Origin: an uncultured Lachnospiraceae bacterium
GTDB taxonomy: Bacteria > Bacillota > Clostridia > Lachnospirales > Lachnospiraceae
NCBI GenBank assembly: GCA_946536155.1
Contig: CAMNEB010000005.1
Coordinates: forward strand, 1 to 42,213
Reading direction: 5' to 3'
Length of the DNA: 42,213 nucleotides
This document shows, in pieces, positions 1 to 42,213 of the stretch. Numbering within the stretch: position 1 is the first letter of the stretch; each line of letters opens with the position of its first letter. A program made the position numbers and the translations under genes. A model generated the notes under the pieces. That model was not told the origin of the DNA. It made no database searches and saw only the letters and a list, made by a program, of their open reading frames with translations.

Positions 1-223
1 CAAAGGAAGCATTTTCATGCAAGCGGCAGGACCCGATTGCCCGCATAAAGTTGTGGCAAACGATGTGTCTCCGTGTTTCCTGCGCCTTGGGGGATGTTTC
101 ACTTTTCAAATGCAGTTCGCGACAAAGTTAATGCAATTGACAACAACTTTGAACATGGCTTTTAAGGGTTTTGTTATAACGATCATGTCGAAAGCAAGAA
201 CGGACATGAAAGGAAGTGATGAC

Positions 224-781
224 ATGCTATCAGCAGCATATGTAAAAGGCGGAAGCATTTATGATATCAGGGCAAGGGATCTGGACAAAGTTTTTTCGGA
301 CAGGGCTTACGGCTTCGGGGCCAACAGAGATCTGCTGAAACTAGAATGCGGTGAGACGATAAAAAACAGAGGAAAGGTGTACGCCGTATTTTTCAAAAAA
401 AGACTCGTTGGCCTGTACATCCTCGAACGCACGGAAATGCTTTTGAATCTTAAGACCAGGATACTGAATCCGATGGATGATCTGGTGAGTGAGGAACTCG
501 ATAAAACGGTAAAGCTCCTGGTGCATAGCGAGATCAGAAATCTGAAGTATGACAAAGCCATCTGGAATGGAGAGGTCATTGATAAGGATTACAGCAGATC
601 AAATAATCCCGGAATTATGCTGGTGCTCATATGTCTGGCTTCAAATCCTCTTCTGACAACCTGTCTTCAGAAAGGCCTCGGGGATCCCGGTACGGTGCTC
701 GCAATCGTAATGAATATATCACTGATAGTATTTATTCTTGTTTATTATGTAAAATTTTTTTATGGAGGAAATAAAAAATGA
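224..781 (+). CDS. Hypothetical membrane-associated protein with C-terminal TM segments
   Basis: In-frame ATG at 224 preceded by AAAGGAAG, better supported than the listed ORF start at 17; two hydrophobic stretches near the C-terminus; overlaps next CDS by 4 bp. Confidence 0.6.
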   Translation: MLSAAYVKGGSIYDIRARDLDKVFSDRAYGFGANRDLLKLECGETIKNRGKVYAVFFKKRLVGLYILERTEMLLNLKTRILNPMDDLVSEELDKTVKLLVHSEIRNLKYDKAIWNGEVIDKDYSRSNNPGIMLVLICLASNPLLTTCLQKGLGDPGTVLAIVMNISLIVFILVYYVKFFYGGNKK

Positions 782-1701
782 AAAAAGTGATCGGATGTAT
801 CGTTAAATGTGCGCTGATAATAGCAATGTACTTTGCAATACAGTTCCTTGTGAACATGGTCATCAATATCCCTGCGGATATTAAGGTCATGTCTGAACTT
901 GCGGCTCAGGGTATGGATACGAGGGCTGAGGAAACGATAAATCTCTATTATGAAAAATGCGAGGAGATAACCCAGGCAAATCTCGGTATCGTGAGTTTTA
1001 TCTCTGCTTCTATATCGGTACTGATAATATTCGGTATCGTATGTATCAACAGAAGATCTGCTGCAAAGAAGGAAGGTTCGGATACCGGGCGTAAAGAGAT
1101 AAGAGCCGCTGCGCGCAGAGAACTCGGGATCAATAAGATAAATGTAAAAACCGCACTTATTGCGATCTTCGCCGGAGCTGGTCTTACATTTTTGATCAAC
1201 GGTGTCCTTAATGTCCTCCCTATCCCCGAATGGATACTTGAATCATATTCGGATGCTTCATCCGGCATCAGTAATACCGGATTTATAGGCCAGCTCTTCG
1301 GAGTAGTCCTTGCACCTGCAATCGCAGAAGAGGTTCTTTTCAGAGGTGTGGTACTCGGAAATCTTAAGAAGGTAATGCCTGTATGGGCGGCTGTGATTCT
1401 CAGTTCCATTGCGTTCGGTCTGGTCCACGGCAATCTTCTCTGGATCTGTTATGCTTTTGTTCTTGGGGTCATAATTGCCTGTGCGGATCTTAAGCTCGGC
1501 TCCATCATACCCGGAATGATAATGCATTTTATCTTCAACTTTACCGGTATCATATTTGAAAATATAGATCTCCCCGGCATTGTTTTTGCAGTCCTTGCGA
1601 TCCTTGGAGCAGTTGTTCTTGCGGTATTCTTCCGCAGAAAGACCGCACCTGCATGTGCAGAATATGTACAGCCTGAAGGACATGGTGAAGTCGTAGGCTG
1701 A
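778..1701 (+). CDS. CPBP family intramembrane metalloprotease (CAAX protease/Abi type)
   Basis: Motifs EEVLFRG, FGLVHGNLLW and MHFIFN in a multi-TM protein. Confidence 0.85.
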   Translation: MKKVIGCIVKCALIIAMYFAIQFLVNMVINIPADIKVMSELAAQGMDTRAEETINLYYEKCEEITQANLGIVSFISASISVLIIFGIVCINRRSAAKKEGSDTGRKEIRAAARRELGINKINVKTALIAIFAGAGLTFLINGVLNVLPIPEWILESYSDASSGISNTGFIGQLFGVVLAPAIAEEVLFRGVVLGNLKKVMPVWAAVILSSIAFGLVHGNLLWICYAFVLGVIIACADLKLGSIIPGMIMHFIFNFTGIIFENIDLPGIVFAVLAILGAVVLAVFFRRKTAPACAEYVQPEGHGEVVG

Positions 1702-1723
1702 TCCCGTGACCGGTACGGGAAAC

Positions 1724-1772
1724 ATGACAAACGAAACTGCCCCGTGTCCCATGCGACAGACGAAATGTCCCC
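1724..1772 (+). repeat. Intergenic REP-like two-unit repeat (copy 1)
   Basis: ATGACAAACGAAACTGCCCC (1724-1743) and GCGACAGACGAAATGTCCCC (1753-1772); related to reverse-complement units at 29058-29110. Confidence 0.5.
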
Positions 1773-1883
1773 TTGTTCTGCGGAATTGTAAACAGGGATC
1801 AAAAATTGTAAAATAGTTTTGGTTTTGGAACGCTCGCCGGAATGGACGAAATGATCCCGGAAAGTCGGATGATGAGGTGAAAA

Positions 1884-2585
1884 ATGAGAATAGCTGTCTG
1901 CGATGATGAGGAAAGATTCAGATCGGATATACAGAGTCATATCGATAAACTGTACGGAAGCCTTGACGTCATCGTGGACAGCTTTTCCGACGGAAGGGAC
2001 CTGATACACAGGTTCGAAGAAAAACCGTATGATGCGGTTTTTCTTGATATTGAGATGCCTCAGATGGACGGCATAACTCTTGCCAGAAAACTCAGAGAAA
2101 TAAGCGACAGCGTCTTCATCATCTTCCTCACAGGGCACGTGGAATATGCCCTTGAAGGGTACGAGGTCAATGCCCTCAGGTATCTCACCAAGCCGGTCAA
2201 CGAAGATAAACTGAAGGAAGTCCTTAAGTTTATCTCGGACAGGATGTCCGACAGGCGGCAGATCAGGATCAAAACCGATGGTGAAGAATTATTCATAGAT
2301 GTGAAGGATATAATCTATCTGGAAGCACAGAACCAGTACGTTATGATCTACACTGCGGATAACAGCTATCTTGTCAGATATAATCTTTCTGATTATGAAA
2401 AGCAGCTCAAAAAGGACGGTTTCTTCAAGGTCCACAGAAGCTATCTTGTATCCCTTTCCAAGGTCAAAAAGCTGGGAAAGGGCGAAGTCTTCATGGAGGG
2501 GGATATATCGGTTCCCGTCAGCAGGAGCGCTGCTTCAGAGCTTAAGGATGCTCTTTATATGTATCTTGAGAATAATGCTTTTTAA
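1884..2585 (+). CDS. LytTR-family response regulator (AgrA/ComE type)
   Basis: N-terminal receiver domain (VCDDE, FLDIEMPQMDG, TKP) plus LytTR DNA-binding domain (IIYLEAQNQYVMIYT, HRSYLVSLSKV). Confidence 0.9.
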   Translation: MRIAVCDDEERFRSDIQSHIDKLYGSLDVIVDSFSDGRDLIHRFEEKPYDAVFLDIEMPQMDGITLARKLREISDSVFIIFLTGHVEYALEGYEVNALRYLTKPVNEDKLKEVLKFISDRMSDRRQIRIKTDGEELFIDVKDIIYLEAQNQYVMIYTADNSYLVRYNLSDYEKQLKKDGFFKVHRSYLVSLSKVKKLGKGEVFMEGDISVPVSRSAASELKDALYMYLENNAF

Positions 2586-2597
2586 GGATGAACATGT

Positions 2598-4055
2598 ATG
2601 ACTTATGGTGAATTCTTACCTTCGGACATTACTAACCAGATCGTAGTATGGCTCTCATGTATCTGCGAGGGTACGATGGCGATCGGCATGCAGCTTTTCT
2701 TTCTCTGCTTTTTCGGAAAAAAGATCACAATAAAAAAATCTACCGTTATGATCCCTATGATCACTGCATTGTGCTGCATTTTGATATCAGCTTCTTCTAC
2801 GGTCTATTATGTGGTGATGGGGCATCTCCATCCGGATATGATCATTCCCGGAACCGAAGCGGGAATGCCGGATTCCAATCCGCTTTCTCATATACTTGTT
2901 ATTGCTGCTTTTTTTACGGGAATATCCTCATGTTCAAAACGCAGGATACTTAACGGTATTGAGACTGTAATAGGCATATTTGCCTTTGAATTGTATATAC
3001 AGCTCATGATCATGGTCGTGATCGCTTTTTTATCCGATAATATTCATGATTCCTTCGAAGACATGATCAACATAATGGTCAATGAATCAAACCGTCTTTT
3101 CTGGATAATCTATTTCTTAATCTGTTTTTCATCTGTTTTATATGTTTATTTCAGAATTTACAGAAGGCATAATCATATGTATATCAGGGTGGGATACAGA
3201 TTGCTTTTTATTGTCTGGGAGTTTGCTCTGATAGTAGGTATTGTCTCTAATTTTTTCGATGAAAAAAATGAATCTGAACTGATAACAGCAATGGGACAGC
3301 TGATAGGGATCATGTTCCCGATCCTTGCGATAGGCGTTCCTTTCCTGATACTTGTCATAGTATCCAGGAAAAATGAGATCCAGAAAAATGCCATACAGGA
3401 GGAATATATCTCTTCGGAGCTTGATTATATCGGACAATACAAGAAGAACCAGGAGGAGACCAGAAGATTCCGCCACGATATCATCAACAATCTGTCAATG
3501 GTATCGGCTCTTCTGAAAGATGAGAAAAAAGAAGAAGCGGAAAACTATCTTGATGAGCTGCTTGGAAATGTCCGTGGCATGTCACCTAAGTATGTCACCG
3601 GAGACGAGATGCTGGACTGCCTCATAGGAATGAAGGTTACGCGAATGGAGGCATCCGGGATCGGATTTACGCTTGACGGCACATGTGCGGGAGGCCTCGG
3701 AATGAAACCCGTGGATGTCTGCACCGTATTTGCCAATGCTATTGACAATGCCATCGAAGCCTGCGAGAGAATGCCTGAAGGCAGCGGGAAATGGATACGG
3801 TTCGAGCTCAAACAGGCCGGACAGTTCTTTAACATCAGGCTTTCCAATACATATCAGGATGATGATGGGAAAAGGGACAGGCTCAGGGTCTTTGAACCGG
3901 GAAGCAGAAGGACCTCCAAGAAGGATAAGGATCTTCACGGCTATGGTTCCATCAACATAATGAATACCGTTGAGAAGTACAACGGAATGATAAAAGAAGA
4001 GAGCAAAGACTCTGTCTTTACTCTCTCCATAATGCTTCCGAAGAGCAGCACATAA
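2598..4055 (+). CDS. GHKL-domain sensor histidine kinase (AgrC-like)
   Basis: N-terminal multi-TM region; RRFRHDIINNLSMVSALL phosphoacceptor; NAIDNAIEAC N box; HGYGSINIMNTVEKY. Confidence 0.88.
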   Translation: MTYGEFLPSDITNQIVVWLSCICEGTMAIGMQLFFLCFFGKKITIKKSTVMIPMITALCCILISASSTVYYVVMGHLHPDMIIPGTEAGMPDSNPLSHILVIAAFFTGISSCSKRRILNGIETVIGIFAFELYIQLMIMVVIAFLSDNIHDSFEDMINIMVNESNRLFWIIYFLICFSSVLYVYFRIYRRHNHMYIRVGYRLLFIVWEFALIVGIVSNFFDEKNESELITAMGQLIGIMFPILAIGVPFLILVIVSRKNEIQKNAIQEEYISSELDYIGQYKKNQEETRRFRHDIINNLSMVSALLKDEKKEEAENYLDELLGNVRGMSPKYVTGDEMLDCLIGMKVTRMEASGIGFTLDGTCAGGLGMKPVDVCTVFANAIDNAIEACERMPEGSGKWIRFELKQAGQFFNIRLSNTYQDDDGKRDRLRVFEPGSRRTSKKDKDLHGYGSINIMNTVEKYNGMIKEESKDSVFTLSIMLPKSST

Positions 4056-4078
4056 AAGCTGCATATTCTGTTTTGTTT

Positions 4079-4127
4079 TTACATCTCGATCACGATTCCG
4101 TACAACTTACATCGCTATCACGACGCC
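4079..4127 (-). repeat. Degenerate 28-bp-period tandem duplication at the 3' end of the DegV gene
   Basis: On the minus strand GGCGTCGTGATAGCGATGTAA (4127-4107) is followed by GGAATCGTGATCGAGATGTAA (4099-4079), 17/21 identical, both ending with TAA. Confidence 0.45.
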
Positions 4128-4937
4128 GCCGGGATTTTCGTATGAAGTGGAGATCCCTCCGGCGTTTAATATTTTAACGTCGGTGAATCCGAATCTCTCG
4201 GTGAGTATCTTTGCTATCTTAAGGCACAGCTCCTTGCTGTCACACTGAGTGATCCTGACTTTCCTCGAGGGATCGATGCCTGCTTTTTCGATATGATAGA
4301 GCATCCTGTTTATGGCTCTGTTCATTCCGATCGCCTGGTCAATCTGCTTTATCTCACCGTCTTCACCGACGAGTACCGGCTTTACCTTCATAGTAGTTGC
4401 GACCACGGCCTTGATGCCTTTAAGCCTTCCGTTTCTCTTGAATGTCTCGAGATCGTCGAGAACAAATATGGTGAAAACCTCGTCGCGGTATGCCTCAACC
4501 TTTTCAACTGTTTCTTCGAAGGAGCATCCCGCGGCTTCACATTCTAAGATCTTCTCGCAGAGAACATGCTCGCCGGCTGCGGCGCTCTTTGAATCGAATA
4601 CATGAATGCGCACGCCCTCGTGTTCTTCTTCGAACATTTCCTTCGCGACCATTGCGCTGTTGTATACTCCGCTGAGCTTTGATGAGAGAGTTACGACATA
4701 GTTGTCACAATTCTCATCATATGCATTGTAGAAATCATCGGGAGATGGGCATGCCGATTTGGGATATCCGGGATCGTCTTTGATCATGCGAATCCATTCT
4801 TCCTGTGTCTTTCTTCCGTCATCCCTGTACTCAACGCCTCCGATTATCACGGACATGGGTACCCGAACAATATTTCCTTTTCGCATTTCGAGTTTCGTAA
4901 AATCACAGCAGCTGTCGCCTATTATCTTAATAGCCAT
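4107..4937 (-). CDS. DegV family protein (fatty-acid-binding)
   Basis: MAIKIIGDSCCDF start with GGAGG just upstream; SCPSPDDFYNAY, TLSSKLSGVYNSA, RNGRLKG motifs. Start moved from 4976 to 4937. Confidence 0.9.
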   Translation of the reverse strand: MAIKIIGDSCCDFTKLEMRKGNIVRVPMSVIIGGVEYRDDGRKTQEEWIRMIKDDPGYPKSACPSPDDFYNAYDENCDNYVVTLSSKLSGVYNSAMVAKEMFEEEHEGVRIHVFDSKSAAAGEHVLCEKILECEAAGCSFEETVEKVEAYRDEVFTIFVLDDLETFKRNGRLKGIKAVVATTMKVKPVLVGEDGEIKQIDQAIGMNRAINRMLYHIEKAGIDPSRKVRITQCDSKELCLKIAKILTERFGFTDVKILNAGGISTSYENPGGVVIAM

Positions 4938-5051
4938 ATATGCACCTCCGTAAAAAGTACATGACCATTGTACCACCTTTTCATCCGGGATGCCGCCATA
5001 ATAAGAGAACTATAAAAATATGCCGGTGCAGATGAGGTGTAAAATTTTCTG

Positions 5052-5080
5052 TTGACACATCAGGGAGTCTCCCGTATACT
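5052..5080 (+). promoter_or_regulatory. Strong sigma-70-type promoter with dyad in the spacer
   Basis: TTGACA (5052-5057), 17-nt spacer, TATACT (5075-5080); spacer contains the dyad GGGAG-T-CTCCC (5063-5073). Confidence 0.75.
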
Positions 5081-5110
5081 AACGACTAATATTTCGAAAG
5101 CGTGATTTAC

Positions 5111-5224
5111 ATGATCGTACTTAATTCCCAGGCGACAAGAGAATATAAGCATCAGCCCATGTGTGTATACCATGGTTATTCTTATATTGTCTGTGATGAG
5201 GAAGACATACGGATCATGGTCTGA
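5111..5224 (+). CDS. 37-aa leader peptide ORF upstream of ABC exporter
   Basis: ATG at 5111, TGA at 5222-5224: MIVLNSQATREYKHQPMCVYHGYSYIVCDEEDIRIMV. Lies between a strong promoter and a terminator; SD is weak (GAAAG); in-frame GTG at 5102 is an alternative start. Confidence 0.5.
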   Translation: MIVLNSQATREYKHQPMCVYHGYSYIVCDEEDIRIMV

Positions 5225-5244
5225 TACGTTTTTATCTGCTAACT

Positions 5245-5283
5245 ATCCTCATCAGACTGTAACGGTTTGATGAGGATTTTTTT
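5245..5283 (+). terminator. Rho-independent terminator/attenuator before the ABC exporter genes
   Basis: ATCCTCATCA (5245-5254) / TGATGAGGAT (5268-5277), perfect 10-bp stem, 13-nt loop, followed by T run. Confidence 0.85.
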
Positions 5284-5301
5284 ATACACTGAGGAGGGAA
5301 T

Positions 5302-7131
5302 ATGGAAAAGGATAAGAAATTATCTCTAAAACGGACGCTGGATAATGCGTTCTATGCTCTGGGGCTCGGAGCCGGATTCTCCAAACCCATTTTTTTCAAC
5401 ATCATTTTCATCGCGATCCTCGGGTACTTCCAGTGGGTTTTCTTTTCATCGGTATTTATGAAAAAAATAGTCGACAGCCTCGACAGAGGAGAGGACTACA
5501 GGAAGATCCTCGGCTATATAGGAGTGTGCGGCGTTATCGTTGCCTCGATGAATCTGTATCAGCACTATTTTGATAACGTAACACTCCCCATCGAGCTCAC
5601 ACGCCTCTACGGCAAGCTCTACCACATGCTCTTTGACAAGGCAAAAAATGTGGAGCTGCGCTGCTATGAGGATGCGGACTTCTATAACAGATACACCATG
5701 GCGATGGACGGAGCGGATCTGAGGATATCGGATATCATGCGCCGTTTCTGGGGAATGATCTTTGGTACCGTCGCAACGGGATTTGTTTTTTATCTGATGT
5801 TCTCCATCGATAAGTTTGCTGTCATATTCATCATCTGTCCCCTGGTGGGAAATTTTGTGTTCGGCAGCATCAAGAACAAATTTGAACTTAAGCGCTACAA
5901 GGAACAGGTGCCCGGCAACAAGATGATGAACTATGTGAGCCGCGCCATGTACCTTCCCGATTATGCCAAGGAGATGCGCCTCTTCGGAGTATATAATCTT
6001 CTGAAAAAACAGTACTCCGATGCTACGGACAATAACGTAAAAGCCGCATCAAAGTACGCATTTCCCAATGCTTTCGTCAATTTCTGGAAGATCACATTTA
6101 CTTTTTCCGTGATATTTGAAGGAGTCCTTTTCTATGCCATCTACAGGAATCTGGTCACCGGATCCATCTCGCTTGCGGACCTTACCATCATGACCAGTAT
6201 GATGGTGTCCATGACATGGATACTCATCGGACTCTTTGACGATATCGTCAACTTCATGAAGGACGGCGTCTTCATCGATAATCTCAGAGGCTTTCTGGAT
6301 TATAAGGAGACCATCCCCGAGGATTACGACGGAGATATCCCTGAGGGCTTTGATGTCCTTGAGTTTGACGGCGTATCTTTTTCATATACGGATGAAGAGA
6401 CGATAAAGGATCTTTCCTTTACGATAAAAAAAGGCGAGGTCGCGGCTCTTGTCGGACATAACGGTGCGGGCAAGACGACCATCATAAAGCTCCTCTTAAG
6501 ACTCTACGATCCCACAAGCGGAGTGATAAGGCTTAACGGAAGGGATATCAGGGAGTACAACCTTCATGCATACAGGGAACTGTTTGCAACGACCTTCCAG
6601 GATTTTGCGATCATGGGAATGTCCGTTAAGGACAATGTGCTGATGGGACGTCATTACGATGATGAGGATACCATTGTTTCGGATGCTCTGAAAAAGTCCG
6701 GTGTATATGAGAGGATCGGAAAGCTTGAGAAGGGCACGGACACCGTGATGACCAAAGAGTTTGATGAAAACGGAGCTGTCTTTTCCGGAGGTGAGAGCCA
6801 GAAGCTGGCGGTCTCAAGAACCTTCGCAAAGCCCGCACCTGTCAAGATATTCGATGAGCCTTCCAGCGCTCTCGATCCAATTGCGGAATTCGAACTCTTC
6901 AATAACATCGCCAAAGAGGGAAGCGACCATACGCTTCTGTTCATTTCCCACAGGCTTTCCAGCGTAAAGCACTGCGATAAGGTGTTCATGCTGGAAAAGG
7001 GCAGGATCATCGAAGAGGGATCCCATGAAGAACTTATGGCCCGTGACGGAAAATATGCCAAGATGTACCGCCGTCAGGCCAACAACTATCTTGCTATAGA
7101 AGATGAAGAGGGGGGGCTGAGTAATGCCTGA
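5302..7131 (+). CDS. ABC exporter half-transporter (TMD-NBD)
   Basis: N-terminal TMD; Walker A GHNGAGKTT, signature FSGGESQK, Walker B FDEPSSALDP, H-loop FISHRLS; AGGAGGG SD. Confidence 0.92.
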   Translation: MEKDKKLSLKRTLDNAFYALGLGAGFSKPIFFNIIFIAILGYFQWVFFSSVFMKKIVDSLDRGEDYRKILGYIGVCGVIVASMNLYQHYFDNVTLPIELTRLYGKLYHMLFDKAKNVELRCYEDADFYNRYTMAMDGADLRISDIMRRFWGMIFGTVATGFVFYLMFSIDKFAVIFIICPLVGNFVFGSIKNKFELKRYKEQVPGNKMMNYVSRAMYLPDYAKEMRLFGVYNLLKKQYSDATDNNVKAASKYAFPNAFVNFWKITFTFSVIFEGVLFYAIYRNLVTGSISLADLTIMTSMMVSMTWILIGLFDDIVNFMKDGVFIDNLRGFLDYKETIPEDYDGDIPEGFDVLEFDGVSFSYTDEETIKDLSFTIKKGEVAALVGHNGAGKTTIIKLLLRLYDPTSGVIRLNGRDIREYNLHAYRELFATTFQDFAIMGMSVKDNVLMGRHYDDEDTIVSDALKKSGVYERIGKLEKGTDTVMTKEFDENGAVFSGGESQKLAVSRTFAKPAPVKIFDEPSSALDPIAEFELFNNIAKEGSDHTLLFISHRLSSVKHCDKVFMLEKGRIIEEGSHEELMARDGKYAKMYRRQANNYLAIEDEEGGLSNA

Positions 7132-8950
7132 TAAGAAAAAAGAAGGTAAAGACAATACAAAACAGTCACTGAAGCAGGTCATCTCAAACAACCTCTTCCT
7201 GATAAAGCTGTGCTTTTCCGCATCCCCGGCATTTGTCATATTCCCGGTGCTGGATGCGGTGAGAAACCAGGTCTCCATATTTTTCGAGCACACCGTAGGC
7301 ATAGGCTACGTGCTGGAGGCTGCCGAGTTTCATTATCCGTTCAGAAAAGTTGCCGCGGTGATCATCATCCTTTTCATATGTATCTCCATAGGAATGGTCT
7401 TTACAGTCTGGGTCGGAGATTATGTCAGGGCAAAGGAAATGCCCAAGGTCAGCAGAAAGATCAAGCTGATGCTCTACGATAAGGCCGGGGAGCTTGATCT
7501 TGAATGCTATGACAATCCTGATTATTACAACGAGATGGTGCTTGCGATCGCCGAGGTGGACAAGCAGATAGAAAGATGCATACAGTTCCTTTCAAATCTG
7601 TTCGCGGGACTTGCGACCTTCATCACCACCGGCATCTACTTTATGAAGAAGGACGGAATATCGATCCTGTTTGCCATCGGATCGTTCCTCACCACCTTCC
7701 TGTTCATCCAGGCGTATAACAAGCTTTCCTACAAGATCAGGATCGCCAGGAATCCTTACGAGAGAAAGCGCGAGTATGTAAAGAGAGTGTTCTATCTGCC
7801 TGACTGTGCCAAGGAGATGCGCCTTAATCCCGATGTGAGCGATATCCTCTGCAAAGAGTTTGACAAGGCAAATGAAGAGATAACAGATATCGAGAAAAAG
7901 AATGCGAAGAAGCATTTCCTCCTCAGTTATGTCGCAAACTATATCGGAAACGATTTCTTCTGCGATGTCATATACATATCATACCTTGTGCTCAAGGCAA
8001 CGGTGCTGGGAACGCTTTCTTTTTCAAGCGTTGCGATCCTGTACAACTCCTTCGGAAGGATGAAGAGGAGTCTGAGGATATTTACCGACACTTATCCCTT
8101 CGCATGCGAATCGAGCCTTTACGTGCAGAAGATCCGCAACTTCCTTGAATATAAAACGAAGATCGTATCGGAGGAAAACATCATGCCGGACGATGCGGCC
8201 AAGGATGTTGCCGTAAAGGACCTCTCCTTTGCCTATGACAAATCCGGAAACGGTCTGCTCAGGGATATAAACATAAATATAAAACCCGGAGAAAAGATCG
8301 CACTTGTCGGATATAACGGTGCGGGAAAGACTACCTTCGTAAAGCTCCTCATGAGACTCTACGATCCGGACAGCGGATGTATCGAGATGAACGGCCACGA
8401 CATAAAAGCATACAATGTCGCAGCCTTCAGAAGATCCATCGGAGTTGTCTTCCAGGACTTTAAGATATTTGCGGGAACCGTCGCCGAAAACGTCGTTATG
8501 GATAACCTTAAGGGCGATGAGGAAGACCGCATCAGGAAAGCACTGACTGACGGCGGACTCATTAAGAGAGTGGACCGTATGGAGGAGGGGCTTGATACAT
8601 TCCTTACCACGGAGACAAGGGACGACGGCATCAACCTCTCGGGAGGCGAGGCTCAGAAGCTTGCGATCTCCAGAGTCTTCTACCAGAATGCCGGTCTTAT
8701 GATCTTAGACGAGCCTTCCAGTGCACTTGACCCTATCGCGGAGTACCAGCTCAACCATGCGATGCTGACCGCGACCAGGGACAAGACGGTCATATTCATC
8801 TCACACCGTCTCTCCACCACAAGGATCGCAGACCGCATAATAATGCTTGAAAACGGCCGTGTTGTCGAAGAGGGAACACATGACGAACTCTTAAAGCGCG
8901 GCGGCAAATATGCCGGAATGTGGAATGTCCAGGCAGGTGCTTATATGTAA
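7124..8950 (+). CDS. ABC exporter half-transporter (TMD-NBD), partner of preceding gene
   Basis: Overlaps upstream CDS by 8 bp; Walker A GYNGAGKTT, signature LSGGEAQK, Walker B LDEPSSALDP, H-loop FISHRLS. Confidence 0.92.
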   Translation: MPDKKKEGKDNTKQSLKQVISNNLFLIKLCFSASPAFVIFPVLDAVRNQVSIFFEHTVGIGYVLEAAEFHYPFRKVAAVIIILFICISIGMVFTVWVGDYVRAKEMPKVSRKIKLMLYDKAGELDLECYDNPDYYNEMVLAIAEVDKQIERCIQFLSNLFAGLATFITTGIYFMKKDGISILFAIGSFLTTFLFIQAYNKLSYKIRIARNPYERKREYVKRVFYLPDCAKEMRLNPDVSDILCKEFDKANEEITDIEKKNAKKHFLLSYVANYIGNDFFCDVIYISYLVLKATVLGTLSFSSVAILYNSFGRMKRSLRIFTDTYPFACESSLYVQKIRNFLEYKTKIVSEENIMPDDAAKDVAVKDLSFAYDKSGNGLLRDININIKPGEKIALVGYNGAGKTTFVKLLMRLYDPDSGCIEMNGHDIKAYNVAAFRRSIGVVFQDFKIFAGTVAENVVMDNLKGDEEDRIRKALTDGGLIKRVDRMEEGLDTFLTTETRDDGINLSGGEAQKLAISRVFYQNAGLMILDEPSSALDPIAEYQLNHAMLTATRDKTVIFISHRLSTTRIADRIIMLENGRVVEEGTHDELLKRGGKYAGMWNVQAGAYM

Positions 8951-9011
8951 TGATATTCCGCCCATCCACCGATATCCGTCTCCCCAGACAGGAGGAAGAG
9001 CAAAAAAGTAT

Positions 9012-9040
9012 TTGACAAATCGGGATACAATCAATAAAGT
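9012..9040 (+). promoter_or_regulatory. Promoter for pheST leader
   Basis: TTGACA (9012-9017), 17-nt spacer, TAAAGT (9035-9040). Confidence 0.65.
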
Positions 9041-9044
9041 AGTA

Positions 9045-9298
9045 CTGTTAGGTGATGAACGTACGTGAGTACGTAAGAGGCAGTGAAATACAGAGATGGA
9101 GTGTCACCGGCTGAAAGCACTTCACACAAGTCTTACGGAAATTTCAGTACCGGAGCCTTCCGGCGAAAAGCCTGAGCGTTAAACCGGATGATCGTGTAGC
9201 AAACATATTACACGCAGAGTGCATGGCCGTAAGGCTTGTGAAATAGGGTGGTACCGCGGTTATCAATCGTCCCTTGTTTTTGACAGGGGACTTTTTTT
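9045..9298 (+). promoter_or_regulatory. T-box leader (Phe-specific) with terminator
   Basis: Canonical T-box AGGGTGGTACCGCG at 9245-9258; candidate specifier TTC (9143-9145, Phe) followed by A; terminator GTCCC...GGGAC with T run at 9269-9298; directly upstream of pheS. Confidence 0.92.
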
Positions 9299-9352
9299 AT
9301 TGCCAAAACCTACAGTATTGGTCTTAAAAAATGACTGATGAAAGGAGTCGTT

Positions 9353-10390
9353 ATGAAAGATAAGATTGAACAGATTTTATCGGAGGCAAAAGCAAAGATA
9401 ATGGAAGCTACTGCCGAGAGCGAGCTGCAGAAGGTGCGCAGTGATTTCCTCGGCAAGCAGGGAGCACTGGCACTTCTTCTCAAAGAACTGCCTACGGTCG
9501 AGGTGTCCCTCAGACCCGAAATGGGCAAGATCCTCAATCAGGCCAAGGCCAAGGTGACCGAGCTGATCGAGGAAAAGAAGACCGAGCTCAAGCTCAAGGC
9601 ATCCGAGGTATCTCCCGATTTTGACTGCACCGTACCCGGAACAATGCCCGCAAACGGCGGACTTCATCCCATCACCCAGATGTGCTACGACTTAAATGAC
9701 GCATTCCGTTCCATGGGATTTGAAGTATTCCAGGAGGACGATATAACAAGTGAGCTCTATGCATTCGACAAGCTCAATTTCCCTCCCAATCATCCCGCCC
9801 GTGAGAGCATGGATACATACTGGCTGGAGGGACATGACAGCGGTGCTACCAATGAAAAGCTCTGCTTAAGACCTCATCTTACCGGCGGAAGCGTGCGTTA
9901 TATGCAGACACATAAGCCGCCTTACCGATTCGTTTATCCCGGAAGAGTGTACCGTAACGAGACAACGGATGCCCACCACGAGAGAGCTTTCTTCCAGTAT
10001 GAAGCGCTCATCGTCGACAAAGATATCACTTTTACCTCCGGTAAGGTCCTGATACAGAGCATTCTGAGTAAGGTGTTCGGAACCGAAGTTCCCGTCCGTA
10101 TGCGTTCCGGTTTCTTCCCCTTCGTCGAGCCCGGATTTGAGATCGATATGCAGTGCCAGGTCTGCGGCGGAAAAGGCTGCAGCGTTTGCAAGCATGTGGG
10201 CTGGATCGAAGTAATGCCCGGCGGATCTCCTCATCCCAACGTGCTCAGGGCAGCAGGTCTCGACCCCGATGAGTACACAGGATTCTATGTGAACATCGGT
10301 CTCGACAGACTTGTCATGATGCGTTACGGCGTGGATGATGTCCGTCTGTTCCACAGTGCGGATCTCAGATTCCTGTCACAGTTCAGATAA
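9353..10390 (+). CDS. pheS: Phenylalanyl-tRNA synthetase alpha subunit
   Basis: AAAGGAG SD before ATG 9353; motifs HPARESMDTYWL, LRPHLTGGSVRYM, RVYRNETTDAHHERAFFQYEALIVD, GLDRLVMMRYGVDDVRLFHSADLRFLSQF. Confidence 0.96.
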   Translation: MKDKIEQILSEAKAKIMEATAESELQKVRSDFLGKQGALALLLKELPTVEVSLRPEMGKILNQAKAKVTELIEEKKTELKLKASEVSPDFDCTVPGTMPANGGLHPITQMCYDLNDAFRSMGFEVFQEDDITSELYAFDKLNFPPNHPARESMDTYWLEGHDSGATNEKLCLRPHLTGGSVRYMQTHKPPYRFVYPGRVYRNETTDAHHERAFFQYEALIVDKDITFTSGKVLIQSILSKVFGTEVPVRMRSGFFPFVEPGFEIDMQCQVCGGKGCSVCKHVGWIEVMPGGSPHPNVLRAAGLDPDEYTGFYVNIGLDRLVMMRYGVDDVRLFHSADLRFLSQFR

Positions 10391-10400
10391 GGAGGCTAAG

Positions 10401-12839
10401 ATGAAACTTTCATTATCATGGATAAAAGATTATGTAAGTCTTCCCGATGATACGGATCTTAAGAAACTGGCATATGACCTGACTATGGATACCGTTGAGG
10501 TTGAAGACGTCGAGTATATAGGCAAGCGTTTTGAGAACATGGTCGTCGGTGTCATAAAAGAGGTTAATCCCCATCCCGATGCGGACAAGCTGAGAGTATG
10601 CACTGTCGATATAGGAGACGGAGAGGACAAGACCATCGTATGCGGCGGCATCAATCTTGAAGCAGGCATGCGTGTTGCGGTTTCGGTTCCCGGTGCCGTT
10701 GTCCGCTGGCACGGCGAGGGTGAGCCCGTGGTCATCAAAAAGTCCAAGCTAAGGGGCGTTGAGTCCTACGGCATGATCTGTGCTTCCGATGAGATCGGCT
10801 TAGGGGACCTCTTCCCTTCATCTCAGGAAGCAGAAATACTCGATCTCTCCGCATTTGATGTACCCGCAGGAACTCCCATCGCAGAGGCCCTCGGCCTTGA
10901 TGATGTGCTCCTCGAGATCGATAACAAGTCGATGACCAACCGCCCCGACCTCTGGGGACATTACGGCATCGCACGTGAGATCGCAGCTCTCTATAAGCTT
11001 CCCCTGAAGAAGTTCGAGCCTGCGCAGATCGATGCACCTTCCGATTTCAAGGTTGAGATAATAGATACCGACCGCTGCCCCCGTTATATCGGAGTGGAGA
11101 TGGAAGGCGTCGAAGTAAAGCCCTCACCCTTTGAGATGCAGAGCCGTATCTGGAGAGTCGGCATGCGCCCCATCAATGCACTTGTGGATATCACCAATTA
11201 CGTCATGCTCGCAACGGGCAACCCCACACATGCTTTTGATGCGGACAATATCAAGGATCATATCAGAGTAAGAAGAGCAGAGAAGAATGAAAAGCTCCTT
11301 CTTTTAAACGGCAAGGATCTTGAACTCTGTGAAGACGATCTTGTAATAGCAGACGGTGAAGGCGCCGTTGCTCTTGCAGGCGTAATGGGCGGTGCAAAGG
11401 ATTCGATCCTTCCCAAGACCGAAAGAGTCATCTTAGAGGTTGCAAACTTTGAGTCCACAGGTATCAGAAGGACCGCACTCCGTTACGATAACCGTACGGA
11501 AGCATCTTCCCGTTATGAGAAGGCGGTGGATCCCGAAAGATGCGATCAGGCACTCGCCCTTTCCATCAGGTATTTTAAGGAACTCTATCCCGGACTTAAG
11601 ATCACGGGTTACTGCGATAAGTATGAAAAGAAGCTTCAGCGCGCAGAGATAGATGTAAACCTTACCTGGCTCGCAAAGAGACTGGGCAAGGATCTTACAC
11701 ATGACGAGATCCGTTCGAAGCTCGAGATCCTCGGATTTGATGTTGCCATAGAAGGCGACAGCATGCATGTCATCGCTCCCACCTGGCGTTCCACCGGCGA
11801 CATCTCCATCAAGGATGACGTCATGGAAGAGGTTGCAAGAATGTACGGCTATGACAATTTCGAAGCAACATCCTTCAACACAAGCTTTGATCATGCTATT
11901 AACCAGAAGGATATCTCTCTTGTAAGGAATATCAAGGAATATCTTGCGATCCGCTGCGGAATGCAGGAAGTATATACCTATCCCTGGATGAACGATGTAT
12001 TCGTAAATGCCGTGATAGGAGACACAAAGGGAGTGCTCAGACTCTCGACTCCTCCCGCTCCCGATCTCAGTTACCTGCGCAGCACCCTTCTTCCCAACCT
12101 CTGCGAAGCCGTTGTGAAGAACGAGCGCTACTTCGATGATTTCTCGATCTTTGAAGAGGCACAGGTATTCTTTGATGAGGATTACACCTCACCCTATGAT
12201 GAGAGCGAGAAGCTTCCCAAGCAGAGAAGGAACATCGCTGCTGCATTTGCAACGGGAACGCGCAAGCTCAATGACCTCTTCCGCGAGGTCAAGGGCGTAC
12301 TTGAGTTCATGCCCCGCTATACACATATGGAGGGCTTCACCTTCCGTAAGGAGACAAAGCCTGTCTGGGCCGACAATGTGGTATGGCAGAATATTTATGT
12401 CGGAGACGTTAAGGTCGGTGACATGGGACTTCTCGACAAGAAGGTATCCATGGAATGCGGCATCAAGAATCTTTCCGTGATGCTCTTTGAGATCGACACT
12501 ACTCTCCTTAAGCCTCTGATCTCACGTACCAACAGATTCACCCACCTTGCGGAGTATCCCGAGACCGATTACGATATCTCAATGCTCTTTGATTCCTCCG
12601 CAACCTGGGAAGAGATCAAGGAAGTCATAGTAAAGAAAGAGTCCGGTATCATCAAGAACGCATCCTTTGTCGATGAATACCGCGGAAAACAGATCCCTGC
12701 CGGCAAGAAGTCAGTCACCATCCGCCTTACCATAGGCTCGAAGGAAAAGACTCTTACCTCCGAAGAGATCGAAAATGCCGCAAATTCAGTGATGAAACAG
12801 CTGAACAAGCGCATGGGAGCAGAACTCAGAGCACAGTGA
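10401..12839 (+). CDS. pheT: Phenylalanyl-tRNA synthetase beta subunit
   Basis: SD AAGGAGG before ATG 10401 (MKLSLSWIKDYV); tRNA-binding domain VNPHPDADKLRVCTVD; B5 and anticodon-binding regions; 3' neighbour of pheS. Confidence 0.96.
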   Translation: MKLSLSWIKDYVSLPDDTDLKKLAYDLTMDTVEVEDVEYIGKRFENMVVGVIKEVNPHPDADKLRVCTVDIGDGEDKTIVCGGINLEAGMRVAVSVPGAVVRWHGEGEPVVIKKSKLRGVESYGMICASDEIGLGDLFPSSQEAEILDLSAFDVPAGTPIAEALGLDDVLLEIDNKSMTNRPDLWGHYGIAREIAALYKLPLKKFEPAQIDAPSDFKVEIIDTDRCPRYIGVEMEGVEVKPSPFEMQSRIWRVGMRPINALVDITNYVMLATGNPTHAFDADNIKDHIRVRRAEKNEKLLLLNGKDLELCEDDLVIADGEGAVALAGVMGGAKDSILPKTERVILEVANFESTGIRRTALRYDNRTEASSRYEKAVDPERCDQALALSIRYFKELYPGLKITGYCDKYEKKLQRAEIDVNLTWLAKRLGKDLTHDEIRSKLEILGFDVAIEGDSMHVIAPTWRSTGDISIKDDVMEEVARMYGYDNFEATSFNTSFDHAINQKDISLVRNIKEYLAIRCGMQEVYTYPWMNDVFVNAVIGDTKGVLRLSTPPAPDLSYLRSTLLPNLCEAVVKNERYFDDFSIFEEAQVFFDEDYTSPYDESEKLPKQRRNIAAAFATGTRKLNDLFREVKGVLEFMPRYTHMEGFTFRKETKPVWADNVVWQNIYVGDVKVGDMGLLDKKVSMECGIKNLSVMLFEIDTTLLKPLISRTNRFTHLAEYPETDYDISMLFDSSATWEEIKEVIVKKESGIIKNASFVDEYRGKQIPAGKKSVTIRLTIGSKEKTLTSEEIENAANSVMKQLNKRMGAELRAQ

Positions 12840-12854
12840 CGACCCAATCGTCAT

Positions 12855-12883
12855 TTGCAACAGAGGACACTTTTTTGTAAAAT
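12855..12883 (+). promoter_or_regulatory. Candidate promoter for rhaBAD
   Basis: TTGCAA (12855-12860), 17-nt spacer, TAAAAT (12878-12883). Confidence 0.5.
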
Positions 12884-12900
12884 CAGGTACTTGTTTTTTT

Positions 12901-12965
12901 AAAAACACACCTCTTATCATCTGATGTGGAATTAGAATCCGGTCAGAGATGGGAGGTGTTTTTTT
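12901..12965 (+). promoter_or_regulatory. Candidate leader hairpin covering the rhaB Shine-Dalgarno
   Basis: AAAAAcACACCTC (12901-12913) pairs with GAGGTGTtTTTTT (12953-12965), 12 pairs with one internal mismatch; the 3' arm overlaps the GGGAGGTG SD. Confidence 0.4.
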
Positions 12966-14376
12966 GACCGTAAAAGAAAAAATATTCCACCTTGCGGTGG
13001 ACATAGGGGCTTCAAGCGGAAGGCATATCCTCGGATATCTTGAGGACGGAAAGCTCATCACGAGGGAGATATACCGCTTCGAAAACTGCCCCGTAAACAG
13101 GAACGGAAGTCTGATCTGGGATGTGGATGCCCTGTTTAGGCACATACTTGAAGGGATGAAGAAATGTGCCCGGGAGGGGAGCGTTCCGTCGACCGTCTCC
13201 ATAGATACCTGGGGAGTGGATCATGTGCTCCTTGATAAAAACGGTGAGAGGATCACGGATGCTTTCTGCTACAGGGACTCACGCACGGACGGAATCCCGG
13301 AAGCCGTGGAAAAAATCATATCACAGGATGAGCTTTACAGACGTACCGGTATCCAGAAGCAGAAGTTCAATACGATATTCCAGCTGTGCTCACTCTTAAG
13401 AGACGATCCGGGAGTGCTTGAAAAAGCGCAGACCATGCTGCTCCTTCCCGACTATTTTAATTATCTTCTTACAGGGAAGAAGAGTACGGAATATACGAAT
13501 GCCTCGACAACCGGGCTTTTGAATGCGGAGAGCTGCAGCTGGGATATAGAGCTGATAGAAAAGCTGGGCCTTCCCTTAAGGATCTTTACTCCGATATCGG
13601 AGCCGGGAACATTCCTGGGAAAGGTCTTGCCTGAGATCGAAAAGATCATAGGATATGCCCCGGATGTATGCATGACCACATCCCACGATACCGCATCCGC
13701 AATACTGGCCGTACCGGGATCGTGCGATAAGAGGTTTGCATATATCAGCTCAGGCACCTGGTCGCTCATCGGAACTGAACTTGAAAGACCGGAGGTGTCG
13801 GAAAGCAGCATGAAGAGCAATCTGACAAACGAAGGCGGATACGGTCACAGATACAGATATTTGAAAAATATAACGGGCCTTTGGATGATACAGAGGCTTA
13901 AGGCGGAAGAAGCGCCGGACATGTCCTTCGGAGAATTCGCAGGCCTTGCATCAGGACGTGATACGGAAGGCCTCATCGATGTGAATGATGAAAGATTCCT
14001 TTCCCCGGAAAATATGCTCCGGGAGATCGGAAGCTATCTGGAGGAGACCGGGCAGAGAGCCGCGAAGGATGTGTTTGATGCGGCGTCTATGGTCTACAGG
14101 TCGCTGGCCCGCTTTTATTCTGAAGGTTTAAAAGAGATCGAGATGATACTCGGTACAGAGTTTGATGAGATAAACATCGTGGGCGGCGGATCGAATGCGG
14201 ATTTCCTGAACGCCCTTACGGCAAAGTGCAGCGGCAAAAAAGTCCTGGCAGGTCCTTCCGAGTGTACGGCCATAGGAAACATGCTGGCGGTCATGCTGGC
14301 ATCCGGAGAGATCCCCTCGCTTAAAGAGGCAAGAGAAACAGTCAAAAGATCATTTGTGGTAAAGGAGTATGTATGA
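12964..14376 (+). CDS. rhaB: Rhamnulokinase
   Basis: FGGY kinase with AVDIGASSGRHILGY, SIDTWGVDHVLLD, CYRDSRTDG; adjacent to rhaA and rhaD. TTG at 12964 has GGGAGGTG SD; listed ATG at 12949 is the alternative start. Confidence 0.92.
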   Translation: MTVKEKIFHLAVDIGASSGRHILGYLEDGKLITREIYRFENCPVNRNGSLIWDVDALFRHILEGMKKCAREGSVPSTVSIDTWGVDHVLLDKNGERITDAFCYRDSRTDGIPEAVEKIISQDELYRRTGIQKQKFNTIFQLCSLLRDDPGVLEKAQTMLLLPDYFNYLLTGKKSTEYTNASTTGLLNAESCSWDIELIEKLGLPLRIFTPISEPGTFLGKVLPEIEKIIGYAPDVCMTTSHDTASAILAVPGSCDKRFAYISSGTWSLIGTELERPEVSESSMKSNLTNEGGYGHRYRYLKNITGLWMIQRLKAEEAPDMSFGEFAGLASGRDTEGLIDVNDERFLSPENMLREIGSYLEETGQRAAKDVFDAASMVYRSLARFYSEGLKEIEMILGTEFDEINIVGGGSNADFLNALTAKCSGKKVLAGPSECTAIGNMLAVMLASGEIPSLKEARETVKRSFVVKEYV

Positions 14377-15632
14377 ACAACAGAGAAATGTATTTGCTTG
14401 CAAAAGAAAAGTATGCATCGGTGGGAGTCGATACCGAAAAGGCGATGGATGAACTTGCTGATATCCCCGTATCGCTCCACTGCTGGCAGGGAGATGATGT
14501 GCACGGATTCGATTCGGACTCGCCCTTAAGCGGAGGGATACAGACGACGGGAAATTATCCGGGCGCAGCCAGAGATCCCGAGGAGCTTTTTGCGGATATC
14601 AAAAAGGTCCTGGAGCTTACTCCCGGAAAAAAGAAGATAAATGTACATTCCAGCTATGCCGTATTTGACAAAGGGCAGCACAGGAACAGAAACGAGATCC
14701 TTCCGGAGGATTTTAAGGCATGGGTGGATTTTGCAAAAGAAACCGGAACCGGCCTTGATTTCAACCCCACCTTCTTCGGCCACGAGATGGTAAAGGACGG
14801 CCTGACACTTACAAGCCCCGATGATTCCGTCAGGAATTTCTGGATAGATCACGGAAAGGCATCCGTCAGGATCGCACAGTATTTTGCGGAGCAGCTCGGT
14901 GAGCCCTGTGTCCTCAATTTCTGGATAGGGGACGGCTTCAAGGATATCCCCGCAGACAGGCTGATCCCCAGGCTCAGATACAGGGATTCGCTTGAGCAGA
15001 TCCTCTCGGAAAAATACGATCCGTCCATGGTCAAGCCCTGCGTCGAATCCAAGGTCTTCGGAATAGGCGTTGAATCCTATACCGCAGGTTCGTCCGAATT
15101 TACTCTCAGCTTTGCGGCATCACATAAGGGAGTACTGCCTCTTATGGACAACGGACATTACCATCCCACGGAGGTCGTCTCTGACAAGATCCCCGCACTC
15201 CTTGCGTTCTTTGACGAGATCGCACTGCATATCACAAGACCCGTCAGATGGGATTCGGATCATGTTGTCCTGTTTGATGATGAGACAAAAGAGATGGCGC
15301 TTGAGATAGTAAGGAACAATGCACTGGGCAGAGTCTATATGGCACTTGATTTCTTCGATGCTTCCATCAACAGGATCGGTGCCTGGACTGTCGGATTCAG
15401 GAGCTGGCAGAAAGCACTTTTAAATGCGATGCTCATGCCCAATGACAGACTTAAAGCTCTTCAGGAAAAAGGAGAATTCGGCAGACTCATGGCAGAGCGC
15501 GAAGAGTTTAAGACCTACCCCTTCGGAGCCGTATGGGATGAGTACCTTGACAGATGCTCGGTAAGATCCGATGCGGACTGGTACGGAGATGTGCTGAAAT
15601 ATGAAAAAGAAGTTTTATCGTTAAGGAGATGA
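14373..15632 (+). CDS. rhaA: L-rhamnose isomerase
   Basis: SLHCWQGDDVHGFD, GIQTTGNYPG, NFWIGDG, MDNGHYHPTEVV; operon context. Confidence 0.95.
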   Translation: MNNREMYLLAKEKYASVGVDTEKAMDELADIPVSLHCWQGDDVHGFDSDSPLSGGIQTTGNYPGAARDPEELFADIKKVLELTPGKKKINVHSSYAVFDKGQHRNRNEILPEDFKAWVDFAKETGTGLDFNPTFFGHEMVKDGLTLTSPDDSVRNFWIDHGKASVRIAQYFAEQLGEPCVLNFWIGDGFKDIPADRLIPRLRYRDSLEQILSEKYDPSMVKPCVESKVFGIGVESYTAGSSEFTLSFAASHKGVLPLMDNGHYHPTEVVSDKIPALLAFFDEIALHITRPVRWDSDHVVLFDDETKEMALEIVRNNALGRVYMALDFFDASINRIGAWTVGFRSWQKALLNAMLMPNDRLKALQEKGEFGRLMAEREEFKTYPFGAVWDEYLDRCSVRSDADWYGDVLKYEKEVLSLRR

Positions 15633-15637
15633 AAAAG

Positions 15638-16492
15638 ATGAATGTACTTGATACGGGATTTGTAAAAGGATTTATGAACATGTGTGAGGCCGGCTTCAAT
15701 ATGGGCTGGCACGAAAGAAACGGAGGAAATCTCAGCTACCGCATAAAGGAAGAGGAGATAGCGGAGATAAAAGATATGCTTTCGGACGGAGAGTGGAGGG
15801 ATATCGGCACCTGCGTCCCTCTGCTTTCCGGTGAGTATTTTCTAGTCACCGGAAGCGGCAGATTTTTCAGTAACGTAAAGACAAACCCCGAAGAGACCAT
15901 TGGGATCATAAAGATCGATGAGACCGGCGAAAGATACAAGACCGTATGGGGACTTAAGGGCTCTCGTCCCACATCGGAACTTCCCACCCATCTGATGAAC
16001 CACGAGGTTAAGAAAAAAGTGACAAACGGCGCACACAGAGTGATCTACCATGCGCATACGACCAATATCATCGCTCTTACTTTCGTGCTGCCGCTTGAGG
16101 ATAGCGTCTTTACCCATAAGCTCTGGGAGATGGCTACGGAGTGTCCTGTGGTATTTCCTGACGGTGTGGGAGTAGTGAAGTGGATGGTCCCCGGCGGAAG
16201 GGATATAGCCGAAGCGACCATGGAAAAAATGAAAGAGTACGATCTTGCTGTATGGGCTCATCACGGAATGTTCGCATCGGGCCCGGATTTCGACACCACC
16301 TTCGGACTCATGCACACCGCGGAAAAATCTGCGGAGATACTGGTCAAGGTGATGTCTGTGAATTCTCCCATGATACAGACAATCACGGATGAAGATCTGA
16401 TAAAGCTCGCCGGTGAGTTCGGCGTTACGCTGAACGAAAAGTTCATTCGGAAAGACGGTAATCCCTCGGGCTCATCCCGTAACGGTGATTGA
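15638..16492 (+). CDS. rhaD: Rhamnulose-1-phosphate aldolase
   Basis: Class II aldolase: WHERNGGNLSYR, LVTGSGRFFSNV, HAHTTNIIALTF, AVWAHHGMFASG; AAGGAG SD before ATG 15638. Confidence 0.94.
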   Translation: MNVLDTGFVKGFMNMCEAGFNMGWHERNGGNLSYRIKEEEIAEIKDMLSDGEWRDIGTCVPLLSGEYFLVTGSGRFFSNVKTNPEETIGIIKIDETGERYKTVWGLKGSRPTSELPTHLMNHEVKKKVTNGAHRVIYHAHTTNIIALTFVLPLEDSVFTHKLWEMATECPVVFPDGVGVVKWMVPGGRDIAEATMEKMKEYDLAVWAHHGMFASGPDFDTTFGLMHTAEKSAEILVKVMSVNSPMIQTITDEDLIKLAGEFGVTLNEKFIRKDGNPSGSSRNGD

Positions 16493-17405
16493 ATATACGG
16501 TGAAAATAGCTGACATTTTCGTAACCCACAAAATAGGAGATGTCGATCACTTTCATGGTCGTGTTTTTCAAAAGAAAGCACGCCTTGTCCAGTCTTTTGG
16601 CCATCATGAGATCAGAGAAAGTCTCACCGCCGCTTATCCTTCTGATCTCCTTTGAGAGCCAGCATGAGCGGTATTTGAGTTTTGACGCAAGTTTCGCGAG
16701 GGATCCGTAACGGTAATTTTCATCTATGTAGTTGAGAACGGCTATCATCAGCTCCTGGTCTTTGTTTCCGCTCTTGATATCCTGAAATGTGCAATACCCG
16801 AGCAGGGAAAGAAAGAGTTCTCCCATAGTGATGTTGTTTACGGCCCTCATGCTGGACTTGTCAGTTTCAATCGCCCATATGAGGTTTTCAGCCAGGTTCT
16901 GCACGGCCAGTATGTCGGACGCTTTGAAATGCAGGTATGACGGAGCTATCTCGTTGCCTAAGAGACCTTTCACCAGGAAATCATGGAGAGGAGAGGGATC
17001 GTCACCGATCATGTCCAGCGGTCTGGTGAAAAACTCCGGAAGGATTATGAAATTGACGGCAATGTCGTTTACTCCCGCGGGATATATCTCATGACTTGCT
17101 TTTTCGCTCAGGAATAAAAGCTCTCCCTGTTTTAGGAATATATGATTTCCGTCCACGACATGATGGGTTTCTCCGGAGTACATATAGACCATCTCGATGT
17201 AATTATGCCTGTGTGCGGGAAAATGAATGAACCTGGTGTGAGGGCGGCAGGTGATGATGCGGCCCTCGCTTAAGAGCTTTGCGGAATCTACTATGCTGTC
17301 CATGCCGGACATATAGAGCTTTTTGTTGATGGCCGGGTTCCCGGATAGGATCCGTGATTCCTCTACCGTTATAGCGGAGAGTTTGCTGTAAAGTTTATTA
17401 TCCAT
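16443..17405 (-). CDS. AraC family transcriptional regulator with cupin sensor domain
   Basis: Cupin-like H.HNYIEMVYMYSG; C-terminal HTH ending YFHRIFNHRYGMSPRDYR. Confidence 0.9.
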   Translation of the reverse strand: MDNKLYSKLSAITVEESRILSGNPAINKKLYMSGMDSIVDSAKLLSEGRIITCRPHTRFIHFPAHRHNYIEMVYMYSGETHHVVDGNHIFLKQGELLFLSEKASHEIYPAGVNDIAVNFIILPEFFTRPLDMIGDDPSPLHDFLVKGLLGNEIAPSYLHFKASDILAVQNLAENLIWAIETDKSSMRAVNNITMGELFLSLLGYCTFQDIKSGNKDQELMIAVLNYIDENYRYGSLAKLASKLKYRSCWLSKEIRRISGGETFSDLMMAKRLDKACFLLKNTTMKVIDISYFVGYENVSYFHRIFNHRYGMSPRDYRLSE

Positions 17406-18285
17406 TTGTTTTTTTAACCTCGTCTTCCTCGAGCATCAGCTCGCCGTGTATATTGCTTTCTTTCATCATCATGCGGAAATTTTTCGGCGAGGTACCGTAC
17501 AGTTTTCTGAAGCAGTCTTTGAAATAATTGCTGCTGTTAAAACCGCAGTCAGTAGCTATTTCCGTAATGGAATTATCCGTTGTCAGGAGCATTCTCTGCG
17601 CCTGTCTGAGTCTGATATATGTAATGTATTCGACAAATGATCTGCCTGTGACTTTTTTGAATTTTTTTGACAGATATGTGGAGCTGAGACCTATCTTGTA
17701 AGCCACGTCTTCGAGAGTGAGCATACTCTGATAGTTCATGGCGATGTAATGGATGGTCTGTTCGATATCCTCGGGAATTCCCTTTTCCTGCTGTACGGAT
17801 TCATAGACGAATATTCCGTTGCGCATGAAGGTCAGGAAAAGGAGTATTGTCTGCCAGCGCAGCATCTCCGATGAGTAATCGTCCGGAAGATCGTTCTCCG
17901 TCAGCATGAGATTGATGTATTTCTCAATCTTGGCCCTTCCATCCCTGCTGAGGACGATCTTGCCGCTTTTGTTCAGGATATCGTTTATCCTGGGATGCTC
18001 CTGTCTGAAGGGCTCCGGTATGAGTTCGGGCTTGATGCAGATGATGATCCTTTCGCATCTGACCTTTCCCTCATATCCGGTGCAATGACTCATCCCCGCG
18101 GGGACGATGAACACTTCTCCGGATGAAAGATGATACTTTCTGTTATCCACTGTGTAATTACATTGACCGGTCTTGAGATAGAATATCTCGATGTAATCGT
18201 GAGTGTGTTCATAAGTCATTATGAAGTTGGGATTACGTACCTGTTTTTCAACGAAAATCCCCATATTATCGTATTCGGTATACAT
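17398..18285 (-). CDS. AraC family transcriptional regulator with cupin sensor domain
   Basis: HTHDYIEIFYLKTG cupin; HTH SSTYLSKKFKKVTG, SNYFKDCFRKLYGTSPKNFR. ATG at 18285 (MYTEYDN) preferred because the longer ORF start would run through the cre/promoter region. Confidence 0.88.
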   Translation of the reverse strand: MYTEYDNMGIFVEKQVRNPNFIMTYEHTHDYIEIFYLKTGQCNYTVDNRKYHLSSGEVFIVPAGMSHCTGYEGKVRCERIIICIKPELIPEPFRQEHPRINDILNKSGKIVLSRDGRAKIEKYINLMLTENDLPDDYSSEMLRWQTILLFLTFMRNGIFVYESVQQEKGIPEDIEQTIHYIAMNYQSMLTLEDVAYKIGLSSTYLSKKFKKVTGRSFVEYITYIRLRQAQRMLLTTDNSITEIATDCGFNSSNYFKDCFRKLYGTSPKNFRMMMKESNIHGELMLEEDEVKKTNG

Positions 18286-18314
18286 ATATTCAGCCCCGTC
18301 GGAAAAATTTCCTG

Positions 18315-18346
18315 TTGACAAATGTAAGCGTTTACACAAATATAAA
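18315..18346 (+). promoter_or_regulatory. uxaBA promoter region overlapped by a cre-type operator
   Basis: TTGACA 18315-18320; TGTAAGCGTTTACA (18323-18336) fits the CcpA cre consensus TGWAANCGNTNWCA; AT-rich -10 candidates at 18338-18346. Confidence 0.65.
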
Positions 18347-18415
18347 TAACATAAAATTTGTTCGTTGAGAAGAAGTTAATTTTTTTATTTTTTTAACAAA
18401 GGAGGCTTTTGATCT

Positions 18416-19873
18416 ATGGAAATGTCCGAAGTTTTAAAAACAGGCAGAAAGACACGCCCCATCAGGGTAGTGCAGTTCGGCGAGGGAAATTTTCTCAGAG
18501 CCTTTGCCGATTACATGATCGATATCGCAAATGAACGCGGAACATTTGACGGAAACATCGTCATCGTAAAACCAATCCCGTTCGGAAGCCTTGATAATTT
18601 TCACAGACAGGACTGTCTGTACACCGTATCCCTGCGGGGCAATGTGGACGGCAGCCCTTTCAAGACAAACAGAGTGGTGAGCAGTGTTGCGGATGCCGTC
18701 GATACTTCGTCGGAGTATGACAAATACATATCCCTTGCAGAGACTGACACTCTGAGATTCGTGATCTCAAATACAACGGAAGCCGGGATCGTTTATGACG
18801 CGGATGACAGTTTTGATCTTAAGCCTCCAGGGAGCTTCCCCGGAAAACTGACACAGTTTTTATATCACAGGTACGAAACCTTTAACGGCGCGGAGGATAA
18901 GGGACTTGTCATGCTGCCCGTTGAGCTGATAGACGATAACGGGAAACATTTAAAGGAATGCGTCCTTAAGCAGATCGAAAACTGGGATCTTCCCGAAGGA
19001 TTCAGAAAGTGGGTAGAGGAAAGCTGCGTATTTACACAGACTCTCGTGGACAGGATAGTCACCGGATATCCCCGGGCTTCCGAGGAAAAAGAGTGGGAAG
19101 AGCTGGGGTATGAGGACCGCCTTATGGTCACCGGAGAACCCTTCGGACTCTGGGTCATCGAGTCTGACAGGGACATAGAAAAAGAATTCAATCTTCCCGG
19201 TGCCGGGCTTCCCGTCATCTTTACGAAAGACCATCATCCCTACAAGCAGAGAAAGGTAAGGATACTGAACGGAGCGCATACCTCATTTGTCCTCATGGCT
19301 TACCTGATGGGAAAAGATATCGTGCGTGACTCAATGCAGGACGATGATATCAGGGATTTCATGCTCAAAACGATCTATGATGAGGTCATCCCCACCCTCA
19401 CCCTTCCAGAAGATGAACTGAAGGCATTTGCATCCGAAGTGGTCAACCGTTTCAACAATCCCTATGTGGATCACTCGCTTCTTGCCATCTCCCTAAACTC
19501 AGTCTCAAAGTGGAGGGCACGCTGTCTTCCTTCACTTGCCGAATATGTCAGGAAGTTCGGAAAACTCCCTTCACATCTGACATTTTCTGTGGCCGCTCTC
19601 ATCGAGTTCTATAAGGGCACGGAGATCTCAGGCGGAGCACTTAAGGGTCACAGGGGCGGAGACGTCTACGACATAAGGGACGATGCAGCGGTCCTGAAAT
19701 TCTTTGCGGAAAATTCAGAAAGGGAGATCCCGGAACTTGTTAAGGCATATCTCGGAAGAGTGGATTTCCACGGAAGTGATCTTAACGAAATACCGGGTCT
19801 TTACGATCAGGTTTGCGAAGATCTTGAGAGCATACGTAAAAACGGCATGAGAGAAGCTATGAAGAGGATCTGA
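18416..19873 (+). CDS. uxaB: Tagaturonate reductase (mannitol dehydrogenase superfamily)
   Basis: VVQFGEGNFLRAFADYMID; SNTTEAGI; KVRILNGAHTSFV; followed immediately by uxaA; strong SD AAAGGAGG. Confidence 0.9.
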   Translation: MEMSEVLKTGRKTRPIRVVQFGEGNFLRAFADYMIDIANERGTFDGNIVIVKPIPFGSLDNFHRQDCLYTVSLRGNVDGSPFKTNRVVSSVADAVDTSSEYDKYISLAETDTLRFVISNTTEAGIVYDADDSFDLKPPGSFPGKLTQFLYHRYETFNGAEDKGLVMLPVELIDDNGKHLKECVLKQIENWDLPEGFRKWVEESCVFTQTLVDRIVTGYPRASEEKEWEELGYEDRLMVTGEPFGLWVIESDRDIEKEFNLPGAGLPVIFTKDHHPYKQRKVRILNGAHTSFVLMAYLMGKDIVRDSMQDDDIRDFMLKTIYDEVIPTLTLPEDELKAFASEVVNRFNNPYVDHSLLAISLNSVSKWRARCLPSLAEYVRKFGKLPSHLTFSVAALIEFYKGTEISGGALKGHRGGDVYDIRDDAAVLKFFAENSEREIPELVKAYLGRVDFHGSDLNEIPGLYDQVCEDLESIRKNGMREAMKRI

Positions 19874-19875
19874 CT

Positions 19876-21366
19876 ATGCAGGATTATCTGATAATAAACA
19901 AATCCGACAATGTGGCCGTGGCACTTAAGGACCTTGCCGCGGGAACGGAGATCTCCGCGGGCGAAGGCAGAGGAGTCATCAGGATACTTGAAGATATACC
20001 GGCGGGACACAAGGCAGCTCTTGAGGATATCCCTGCGGGCGGGGAGATCGTCAAATACGGATCTCCCATAGGAATCGCATCCCAAGACATTGCGGCCGGC
20101 GAGAGAGTGCATGTCCATAACATAAAGACCGGACTCGGAGATGATCCGGAGTATACATACGAACCGGTGCCCGCGCCCGATATGCCCGTAAAAAGCGGGA
20201 CGTTCAAAGGCTTTGTAAGAAATGACGGAAGTGTCGGTATCAGGAACGATATCTGGATCATACCTACCGTGGGATGCGTAGGCAGCACAGCCGCTGCCAT
20301 AGCGAATATGTCAAAGAAGTATCTGAAGGGCACCGTAGGTGACGTATGTGCGTTCAGTCATCCCTACGGCTGTTCCCAGATGGGAGACGATCAGGAAAAT
20401 ACAAGACGGATACTGTGCGATCTCATCACCCATCCGAATGCCGGAGGAGTGCTCGTTCTTTCACTCGGCTGTGAGAACAGCAACCTGGACGTGATAAAGC
20501 CCATGCTCGGAGACTATGATGCATCAAGGATCCGTTTTCTAATCTGTCAGGAATCCGAGGATGAGATAGAAGACGGATGCGCCATAGTGAGAGAATTGAT
20601 AGAGAATGCATCGCAGACCGAAAGGCAGGATGTTCCCATATCAAAGCTCATAGTGGGATTAAAGTGCGGCGGATCGGACGGACTGTCCGGAATAACCGCA
20701 AATCCTCTTGTTGGGCGGTTTTCCGACAGGCTGATCTCATACGGAGGCACCACGATACTTACCGAAGTTCCCGAAATGTTCGGCGCAGAGACCGGACTCA
20801 TGAACAGATGCAGGAATAAAGAGCTGTTTGATAAGACCGTCGATATGATAAATGATTTCAAGGATTATTACAGATCGAACGGACAGACCATATATGAGAA
20901 TCCTTCACCCGGAAACAAAAAGGGCGGCATATCAACGCTTGAGGACAAGTCCCTGGGATGCACCCAGAAATCGGGAAGCTCGCAGGTGAGCGGCGTCCTC
21001 TCATACGGAGATAAGGTATCGGAGAGCGGACTGAATCTTCTGTCTGCGCCGGGCAACGACCTTGTTGCCGCAACCGCGCTCGCCGCGGCCGGAGCACAGA
21101 TCGTCCTCTTTACGACGGGAAGGGGAACACCTTTCGCATCACCCGTTCCCACCGTCAAGATATCCAGCAACACCCCTCTCGCGAGACATAAAAAAACATG
21201 GATCGATTTTGATGCGGGAGTCTTAACGGAGGAAGGACACACTTTCGAAAGCGAGGCGGGAGCACTGTTTGATCTGGTCATCTCCGTGGCCGAGGGTAAA
21301 AAAGTCAGATCCGAAGAAGCCGGTTTTCATGACATGGCGATCTTCAAAAACGGTGTCACACTGTAA
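19876..21366 (+). CDS. uxaA: Altronate dehydratase (SAF plus catalytic domain)
   Basis: SAF-domain IPAGHKAAL/VKYGSPIG; GFVRNDGSVGIRND, PTVGCVGSTAA, FSHPYGCSQMGDD, LKCGGSDGLSGITANP. Confidence 0.93.
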   Translation: MQDYLIINKSDNVAVALKDLAAGTEISAGEGRGVIRILEDIPAGHKAALEDIPAGGEIVKYGSPIGIASQDIAAGERVHVHNIKTGLGDDPEYTYEPVPAPDMPVKSGTFKGFVRNDGSVGIRNDIWIIPTVGCVGSTAAAIANMSKKYLKGTVGDVCAFSHPYGCSQMGDDQENTRRILCDLITHPNAGGVLVLSLGCENSNLDVIKPMLGDYDASRIRFLICQESEDEIEDGCAIVRELIENASQTERQDVPISKLIVGLKCGGSDGLSGITANPLVGRFSDRLISYGGTTILTEVPEMFGAETGLMNRCRNKELFDKTVDMINDFKDYYRSNGQTIYENPSPGNKKGGISTLEDKSLGCTQKSGSSQVSGVLSYGDKVSESGLNLLSAPGNDLVAATALAAAGAQIVLFTTGRGTPFASPVPTVKISSNTPLARHKKTWIDFDAGVLTEEGHTFESEAGALFDLVISVAEGKKVRSEEAGFHDMAIFKNGVTL

Positions 21367-21515
21367 AAAACGTCAGAACAAAAAATCTGTAGTTTTTTTT
21401 AAAACCATATAAAAATTTGGTATTTTACACTTTTCTGTTTTCATAAAATCTTTTCATAGCAATTGCGGAAACAAACGGAATTGTTTTTCCCCGAAAGGGT
21501 ATGAAAGGAGAATCT

Positions 21516-22883
21516 ATGGTAAAAAAACTACTTGCATCATTTTTGACCGCATCCCTTCTGCTGGGAGTTTGCGGTTGCGGAGCGGCTTCGGCTGAGGATT
21601 CCGGAAACACATCACAGGGCGGTACGGATTCCGTACAGACCACTGTATCGAATGCGGATCCTTCCGAGCCCGTGACACTCAGAATGGCGTGGTGGGGATC
21701 ACAGACAAGACATGACATCACTGTCGCTGCCATCGAACTTTACGAACAGCAGAATCCCAATGTCACCATTGAGTATGAGTTCTACGATTTCGAGAGCTAC
21801 TTCACCAAGCTTAAGACACTGGTCGCATCCGATCAGGTTTGGGATATCTTCCAGCTCGGCGGAAACTTCCCCGAGTATATCGACAAGATCTACTACATGA
21901 ACGAGTTCATCGATAACGGTACCATCGATGTTTCCGATATCCCCGAGGCATACCTCAAGATCACACAGGATACCGAAGGAAACCAGATCGGGCTTTCAAA
22001 CGGACTCAACACCTACGGAATCGCTTACGATGTAGACATGTTCAAGGAAGCAGGCGTTCCCCTTCCCACCGACAACTGGACATGGGATGATTACAAGGAT
22101 GCCGCTCTCAAGATAAGCAAAGCAACCGGCCACTTCGGATCTTCCGGACTTGCAAGCTCCGAGTTCATCGCAGGATGCTCCACCTACATCGGACAGCAGG
22201 GAAATGTAGGACAGTACAGTTTCTTTAATCTCGACCTCACCGGAATGGGATTCAGTGATGCTCAGATGCTCACTCCCTACATCCAGATGAGAGCGGATCT
22301 CATAAATGCCGGAGCATCGCCCGATGCAGGTGCCGAGATGGAGATCACCAACATCGAGAATGACTTCCTTGTCACCGGCGAAGCTGCCATGACATGGGTT
22401 GCGGTCAACCAGTTCCCTACCATCTATGATATCTGCGCAGGAGAGGGAAGAACCCTTGCACTCGCAACCATCCCCAGAGTAAAGGCTGACGGCCCTGCAG
22501 GTTCCGTTATCCAGTCCTCACAGATGCTCTGCGTATCACAGGACAGCCAGTACAAGGCTGAGGCGGCAAAGTTCATCGCATGGTTCCAGACCAGCGTAGA
22601 GTGCAACCAGATCCTCAAGGGAGAGAGAGGAATTCCCGTAGCCGACTCCGTAAGAGCAGCTCTTGAATCCAATCTTACCGAGGGACAGCAGATAATGTAC
22701 GATTACGTTACCCTCGTCGGAACCTTCGCAACTCCCGACAAGGTAAACGTTCTGAGCCCCAACGGCCAGGATGAGGTAGTTGATAACTACAGAAACTACA
22801 TCCAGCAGGTTGTTTCCGGTGAGATCACTGCAGCAGAAGCAGCCGAAAAGACATACGAAGACGCCGAAGCATTATTCAAATAA
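21516..22883 (+). CDS. Carbohydrate ABC transporter substrate-binding lipoprotein
   Basis: Signal peptide with Cys lipobox-like region (LLLGVCGCG); SBP family 1 features; followed by two permeases; AAAGGAG SD before ATG 21516. Confidence 0.9.
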   Translation: MVKKLLASFLTASLLLGVCGCGAASAEDSGNTSQGGTDSVQTTVSNADPSEPVTLRMAWWGSQTRHDITVAAIELYEQQNPNVTIEYEFYDFESYFTKLKTLVASDQVWDIFQLGGNFPEYIDKIYYMNEFIDNGTIDVSDIPEAYLKITQDTEGNQIGLSNGLNTYGIAYDVDMFKEAGVPLPTDNWTWDDYKDAALKISKATGHFGSSGLASSEFIAGCSTYIGQQGNVGQYSFFNLDLTGMGFSDAQMLTPYIQMRADLINAGASPDAGAEMEITNIENDFLVTGEAAMTWVAVNQFPTIYDICAGEGRTLALATIPRVKADGPAGSVIQSSQMLCVSQDSQYKAEAAKFIAWFQTSVECNQILKGERGIPVADSVRAALESNLTEGQQIMYDYVTLVGTFATPDKVNVLSPNGQDEVVDNYRNYIQQVVSGEITAAEAAEKTYEDAEALFK

Positions 22884-22971
22884 TCCTTCCCTGCAGCGGG
22901 CACACTCTCGTCCGGGGGTGTGCCCATTCTATACCCTGAACACCCTATTTTTTACGAAACGGAGATATATT

Positions 22972-23886
22972 TTGCAAACCGAGGTTGTTAAATCCAGAGT
23001 AAAAAAAATAATGAACAGCAATGAGATGGTCGGATATGTCTTTGCTTTTCCGTTCATATTCGGGTTCATCTGTTTTTCGCTGATCCCCATTCTTACTTCG
23101 CTGCGCTATGCTTTCACGGATTTCTCCCTGGGCAGCAAGACAATGGAATTTGTGGGAGGCGCTAACTTCAAGCAGCTTCTTACGGATGAGGTGTTCCTGA
23201 AATCACTCAGGATAACCCTTAAATATGTATTTATCTCCGTACCTTTGAAGCTGGTATTTGCACTTCTCGTAGCATATCTTCTCACGAGAAAGACGAGACT
23301 TCAGGTACTGTACAGATCCCTTTACTATGTCCCCTCGCTCGTGGGAGGAAGCATAGCCGTAGCACTTGTCTGGAAACAGCTTTTTGCGAGAAAGGGACTT
23401 CTCAATTCGATCATGGGAGAAATGGGACTCGATCCCATCAACTGGTTCGGTGACCAGAAGCTGGCTCTTTATCCCCTCGTGCTGATGAGCGTATGGCAGT
23501 TCGGATCTTCCATGATCATCTTCGCTGCGGGACTTAAAGAGATATCCCCGACCTATTATGAAGCGGCAAGGATCGACGGAGCGAATATGGTACAGTCATT
23601 TGTCAACATCACGCTTCCCTGCCTTTCACCCATCATCCTGTACAACCTTGTAATGCAGACCATCCAGGCCTTTATGGCATTTACACAGGCATTCGTCATC
23701 ACCGCCGGCGGACCCGATAACGGAACGATGATGTACGCACTGTATGTCTACAATCAGGCCTTTAAATATAACCATATGGGATACGCGTGTGCGATGAGCT
23801 GGTTCATGCTCATAGTAATGTGCCTCATCACACTGGTCATCTTCAAGACATCAAAGAGCTGGGTTTTCACGGAATCCGGAGATTAA
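22972..23886 (+). CDS. Carbohydrate ABC transporter permease (UgpA/MalF type)
   Basis: TM protein with EAARIDGANMVQSFVNITLPCLSP EAA loop. TTG start at 22972 with GGAG upstream preferred over listed ATG 22780, which overlaps the SBP gene. Confidence 0.9.
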   Translation: MQTEVVKSRVKKIMNSNEMVGYVFAFPFIFGFICFSLIPILTSLRYAFTDFSLGSKTMEFVGGANFKQLLTDEVFLKSLRITLKYVFISVPLKLVFALLVAYLLTRKTRLQVLYRSLYYVPSLVGGSIAVALVWKQLFARKGLLNSIMGEMGLDPINWFGDQKLALYPLVLMSVWQFGSSMIIFAAGLKEISPTYYEAARIDGANMVQSFVNITLPCLSPIILYNLVMQTIQAFMAFTQAFVITAGGPDNGTMMYALYVYNQAFKYNHMGYACAMSWFMLIVMCLITLVIFKTSKSWVFTESGD

Positions 23887-23898
23887 GAGGGCAGTTAT

Positions 23899-24741
23899 AT
23901 GAAGACAAAGAAAATACTGATAAAGATCATATATCATACTCTTGTCGTTGCTTTCGGATTTGTCATGATATATCCTGTTCTTTGGATGATAAGCGGATCC
24001 TTCAAGGACAATTCCGAAATACTCAGAGGTTCCCTTTCCCTTATTCCCGACGAGCTTAAGCTCAGCAATTACGCAACGGGATGGAAGGGATTCTCCAAGA
24101 TCACATTTGCACGTTTTTTTGCCAATTCATTTTTCATAACGGCGATAGCCACATTCGGAACCGTTGTGAGTTCGTCACTGGTAGCATATTCACTTTCGAG
24201 GATCAAATACCGCGGACGTAAGATCTGGTTCACAGCCATGCTTGCCACGATGATGCTTCCGGGCCAGGTCATCATGATACCTTCGTTCCTCATATGGTAT
24301 AACCTGGGACTCGCAAACAGCTATGTTCCCCTTATACTTCCTTATTTCTGCGGACAGGCATTCTTCATCTACCAGATGATGCAGTTCATGTCAGGCATAC
24401 CGAGAGAGCTTGATGAAGCGGCTACGATCGACGGATGCAGCAAGTATTCCATCTATACCCACATCATCCTTCCTCTTCTCAAGCCCGCCATCGTTACAAC
24501 GGTCATCATACAGTTCTACTGGAAATGGGACGATTACATGGGACCTCTTCTCTACCTGAGCAAGCCCAAGAGTTATACCGTATCCCTCGCCATCAAGATG
24601 TTTGCCGATGCGGCTTCCACAACGGACTACGGTGCAATGTTCGCAATGTCGACCTTATCGCTTTTGCCGGTATTCTTTATCTTCCTGTTCTTCAACAAGT
24701 ATCTTGTTGAAGGAATCGGAACAAGCGGACTGAAAGGATAA
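23899..24741 (+). CDS. Carbohydrate ABC transporter permease (UgpE/MalG type)
   Basis: TM protein with ELDEAATIDGCSKYSIYTHIILPLLKPA EAA loop. Confidence 0.92.
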   Translation: MKTKKILIKIIYHTLVVAFGFVMIYPVLWMISGSFKDNSEILRGSLSLIPDELKLSNYATGWKGFSKITFARFFANSFFITAIATFGTVVSSSLVAYSLSRIKYRGRKIWFTAMLATMMLPGQVIMIPSFLIWYNLGLANSYVPLILPYFCGQAFFIYQMMQFMSGIPRELDEAATIDGCSKYSIYTHIILPLLKPAIVTTVIIQFYWKWDDYMGPLLYLSKPKSYTVSLAIKMFADAASTTDYGAMFAMSTLSLLPVFFIFLFFNKYLVEGIGTSGLKG

Positions 24742-24743
24742 AC

Positions 24744-26267
24744 ATGATCAGTAATCCCGTAATAAGAGGCTTTAATCCGGACCCGTCGATAGTAAGGGCG
24801 GGAGATGATTACTATATCGTCAACTCCACCTTTGAATGGTGGCCCGGAGCCAGGCTGTATCACTCTGTGAACCTGGCTGACTGGGAGGACATGGGAGGGA
24901 TACTCGATTCCTCCTCCCTTATAGATCTCACCGGAAATGCTCCTTCATGCGGAGTGTGGGCATGCGATCTTACATACGACGGCTCAAGATTTTATCTTGT
25001 CTATACGGATGTAAAGACCAAGAAGTATTTTTACAATACTCACAATTATCTCATTTATGCTGATGATATACTCGGTCCCTGGTCCGAACCTGTCTATCTG
25101 AACAGCAAAGGATTCGATCCTTCGCTTTTCCATGATGAGGACGGAAGAAAATATCTTGTTGGGATGCTGAACGGATTCGGGGGCATAACTGTCCAGGAAC
25201 TGGATCCGGTCACCTTGAGGCCTTCGGGCGATGCGGTCACGGTATTTAAAGGGTCAGGCATCGGCTGTACCGAAGGACCTCATATCTACAGATTCGGTGA
25301 ATATTATTATCTGATAACGGCAGAGGGCGGTACCGGATATGCCCACTGCGTCAGTGTTGCGAGATCAAGGGATCTCTACGGGCCTTATGAGGTCCATCCC
25401 GATAATCCGGTACTGACATCTTTCCCCGACAGCCCGCTGCAGAAGTGCGGTCACGGAGATATCGTCTTTGATAAGACCGGCAGATCGTTTATCGTGTTTT
25501 TGTGCTCAAGACCCGTATCGGGAAAAAGCTCTGTACTCGGACGCGAAACTGCGATAGAAGAGCTGGTCTGGAAGGACGGTTGGCCGTACCTTAAGCGCGG
25601 CGGAAGAACTGCGGGAACCGAACTTCAGTATGACTGTTCACAGAAAAAGACAGAAGGTTTTTACGATGATTTTTCCGGGAACGGGATCCGTAAAGTTTAT
25701 TCCTCACCGAGGCGGAGCTACAGCGAATTTGCCGAGGTGGTGAATGATAAATCGGGAGGACATGCTCTGAGGATCGTGGGAAGAGAATCCTTAAACTCCT
25801 ACTTCCGGGTTTCTCTTCTTTCTTTCAGACTCCGGGAAATCGATTGCAGAGCGAGAACAAAACTCCTTTTTTCATCTTCCTCCCCTGAGCAGGCAGCAGG
25901 GCTTGTCATCGTGTATGATGCGCTGAACTTCTATATGTTCGTCCAGACGTCGGAAGACGGTGCGCCCTGCCTTAAGCTCATAAAAAGTGACAGCGGTGTC
26001 GTTGAAACACTTGAAACGGCCGTGGTGAGTCCGGGAGATGACGGAACCCAATTATCCATTGTTTTGTCCGGCGGAAAAGATATATATTTCGAATACGGAA
26101 GCGGCGCAGGCCTTATGAGACTGAAGACCGTGGGCGATGCGGAGATCCTGTCCGATGAGCATTGCAGAGGTTTTACCGGCACACAGATCGGTATGTATGT
26201 ACACGATCTGACCGGATCCGGGCATTCGGCAGATTTTTCATTTTTTACGGTAGAGGACAAAACGTGA
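24744..26267 (+). CDS. Glycoside hydrolase family 43 (arabinofuranosidase/xylosidase type)
   Basis: NPVIRGFNPDPSIVRAGDDYYIVNSTFEWWPG; FDPSLFHDEDGRKYLVG; EGPHIY; C-terminal beta-sandwich-like region. Confidence 0.9.
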   Translation: MISNPVIRGFNPDPSIVRAGDDYYIVNSTFEWWPGARLYHSVNLADWEDMGGILDSSSLIDLTGNAPSCGVWACDLTYDGSRFYLVYTDVKTKKYFYNTHNYLIYADDILGPWSEPVYLNSKGFDPSLFHDEDGRKYLVGMLNGFGGITVQELDPVTLRPSGDAVTVFKGSGIGCTEGPHIYRFGEYYYLITAEGGTGYAHCVSVARSRDLYGPYEVHPDNPVLTSFPDSPLQKCGHGDIVFDKTGRSFIVFLCSRPVSGKSSVLGRETAIEELVWKDGWPYLKRGGRTAGTELQYDCSQKKTEGFYDDFSGNGIRKVYSSPRRSYSEFAEVVNDKSGGHALRIVGRESLNSYFRVSLLSFRLREIDCRARTKLLFSSSSPEQAAGLVIVYDALNFYMFVQTSEDGAPCLKLIKSDSGVVETLETAVVSPGDDGTQLSIVLSGGKDIYFEYGSGAGLMRLKTVGDAEILSDEHCRGFTGTQIGMYVHDLTGSGHSADFSFFTVEDKT

Positions 26268-27661
26268 TCACTTTTTCCGATGTGCATTTCAAATCCGGCG
26301 ATGAACTGACAGACAGGCTTTTTAACGAAGCTTTGATAAAGTGTGAGCAGAACATCGCATCCTTCGGCGGAAGAAATGTCCTGGTCGAGGGAGCCGGGTA
26401 CGAGAAGATCTGGCTTGAGACGCAGCCCATGGGCGGCCGTATGTATGCGAAGAAAAATATCGAGACTGCCCTTAACAACCAGCTTCTGTTTATGGAATAT
26501 CAGAGAGATGACGGCAGGATCCCGGGCAGCATCGCGGTGATAGACGGGTCAGTGACTCCCCAGTTCAACAAGTTTCAGGGGTTCTGCTTTCCGGAACCTG
26601 CGCTGGATATGTATTTCCTTGTGAATCCGGGTGATGATTACTTAGGCAGACTGTATGAGTGTCTTGAAAAGTTTGACGATTATCTGTGGAAGAACAGGGA
26701 CTCCGATAACGACGGATGTCTGGAATCCTGGTGTAAATATGATACGGGTGAAGACAATGCACTGAGGTACGGCGATGCGCCGGACGGATGGTCTGAGGAA
26801 TATCCTCCGGAGGGCTGCTCGGTGGTCCCCATGGCTTCACTGGATGTAATGAGTTATTCCTATTCCTGCAGAAAGACCCTTTCGCGTATCGCATATATAA
26901 AAGGTCTGGAAGATACCGGAGATGCATGGGCGTCAAAAGCGGGATCTGTCAGGGCGAAGATCAGGGAATATCTATGGGATCCCGATGCCAGGATATGCTT
27001 TGACAGGGATAACAGACATGTGCCCCGGAAGGTCATATGCCATAACACCCTGAGAGCAATGTACTGGGGCAGTATAGACAGGGATATGGCAGCAAAGTTT
27101 GTCGAGACACATCTTCTGAATGAGAAGGAATTCTGGACATATATGCCGCTCCCTTCGGTTTCCGTGAGCGATCCTCTTTTCAGGAACGAGCCTTCAAACA
27201 ACTGGAGCGGACAGTGTGAGGCACTCACTTACCAGAGAGCCATAAGTGCCCTTGAGAACTACGGATACGGAAGCCTCATACCGTATCTCGGGAGAAAACT
27301 GTTTGAGGCCATCGGAACAGATTGCAGGTTTGTCCAGCAATATGACCCTTTTTCGGGACAGCCTTCCCTTGGAGCCGAAAGCGGCGGACGGGACGGATAC
27401 GGCCCGGCGATGCTCGCAGTCATGGAATATACTGCGGCAATGCACGGCGTCAGGAGAAAGGCTCACAATCTGATCTGGGGATGCCTGCAGGGGACTTCAT
27501 CGGAATATGAGCAGCTGCTCGGCAGTGACAGTTACAGGATATGTACCGGTCATGATGGCAGCTCTGCATATATAAACGGTAAAAAGATCTTTGATACTCA
27601 TAAGAACGTAAGTATCGTTACCGACATGAACGGAAATGTATTAAAAGTTACGGACTTATAA
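26264..27661 (+). CDS. Six-hairpin (alpha/alpha)6 glycosidase-like protein, family uncertain
   Basis: GTG start at 26264 overlapping the GH43 stop (GTGA); RDSDNDGCLESW, MASLDVMSYSYSCRKTLSRIAYIKG, NWSGQCEALTYQRAI resemble GH37/GH63-like catalytic domains. Confidence 0.65.
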   Translation: MITFSDVHFKSGDELTDRLFNEALIKCEQNIASFGGRNVLVEGAGYEKIWLETQPMGGRMYAKKNIETALNNQLLFMEYQRDDGRIPGSIAVIDGSVTPQFNKFQGFCFPEPALDMYFLVNPGDDYLGRLYECLEKFDDYLWKNRDSDNDGCLESWCKYDTGEDNALRYGDAPDGWSEEYPPEGCSVVPMASLDVMSYSYSCRKTLSRIAYIKGLEDTGDAWASKAGSVRAKIREYLWDPDARICFDRDNRHVPRKVICHNTLRAMYWGSIDRDMAAKFVETHLLNEKEFWTYMPLPSVSVSDPLFRNEPSNNWSGQCEALTYQRAISALENYGYGSLIPYLGRKLFEAIGTDCRFVQQYDPFSGQPSLGAESGGRDGYGPAMLAVMEYTAAMHGVRRKAHNLIWGCLQGTSSEYEQLLGSDSYRICTGHDGSSAYINGKKIFDTHKNVSIVTDMNGNVLKVTDL

Positions 27662-27677
27662 AGAGACGAGGAGAAAA

Positions 27678-29054
27678 ATGAGATACACTGACAATTTTGT
27701 TGAAGATGTAAAGATCGCTTATATCGGCGGAGGCTCGAGAGGCTGGGCATGGACTTTTATGACGGATCTGTCACTTGAGAAACAGATGTCCGGAACCATC
27801 AGATTATACGATATCGATAAGGAAGCAGCGAAGGCCAACGAGATCATCGGAAACTCCATAAAGGACAGGAAAGAAGCTGTCGGCAAATGGGACTATGTGG
27901 TCGCGGATACCGTAGAGGAAGCCCTCACGGGAGCTGATTTTGTAGTAATATCCATTCTTCCCAAGACCTTCGACGAGATGGAGGTGGATGTGCACATGCC
28001 CGAGAGACTGGGCATTTACCAGTCGGTCGGTGATACTGCGGGACCCGGCGGAATGATAAGGGCTCTCAGAACACTTCCCATCTTTTTTGAATATGCAAAA
28101 GAAATAGAAAAGTACTGTCCCGATGCATGGGTCATCAATTATACGAACCCCATGTCGCTCTGCGTAAAGGCAATGTATGACGCATTCCCGAAGATCAAAG
28201 CCTTCGGATGCTGCCATGAAGTATTCGGAACAGAGAAGATCCTTGCACAGATAGTTGCCGAAAAGCTGGGCATCGAAAAGATCGACAGACATGAAATTGA
28301 AGTAAACGTCATGGGCATCAATCATTTTACATGGTTTGATTATGCATCCTACAAGGGTATCGATCTGTTTCCCATCTACAGGGAATTCATTGCGGAGCAT
28401 TTTGAAGAGGGCCTCGACGAGAGAGATGCGAACTGGGCAAATGCATGCTTTGCATGCAAGCACAGAGTCAAGATGGATCTGTTCAACAGATACGGTCTGA
28501 TCGCCGCAGCAGGTGACAGACATCTTGCGGAGTTCATGCCCGGGGATACCTATCTTAAGGACCCTGAGACCGTGAGAAGCTGGGGATTCGATCTGACCAG
28601 CGTTAAGTGGAGAAAAGAAGATCTTAAGAACAGACTGGCTAAATCGGGCAGATTGGTGAGAGGAGAGGAGCAGATAGAACTCCTTCCGACCGGTGAGGAA
28701 GGAATACTTCTGATAAAGGCTCTTTGCGGACTTACCAGGATCGTCAGCAATGTGAACATCCCCAATACCGCACTCCAGATCCCCAATCTTCCCGCTGAGG
28801 CGGTAGTCGAGACCAATGCTCTCTTCGGCAGGGATTCCATCAGACCCATCTATGCCGGCGAGATGCCGGAAAATGTAAAAGAGCTCGTCATGCCTCATAT
28901 AAGAAATCACGAGAGGATCCTTGAAGCTGCCAAGACCTGTGATGCGGAGCTTGTTGTAAGAAGCTTTATGGAAGATCCCGTAACATGCGGTGCACACGCA
29001 TCCGAGGAAGATATCCGGAAACTCGTCACCGATATGATGGCCGCTACCCTGTGA
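27678..29054 (+). CDS. GH4 family glycosidase (alpha-galacturonidase-like)
   Basis: NAD-binding AYIGGGSRGWAWTFMTDL; INYTNPMSLC; GCCHEVFGTEK; NVMGINHFTW. Substrate inferred from uxaBA and rhamnose context. Confidence 0.82.
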   Translation: MRYTDNFVEDVKIAYIGGGSRGWAWTFMTDLSLEKQMSGTIRLYDIDKEAAKANEIIGNSIKDRKEAVGKWDYVVADTVEEALTGADFVVISILPKTFDEMEVDVHMPERLGIYQSVGDTAGPGGMIRALRTLPIFFEYAKEIEKYCPDAWVINYTNPMSLCVKAMYDAFPKIKAFGCCHEVFGTEKILAQIVAEKLGIEKIDRHEIEVNVMGINHFTWFDYASYKGIDLFPIYREFIAEHFEEGLDERDANWANACFACKHRVKMDLFNRYGLIAAAGDRHLAEFMPGDTYLKDPETVRSWGFDLTSVKWRKEDLKNRLAKSGRLVRGEEQIELLPTGEEGILLIKALCGLTRIVSNVNIPNTALQIPNLPAEAVVETNALFGRDSIRPIYAGEMPENVKELVMPHIRNHERILEAAKTCDAELVVRSFMEDPVTCGAHASEEDIRKLVTDMMAATL

Positions 29055-29057
29055 CAC

Positions 29058-29110
29058 GGGGACGTTTCGCCCGTCGCGTTTTCGTGAATGGGGGACGTTT
29101 CACCTGTCAT
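29058..29110 (-). repeat. Intergenic REP-like two-unit repeat (copy 2)
   Basis: GGGGACGTTTCGCCCGTCGC (29058-29077) and GGGGACGTTTCACCTGTCAT (29091-29110); reverse complements match units at 1753-1772 (17/20) and 1724-1743 (15/20) in the same order. Confidence 0.6.
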
Positions 29111-29131
29111 GTGTCCGATATTCCTTTATAG

Positions 29132-29228
29132 GACAGTGGGACAGTCCCGCCGTCCCGTCATATGAATGGACCGTTCCCCCACGGTCCTTCGTATCTCGGA
29201 ACGGCGGAACCGTCCCACTGTCTTTTTT
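29132..29228 (+). repeat. 91-nt near-perfect inverted repeat followed by T6
   Basis: GACAGTGGGACAGTCCCGCCGTCCCG (29132-29157) versus CGGAACGGCGGAACCGTCCCACTGTC (29197-29222), 23/26 complementary; inner hairpin ATATGAAtGGACCGT / ACGGTCCTTCGTAT; TTTTTT 29223-29228. Confidence 0.8.
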
Positions 29229-29291
29229 GCGGAAACTCCGGATGGTCACAATGGATACAGTCTGATAAAATCATGTAAGGAGGATAAGACT

Positions 29292-29615
29292 ATGATCACG
29301 GTGAATCTGTATTATACAGGAACAAACGGAAGCGCCCGCAGATTTGCACAGGAGATGGAGAGCAGCGGAACCGCGGAAAAGATCCGCGCCGAAAAGGGAA
29401 ATGTCAGATATGAGTATTTCTTTCCTATGAACGATCCCGAGACTGTCCTTCTCATCGACGCCTGGGAGGACCAGGAAGCCATCGATGTCCATCATGCATC
29501 AGCCATGATGAAGACCATAATGGAGCTTCGTGAAAAATACGACCTGCATATGAAGGTTGAGAGGTATGTTTCGGAGGAGCTTCCCGAATCCGATGAAGGA
29601 TTTGTAAGGAACTGA
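29292..29615 (+). CDS. Antibiotic biosynthesis monooxygenase (ABM/YgiN-like) domain protein
   Basis: MITVNLYYTG..., YEYFFPMNDPETVLLIDAWEDQEAIDVHHAS; AGGAGG SD before ATG 29292. Confidence 0.8.
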   Translation: MITVNLYYTGTNGSARRFAQEMESSGTAEKIRAEKGNVRYEYFFPMNDPETVLLIDAWEDQEAIDVHHASAMMKTIMELREKYDLHMKVERYVSEELPESDEGFVRN

Positions 29616-29618
29616 AAA

Positions 29619-29810
29619 ATGGATAAGAACAGAGTTTTAACATACACGGATGAAGACAGGACTATCGTCCGTGCAGGGATTGAAGGCGTAAGAAAGATCC
29701 TGACGGGAAACGATATGGATAAGAACAGAGTCGTAACATACACGGATGAAGACAGGGCTATCGTCCGTGCAGGGATTGAAGGCGTAAGAAAGATCCTGAT
29801 GGGAAACGAT
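29619..29810 (+). repeat. In-frame 96-bp tandem duplication
   Basis: 29619-29714 and 29715-29810 differ at only 4 of 96 positions; each encodes MDKNRV(L/V)TYTDEDR(T/A)IVRAGIEGVRKIL(T/M)GND. Confidence 0.97.
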
Positions 29811-30683
29811 ATGGACAGAAAGAGGAGCATGCTCTTTTGTCTTGATTATTTTATGGATCCCTATTACGGACAGGATATCTCGGCGATCAGGGACGAACTC
29901 GTAGAGATGCTTCAGCAGATCATCGTATCGAAGGATAATGACACGGATGTCAAAGAGGATGCCATCGATCTTCTGGGAAGTTATGAGTGGGGACCGTATC
30001 CGATCATTGATGAACATTTTGATGAAATAGAGGACTGCCTTAAGCCCGATGTTAATTACATCAGGAAAATGCATATCATATGCAGGAAACGAAAGGTCAT
30101 TTTCCTGGGGTCATCGGTAACATACGGAGAAGCTTCCGGAGGGATCTCTTTTGCGGATATGATCTGTGAACGGACCGGCTGGGAGATGATCAAGGAGGCG
30201 GTATCCGGAACGACCCTTGCAGATGAGGGACCGGATTCATATGTCTCGAGGATGAAGAATATAAAGGCGGATGAAGCCGATCTGCTGGTGTGTCAGCTCT
30301 CCACAAATGACGCCACTTTGAATAAGCCGGCAGGCGAAGTGGGGGAATCTGATGATATCGGATCATTTGATACAAAGACTGTTGCGGGAGCAATAGAATA
30401 TATCATTGCCTATGCCCGCAGAAAATGGGGATGTTATGTGATGTTCTATACAAGTCCGAGATATGATTCCCGCCAATACGGTAAGATGGTAAAGCTTTTG
30501 AAAAAGATATCCGTGAAATGGCAGGTTCCTGTGATCGATATGTGGAGTGACAGGAAATTCAATGCCATAGACCGCGAAGTATATGACAGGTATATGGCAG
30601 ATCCCATCCACCCCACCCTTGAAGGATACAGGGAATGGCTGACACCATATATGGAAAAGAAGATCCTCGACCTGATAGAGTGA
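29619..30683 (+). CDS. SGNH/GDSL hydrolase domain protein
   Basis: VIFLGSSVTYGEASGGISF (block I), LSTNDAT, DPIHPTLEGYREW (block V). Confidence 0.78.
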   Translation: MDKNRVLTYTDEDRTIVRAGIEGVRKILTGNDMDKNRVVTYTDEDRAIVRAGIEGVRKILMGNDMDRKRSMLFCLDYFMDPYYGQDISAIRDELVEMLQQIIVSKDNDTDVKEDAIDLLGSYEWGPYPIIDEHFDEIEDCLKPDVNYIRKMHIICRKRKVIFLGSSVTYGEASGGISFADMICERTGWEMIKEAVSGTTLADEGPDSYVSRMKNIKADEADLLVCQLSTNDATLNKPAGEVGESDDIGSFDTKTVAGAIEYIIAYARRKWGCYVMFYTSPRYDSRQYGKMVKLLKKISVKWQVPVIDMWSDRKFNAIDREVYDRYMADPIHPTLEGYREWLTPYMEKKILDLIE

Positions 30684-30703
30684 AAGATCCGGCCCCGGAT
30701 TTC

Positions 30704-31642
30704 CTATTCAGCTTTGGTGCCGCATTCGGTACAGTAGTTCTTGCCGGTGACATCTGCTCCGCATGTTTTGCAAATGCGGGCTGCGGTGTTCCTGCGGACT
30801 GTGTAGTAGGTTTTCTTATCGACTTCTTCGGATTTTTCGAAAATGCTTTTGGAAGCGATCTCTTTGATCAGCTCCAGGGTTTTATCCGGATCGGTGAAGA
30901 TCCTGTCGTCTTTTTTGCCGAACCTTATATAGCCCTCGGGATCTCCGTGCTCTATATAAGCATCTTTGGGATCTGCGCAGAGCTGTCTTACTTTGTCTTT
31001 GATGTCCGGAATGAGCTCATCCGGAACTTTATAATGCATTTCCGTATCACCCGATCTGAGCTCAAGAAATGCACTCGAACTGTTTATTTTGATGAAGCTG
31101 CTCTCCGTATCCGGGAAGAATGTCCGGATGACCCCGGCGGGTACGGTTTCGGGTTTGCAGTAGATACCGTGATAGATCATTTTAAGTTCAAAATCACCAT
31201 CCGGGATAGCGGGATTGGGATAGCGGTAATTCATGAGCGCTACCTCATCCAGAGGCTCTCCGCATGATGCCATGAGTTCCTCCAGCATCCCATAGAGAAC
31301 TTCATCATCCATATCGTAATAATAGTTCCGTGTCATAGAACGGCTTCCGAGACTGACCTCACGTGCCGCCTCGACGACCGCGGCGGTGTCTTTGCCGTTA
31401 AGAGACGGTTCCAAAGGGAAAAATCCCGGATTCTCTCCGGTGCACTTGCTGAAAACTTCTTCAATGAACTTTTCTCCGGCTTCCTTGGAAACGGCATAAT
31501 ATGCACCGTTTTTACAGAGAAGATAATAAACGCCGTCATTTATGGATGATAAGCTGTAATCATTATTGTATGGCTTTCCGCCGAATCCGGCGTTCTGAGA
31601 GTAGTGTTCTCTGAGATTTCTGTAGGCGATATAGACGTACAT
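30704..31642 (-). CDS. Hypothetical protein with C-terminal zinc ribbon
   Basis: C-terminal CKTCGADVTGKNYCTECGTK; GGAGG SD fits ATG at 31642. Confidence 0.7.
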   Translation of the reverse strand: MYVYIAYRNLREHYSQNAGFGGKPYNNDYSLSSINDGVYYLLCKNGAYYAVSKEAGEKFIEEVFSKCTGENPGFFPLEPSLNGKDTAAVVEAAREVSLGSRSMTRNYYYDMDDEVLYGMLEELMASCGEPLDEVALMNYRYPNPAIPDGDFELKMIYHGIYCKPETVPAGVIRTFFPDTESSFIKINSSSAFLELRSGDTEMHYKVPDELIPDIKDKVRQLCADPKDAYIEHGDPEGYIRFGKKDDRIFTDPDKTLELIKEIASKSIFEKSEEVDKKTYYTVRRNTAARICKTCGADVTGKNYCTECGTKAE

Positions 31643-31747
31643 GATCATCCTCCGGGGAAACAGATTTTTGCCTTTCCGGAATTCATTATATCATAGACTT
31701 AAGGTTGCAGCCTGTCTCCCCGTCACTTCAAACGATCACTTTTAAAA

Positions 31748-31836
31748 TTTAAAGTAAAACTTTAAAAAGTTGTTGCATTACTTTTAATTCCATGTTATAT
31801 TCTTTTTGCCGGCAGAAATAGATTTAAATATTTAAA
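31748..31836 (+). promoter_or_regulatory. Palindrome-rich promoter/operator region of DUF2975-XRE pair
   Basis: TTTAAAGT-AAA-ACTTTAAA (31748-31766), AACTTT-AA-AAAGTT (31758-31771), TTTAAATATTTAAA (31823-31836); promoter TTGCAT (31773-31778)-17-TATATT (31796-31801). Confidence 0.6.
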
Positions 31837-31868
31837 CTAATGCTTTAAATGAGGCTAAGGAGAATATT

Positions 31869-32507
31869 ATGGAAAATAAAAAGAGCAAAAAACCCGGTTA
31901 CTTCAGATTTACGGAAATTTTTTCATACACGATCATCATGCTCCTGATCTTTCAGGTGATAGGTTTCGGAAAGACGCTGCTCTCGGATCCGGATTCTTAT
32001 GAGATCCGATATGAGGCAGCTATGGGAGGGGCTGTCGAAAGCTCTTCAGGCGGCATGGGAAGCCAGATGGTCTACAGGCTGTACAGGGATGGTGAGGATC
32101 AGTGTGATGTTGATATCAACAGATACGATCTCAGGGACGAGAACGGCAATCCGGATCTGAAATACTGCTTCCTTATGGATGAGGCTTCGACTCTTTCCAG
32201 TGTGCTCCTTATAGGGGCTATGATATTTATCGTCAGCAGGATAGCAGCTGAGATTTCCGGGGGCAGCTCACCCTTCACACACAGGAATGTCCGCTTTATC
32301 AGGATCATCGGTACACTGCAGTTTGCTCTTGCCATAGTTCCGGGCCTGGTAAGGATGATCATGTCGTTTTTCAGATTCATGTACTATTCATCCACCTTTA
32401 CAATAAACAGCTTCTTTATGTTTGTCGTAGCTTTTGCCATCATGACACTGGCACAGGTGTTTGATTACGGTGTAAAGCTTCAGGAAGACATGGACAGTAT
32501 TGCATGA
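31869..32507 (+). CDS. DUF2975-like multi-TM membrane protein
   Basis: Four hydrophobic segments; paired with small XRE regulator as in the yoaS/yozG arrangement. Confidence 0.65.
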   Translation: MENKKSKKPGYFRFTEIFSYTIIMLLIFQVIGFGKTLLSDPDSYEIRYEAAMGGAVESSSGGMGSQMVYRLYRDGEDQCDVDINRYDLRDENGNPDLKYCFLMDEASTLSSVLLIGAMIFIVSRIAAEISGGSSPFTHRNVRFIRIIGTLQFALAIVPGLVRMIMSFFRFMYYSSTFTINSFFMFVVAFAIMTLAQVFDYGVKLQEDMDSIA

Positions 32508-32520
32508 GGGGAGGGTGGAT

Positions 32521-32724
32521 ATGATCATAATCAGACTTGACCGCATGATGGCGGATAGGAAGATTTCTCTTAACGATCTGGCAGAAAGAGTCGGGATGAC
32601 CAATGTGAATCTCTCCAATCTTAAGACGGGGAAGATGAAGGGTATCCGCTTTGAAACTCTGGATGCGATATGCAAAGTCCTGGAGTGCCAGCCCGGAGAC
32701 CTGATGGAATATACGGAAGATTAA
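32521..32724 (+). CDS. Small XRE/Cro-type HTH regulator (YozG-like)
   Basis: RMMADRKISLNDLAERVGMTNVNLSNLKTGKMKGIRFETLDAICKVLECQPGDLMEY; GGGGAGGG SD. Confidence 0.9.
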   Translation: MIIIRLDRMMADRKISLNDLAERVGMTNVNLSNLKTGKMKGIRFETLDAICKVLECQPGDLMEYTED

Positions 32725-32850
32725 CGGGGGCAGCATATGGGATACCGTAAATCCGGCACAGGCGGTCCGGAAAAAACAGGATGCGGCTGTTATTGAACTG
32801 TGGTATGGTTGGACATAGGTACAGCACTGACAGCAGCATGGGAGTATGAT

Positions 32851-33540
32851 ATGCATTACAGCGTTCTTGTAGTGGATGATGAAACCGAACTTGCCTGCTA
32901 CACGGCAAAATATTTTAATATGTCGGGAGTGGAGACCGCATACAGACTGGATGCGGCCTCCGCTCTTGAGTTTTTTGAAGACAATACCTGCTCGCTGATC
33001 CTGCTTGACATCAACCTCGGAGGCGACTCGGGCTTCGAACTCTGCCGCACCATCAGGCAGACCATGGACATTCCCATCTTCTTCATCAGTGCAAGGTCTG
33101 CGGAGGACGATATGCTGCTGGGCTTAAGCCTTGGCGGCGACGATTACATATGCAAGCCCTACTCCCTGGGCGTGCTCTTAGCCAAGGTTAAGGCTGAGCT
33201 GGGGCGTTACGGGGACAGACCGGAAAAACAGATCCCGCAGGATGGCGGGGTGAAGCTCGGAAACACTTTCTTCAACCCGAAGAAAGCCGTGATCATAAAG
33301 GGCGGTGAGGAATATCCTCTCAAAGCCATGGAGTACAAGCTTCTTGCGTATATGACCGCCAATCCCGGACGCGTCATCTCCAAGGATGAATTCTTTGAAA
33401 AGATATGGGACACCCAGTTTGTCGGTGACGTTACCCTCAATGTTCACATAAGACATCTGCGTGAAAAAATAGAAGACGACCCCGGAAAGCCTGAGGTCAT
33501 CAAAACTGTGTGGGGAGTCGGTTTTATCTTTGAACCCTGA
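32851..33540 (+). CDS. OmpR-family response regulator
   Basis: VVDDE, LILLDINLGGDSGFE, KPYS receiver motifs; winged-helix LNVHIRHLREKIEDDPGKPEVIKTVWGVGFIF. Confidence 0.93.
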   Translation: MHYSVLVVDDETELACYTAKYFNMSGVETAYRLDAASALEFFEDNTCSLILLDINLGGDSGFELCRTIRQTMDIPIFFISARSAEDDMLLGLSLGGDDYICKPYSLGVLLAKVKAELGRYGDRPEKQIPQDGGVKLGNTFFNPKKAVIIKGGEEYPLKAMEYKLLAYMTANPGRVISKDEFFEKIWDTQFVGDVTLNVHIRHLREKIEDDPGKPEVIKTVWGVGFIFEP

Positions 33541-33551
33541 GCCGGGATAGT

Positions 33552-34853
33552 ATGAAGAAGAGATATTTTTACATCTATACTGTGATCTTCATATTGGTAA
33601 GTGCCTTCATCTGCATCATGGCCGCAAACGGACGCGGAGAGAGCGGATTTACTCTTGATGCCACGAAGGTTAACAGGAGACTGATCGCCATAGAGAGCAG
33701 CTGGGAGGATATCTCCGGATACAGAAGCGGGACGGTCCCCGCTGAGGACGGATTTGATTATACCGTGATAGACAGTGACGGGAAGGTACTGATCATGACC
33801 AGAAGTGATATGGCGCAGTCCGTTTCTGCCGCCACCTCGCATTATGATGTTATCAGGGATATCACTGTAGATGGCGTTACCGTCGGAACTCTTCTGATAC
33901 ATAATCCGACGGAGGAAGCCGTCAGGGAAGATGATATGAAGAATGCCTGTACTCTGGCGGGACTTCTTCTGATCGTGCTGGTCCTGATAAGTGCATACCG
34001 GCTTTATATTGACCGCAATGTAATAAGGCCTTTTTCTAAGATGAAGAGCTTTGCACTGCGCATCGCATCCGGCAATCTGGATACACCCCTTGAGATGGAC
34101 AGGGGTCATATATTCGGCGAATTTACGGAAGCCTTTGATATCATGAGGGAGGAACTGAAGGCATCCCGTGAACGTGAGGAGGCTGCTGTCAGGAGCAGAA
34201 AAGAACTGGTCGCTGAGCTGTCACACGATATCAAGACACCGGTTGCCTCGATCAAAGCCATGGCTGATGTGATGGAGCTGTCCGCATCGACGGACCTTGA
34301 GAAGGAAACCGCCAGGTCCATAAGCGGCAAGGCGGATCAGATAGACAGACTTATATCCAATCTCTTCCATGCGACAATGGAAGAACTGGAACAGCTTGAG
34401 GTAAAAGATGAAGAGTTTACCTCCGCAGATCTCGAGAAGATGATCAGGGAGGCGGACCATCTCCATAAAGTAAACAGGCTTCACTTGGAGGATGCGGTGC
34501 TTTCGGGAGATGAGCTTCGCATGAGTCAGGTAGTCACCAACATTATCTACAATTCCTACAAGTACGCGGGAACGGAGATAAGCATAAACACACATTTTGA
34601 GAACACCGGCACAGATGAAGGATCCGGAAAGTATTATGTGCTGGAGATTTCGGATCTGGGCGGCGGTGTGCCTGAAGAGGAACTGGAACTCATCACCGAA
34701 AAGTTTAAAAGAGGATCCAACTCCGGCGGACGGGAAGGCTCCGGCCTTGGCCTTTACATCTCGAAGTATCTCATGGAGAAGATGGGCGGGGGACTTGCCT
34801 GCAGCAATGACGGAAAGGGCCTTAAGGTGGCTCTCAGGATCAGGATCGCATGA
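33552..34853 (+). CDS. HisKA sensor histidine kinase
   Basis: Two TMs with an extracellular region of roughly 110 aa; HAMP-like; ELSHDIKTPVASIKA; NIIYNSYKYA; GLGLYISKYLMEKMGG. Confidence 0.93.
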   Translation: MKKRYFYIYTVIFILVSAFICIMAANGRGESGFTLDATKVNRRLIAIESSWEDISGYRSGTVPAEDGFDYTVIDSDGKVLIMTRSDMAQSVSAATSHYDVIRDITVDGVTVGTLLIHNPTEEAVREDDMKNACTLAGLLLIVLVLISAYRLYIDRNVIRPFSKMKSFALRIASGNLDTPLEMDRGHIFGEFTEAFDIMREELKASREREEAAVRSRKELVAELSHDIKTPVASIKAMADVMELSASTDLEKETARSISGKADQIDRLISNLFHATMEELEQLEVKDEEFTSADLEKMIREADHLHKVNRLHLEDAVLSGDELRMSQVVTNIIYNSYKYAGTEISINTHFENTGTDEGSGKYYVLEISDLGGGVPEEELELITEKFKRGSNSGGREGSGLGLYISKYLMEKMGGGLACSNDGKGLKVALRIRIA

Positions 34854-34932
34854 CCGGTCTTATCAGGATTAAATCTTTTTAAAGAGATTTAAAAAACAGG
34901 CAAAGAATTAAAGATTCATATTGGCTATATTG

Positions 34933-34963
34933 GGATCATACAAAGCAGGTATGATCCTTTTTT
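34933..34963 (+). terminator. Rho-independent terminator between HK and ABC genes
   Basis: GGATCATAC (34933-34941) / GTATGATCC (34949-34957), perfect 9-bp stem, 7-nt loop, T-rich tail. Confidence 0.88.
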
Positions 34964-34988
34964 ATTTTCGAATTTACCGGAGGCAAAA

Positions 34989-35747
34989 ATGAGCGAAGTC
35001 ATCATAAAGACCGAGAAACTGTCAAAGAGCTTTTCCGTGGGCGGAAAACAGCAGCATGTAATAAAGAATCTGGATCTGGAGATCTACAAAGGGGATTTCA
35101 CGGTCATCATGGGATCCTCGGGTGCGGGAAAGTCAACGCTTCTCTACGCCCTTTCCGGAATGGACAAGCCCACCCTCGGCAGGATCGTATATGCGGGTGA
35201 GGAGATCACCGGATTAAATGATGACAGGCTTGCGATATTCAGGAGAAAGCATTGCGGATTTGTCTTCCAGCAGATCCATCTTGTGGACAGCATGAGCATC
35301 ATGGACAATGCCATCTCCGCAGGCATGCTCACCGGGCAGAAGCAGAAGGAACTGAAGAAGAAGGCGCTGGATCTTTTTGAAAGAGTGGGTATATCGGAGG
35401 ATATGACAAAGAAATTTCCCGCACAGCTCTCCGGAGGTGAGGCTCAGAGAGGAGCGGTGGTGAGGGCACTGATAAACGATCCGGATGTGGTTTTTGCGGA
35501 TGAGCCCACAGGTGCTCTGAATTCAGCGGGAGTAAAGGCAGTCCTGGATGTGCTGACGGATATCAATAACAGCGGCCAGACCATCCTGATGGTCACACAT
35601 GATGTCAAGTCCGCCAGAAGAGCCGACAGGATCATATATCTGAAGGACGGGGGAGTGACAGGTGAACTGAGGCTGGGAAAGTATGTGAGCGAAGACAAAG
35701 AACGTCACGAGAAGATCAGAAAGTTCCTTGAAGAGATGGGATGGTGA
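34989..35747 (+). CDS. ABC transporter ATP-binding protein (MacB/BceA/LolD-like)
   Basis: GSSGAGKSTLLYALSG, LSGGEAQRGAVVRAL, VVFADEPTGALNS, MVTHDV. Confidence 0.94.
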   Translation: MSEVIIKTEKLSKSFSVGGKQQHVIKNLDLEIYKGDFTVIMGSSGAGKSTLLYALSGMDKPTLGRIVYAGEEITGLNDDRLAIFRRKHCGFVFQQIHLVDSMSIMDNAISAGMLTGQKQKELKKKALDLFERVGISEDMTKKFPAQLSGGEAQRGAVVRALINDPDVVFADEPTGALNSAGVKAVLDVLTDINNSGQTILMVTHDVKSARRADRIIYLKDGGVTGELRLGKYVSEDKERHEKIRKFLEEMGW

Positions 35748-35755
35748 GGTGAAGT

Positions 35756-38122
35756 ATGATAAAGCTTATTAAGAGCAATATACATAAGGACCGCGGCGTG
35801 CTCTTTGCATTTGTGCTGATAATGATCATCTCGTCCGCGATACTTGAGATCAGCCTTTTCCTGGGCGGATATGACAGGCGCTACGACAGGATAACGGAGG
35901 AGATGGACGCGGGGGACGGAGTTTCTTTTTTCTACGGAGACAGCGATACGGTACGCGGGATCATGGAAGATATGCCGGAGGTTGACAGCTTTCATATCAT
36001 CGATATCATACTTCCCGATGATGTGAAATTCACGCTTAACGGATCTGATAAGGAGAAGGATCTCAGTGACGTAATGTATTTTGACGCCCAAAGATACAAT
36101 TCCTTTGAGAAGTTTTTCTTTGTCCGGAAGGATGACGCCATAAGCGGAAATTTCATATATCTGAACGTCTATACAGCATACTATTACGGCATCGGGATTG
36201 GAGATGTGATGCATCTTTACTCCGAAAACTTCGGAGAGTATGACCTGACCGTAGCCGGGATATATGAGGATTTTATGGCCGGCAATCCCTATTCATATCT
36301 TTCTGTGGTGGTGGATGATGACACCTACGGGCTGTTAATGGCAAGAGCGGATGAACTCGAAGAAGCCGGAACGGAATTTGCAAACCGGAATTTCATGAAC
36401 TATACATTCGCGGACGGTGTTTCATTAAACGAAGGAGTCATGAAGATAAATGACACCCTGAATGCCGAAGGTATTCCCACTCACGGATATTCCGCATCAC
36501 TGGCCAAGGCCGGATATATCAGTGTTTTGCATGTGATATCGGCCTTTATGATATCCCTGGCAGTCATCATTATGTTCATCTGTCTTATCATGATGATCTT
36601 CACCGTTAACAACAATATAGACAGGGATATCAGGAATATCGGGGCTTTAAGGGCTGTCGGATATACCGTCTCGAATATCAGATCCGCTCTGAGCCTTGAA
36701 TTTCTGGGACTTGGGATCATCGGGGCCGTGACGGGGACAGGGATCGCCTATGTGCTGTTTCCTGTTGCGGAAGAGAAAGTGATCCGCCAGATCTCCGGAA
36801 TGGTATGGGAAAAGAAATTCTATCCCGAACTGTCATTTTCCCTGATCGCGGCATTTGTCCTGATCATTCCGGCAGTCGTTTATCTGGCGACGGTCAAGAT
36901 CAAAAAACTCCATCCCGCGACAGCTCTGAGATTCGGTCTTGCATCGAATTCTTTCAGGAAAAATCATATCCCTCTTTCCGAGACAAAGGGCAATCTGAAT
37001 ATACTCATGGGACTTAAGAGCTCCCTTCAGAACATGGGGCAGAATCTGATAGTATTCGGGATCCTTGCAGCGGTTTCCTTTATGACTGTTTTTTCCTTTG
37101 TGCTCTTCTACAACACCAGGATCGATATGACTGATTTCCAGACTATGCTCCAGGGAGATTCTCCCGATGCATATATTTATATTGAGTACGATGATGACGA
37201 AGAGTTCCGTAAGATCCTGGATATCATAGGCTCCATGGATGAGGTCACGGAGGTCTACGGACTTTCGGGTATAGATGCCGCAGCTTACGTGGGAGGTTAT
37301 GATTCAAACCTTTTATATTCAAACAGACCCGAATATGTAAACTGCGGAGTATACGAAGGTGTTATGGTCAGGGAGGACAACGAAGCTGTCCTCGGAAGCA
37401 TCACTGCAGAAAAAGCCGGCGTGGGCGTCGGCGATGAAGTCGAGGTAAAGGTTGGCGACAGGACTGAGAGATTCCTTGTTACAGGTCTGCAGCAGGCTGT
37501 ATACGGAATGGGTGAGAGGATTTACCTGACGGAAGGAGGAGCCGAAAGACTCGGCATTGATACCGGTTATACCTATCTTAGAGTCAGGATCGAAGATCCC
37601 GATGCGGAATCCGTGGACAGGTTCATTGCACGTGCGGAGTCGCTTCTCGGTTCGGGATATATTAAGAGCGAGAATCATTTCCGGGATACCAGGAGCAGCG
37701 ATAATGTCCCTGTCTATGCGGTCGGACTTGTGGTGCTTATAATAGTCATAATAAACATAATAGTTGTCATGGTGGTCATAAGGCTTCTGCTCAAGACCGT
37801 TTTCATAAAGAGGGAAAAAGAATTCGGTATACTTAAATCCGTCGGTTTTACCGGGAACCAGCTCAGACTCCAGCTCTCAATTTCGCTGCTTCCCACCGGC
37901 ATAGCGGCATCCCTTGCGGGAGCGGTGATGGGCCACATCCTGATCAATCCTCTTTTCGAGGCAGTGTTTGGGAGCTTCGGCATCATGCAGTCGAAGCTTA
38001 TCATGAAGCCGGTGCTGATACTGTTATCAAGCCTTGCCGTGTGTCTGCTGGTCTTTTTCTTCAGTTTCATCCTTTCCGGCAGGATGAAGAAGGTTGCCCC
38101 CTACGTGCTGATCCAGGAATAA
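35756..38122 (+). CDS. FtsX-like (MacB/ABC3) ABC transporter permease
   Basis: Multiple TMs with two large extracytoplasmic segments; NIGALRAVGYTVSNIRSAL and FGILKSVGFTGNQLRLQ repeats. Confidence 0.9.
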   Translation: MIKLIKSNIHKDRGVLFAFVLIMIISSAILEISLFLGGYDRRYDRITEEMDAGDGVSFFYGDSDTVRGIMEDMPEVDSFHIIDIILPDDVKFTLNGSDKEKDLSDVMYFDAQRYNSFEKFFFVRKDDAISGNFIYLNVYTAYYYGIGIGDVMHLYSENFGEYDLTVAGIYEDFMAGNPYSYLSVVVDDDTYGLLMARADELEEAGTEFANRNFMNYTFADGVSLNEGVMKINDTLNAEGIPTHGYSASLAKAGYISVLHVISAFMISLAVIIMFICLIMMIFTVNNNIDRDIRNIGALRAVGYTVSNIRSALSLEFLGLGIIGAVTGTGIAYVLFPVAEEKVIRQISGMVWEKKFYPELSFSLIAAFVLIIPAVVYLATVKIKKLHPATALRFGLASNSFRKNHIPLSETKGNLNILMGLKSSLQNMGQNLIVFGILAAVSFMTVFSFVLFYNTRIDMTDFQTMLQGDSPDAYIYIEYDDDEEFRKILDIIGSMDEVTEVYGLSGIDAAAYVGGYDSNLLYSNRPEYVNCGVYEGVMVREDNEAVLGSITAEKAGVGVGDEVEVKVGDRTERFLVTGLQQAVYGMGERIYLTEGGAERLGIDTGYTYLRVRIEDPDAESVDRFIARAESLLGSGYIKSENHFRDTRSSDNVPVYAVGLVVLIIVIINIIVVMVVIRLLLKTVFIKREKEFGILKSVGFTGNQLRLQLSISLLPTGIAASLAGAVMGHILINPLFEAVFGSFGIMQSKLIMKPVLILLSSLAVCLLVFFFSFILSGRMKKVAPYVLIQE

Positions 38123-38136
38123 AAAGGAGTCAGGAA

Positions 38137-39891
38137 ATGGTGATCATATTAAGAATTTGTGAGATGTTAAGCCTTATTGACCGTAATACCGTATACATAT
38201 GCCTGTTTTCCCTTCTCTGGCTGCCTGCCCTCATCATCTTTACCATGGCGGTGAAACCGGAGCACAAAAAGGCGTATATTGCCGCTGCGATCGTTCCTGT
38301 GCTGAATTTTGCCTGTTTTTATGCGCTGAATCATACGAAGGGAGACCCCGGTACCGGAATATCCAGGTACTGCCCATACCTTATAACGGCACTTGTCTAT
38401 TGCATCGGGACTGTTATGCTGATGCGCGGCGAAAAAAGAAAGAGAGTATTTTTCTTATGCGGTGAAGTCGCTGTCATTGTCTCCGTCTTTGCCATGACAG
38501 CCATTCTCGTGAATTCATATCAGATGCACTACGGAAATTTCAGCCACTATGGCTATGAGAGATCCATGGCGGCACTTATTGACGAGCTTGAAGGCAACTA
38601 TATCTCAAGAGAACATAAAGAGATCGATTTTGACATGCTGAGGGAGGTATATATCCCCATGGCTGCCCGTGCTGAGGAAGACGGGGATGAGGCTGCCTTT
38701 GCGCAGGCTGTTGCGGAGCTGTGTTATGAATTCCATGACGGACATCTGCGCCTCAGATACAATGATGCCGCACTGGGGAACGAAGCTGTAGACCGGATCG
38801 TCGGATATGATCACGGCTTTTCCATGCTGCGCCTTGACGACGGTTCCGTGATCGCCATACTTGCGGACGGATCGTCGGAAAGCTTCAGCGCCGGGATCCA
38901 TAACGGCACGGTCATCACAAGCTGGAACGGAACAGATATTGATACTGCCATAGATAATGTAAAATGCATACAGCCCGGGGTAAGAGGCATAACCGCATAT
39001 CCCATTGAGTCCAATGAAGACATAGCAAGGCCCATATTCCTTGCAGGTCAGGGCGGCGAGACGGTCACCGTCGGATTCATCGATGATGAAGGCACAGAGA
39101 GGACTGTTGCCGTGGGCAGCATGGGAAGCTATCAGAACAGATTAAGGGAGGCAGCCGGTCCCATTACAGGCAAGCACTGTTTCGGATTTGCCACTGCAAG
39201 AATGCTCGAAGACGGCGTGGGATATCTTTGCATTCCGGAGGAATCCTTCGATGCTCTTTCCGATGTCAAAGCAGTACTTACGGACAGATATCCGGAGGTT
39301 AAGGAGCTTGTGATATCCAGGATTGAAGAGCTTAAAAGTCAGGGAATGGAAACACTTATCCTGGATCTTCGCGACAATGACGGTGGCATAGATGTCGTGT
39401 ATGAGGAGATAGTCACTCTTTTTACGAACGAAGGAATGACTCTTTACGGCGGATATTTCAAAGACGGTGAGCTGGTAAAGAGCAGTAGCTGGATCTGGAC
39501 AACAGAGCCTGACGGGAGATATTCGGATCTTCCGGTCATTGTTCTGGTCAATGCCGGATGCGGAAGCTGCGGGGATATCTTTGCAAGCTTCATGTCGAGA
39601 TGCCCGAATGTAACGATGATGGGTATCACCACCACATGGGGTTCTGCGCAGACCATGGGAGGCGAGTGCCTGCTCAGCGGAGGAAGTATCAGGGTGCAGT
39701 ACCCGATAATCGGTACGCTGGATGAAAACGGAAAAATATATCTGGATGCAGGCCCTGACAGGATCAGTTCACTGGAGCTGGATGAACGGATACCCCTGGA
39801 CCTTGATGCGGTAGAACAGCTGTATGCCCCGGATTCGGATTATGAGCTGAGCTATGCTCTTGAATATATCAGAAGCCATAAGCTGCCTTAA
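38137..39891 (+). CDS. S41 family peptidase with multi-TM N-terminus
   Basis: ATG at 38137 after AAAAGGAG; HDGHLRLRY; TLILDLRDNDGG; nucleophile-region VNAGCGSCGDIFASFM; N-terminal TM helices. Confidence 0.85.
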   Translation: MVIILRICEMLSLIDRNTVYICLFSLLWLPALIIFTMAVKPEHKKAYIAAAIVPVLNFACFYALNHTKGDPGTGISRYCPYLITALVYCIGTVMLMRGEKRKRVFFLCGEVAVIVSVFAMTAILVNSYQMHYGNFSHYGYERSMAALIDELEGNYISREHKEIDFDMLREVYIPMAARAEEDGDEAAFAQAVAELCYEFHDGHLRLRYNDAALGNEAVDRIVGYDHGFSMLRLDDGSVIAILADGSSESFSAGIHNGTVITSWNGTDIDTAIDNVKCIQPGVRGITAYPIESNEDIARPIFLAGQGGETVTVGFIDDEGTERTVAVGSMGSYQNRLREAAGPITGKHCFGFATARMLEDGVGYLCIPEESFDALSDVKAVLTDRYPEVKELVISRIEELKSQGMETLILDLRDNDGGIDVVYEEIVTLFTNEGMTLYGGYFKDGELVKSSSWIWTTEPDGRYSDLPVIVLVNAGCGSCGDIFASFMSRCPNVTMMGITTTWGSAQTMGGECLLSGGSIRVQYPIIGTLDENGKIYLDAGPDRISSLELDERIPLDLDAVEQLYAPDSDYELSYALEYIRSHKLP

Positions 39892-40099
39892 AGACAGCGG
39901 GAGCATACTCAGCAGGTCCGTGCCGGTCCTGGATCGTTACATTCCCTTCACCTGAAATGCCCTGATGATTGTAAACTTTAGGATTTACGGTTATCATACT
40001 ATGTGTATGTCACACAGAAGGTTCAGTTCCTCCGACGGACTCGTTACCTCAAATCTTTCGATTGCGTTCTGATATGCTTATGACGCAGTTACAGATATT

Positions 40100-40582
40100 A
40101 TGGATCTTAAAGTTTACAGAAAAAAAGTTATCCTAAGGACCGTAAAGCGCTGTCTCATCACAGCGCTTATTTTGCTGCTTCCCGGCCTGATCATGGGAAT
40201 TTTTAACAGGTGGCTTTTTCTCTTCTGCCTCCTTGATGTGCTCCCCGTGATATACCTGGTCTCCAGGCTCAGAATACTTTGCTCATACAGTCTTTCATCC
40301 GGCAGGATTGATGATGTCATCCTCTTTGATGATAAAGACCAGCCCCTGTGTGATGTTCACGTGGTCTACAGCACGGACAGCGGAGAAAAAAGAGAACTCA
40401 CGGCCGTTGCCGAGCATTACGGAGATTATGAAGACGGTATAGAACCGGAACTTGAGAAAATGCGTGAGAGGCTTTATGAGAAATTTGCCGGAAGGTCCGT
40501 TCCCGTATTCTATGAACCGGACAGGAGTGACAGGGATTTTATATACCTTGAGGATTCGTTCTCTAAAGATGGCGGATCGTAA
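40100..40582 (+). CDS. Hypothetical membrane protein
   Basis: Two adjacent N-terminal hydrophobic segments, soluble C-terminus; no clear SD. Confidence 0.55.
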   Translation: MDLKVYRKKVILRTVKRCLITALILLLPGLIMGIFNRWLFLFCLLDVLPVIYLVSRLRILCSYSLSSGRIDDVILFDDKDQPLCDVHVVYSTDSGEKRELTAVAEHYGDYEDGIEPELEKMRERLYEKFAGRSVPVFYEPDRSDRDFIYLEDSFSKDGGS

Positions 40583-40637
40583 AGGCCGATGTAAAGACCG
40601 TCTGAAATGTTATTTTACTGCATAAACGGAGGACGAT

Positions 40638-42206
40638 ATGAGCAAAAGACCCGAGTGGCTTGATGCCGCAGTTTTCTATGAGATATACCCTCAGTCCTTT
40701 AAAGATACCGATGGGGACGGTATAGGCAATATAAACGGAATGACGGAGAAGCTTTCCTATATCAGAGAACTGGGCTGTAATGCCATCTGGATCAATCCCT
40801 GCTTTGAATCACCTTTTGGAGATGCGGGATATGATGTGTCCGATTACTGCAGGATCGCTCCCAGATACGGGACAAATGATGATATGGTGCGCCTGTTTGA
40901 GGAGGCTCATAAGCAGGGAATACATATACTTCTGGACCTTGTCCCGGGCCATACCTCATGGGATCACCCATGGTTCAAAGAGAGCATGAAGGCTGCGAGG
41001 AATGAATATACCGACAGATATGTCTGGACGGACAGCGTCTGGGAGGAACCTGAAGGATTCTCCACAATACGCGGACTTTCGGAACGTGACGGCAGCTGCA
41101 TAGTCAATTTCTTTACCCATCAGCCGGCCCTCAATTACGGATTCTACAGACCGGAGAAACCCTGGCAGCAGGCCATGGATGCACCGGGACCGCAGGCGAC
41201 CATAGAAGCTCTCAAGGATATAATGCGGTTCTGGCTCTCAAAGGGCTGTGACGGCTTCAGGGTCGATATGGCCGGATCCCTTGTAAAAAATGATGAGGAT
41301 CAGAAGGGGACCATAGCTCTGTGGCAGAACATACGCGCATTCCTTGATGAGGAATATCCGGAAGCGGCAATGGTCTCTGAGTGGGGTGAACCCGACAAGA
41401 GCCTTGCGGGAGGATTTCATATGGATTTCCTCCTTCATTTCGGTCCTTCGCATTATAACGACCTCTTCAGATGCGAAAAGCCTTTCTTTGCGGGAAACGG
41501 TGATGCATCGGAATTTGTCGCAAAATATATCGAGAATTATGAACGCTCGGAGAGAAAGGGGCTTATCTGCATTCCATCGGGGAATCACGATATGGACAGG
41601 CTGGCTCGTCATATAAAGGGAGATAACAGAAGACTCGCATTCGCATTTCTTCTTTCAATGCCCGGCGCACCTTATATCTATTACGGCGATGAGATCGGCA
41701 TGAACTATGTTGAAGGCCTTGCTTCTGTTGAAGGGGGATACGGAAGGACAGGATCCCGTTCGCCCATGCAGTGGGATACGTCTGAGAATGCAGGCTTTTC
41801 ATCTGCTCCTTCCGATAGACTCTATATCCCTATCGATCCGTCCGAAGATCGTCCCGATGCGGCATCCCAGACTGAGGATGAAGCCTCGCTCCGCAGCGAA
41901 GTGAAGAGACTGATCGCCGTAAGGCAGAGCCATAAGGCCCTGAATAATCTCGGGGATATTGAATTTATCCTGAACGGCGCAAAAGAAAAACCCCTTGCCT
42001 ACACAAGGAGTTTTGACGGTGAAAAAATATTTGTGATCATCAACCCTGCGGATGAAAAATACGAAATGACATCCGCAGAGGGACTTTCCGATATCATTTA
42101 TAAATTCGGTGAGTGCTCCGTAACAGATACGGGCTGCGTCATAGGACCTCACTCGGCTGCATTTATCAGACAGGGGGCTGACCGGGGTTCTGAGGCGTCT
42201 GAGTAA
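40638..42206 (+). CDS. GH13 family alpha-glucosidase/amylase-type glycosidase
   Basis: VFYEIYPQSFKDTDGDGIGNI; LDLVPGHTSWDHPWF; CDGFRVDMAG; MVSEWGEP; PSGNHDMDRLA; PYIYYGDEIGM. Confidence 0.93.
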   Translation: MSKRPEWLDAAVFYEIYPQSFKDTDGDGIGNINGMTEKLSYIRELGCNAIWINPCFESPFGDAGYDVSDYCRIAPRYGTNDDMVRLFEEAHKQGIHILLDLVPGHTSWDHPWFKESMKAARNEYTDRYVWTDSVWEEPEGFSTIRGLSERDGSCIVNFFTHQPALNYGFYRPEKPWQQAMDAPGPQATIEALKDIMRFWLSKGCDGFRVDMAGSLVKNDEDQKGTIALWQNIRAFLDEEYPEAAMVSEWGEPDKSLAGGFHMDFLLHFGPSHYNDLFRCEKPFFAGNGDASEFVAKYIENYERSERKGLICIPSGNHDMDRLARHIKGDNRRLAFAFLLSMPGAPYIYYGDEIGMNYVEGLASVEGGYGRTGSRSPMQWDTSENAGFSSAPSDRLYIPIDPSEDRPDAASQTEDEASLRSEVKRLIAVRQSHKALNNLGDIEFILNGAKEKPLAYTRSFDGEKIFVIINPADEKYEMTSAEGLSDIIYKFGECSVTDTGCVIGPHSAAFIRQGADRGSEASE

Positions 42207-42213
42207 ACTGAGG

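Follow-up and report, generated by a model that had tools for sequence, protein, structure and literature searches.

A leader upstream of an ABC exporter pair is very probably a ribosome-mediated attenuator and has relatives before detoxification-type genes of rumen Lachnospiraceae

The DNA analyzed here, hereafter the window, is a stretch of 42,213 nucleotides from an uncultured Lachnospiraceae bacterium. It contains two overlapping genes for the half-transporters of an ABC exporter (ABC1 and ABC2), preceded by a promoter, a short ORF and an intrinsic terminator (Table 1). A sequence-only reading of the window had proposed that these elements constitute a leader-peptide attenuator of the exporter genes, and the promoter, the 37-codon ORF and the perfect 10-bp terminator (5245-5283) on which it relied are all present, the last as the core of a stem of 15 pairs (5245-5277) that runs into a T-run. 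The Shine-Dalgarno sequence of the leader ORF is weak. The promoter is the top sigma-70-like site within positions 3000-10000, and no further promoter-like site was found on the + strand between it and the first ABC gene, the next one lying at 7557. Given this spacing, and because the gene upstream of the leader, a member of the DegV family, is divergent, the ABC pair most likely depends on the promoter at 5052-5080. Upstream of the DegV gene, the window encodes a LytTR response regulator and GHKL sensor kinase pair (1884-4055), for which no link to the ABC pair was evident.

Table 1. Positions of the leader elements and the exporter genes in the window
Feature	Position	Strand	Basis or remark
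Sigma-70-type promoter TTGACA-17-TATACT	5052-5080	+	11/12 consensus match
Leader ORF, 37 codons, peptide MIVLNSQATREYKHQPMCVYHGYSYIVCDEEDIRIMV	5111-5224	+	Related ORFs in RUG10641 and about 60 family leaders
Segment 1, putative anti-antiterminator TTCCCA, codons 5-7	5125-5130	+	Predicted pairing with 5197-5203 (MFE fold)
Central hairpin AATATAAG/CTTATATT, inner CCATG/CATGG, between segments 1 and 2	5142-5188	+	Folding
Segment 2, antiterminator strand TGATGAGGA	5194-5202	+	Repeats part of the terminator 3' arm
Segment 3, terminator 5' arm; complementary to segment 2 at 5246-5254	5245-5259	+	
Segment 4, terminator 3' arm	5263-5277	+	
T-run completing the intrinsic terminator	5277-5283	+	
Shine-Dalgarno sequence GGAGG of the first ABC gene	5293-5297	+	Read directly in the sequence
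ABC exporter half-transporter 1 (ABC1; MsbA-like; ABC_tran)	5302-7131	+	
ABC exporter half-transporter 2 (ABC2), 8-nt overlap with the first gene	7124-8950	+	

Segment 2 is the exact complement of nine bases in the 5' arm of the terminator (5246-5254), as had been noted from the letters of the window. When the leader is shuffled with its dinucleotides preserved, complementarity of at least nine bases to this arm arises by chance in 0.6% of cases, and in isolation the repeat is only suggestive; its conservation, described below, makes it convincing. A second pairing put forward at the same time, GTCTGAT (5219-5225) with ATCAGAC (5251-5257), can be read in the window but is not conserved: the first strand reads GTCTCAT in the closest relative and bears no resemblance in other leaders, and the match is therefore probably due to chance. 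The sequence-only reading missed segment 1, an anti-antiterminator predicted to sequester segment 2 in the absence of translation. In the window, its pairing with segment 2 is weaker than is usual in the family, with about four of seven pairs possible, or six pairs with a bulge in the minimum free energy structure, and its codon position matches that of the conserved family motif CTC(A/G)TC. The central hairpin has its family counterpart in CCCGTG...CAGGGG, and the window leader taken without its terminator folds with a z score of -2.75.

Searches for related leaders ran outward from the window through a two-leader covariance model, a pattern search, a three-sequence model (R2) and a 39-sequence model (R3), across genomes that are mostly metagenome-assembled. 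The two-leader model, built from the window and the metagenome-assembled Lachnospiraceae genome RUG10641, pointed to a locus in genome G026 with the same antiterminator and terminator, and the pattern search identified G260, a genome of a different genus that carries the same promoter together with a leader ORF encoding MTYSYILNSMPETTMPVNNNYQGLNSVMVDEDMSKCTG and a GNAT gene. R2 matched strongly in several more genera and dozens of times in the genus of G260, which is probably Butyrivibrio, and R3 added leaders in the genus of the window itself. In total, about 75 leader loci were located in Lachnospiraceae genomes, most of them in the genus of G260; the first set of leaders comprised 44 non-redundant peptides. 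The window scores 117.8 bits against R3 (E 2.3e-29 over 0.68 Mb), a value that is not independent as the window is one of the model's 39 sequences. Across 146 genomes of the order, R3 matches beyond Lachnospiraceae were only weak or short and terminator-like. A peptide-profile search of 397 genomes of the family gave a best non-self E of 0.007, which was judged a chance match on inspection; a degenerate pattern for peptide-coding DNA found no match; and DNA searches of plasmids and phages yielded nothing useful. Matches to the pattern in viral contigs (28) were discarded as chance or ordinary phage terminators.

The Rfam 15 covariance models gave no match at E ≤ 1 within 4900-5450 of the window, nor did they match the leaders at eight family loci, one of which contains an unrelated RNA elsewhere. 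As an internal control, the same search recovered the T-box leader before pheS (9046-9277, AGGGTGGTACCGCGG; E 5.7e-17, 76.6 bits, under the Rfam gathering score of 93), the terminator of which lies at 9269-9291. A Skipping-rope RNA (RF02924, E 6.9e-12) was seen near a leader-GNAT locus (L240, 2065-2144, - strand). We found no description of the leader family in the open literature searched. The mechanistic kind of leader is already known (see below), and the sequence family matches none in Rfam.

The genes downstream of the leaders encode GNAT acetyltransferases of several families, SAM methyltransferases, PNP_UDP-type phosphorylases, kinase-like proteins, a nucleotidyltransferase-like protein, an MFS pump distantly resembling Mef(B), the ABC pair, and an asparagine-tRNA ligase-like protein (asnS). 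At one further locus (L165, G028:C46 about 234240), a Thr-rich family leader is followed directly by a group II intron-like sequence in place of the gene seen in G026.

Close relatives of the ABC1 protein occur in many rumen Lachnospiraceae with differing upstream regions, and most ABC orthologues elsewhere lack the leader. RUG10641 (G009; L002 = L101) carries the leader, ABC1 and ABC2 as a cassette between different flanking genes; its leader is 72% identical to that of the window over 5052-5301 and encodes MITLTNSISREYKHQTMCYTHGCYYIVFDEDRSGT. We initially considered that only two species have the leader before the ABC pair, a view dropped when R3 found a third leader (L108), itself truncated at a contig edge, before an ABC1 gene that is 80% identical. 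The peptides of the window and RUG10641 share REYKHQ.MC..HG, with a C-terminus that is not conserved. Between these two genomes, 47% of ABC1 third codon positions have changed and the terminator and antiterminator are almost unchanged. Substitutions at codon positions 1, 2 and 3 number 9, 10 and 10 in the leader ORF vs 52, 46 and 288 in ABC1, and dN/dS is 0.61 for the leader peptide vs 0.045 for ABC1. The even distribution across codon positions indicates that constraint in this pair acts on the RNA rather than the peptide, and the conserved core consists of the hairpin stems and the antiterminator. At two loci with relatives of ABC1 (L011 and L012), a long, near-perfect inverted repeat (GATGACATGGGGACGCTTCATTTTTGTCATC...) that resembles a mobile repeat lies between the promoter and the gene, just upstream of the match at 1501.

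Alignment of the leaders reveals a common anatomy, with four segments in all members. From 5' to 3', the promoter TTGACA-17-TATACT and a downstream ACNACTAA block, both shared by most members, are followed by the ATG, segment 1 (CTC(A/G)TC) at codons 5-7, a spacer of variable length, the central hairpin and, as the ORF nears its end, segment 2 (GATGAGG); the stop codon commonly lies 20 nt further on and precedes segment 3 (CCTCATC), segment 4 (GATGAGG) and a T-run. Across 39 leaders, whose relatedness inflates these statistics, 88.6% of aligned positions are paired for segments 1:2, 98.5% for 2:3 and 95.5% for 3:4, compared with at most 60% when the segments are slid by one to three columns. 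In the shuffle control, 4 of 500 shuffles were as high for 1:2; the control for 2:3 alone was not significant (125 of 500), because the segments hardly vary. Where they do vary, compensatory switches are seen: GATAAGGTC with GACCTTATC in L326 and L329, and GATAGGGTC with GACCTTATC in L108. Compensatory variants of the family motifs read GATAAGG with CCTTATC and GATAGGG with CCTTATC. Attenuation of the ABC pair through a leader ORF, as put forward in the sequence-only reading, is supported by these changes, by the three mutually exclusive pairings being kept in the 39 related leaders, and by the conserved reading frame of the ORF. At a locus before a methyltransferase gene (L331, G005:C39:3869-4073), all terminator and antiterminator arms have been replaced, with AAAAAGTGG facing CCACTTTTT and, to judge by reading, the logic kept.

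Segment 1 is in frame 0 relative to the ATG in 26 of 27 leaders and the central hairpin in all 34, with spacing that is a multiple of three in 21 of 22, and segment 2 is read in two frames across the family (as DED or MR). These patterns suggest translation of the ORF as far as the central hairpin or beyond, and conservation of segment 2 at the RNA level. We had entertained PVNxNQG as a conserved peptide motif; however, its codons (CCC/TCC, GTG, CAG, GGG) are nearly without synonymous variation, and it is better read as the central RNA hairpin.

To examine how a translating ribosome might direct the choice between pairings, we folded transcripts of 38 leaders truncated ahead of segment 4, blocking out a 30-nt ribosome footprint at each codon in turn; such equilibrium folds are only a stand-in for folding during transcription. 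The predicted fraction of segment 2 bound to segment 3 was about 0.99 with the ribosome 23-27 codons upstream of segment 2, 0.00 with the ribosome on segment 2, and a median of 0.01 with no ribosome. Codon-shuffled controls without a ribosome formed the antiterminator with a median of 0.97 (p 1.5e-9), and codon content therefore does not account for the sequestration of segment 2. The window and G260, whose ORF interiors are unrelated, gave the same profile of ribosome positions. RUG10641 and 8 of 37 other leaders had an antiterminator fraction of at least 0.3 by equilibrium folding even without a ribosome; RUG10641 and some members are predicted to be on in that state. The modeled profile suggests that the RNA alone encodes three outcomes: off when untranslated, off when translated smoothly, and on when translation is slow in the first third of the ORF.

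We consider it highly likely that the window leader is a ribosome-mediated transcription attenuator tying expression of the ABC exporter pair to slowed translation. Points against this reading are the low constraint on the window's peptide relative to RUG10641, the weak Shine-Dalgarno sequence of the leader ORF, the weaker segment 1 of the window, the leaders that form the antiterminator without a ribosome, and the many ABC orthologues that have no such leader. RNA synthesis would start shortly past 5080. Without translation of the ORF, segment 1 would pair with segment 2 (5197-5203) and segment 3 with segment 4, and transcription would terminate at about 5283; a ribosome moving without delay would run onto segment 2 while segment 3 emerges, with termination likewise the expected result. 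A ribosome that is slow or stalled on about codons 1-14 would instead block segment 1, leaving segment 2 to pair with segment 3 (5246-5254), which would prevent the terminator and allow polymerase to continue into the exporter genes. That a ribosome stalled early exposes segment 2 had been anticipated before this analysis, and in the simulations ribosomes on these codons do free it. The companion idea that a ribosome finishing the ORF covers 5194-5225 does not hold: at the stop codon, it would reach back only to about 5204, and 5194-5202 would consequently not be covered. In the simulations, 5194-5202 is masked by ribosomes a little further back, within the last third of the ORF. The natural signal may be ribosome inhibition or another translation stress which the exporter relieves.

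Attenuators of the trp and his type display the classical alternative 1:2, 2:3 and 3:4 pairing with an ORF over segment 1, and the present leaders resemble them in both respects. Unlike these, the window leader has no run of a single residue and the downstream genes are not biosynthetic, the leader before asnS (L206) coming closest. As in T-box leaders, a choice between terminator and antiterminator is made ahead of a gene, but a T-box needs no ORF, and the window element has no T-box match. The closer precedent is the vmlR leader of B. subtilis, where experiments have shown that ribosomes stalled by antibiotic on an upstream ORF block an anti-antiterminator, giving readthrough into the resistance gene (PMC9226507). 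The same parts (upstream ORF, anti-antiterminator, antiterminator and terminator) occur here, and by analogy the window leader may follow similar switch logic. It differs in that we recognise no sequence or peptide relation to vmlR, the 37-codon ORF spans both segments 1 and 2, family segments 1 and 3, and 2 and 4, are near-identical repeats, and the leader belongs to a multi-gene family. The bmrB leader of B. subtilis, originally suggested as the precedent, is also a leader upstream of an exporter pair, bmrCD, and has itself been compared with trp (PMC4191407). It is a looser parallel because its terminator lies within the bmrB ORF, whereas the window ORF stops at 5224 and the terminator begins at 5245; the leader sequences are unrelated.

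Other readings of the locus were weighed against ribosome-mediated attenuation. A ligand-binding RNA with the ORF as a mere by-product would explain why the leader folds well without its terminator, why the core shared with RUG10641 is one of stems and antiterminator rather than peptide, and why the CCCGTG...CAGGGG codons are nearly invariant, as expected of RNA structure. We regard such a riboswitch as improbable: the frame is held from the ATG through the central hairpin with spacers that vary by threes, the spacers differ freely in sequence and nothing like a conserved aptamer core is seen, genes of unrelated function share this upstream design, and the Rfam search gave no match. That the element is a plain intrinsic terminator with constant readthrough, beside a chance ORF and repeat, is very improbable; equally good repeats do arise among the shuffles and chance pattern matches among the viral contigs, but the terminator sits between the promoter and the genes it serves, downstream of a divergent gene, and the full four-segment arrangement is kept at dozens of loci across genera. 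The position of a small ORF adjoining an exporter, with GHKL/LytTR two-component genes near, could also indicate that the ORF is not a leader acting in cis and that its peptide is instead a substrate or signal which the ABC pair exports. This we find scarcely credible, given that related ORFs lie ahead of acetyltransferase, methyltransferase and asnS genes where no such exporter follows directly, and that the leader peptide has no recognised secretion or processing motif and no conserved C-terminus.

As to what the attenuator senses, general translation inhibition is predicted to be the likeliest inducer. Starvation for a tRNA is possible, since most family members are Asn-rich: Asn makes up 14.3% of leader residues, and 20-24% in codons 6-23, vs 4.6% in the downstream genes, and its codons AAT and AAC are used 187:34 in leaders vs 441:385 downstream. 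On this account, stalls at particular codons, Asn in most members, would report starvation or inhibition of an aminoacyl-tRNA synthetase. The leader of L206 (1501-1695, - strand), MAFTSMLNNLNNNNNNSVNNNQGI, is half Asn (24 residues) and lies directly before asnS, where the same RNA chassis likely senses charged tRNA and is apparently an Asn sensor; several downstream genes might suit detoxification of synthetase-inhibitor antibiotics. As the general explanation, however, charged-tRNA sensing appears unlikely. The leaders of the window and RUG10641 contain one Asn each and have their shared motif instead, other members in the genus of the window have LTTDMLN, the downstream genes except asnS lie outside amino-acid metabolism, and part of the Asn content reflects the A/T-rich loop of the central hairpin. 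Because the downstream genes resemble defences against toxic compounds, induction by ribosome inhibitors is favored, and for the window, whose leader is not Asn-rich, a general translation signal is preferred. More tentatively, we speculate that one attenuator chassis has been passed around among Lachnospiraceae as a movable regulatory module, set before many unrelated detoxification-type genes, and that swapping of its sensor codons 2-16 adjusts the specificity (Asn runs before asnS, Asn/Thr-rich stretches before acetyltransferases and methyltransferases, and REYKHQ before the ABC exporter), so that its members might each respond to a different translation-targeting compound or tRNA shortage.

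Riboswitch and T-box families were recognised through one design reused before many genes, and peptide-coupled attenuators are usually described gene by gene. Before the exporter of the window, the folding models indicate that slowed ribosomes very probably turn expression on, and what appears from the alignments to be the same switch is found again, in rumen Lachnospiraceae, ahead of many detoxification-type genes that are unrelated to one another. An attenuator family that can be searched with a profile would flag the genes with which rumen and gut Lachnospiraceae counter translation stress, including dozens of acetyltransferases, methyltransferases, phosphorylase-like enzymes and exporters, many of unknown substrate.
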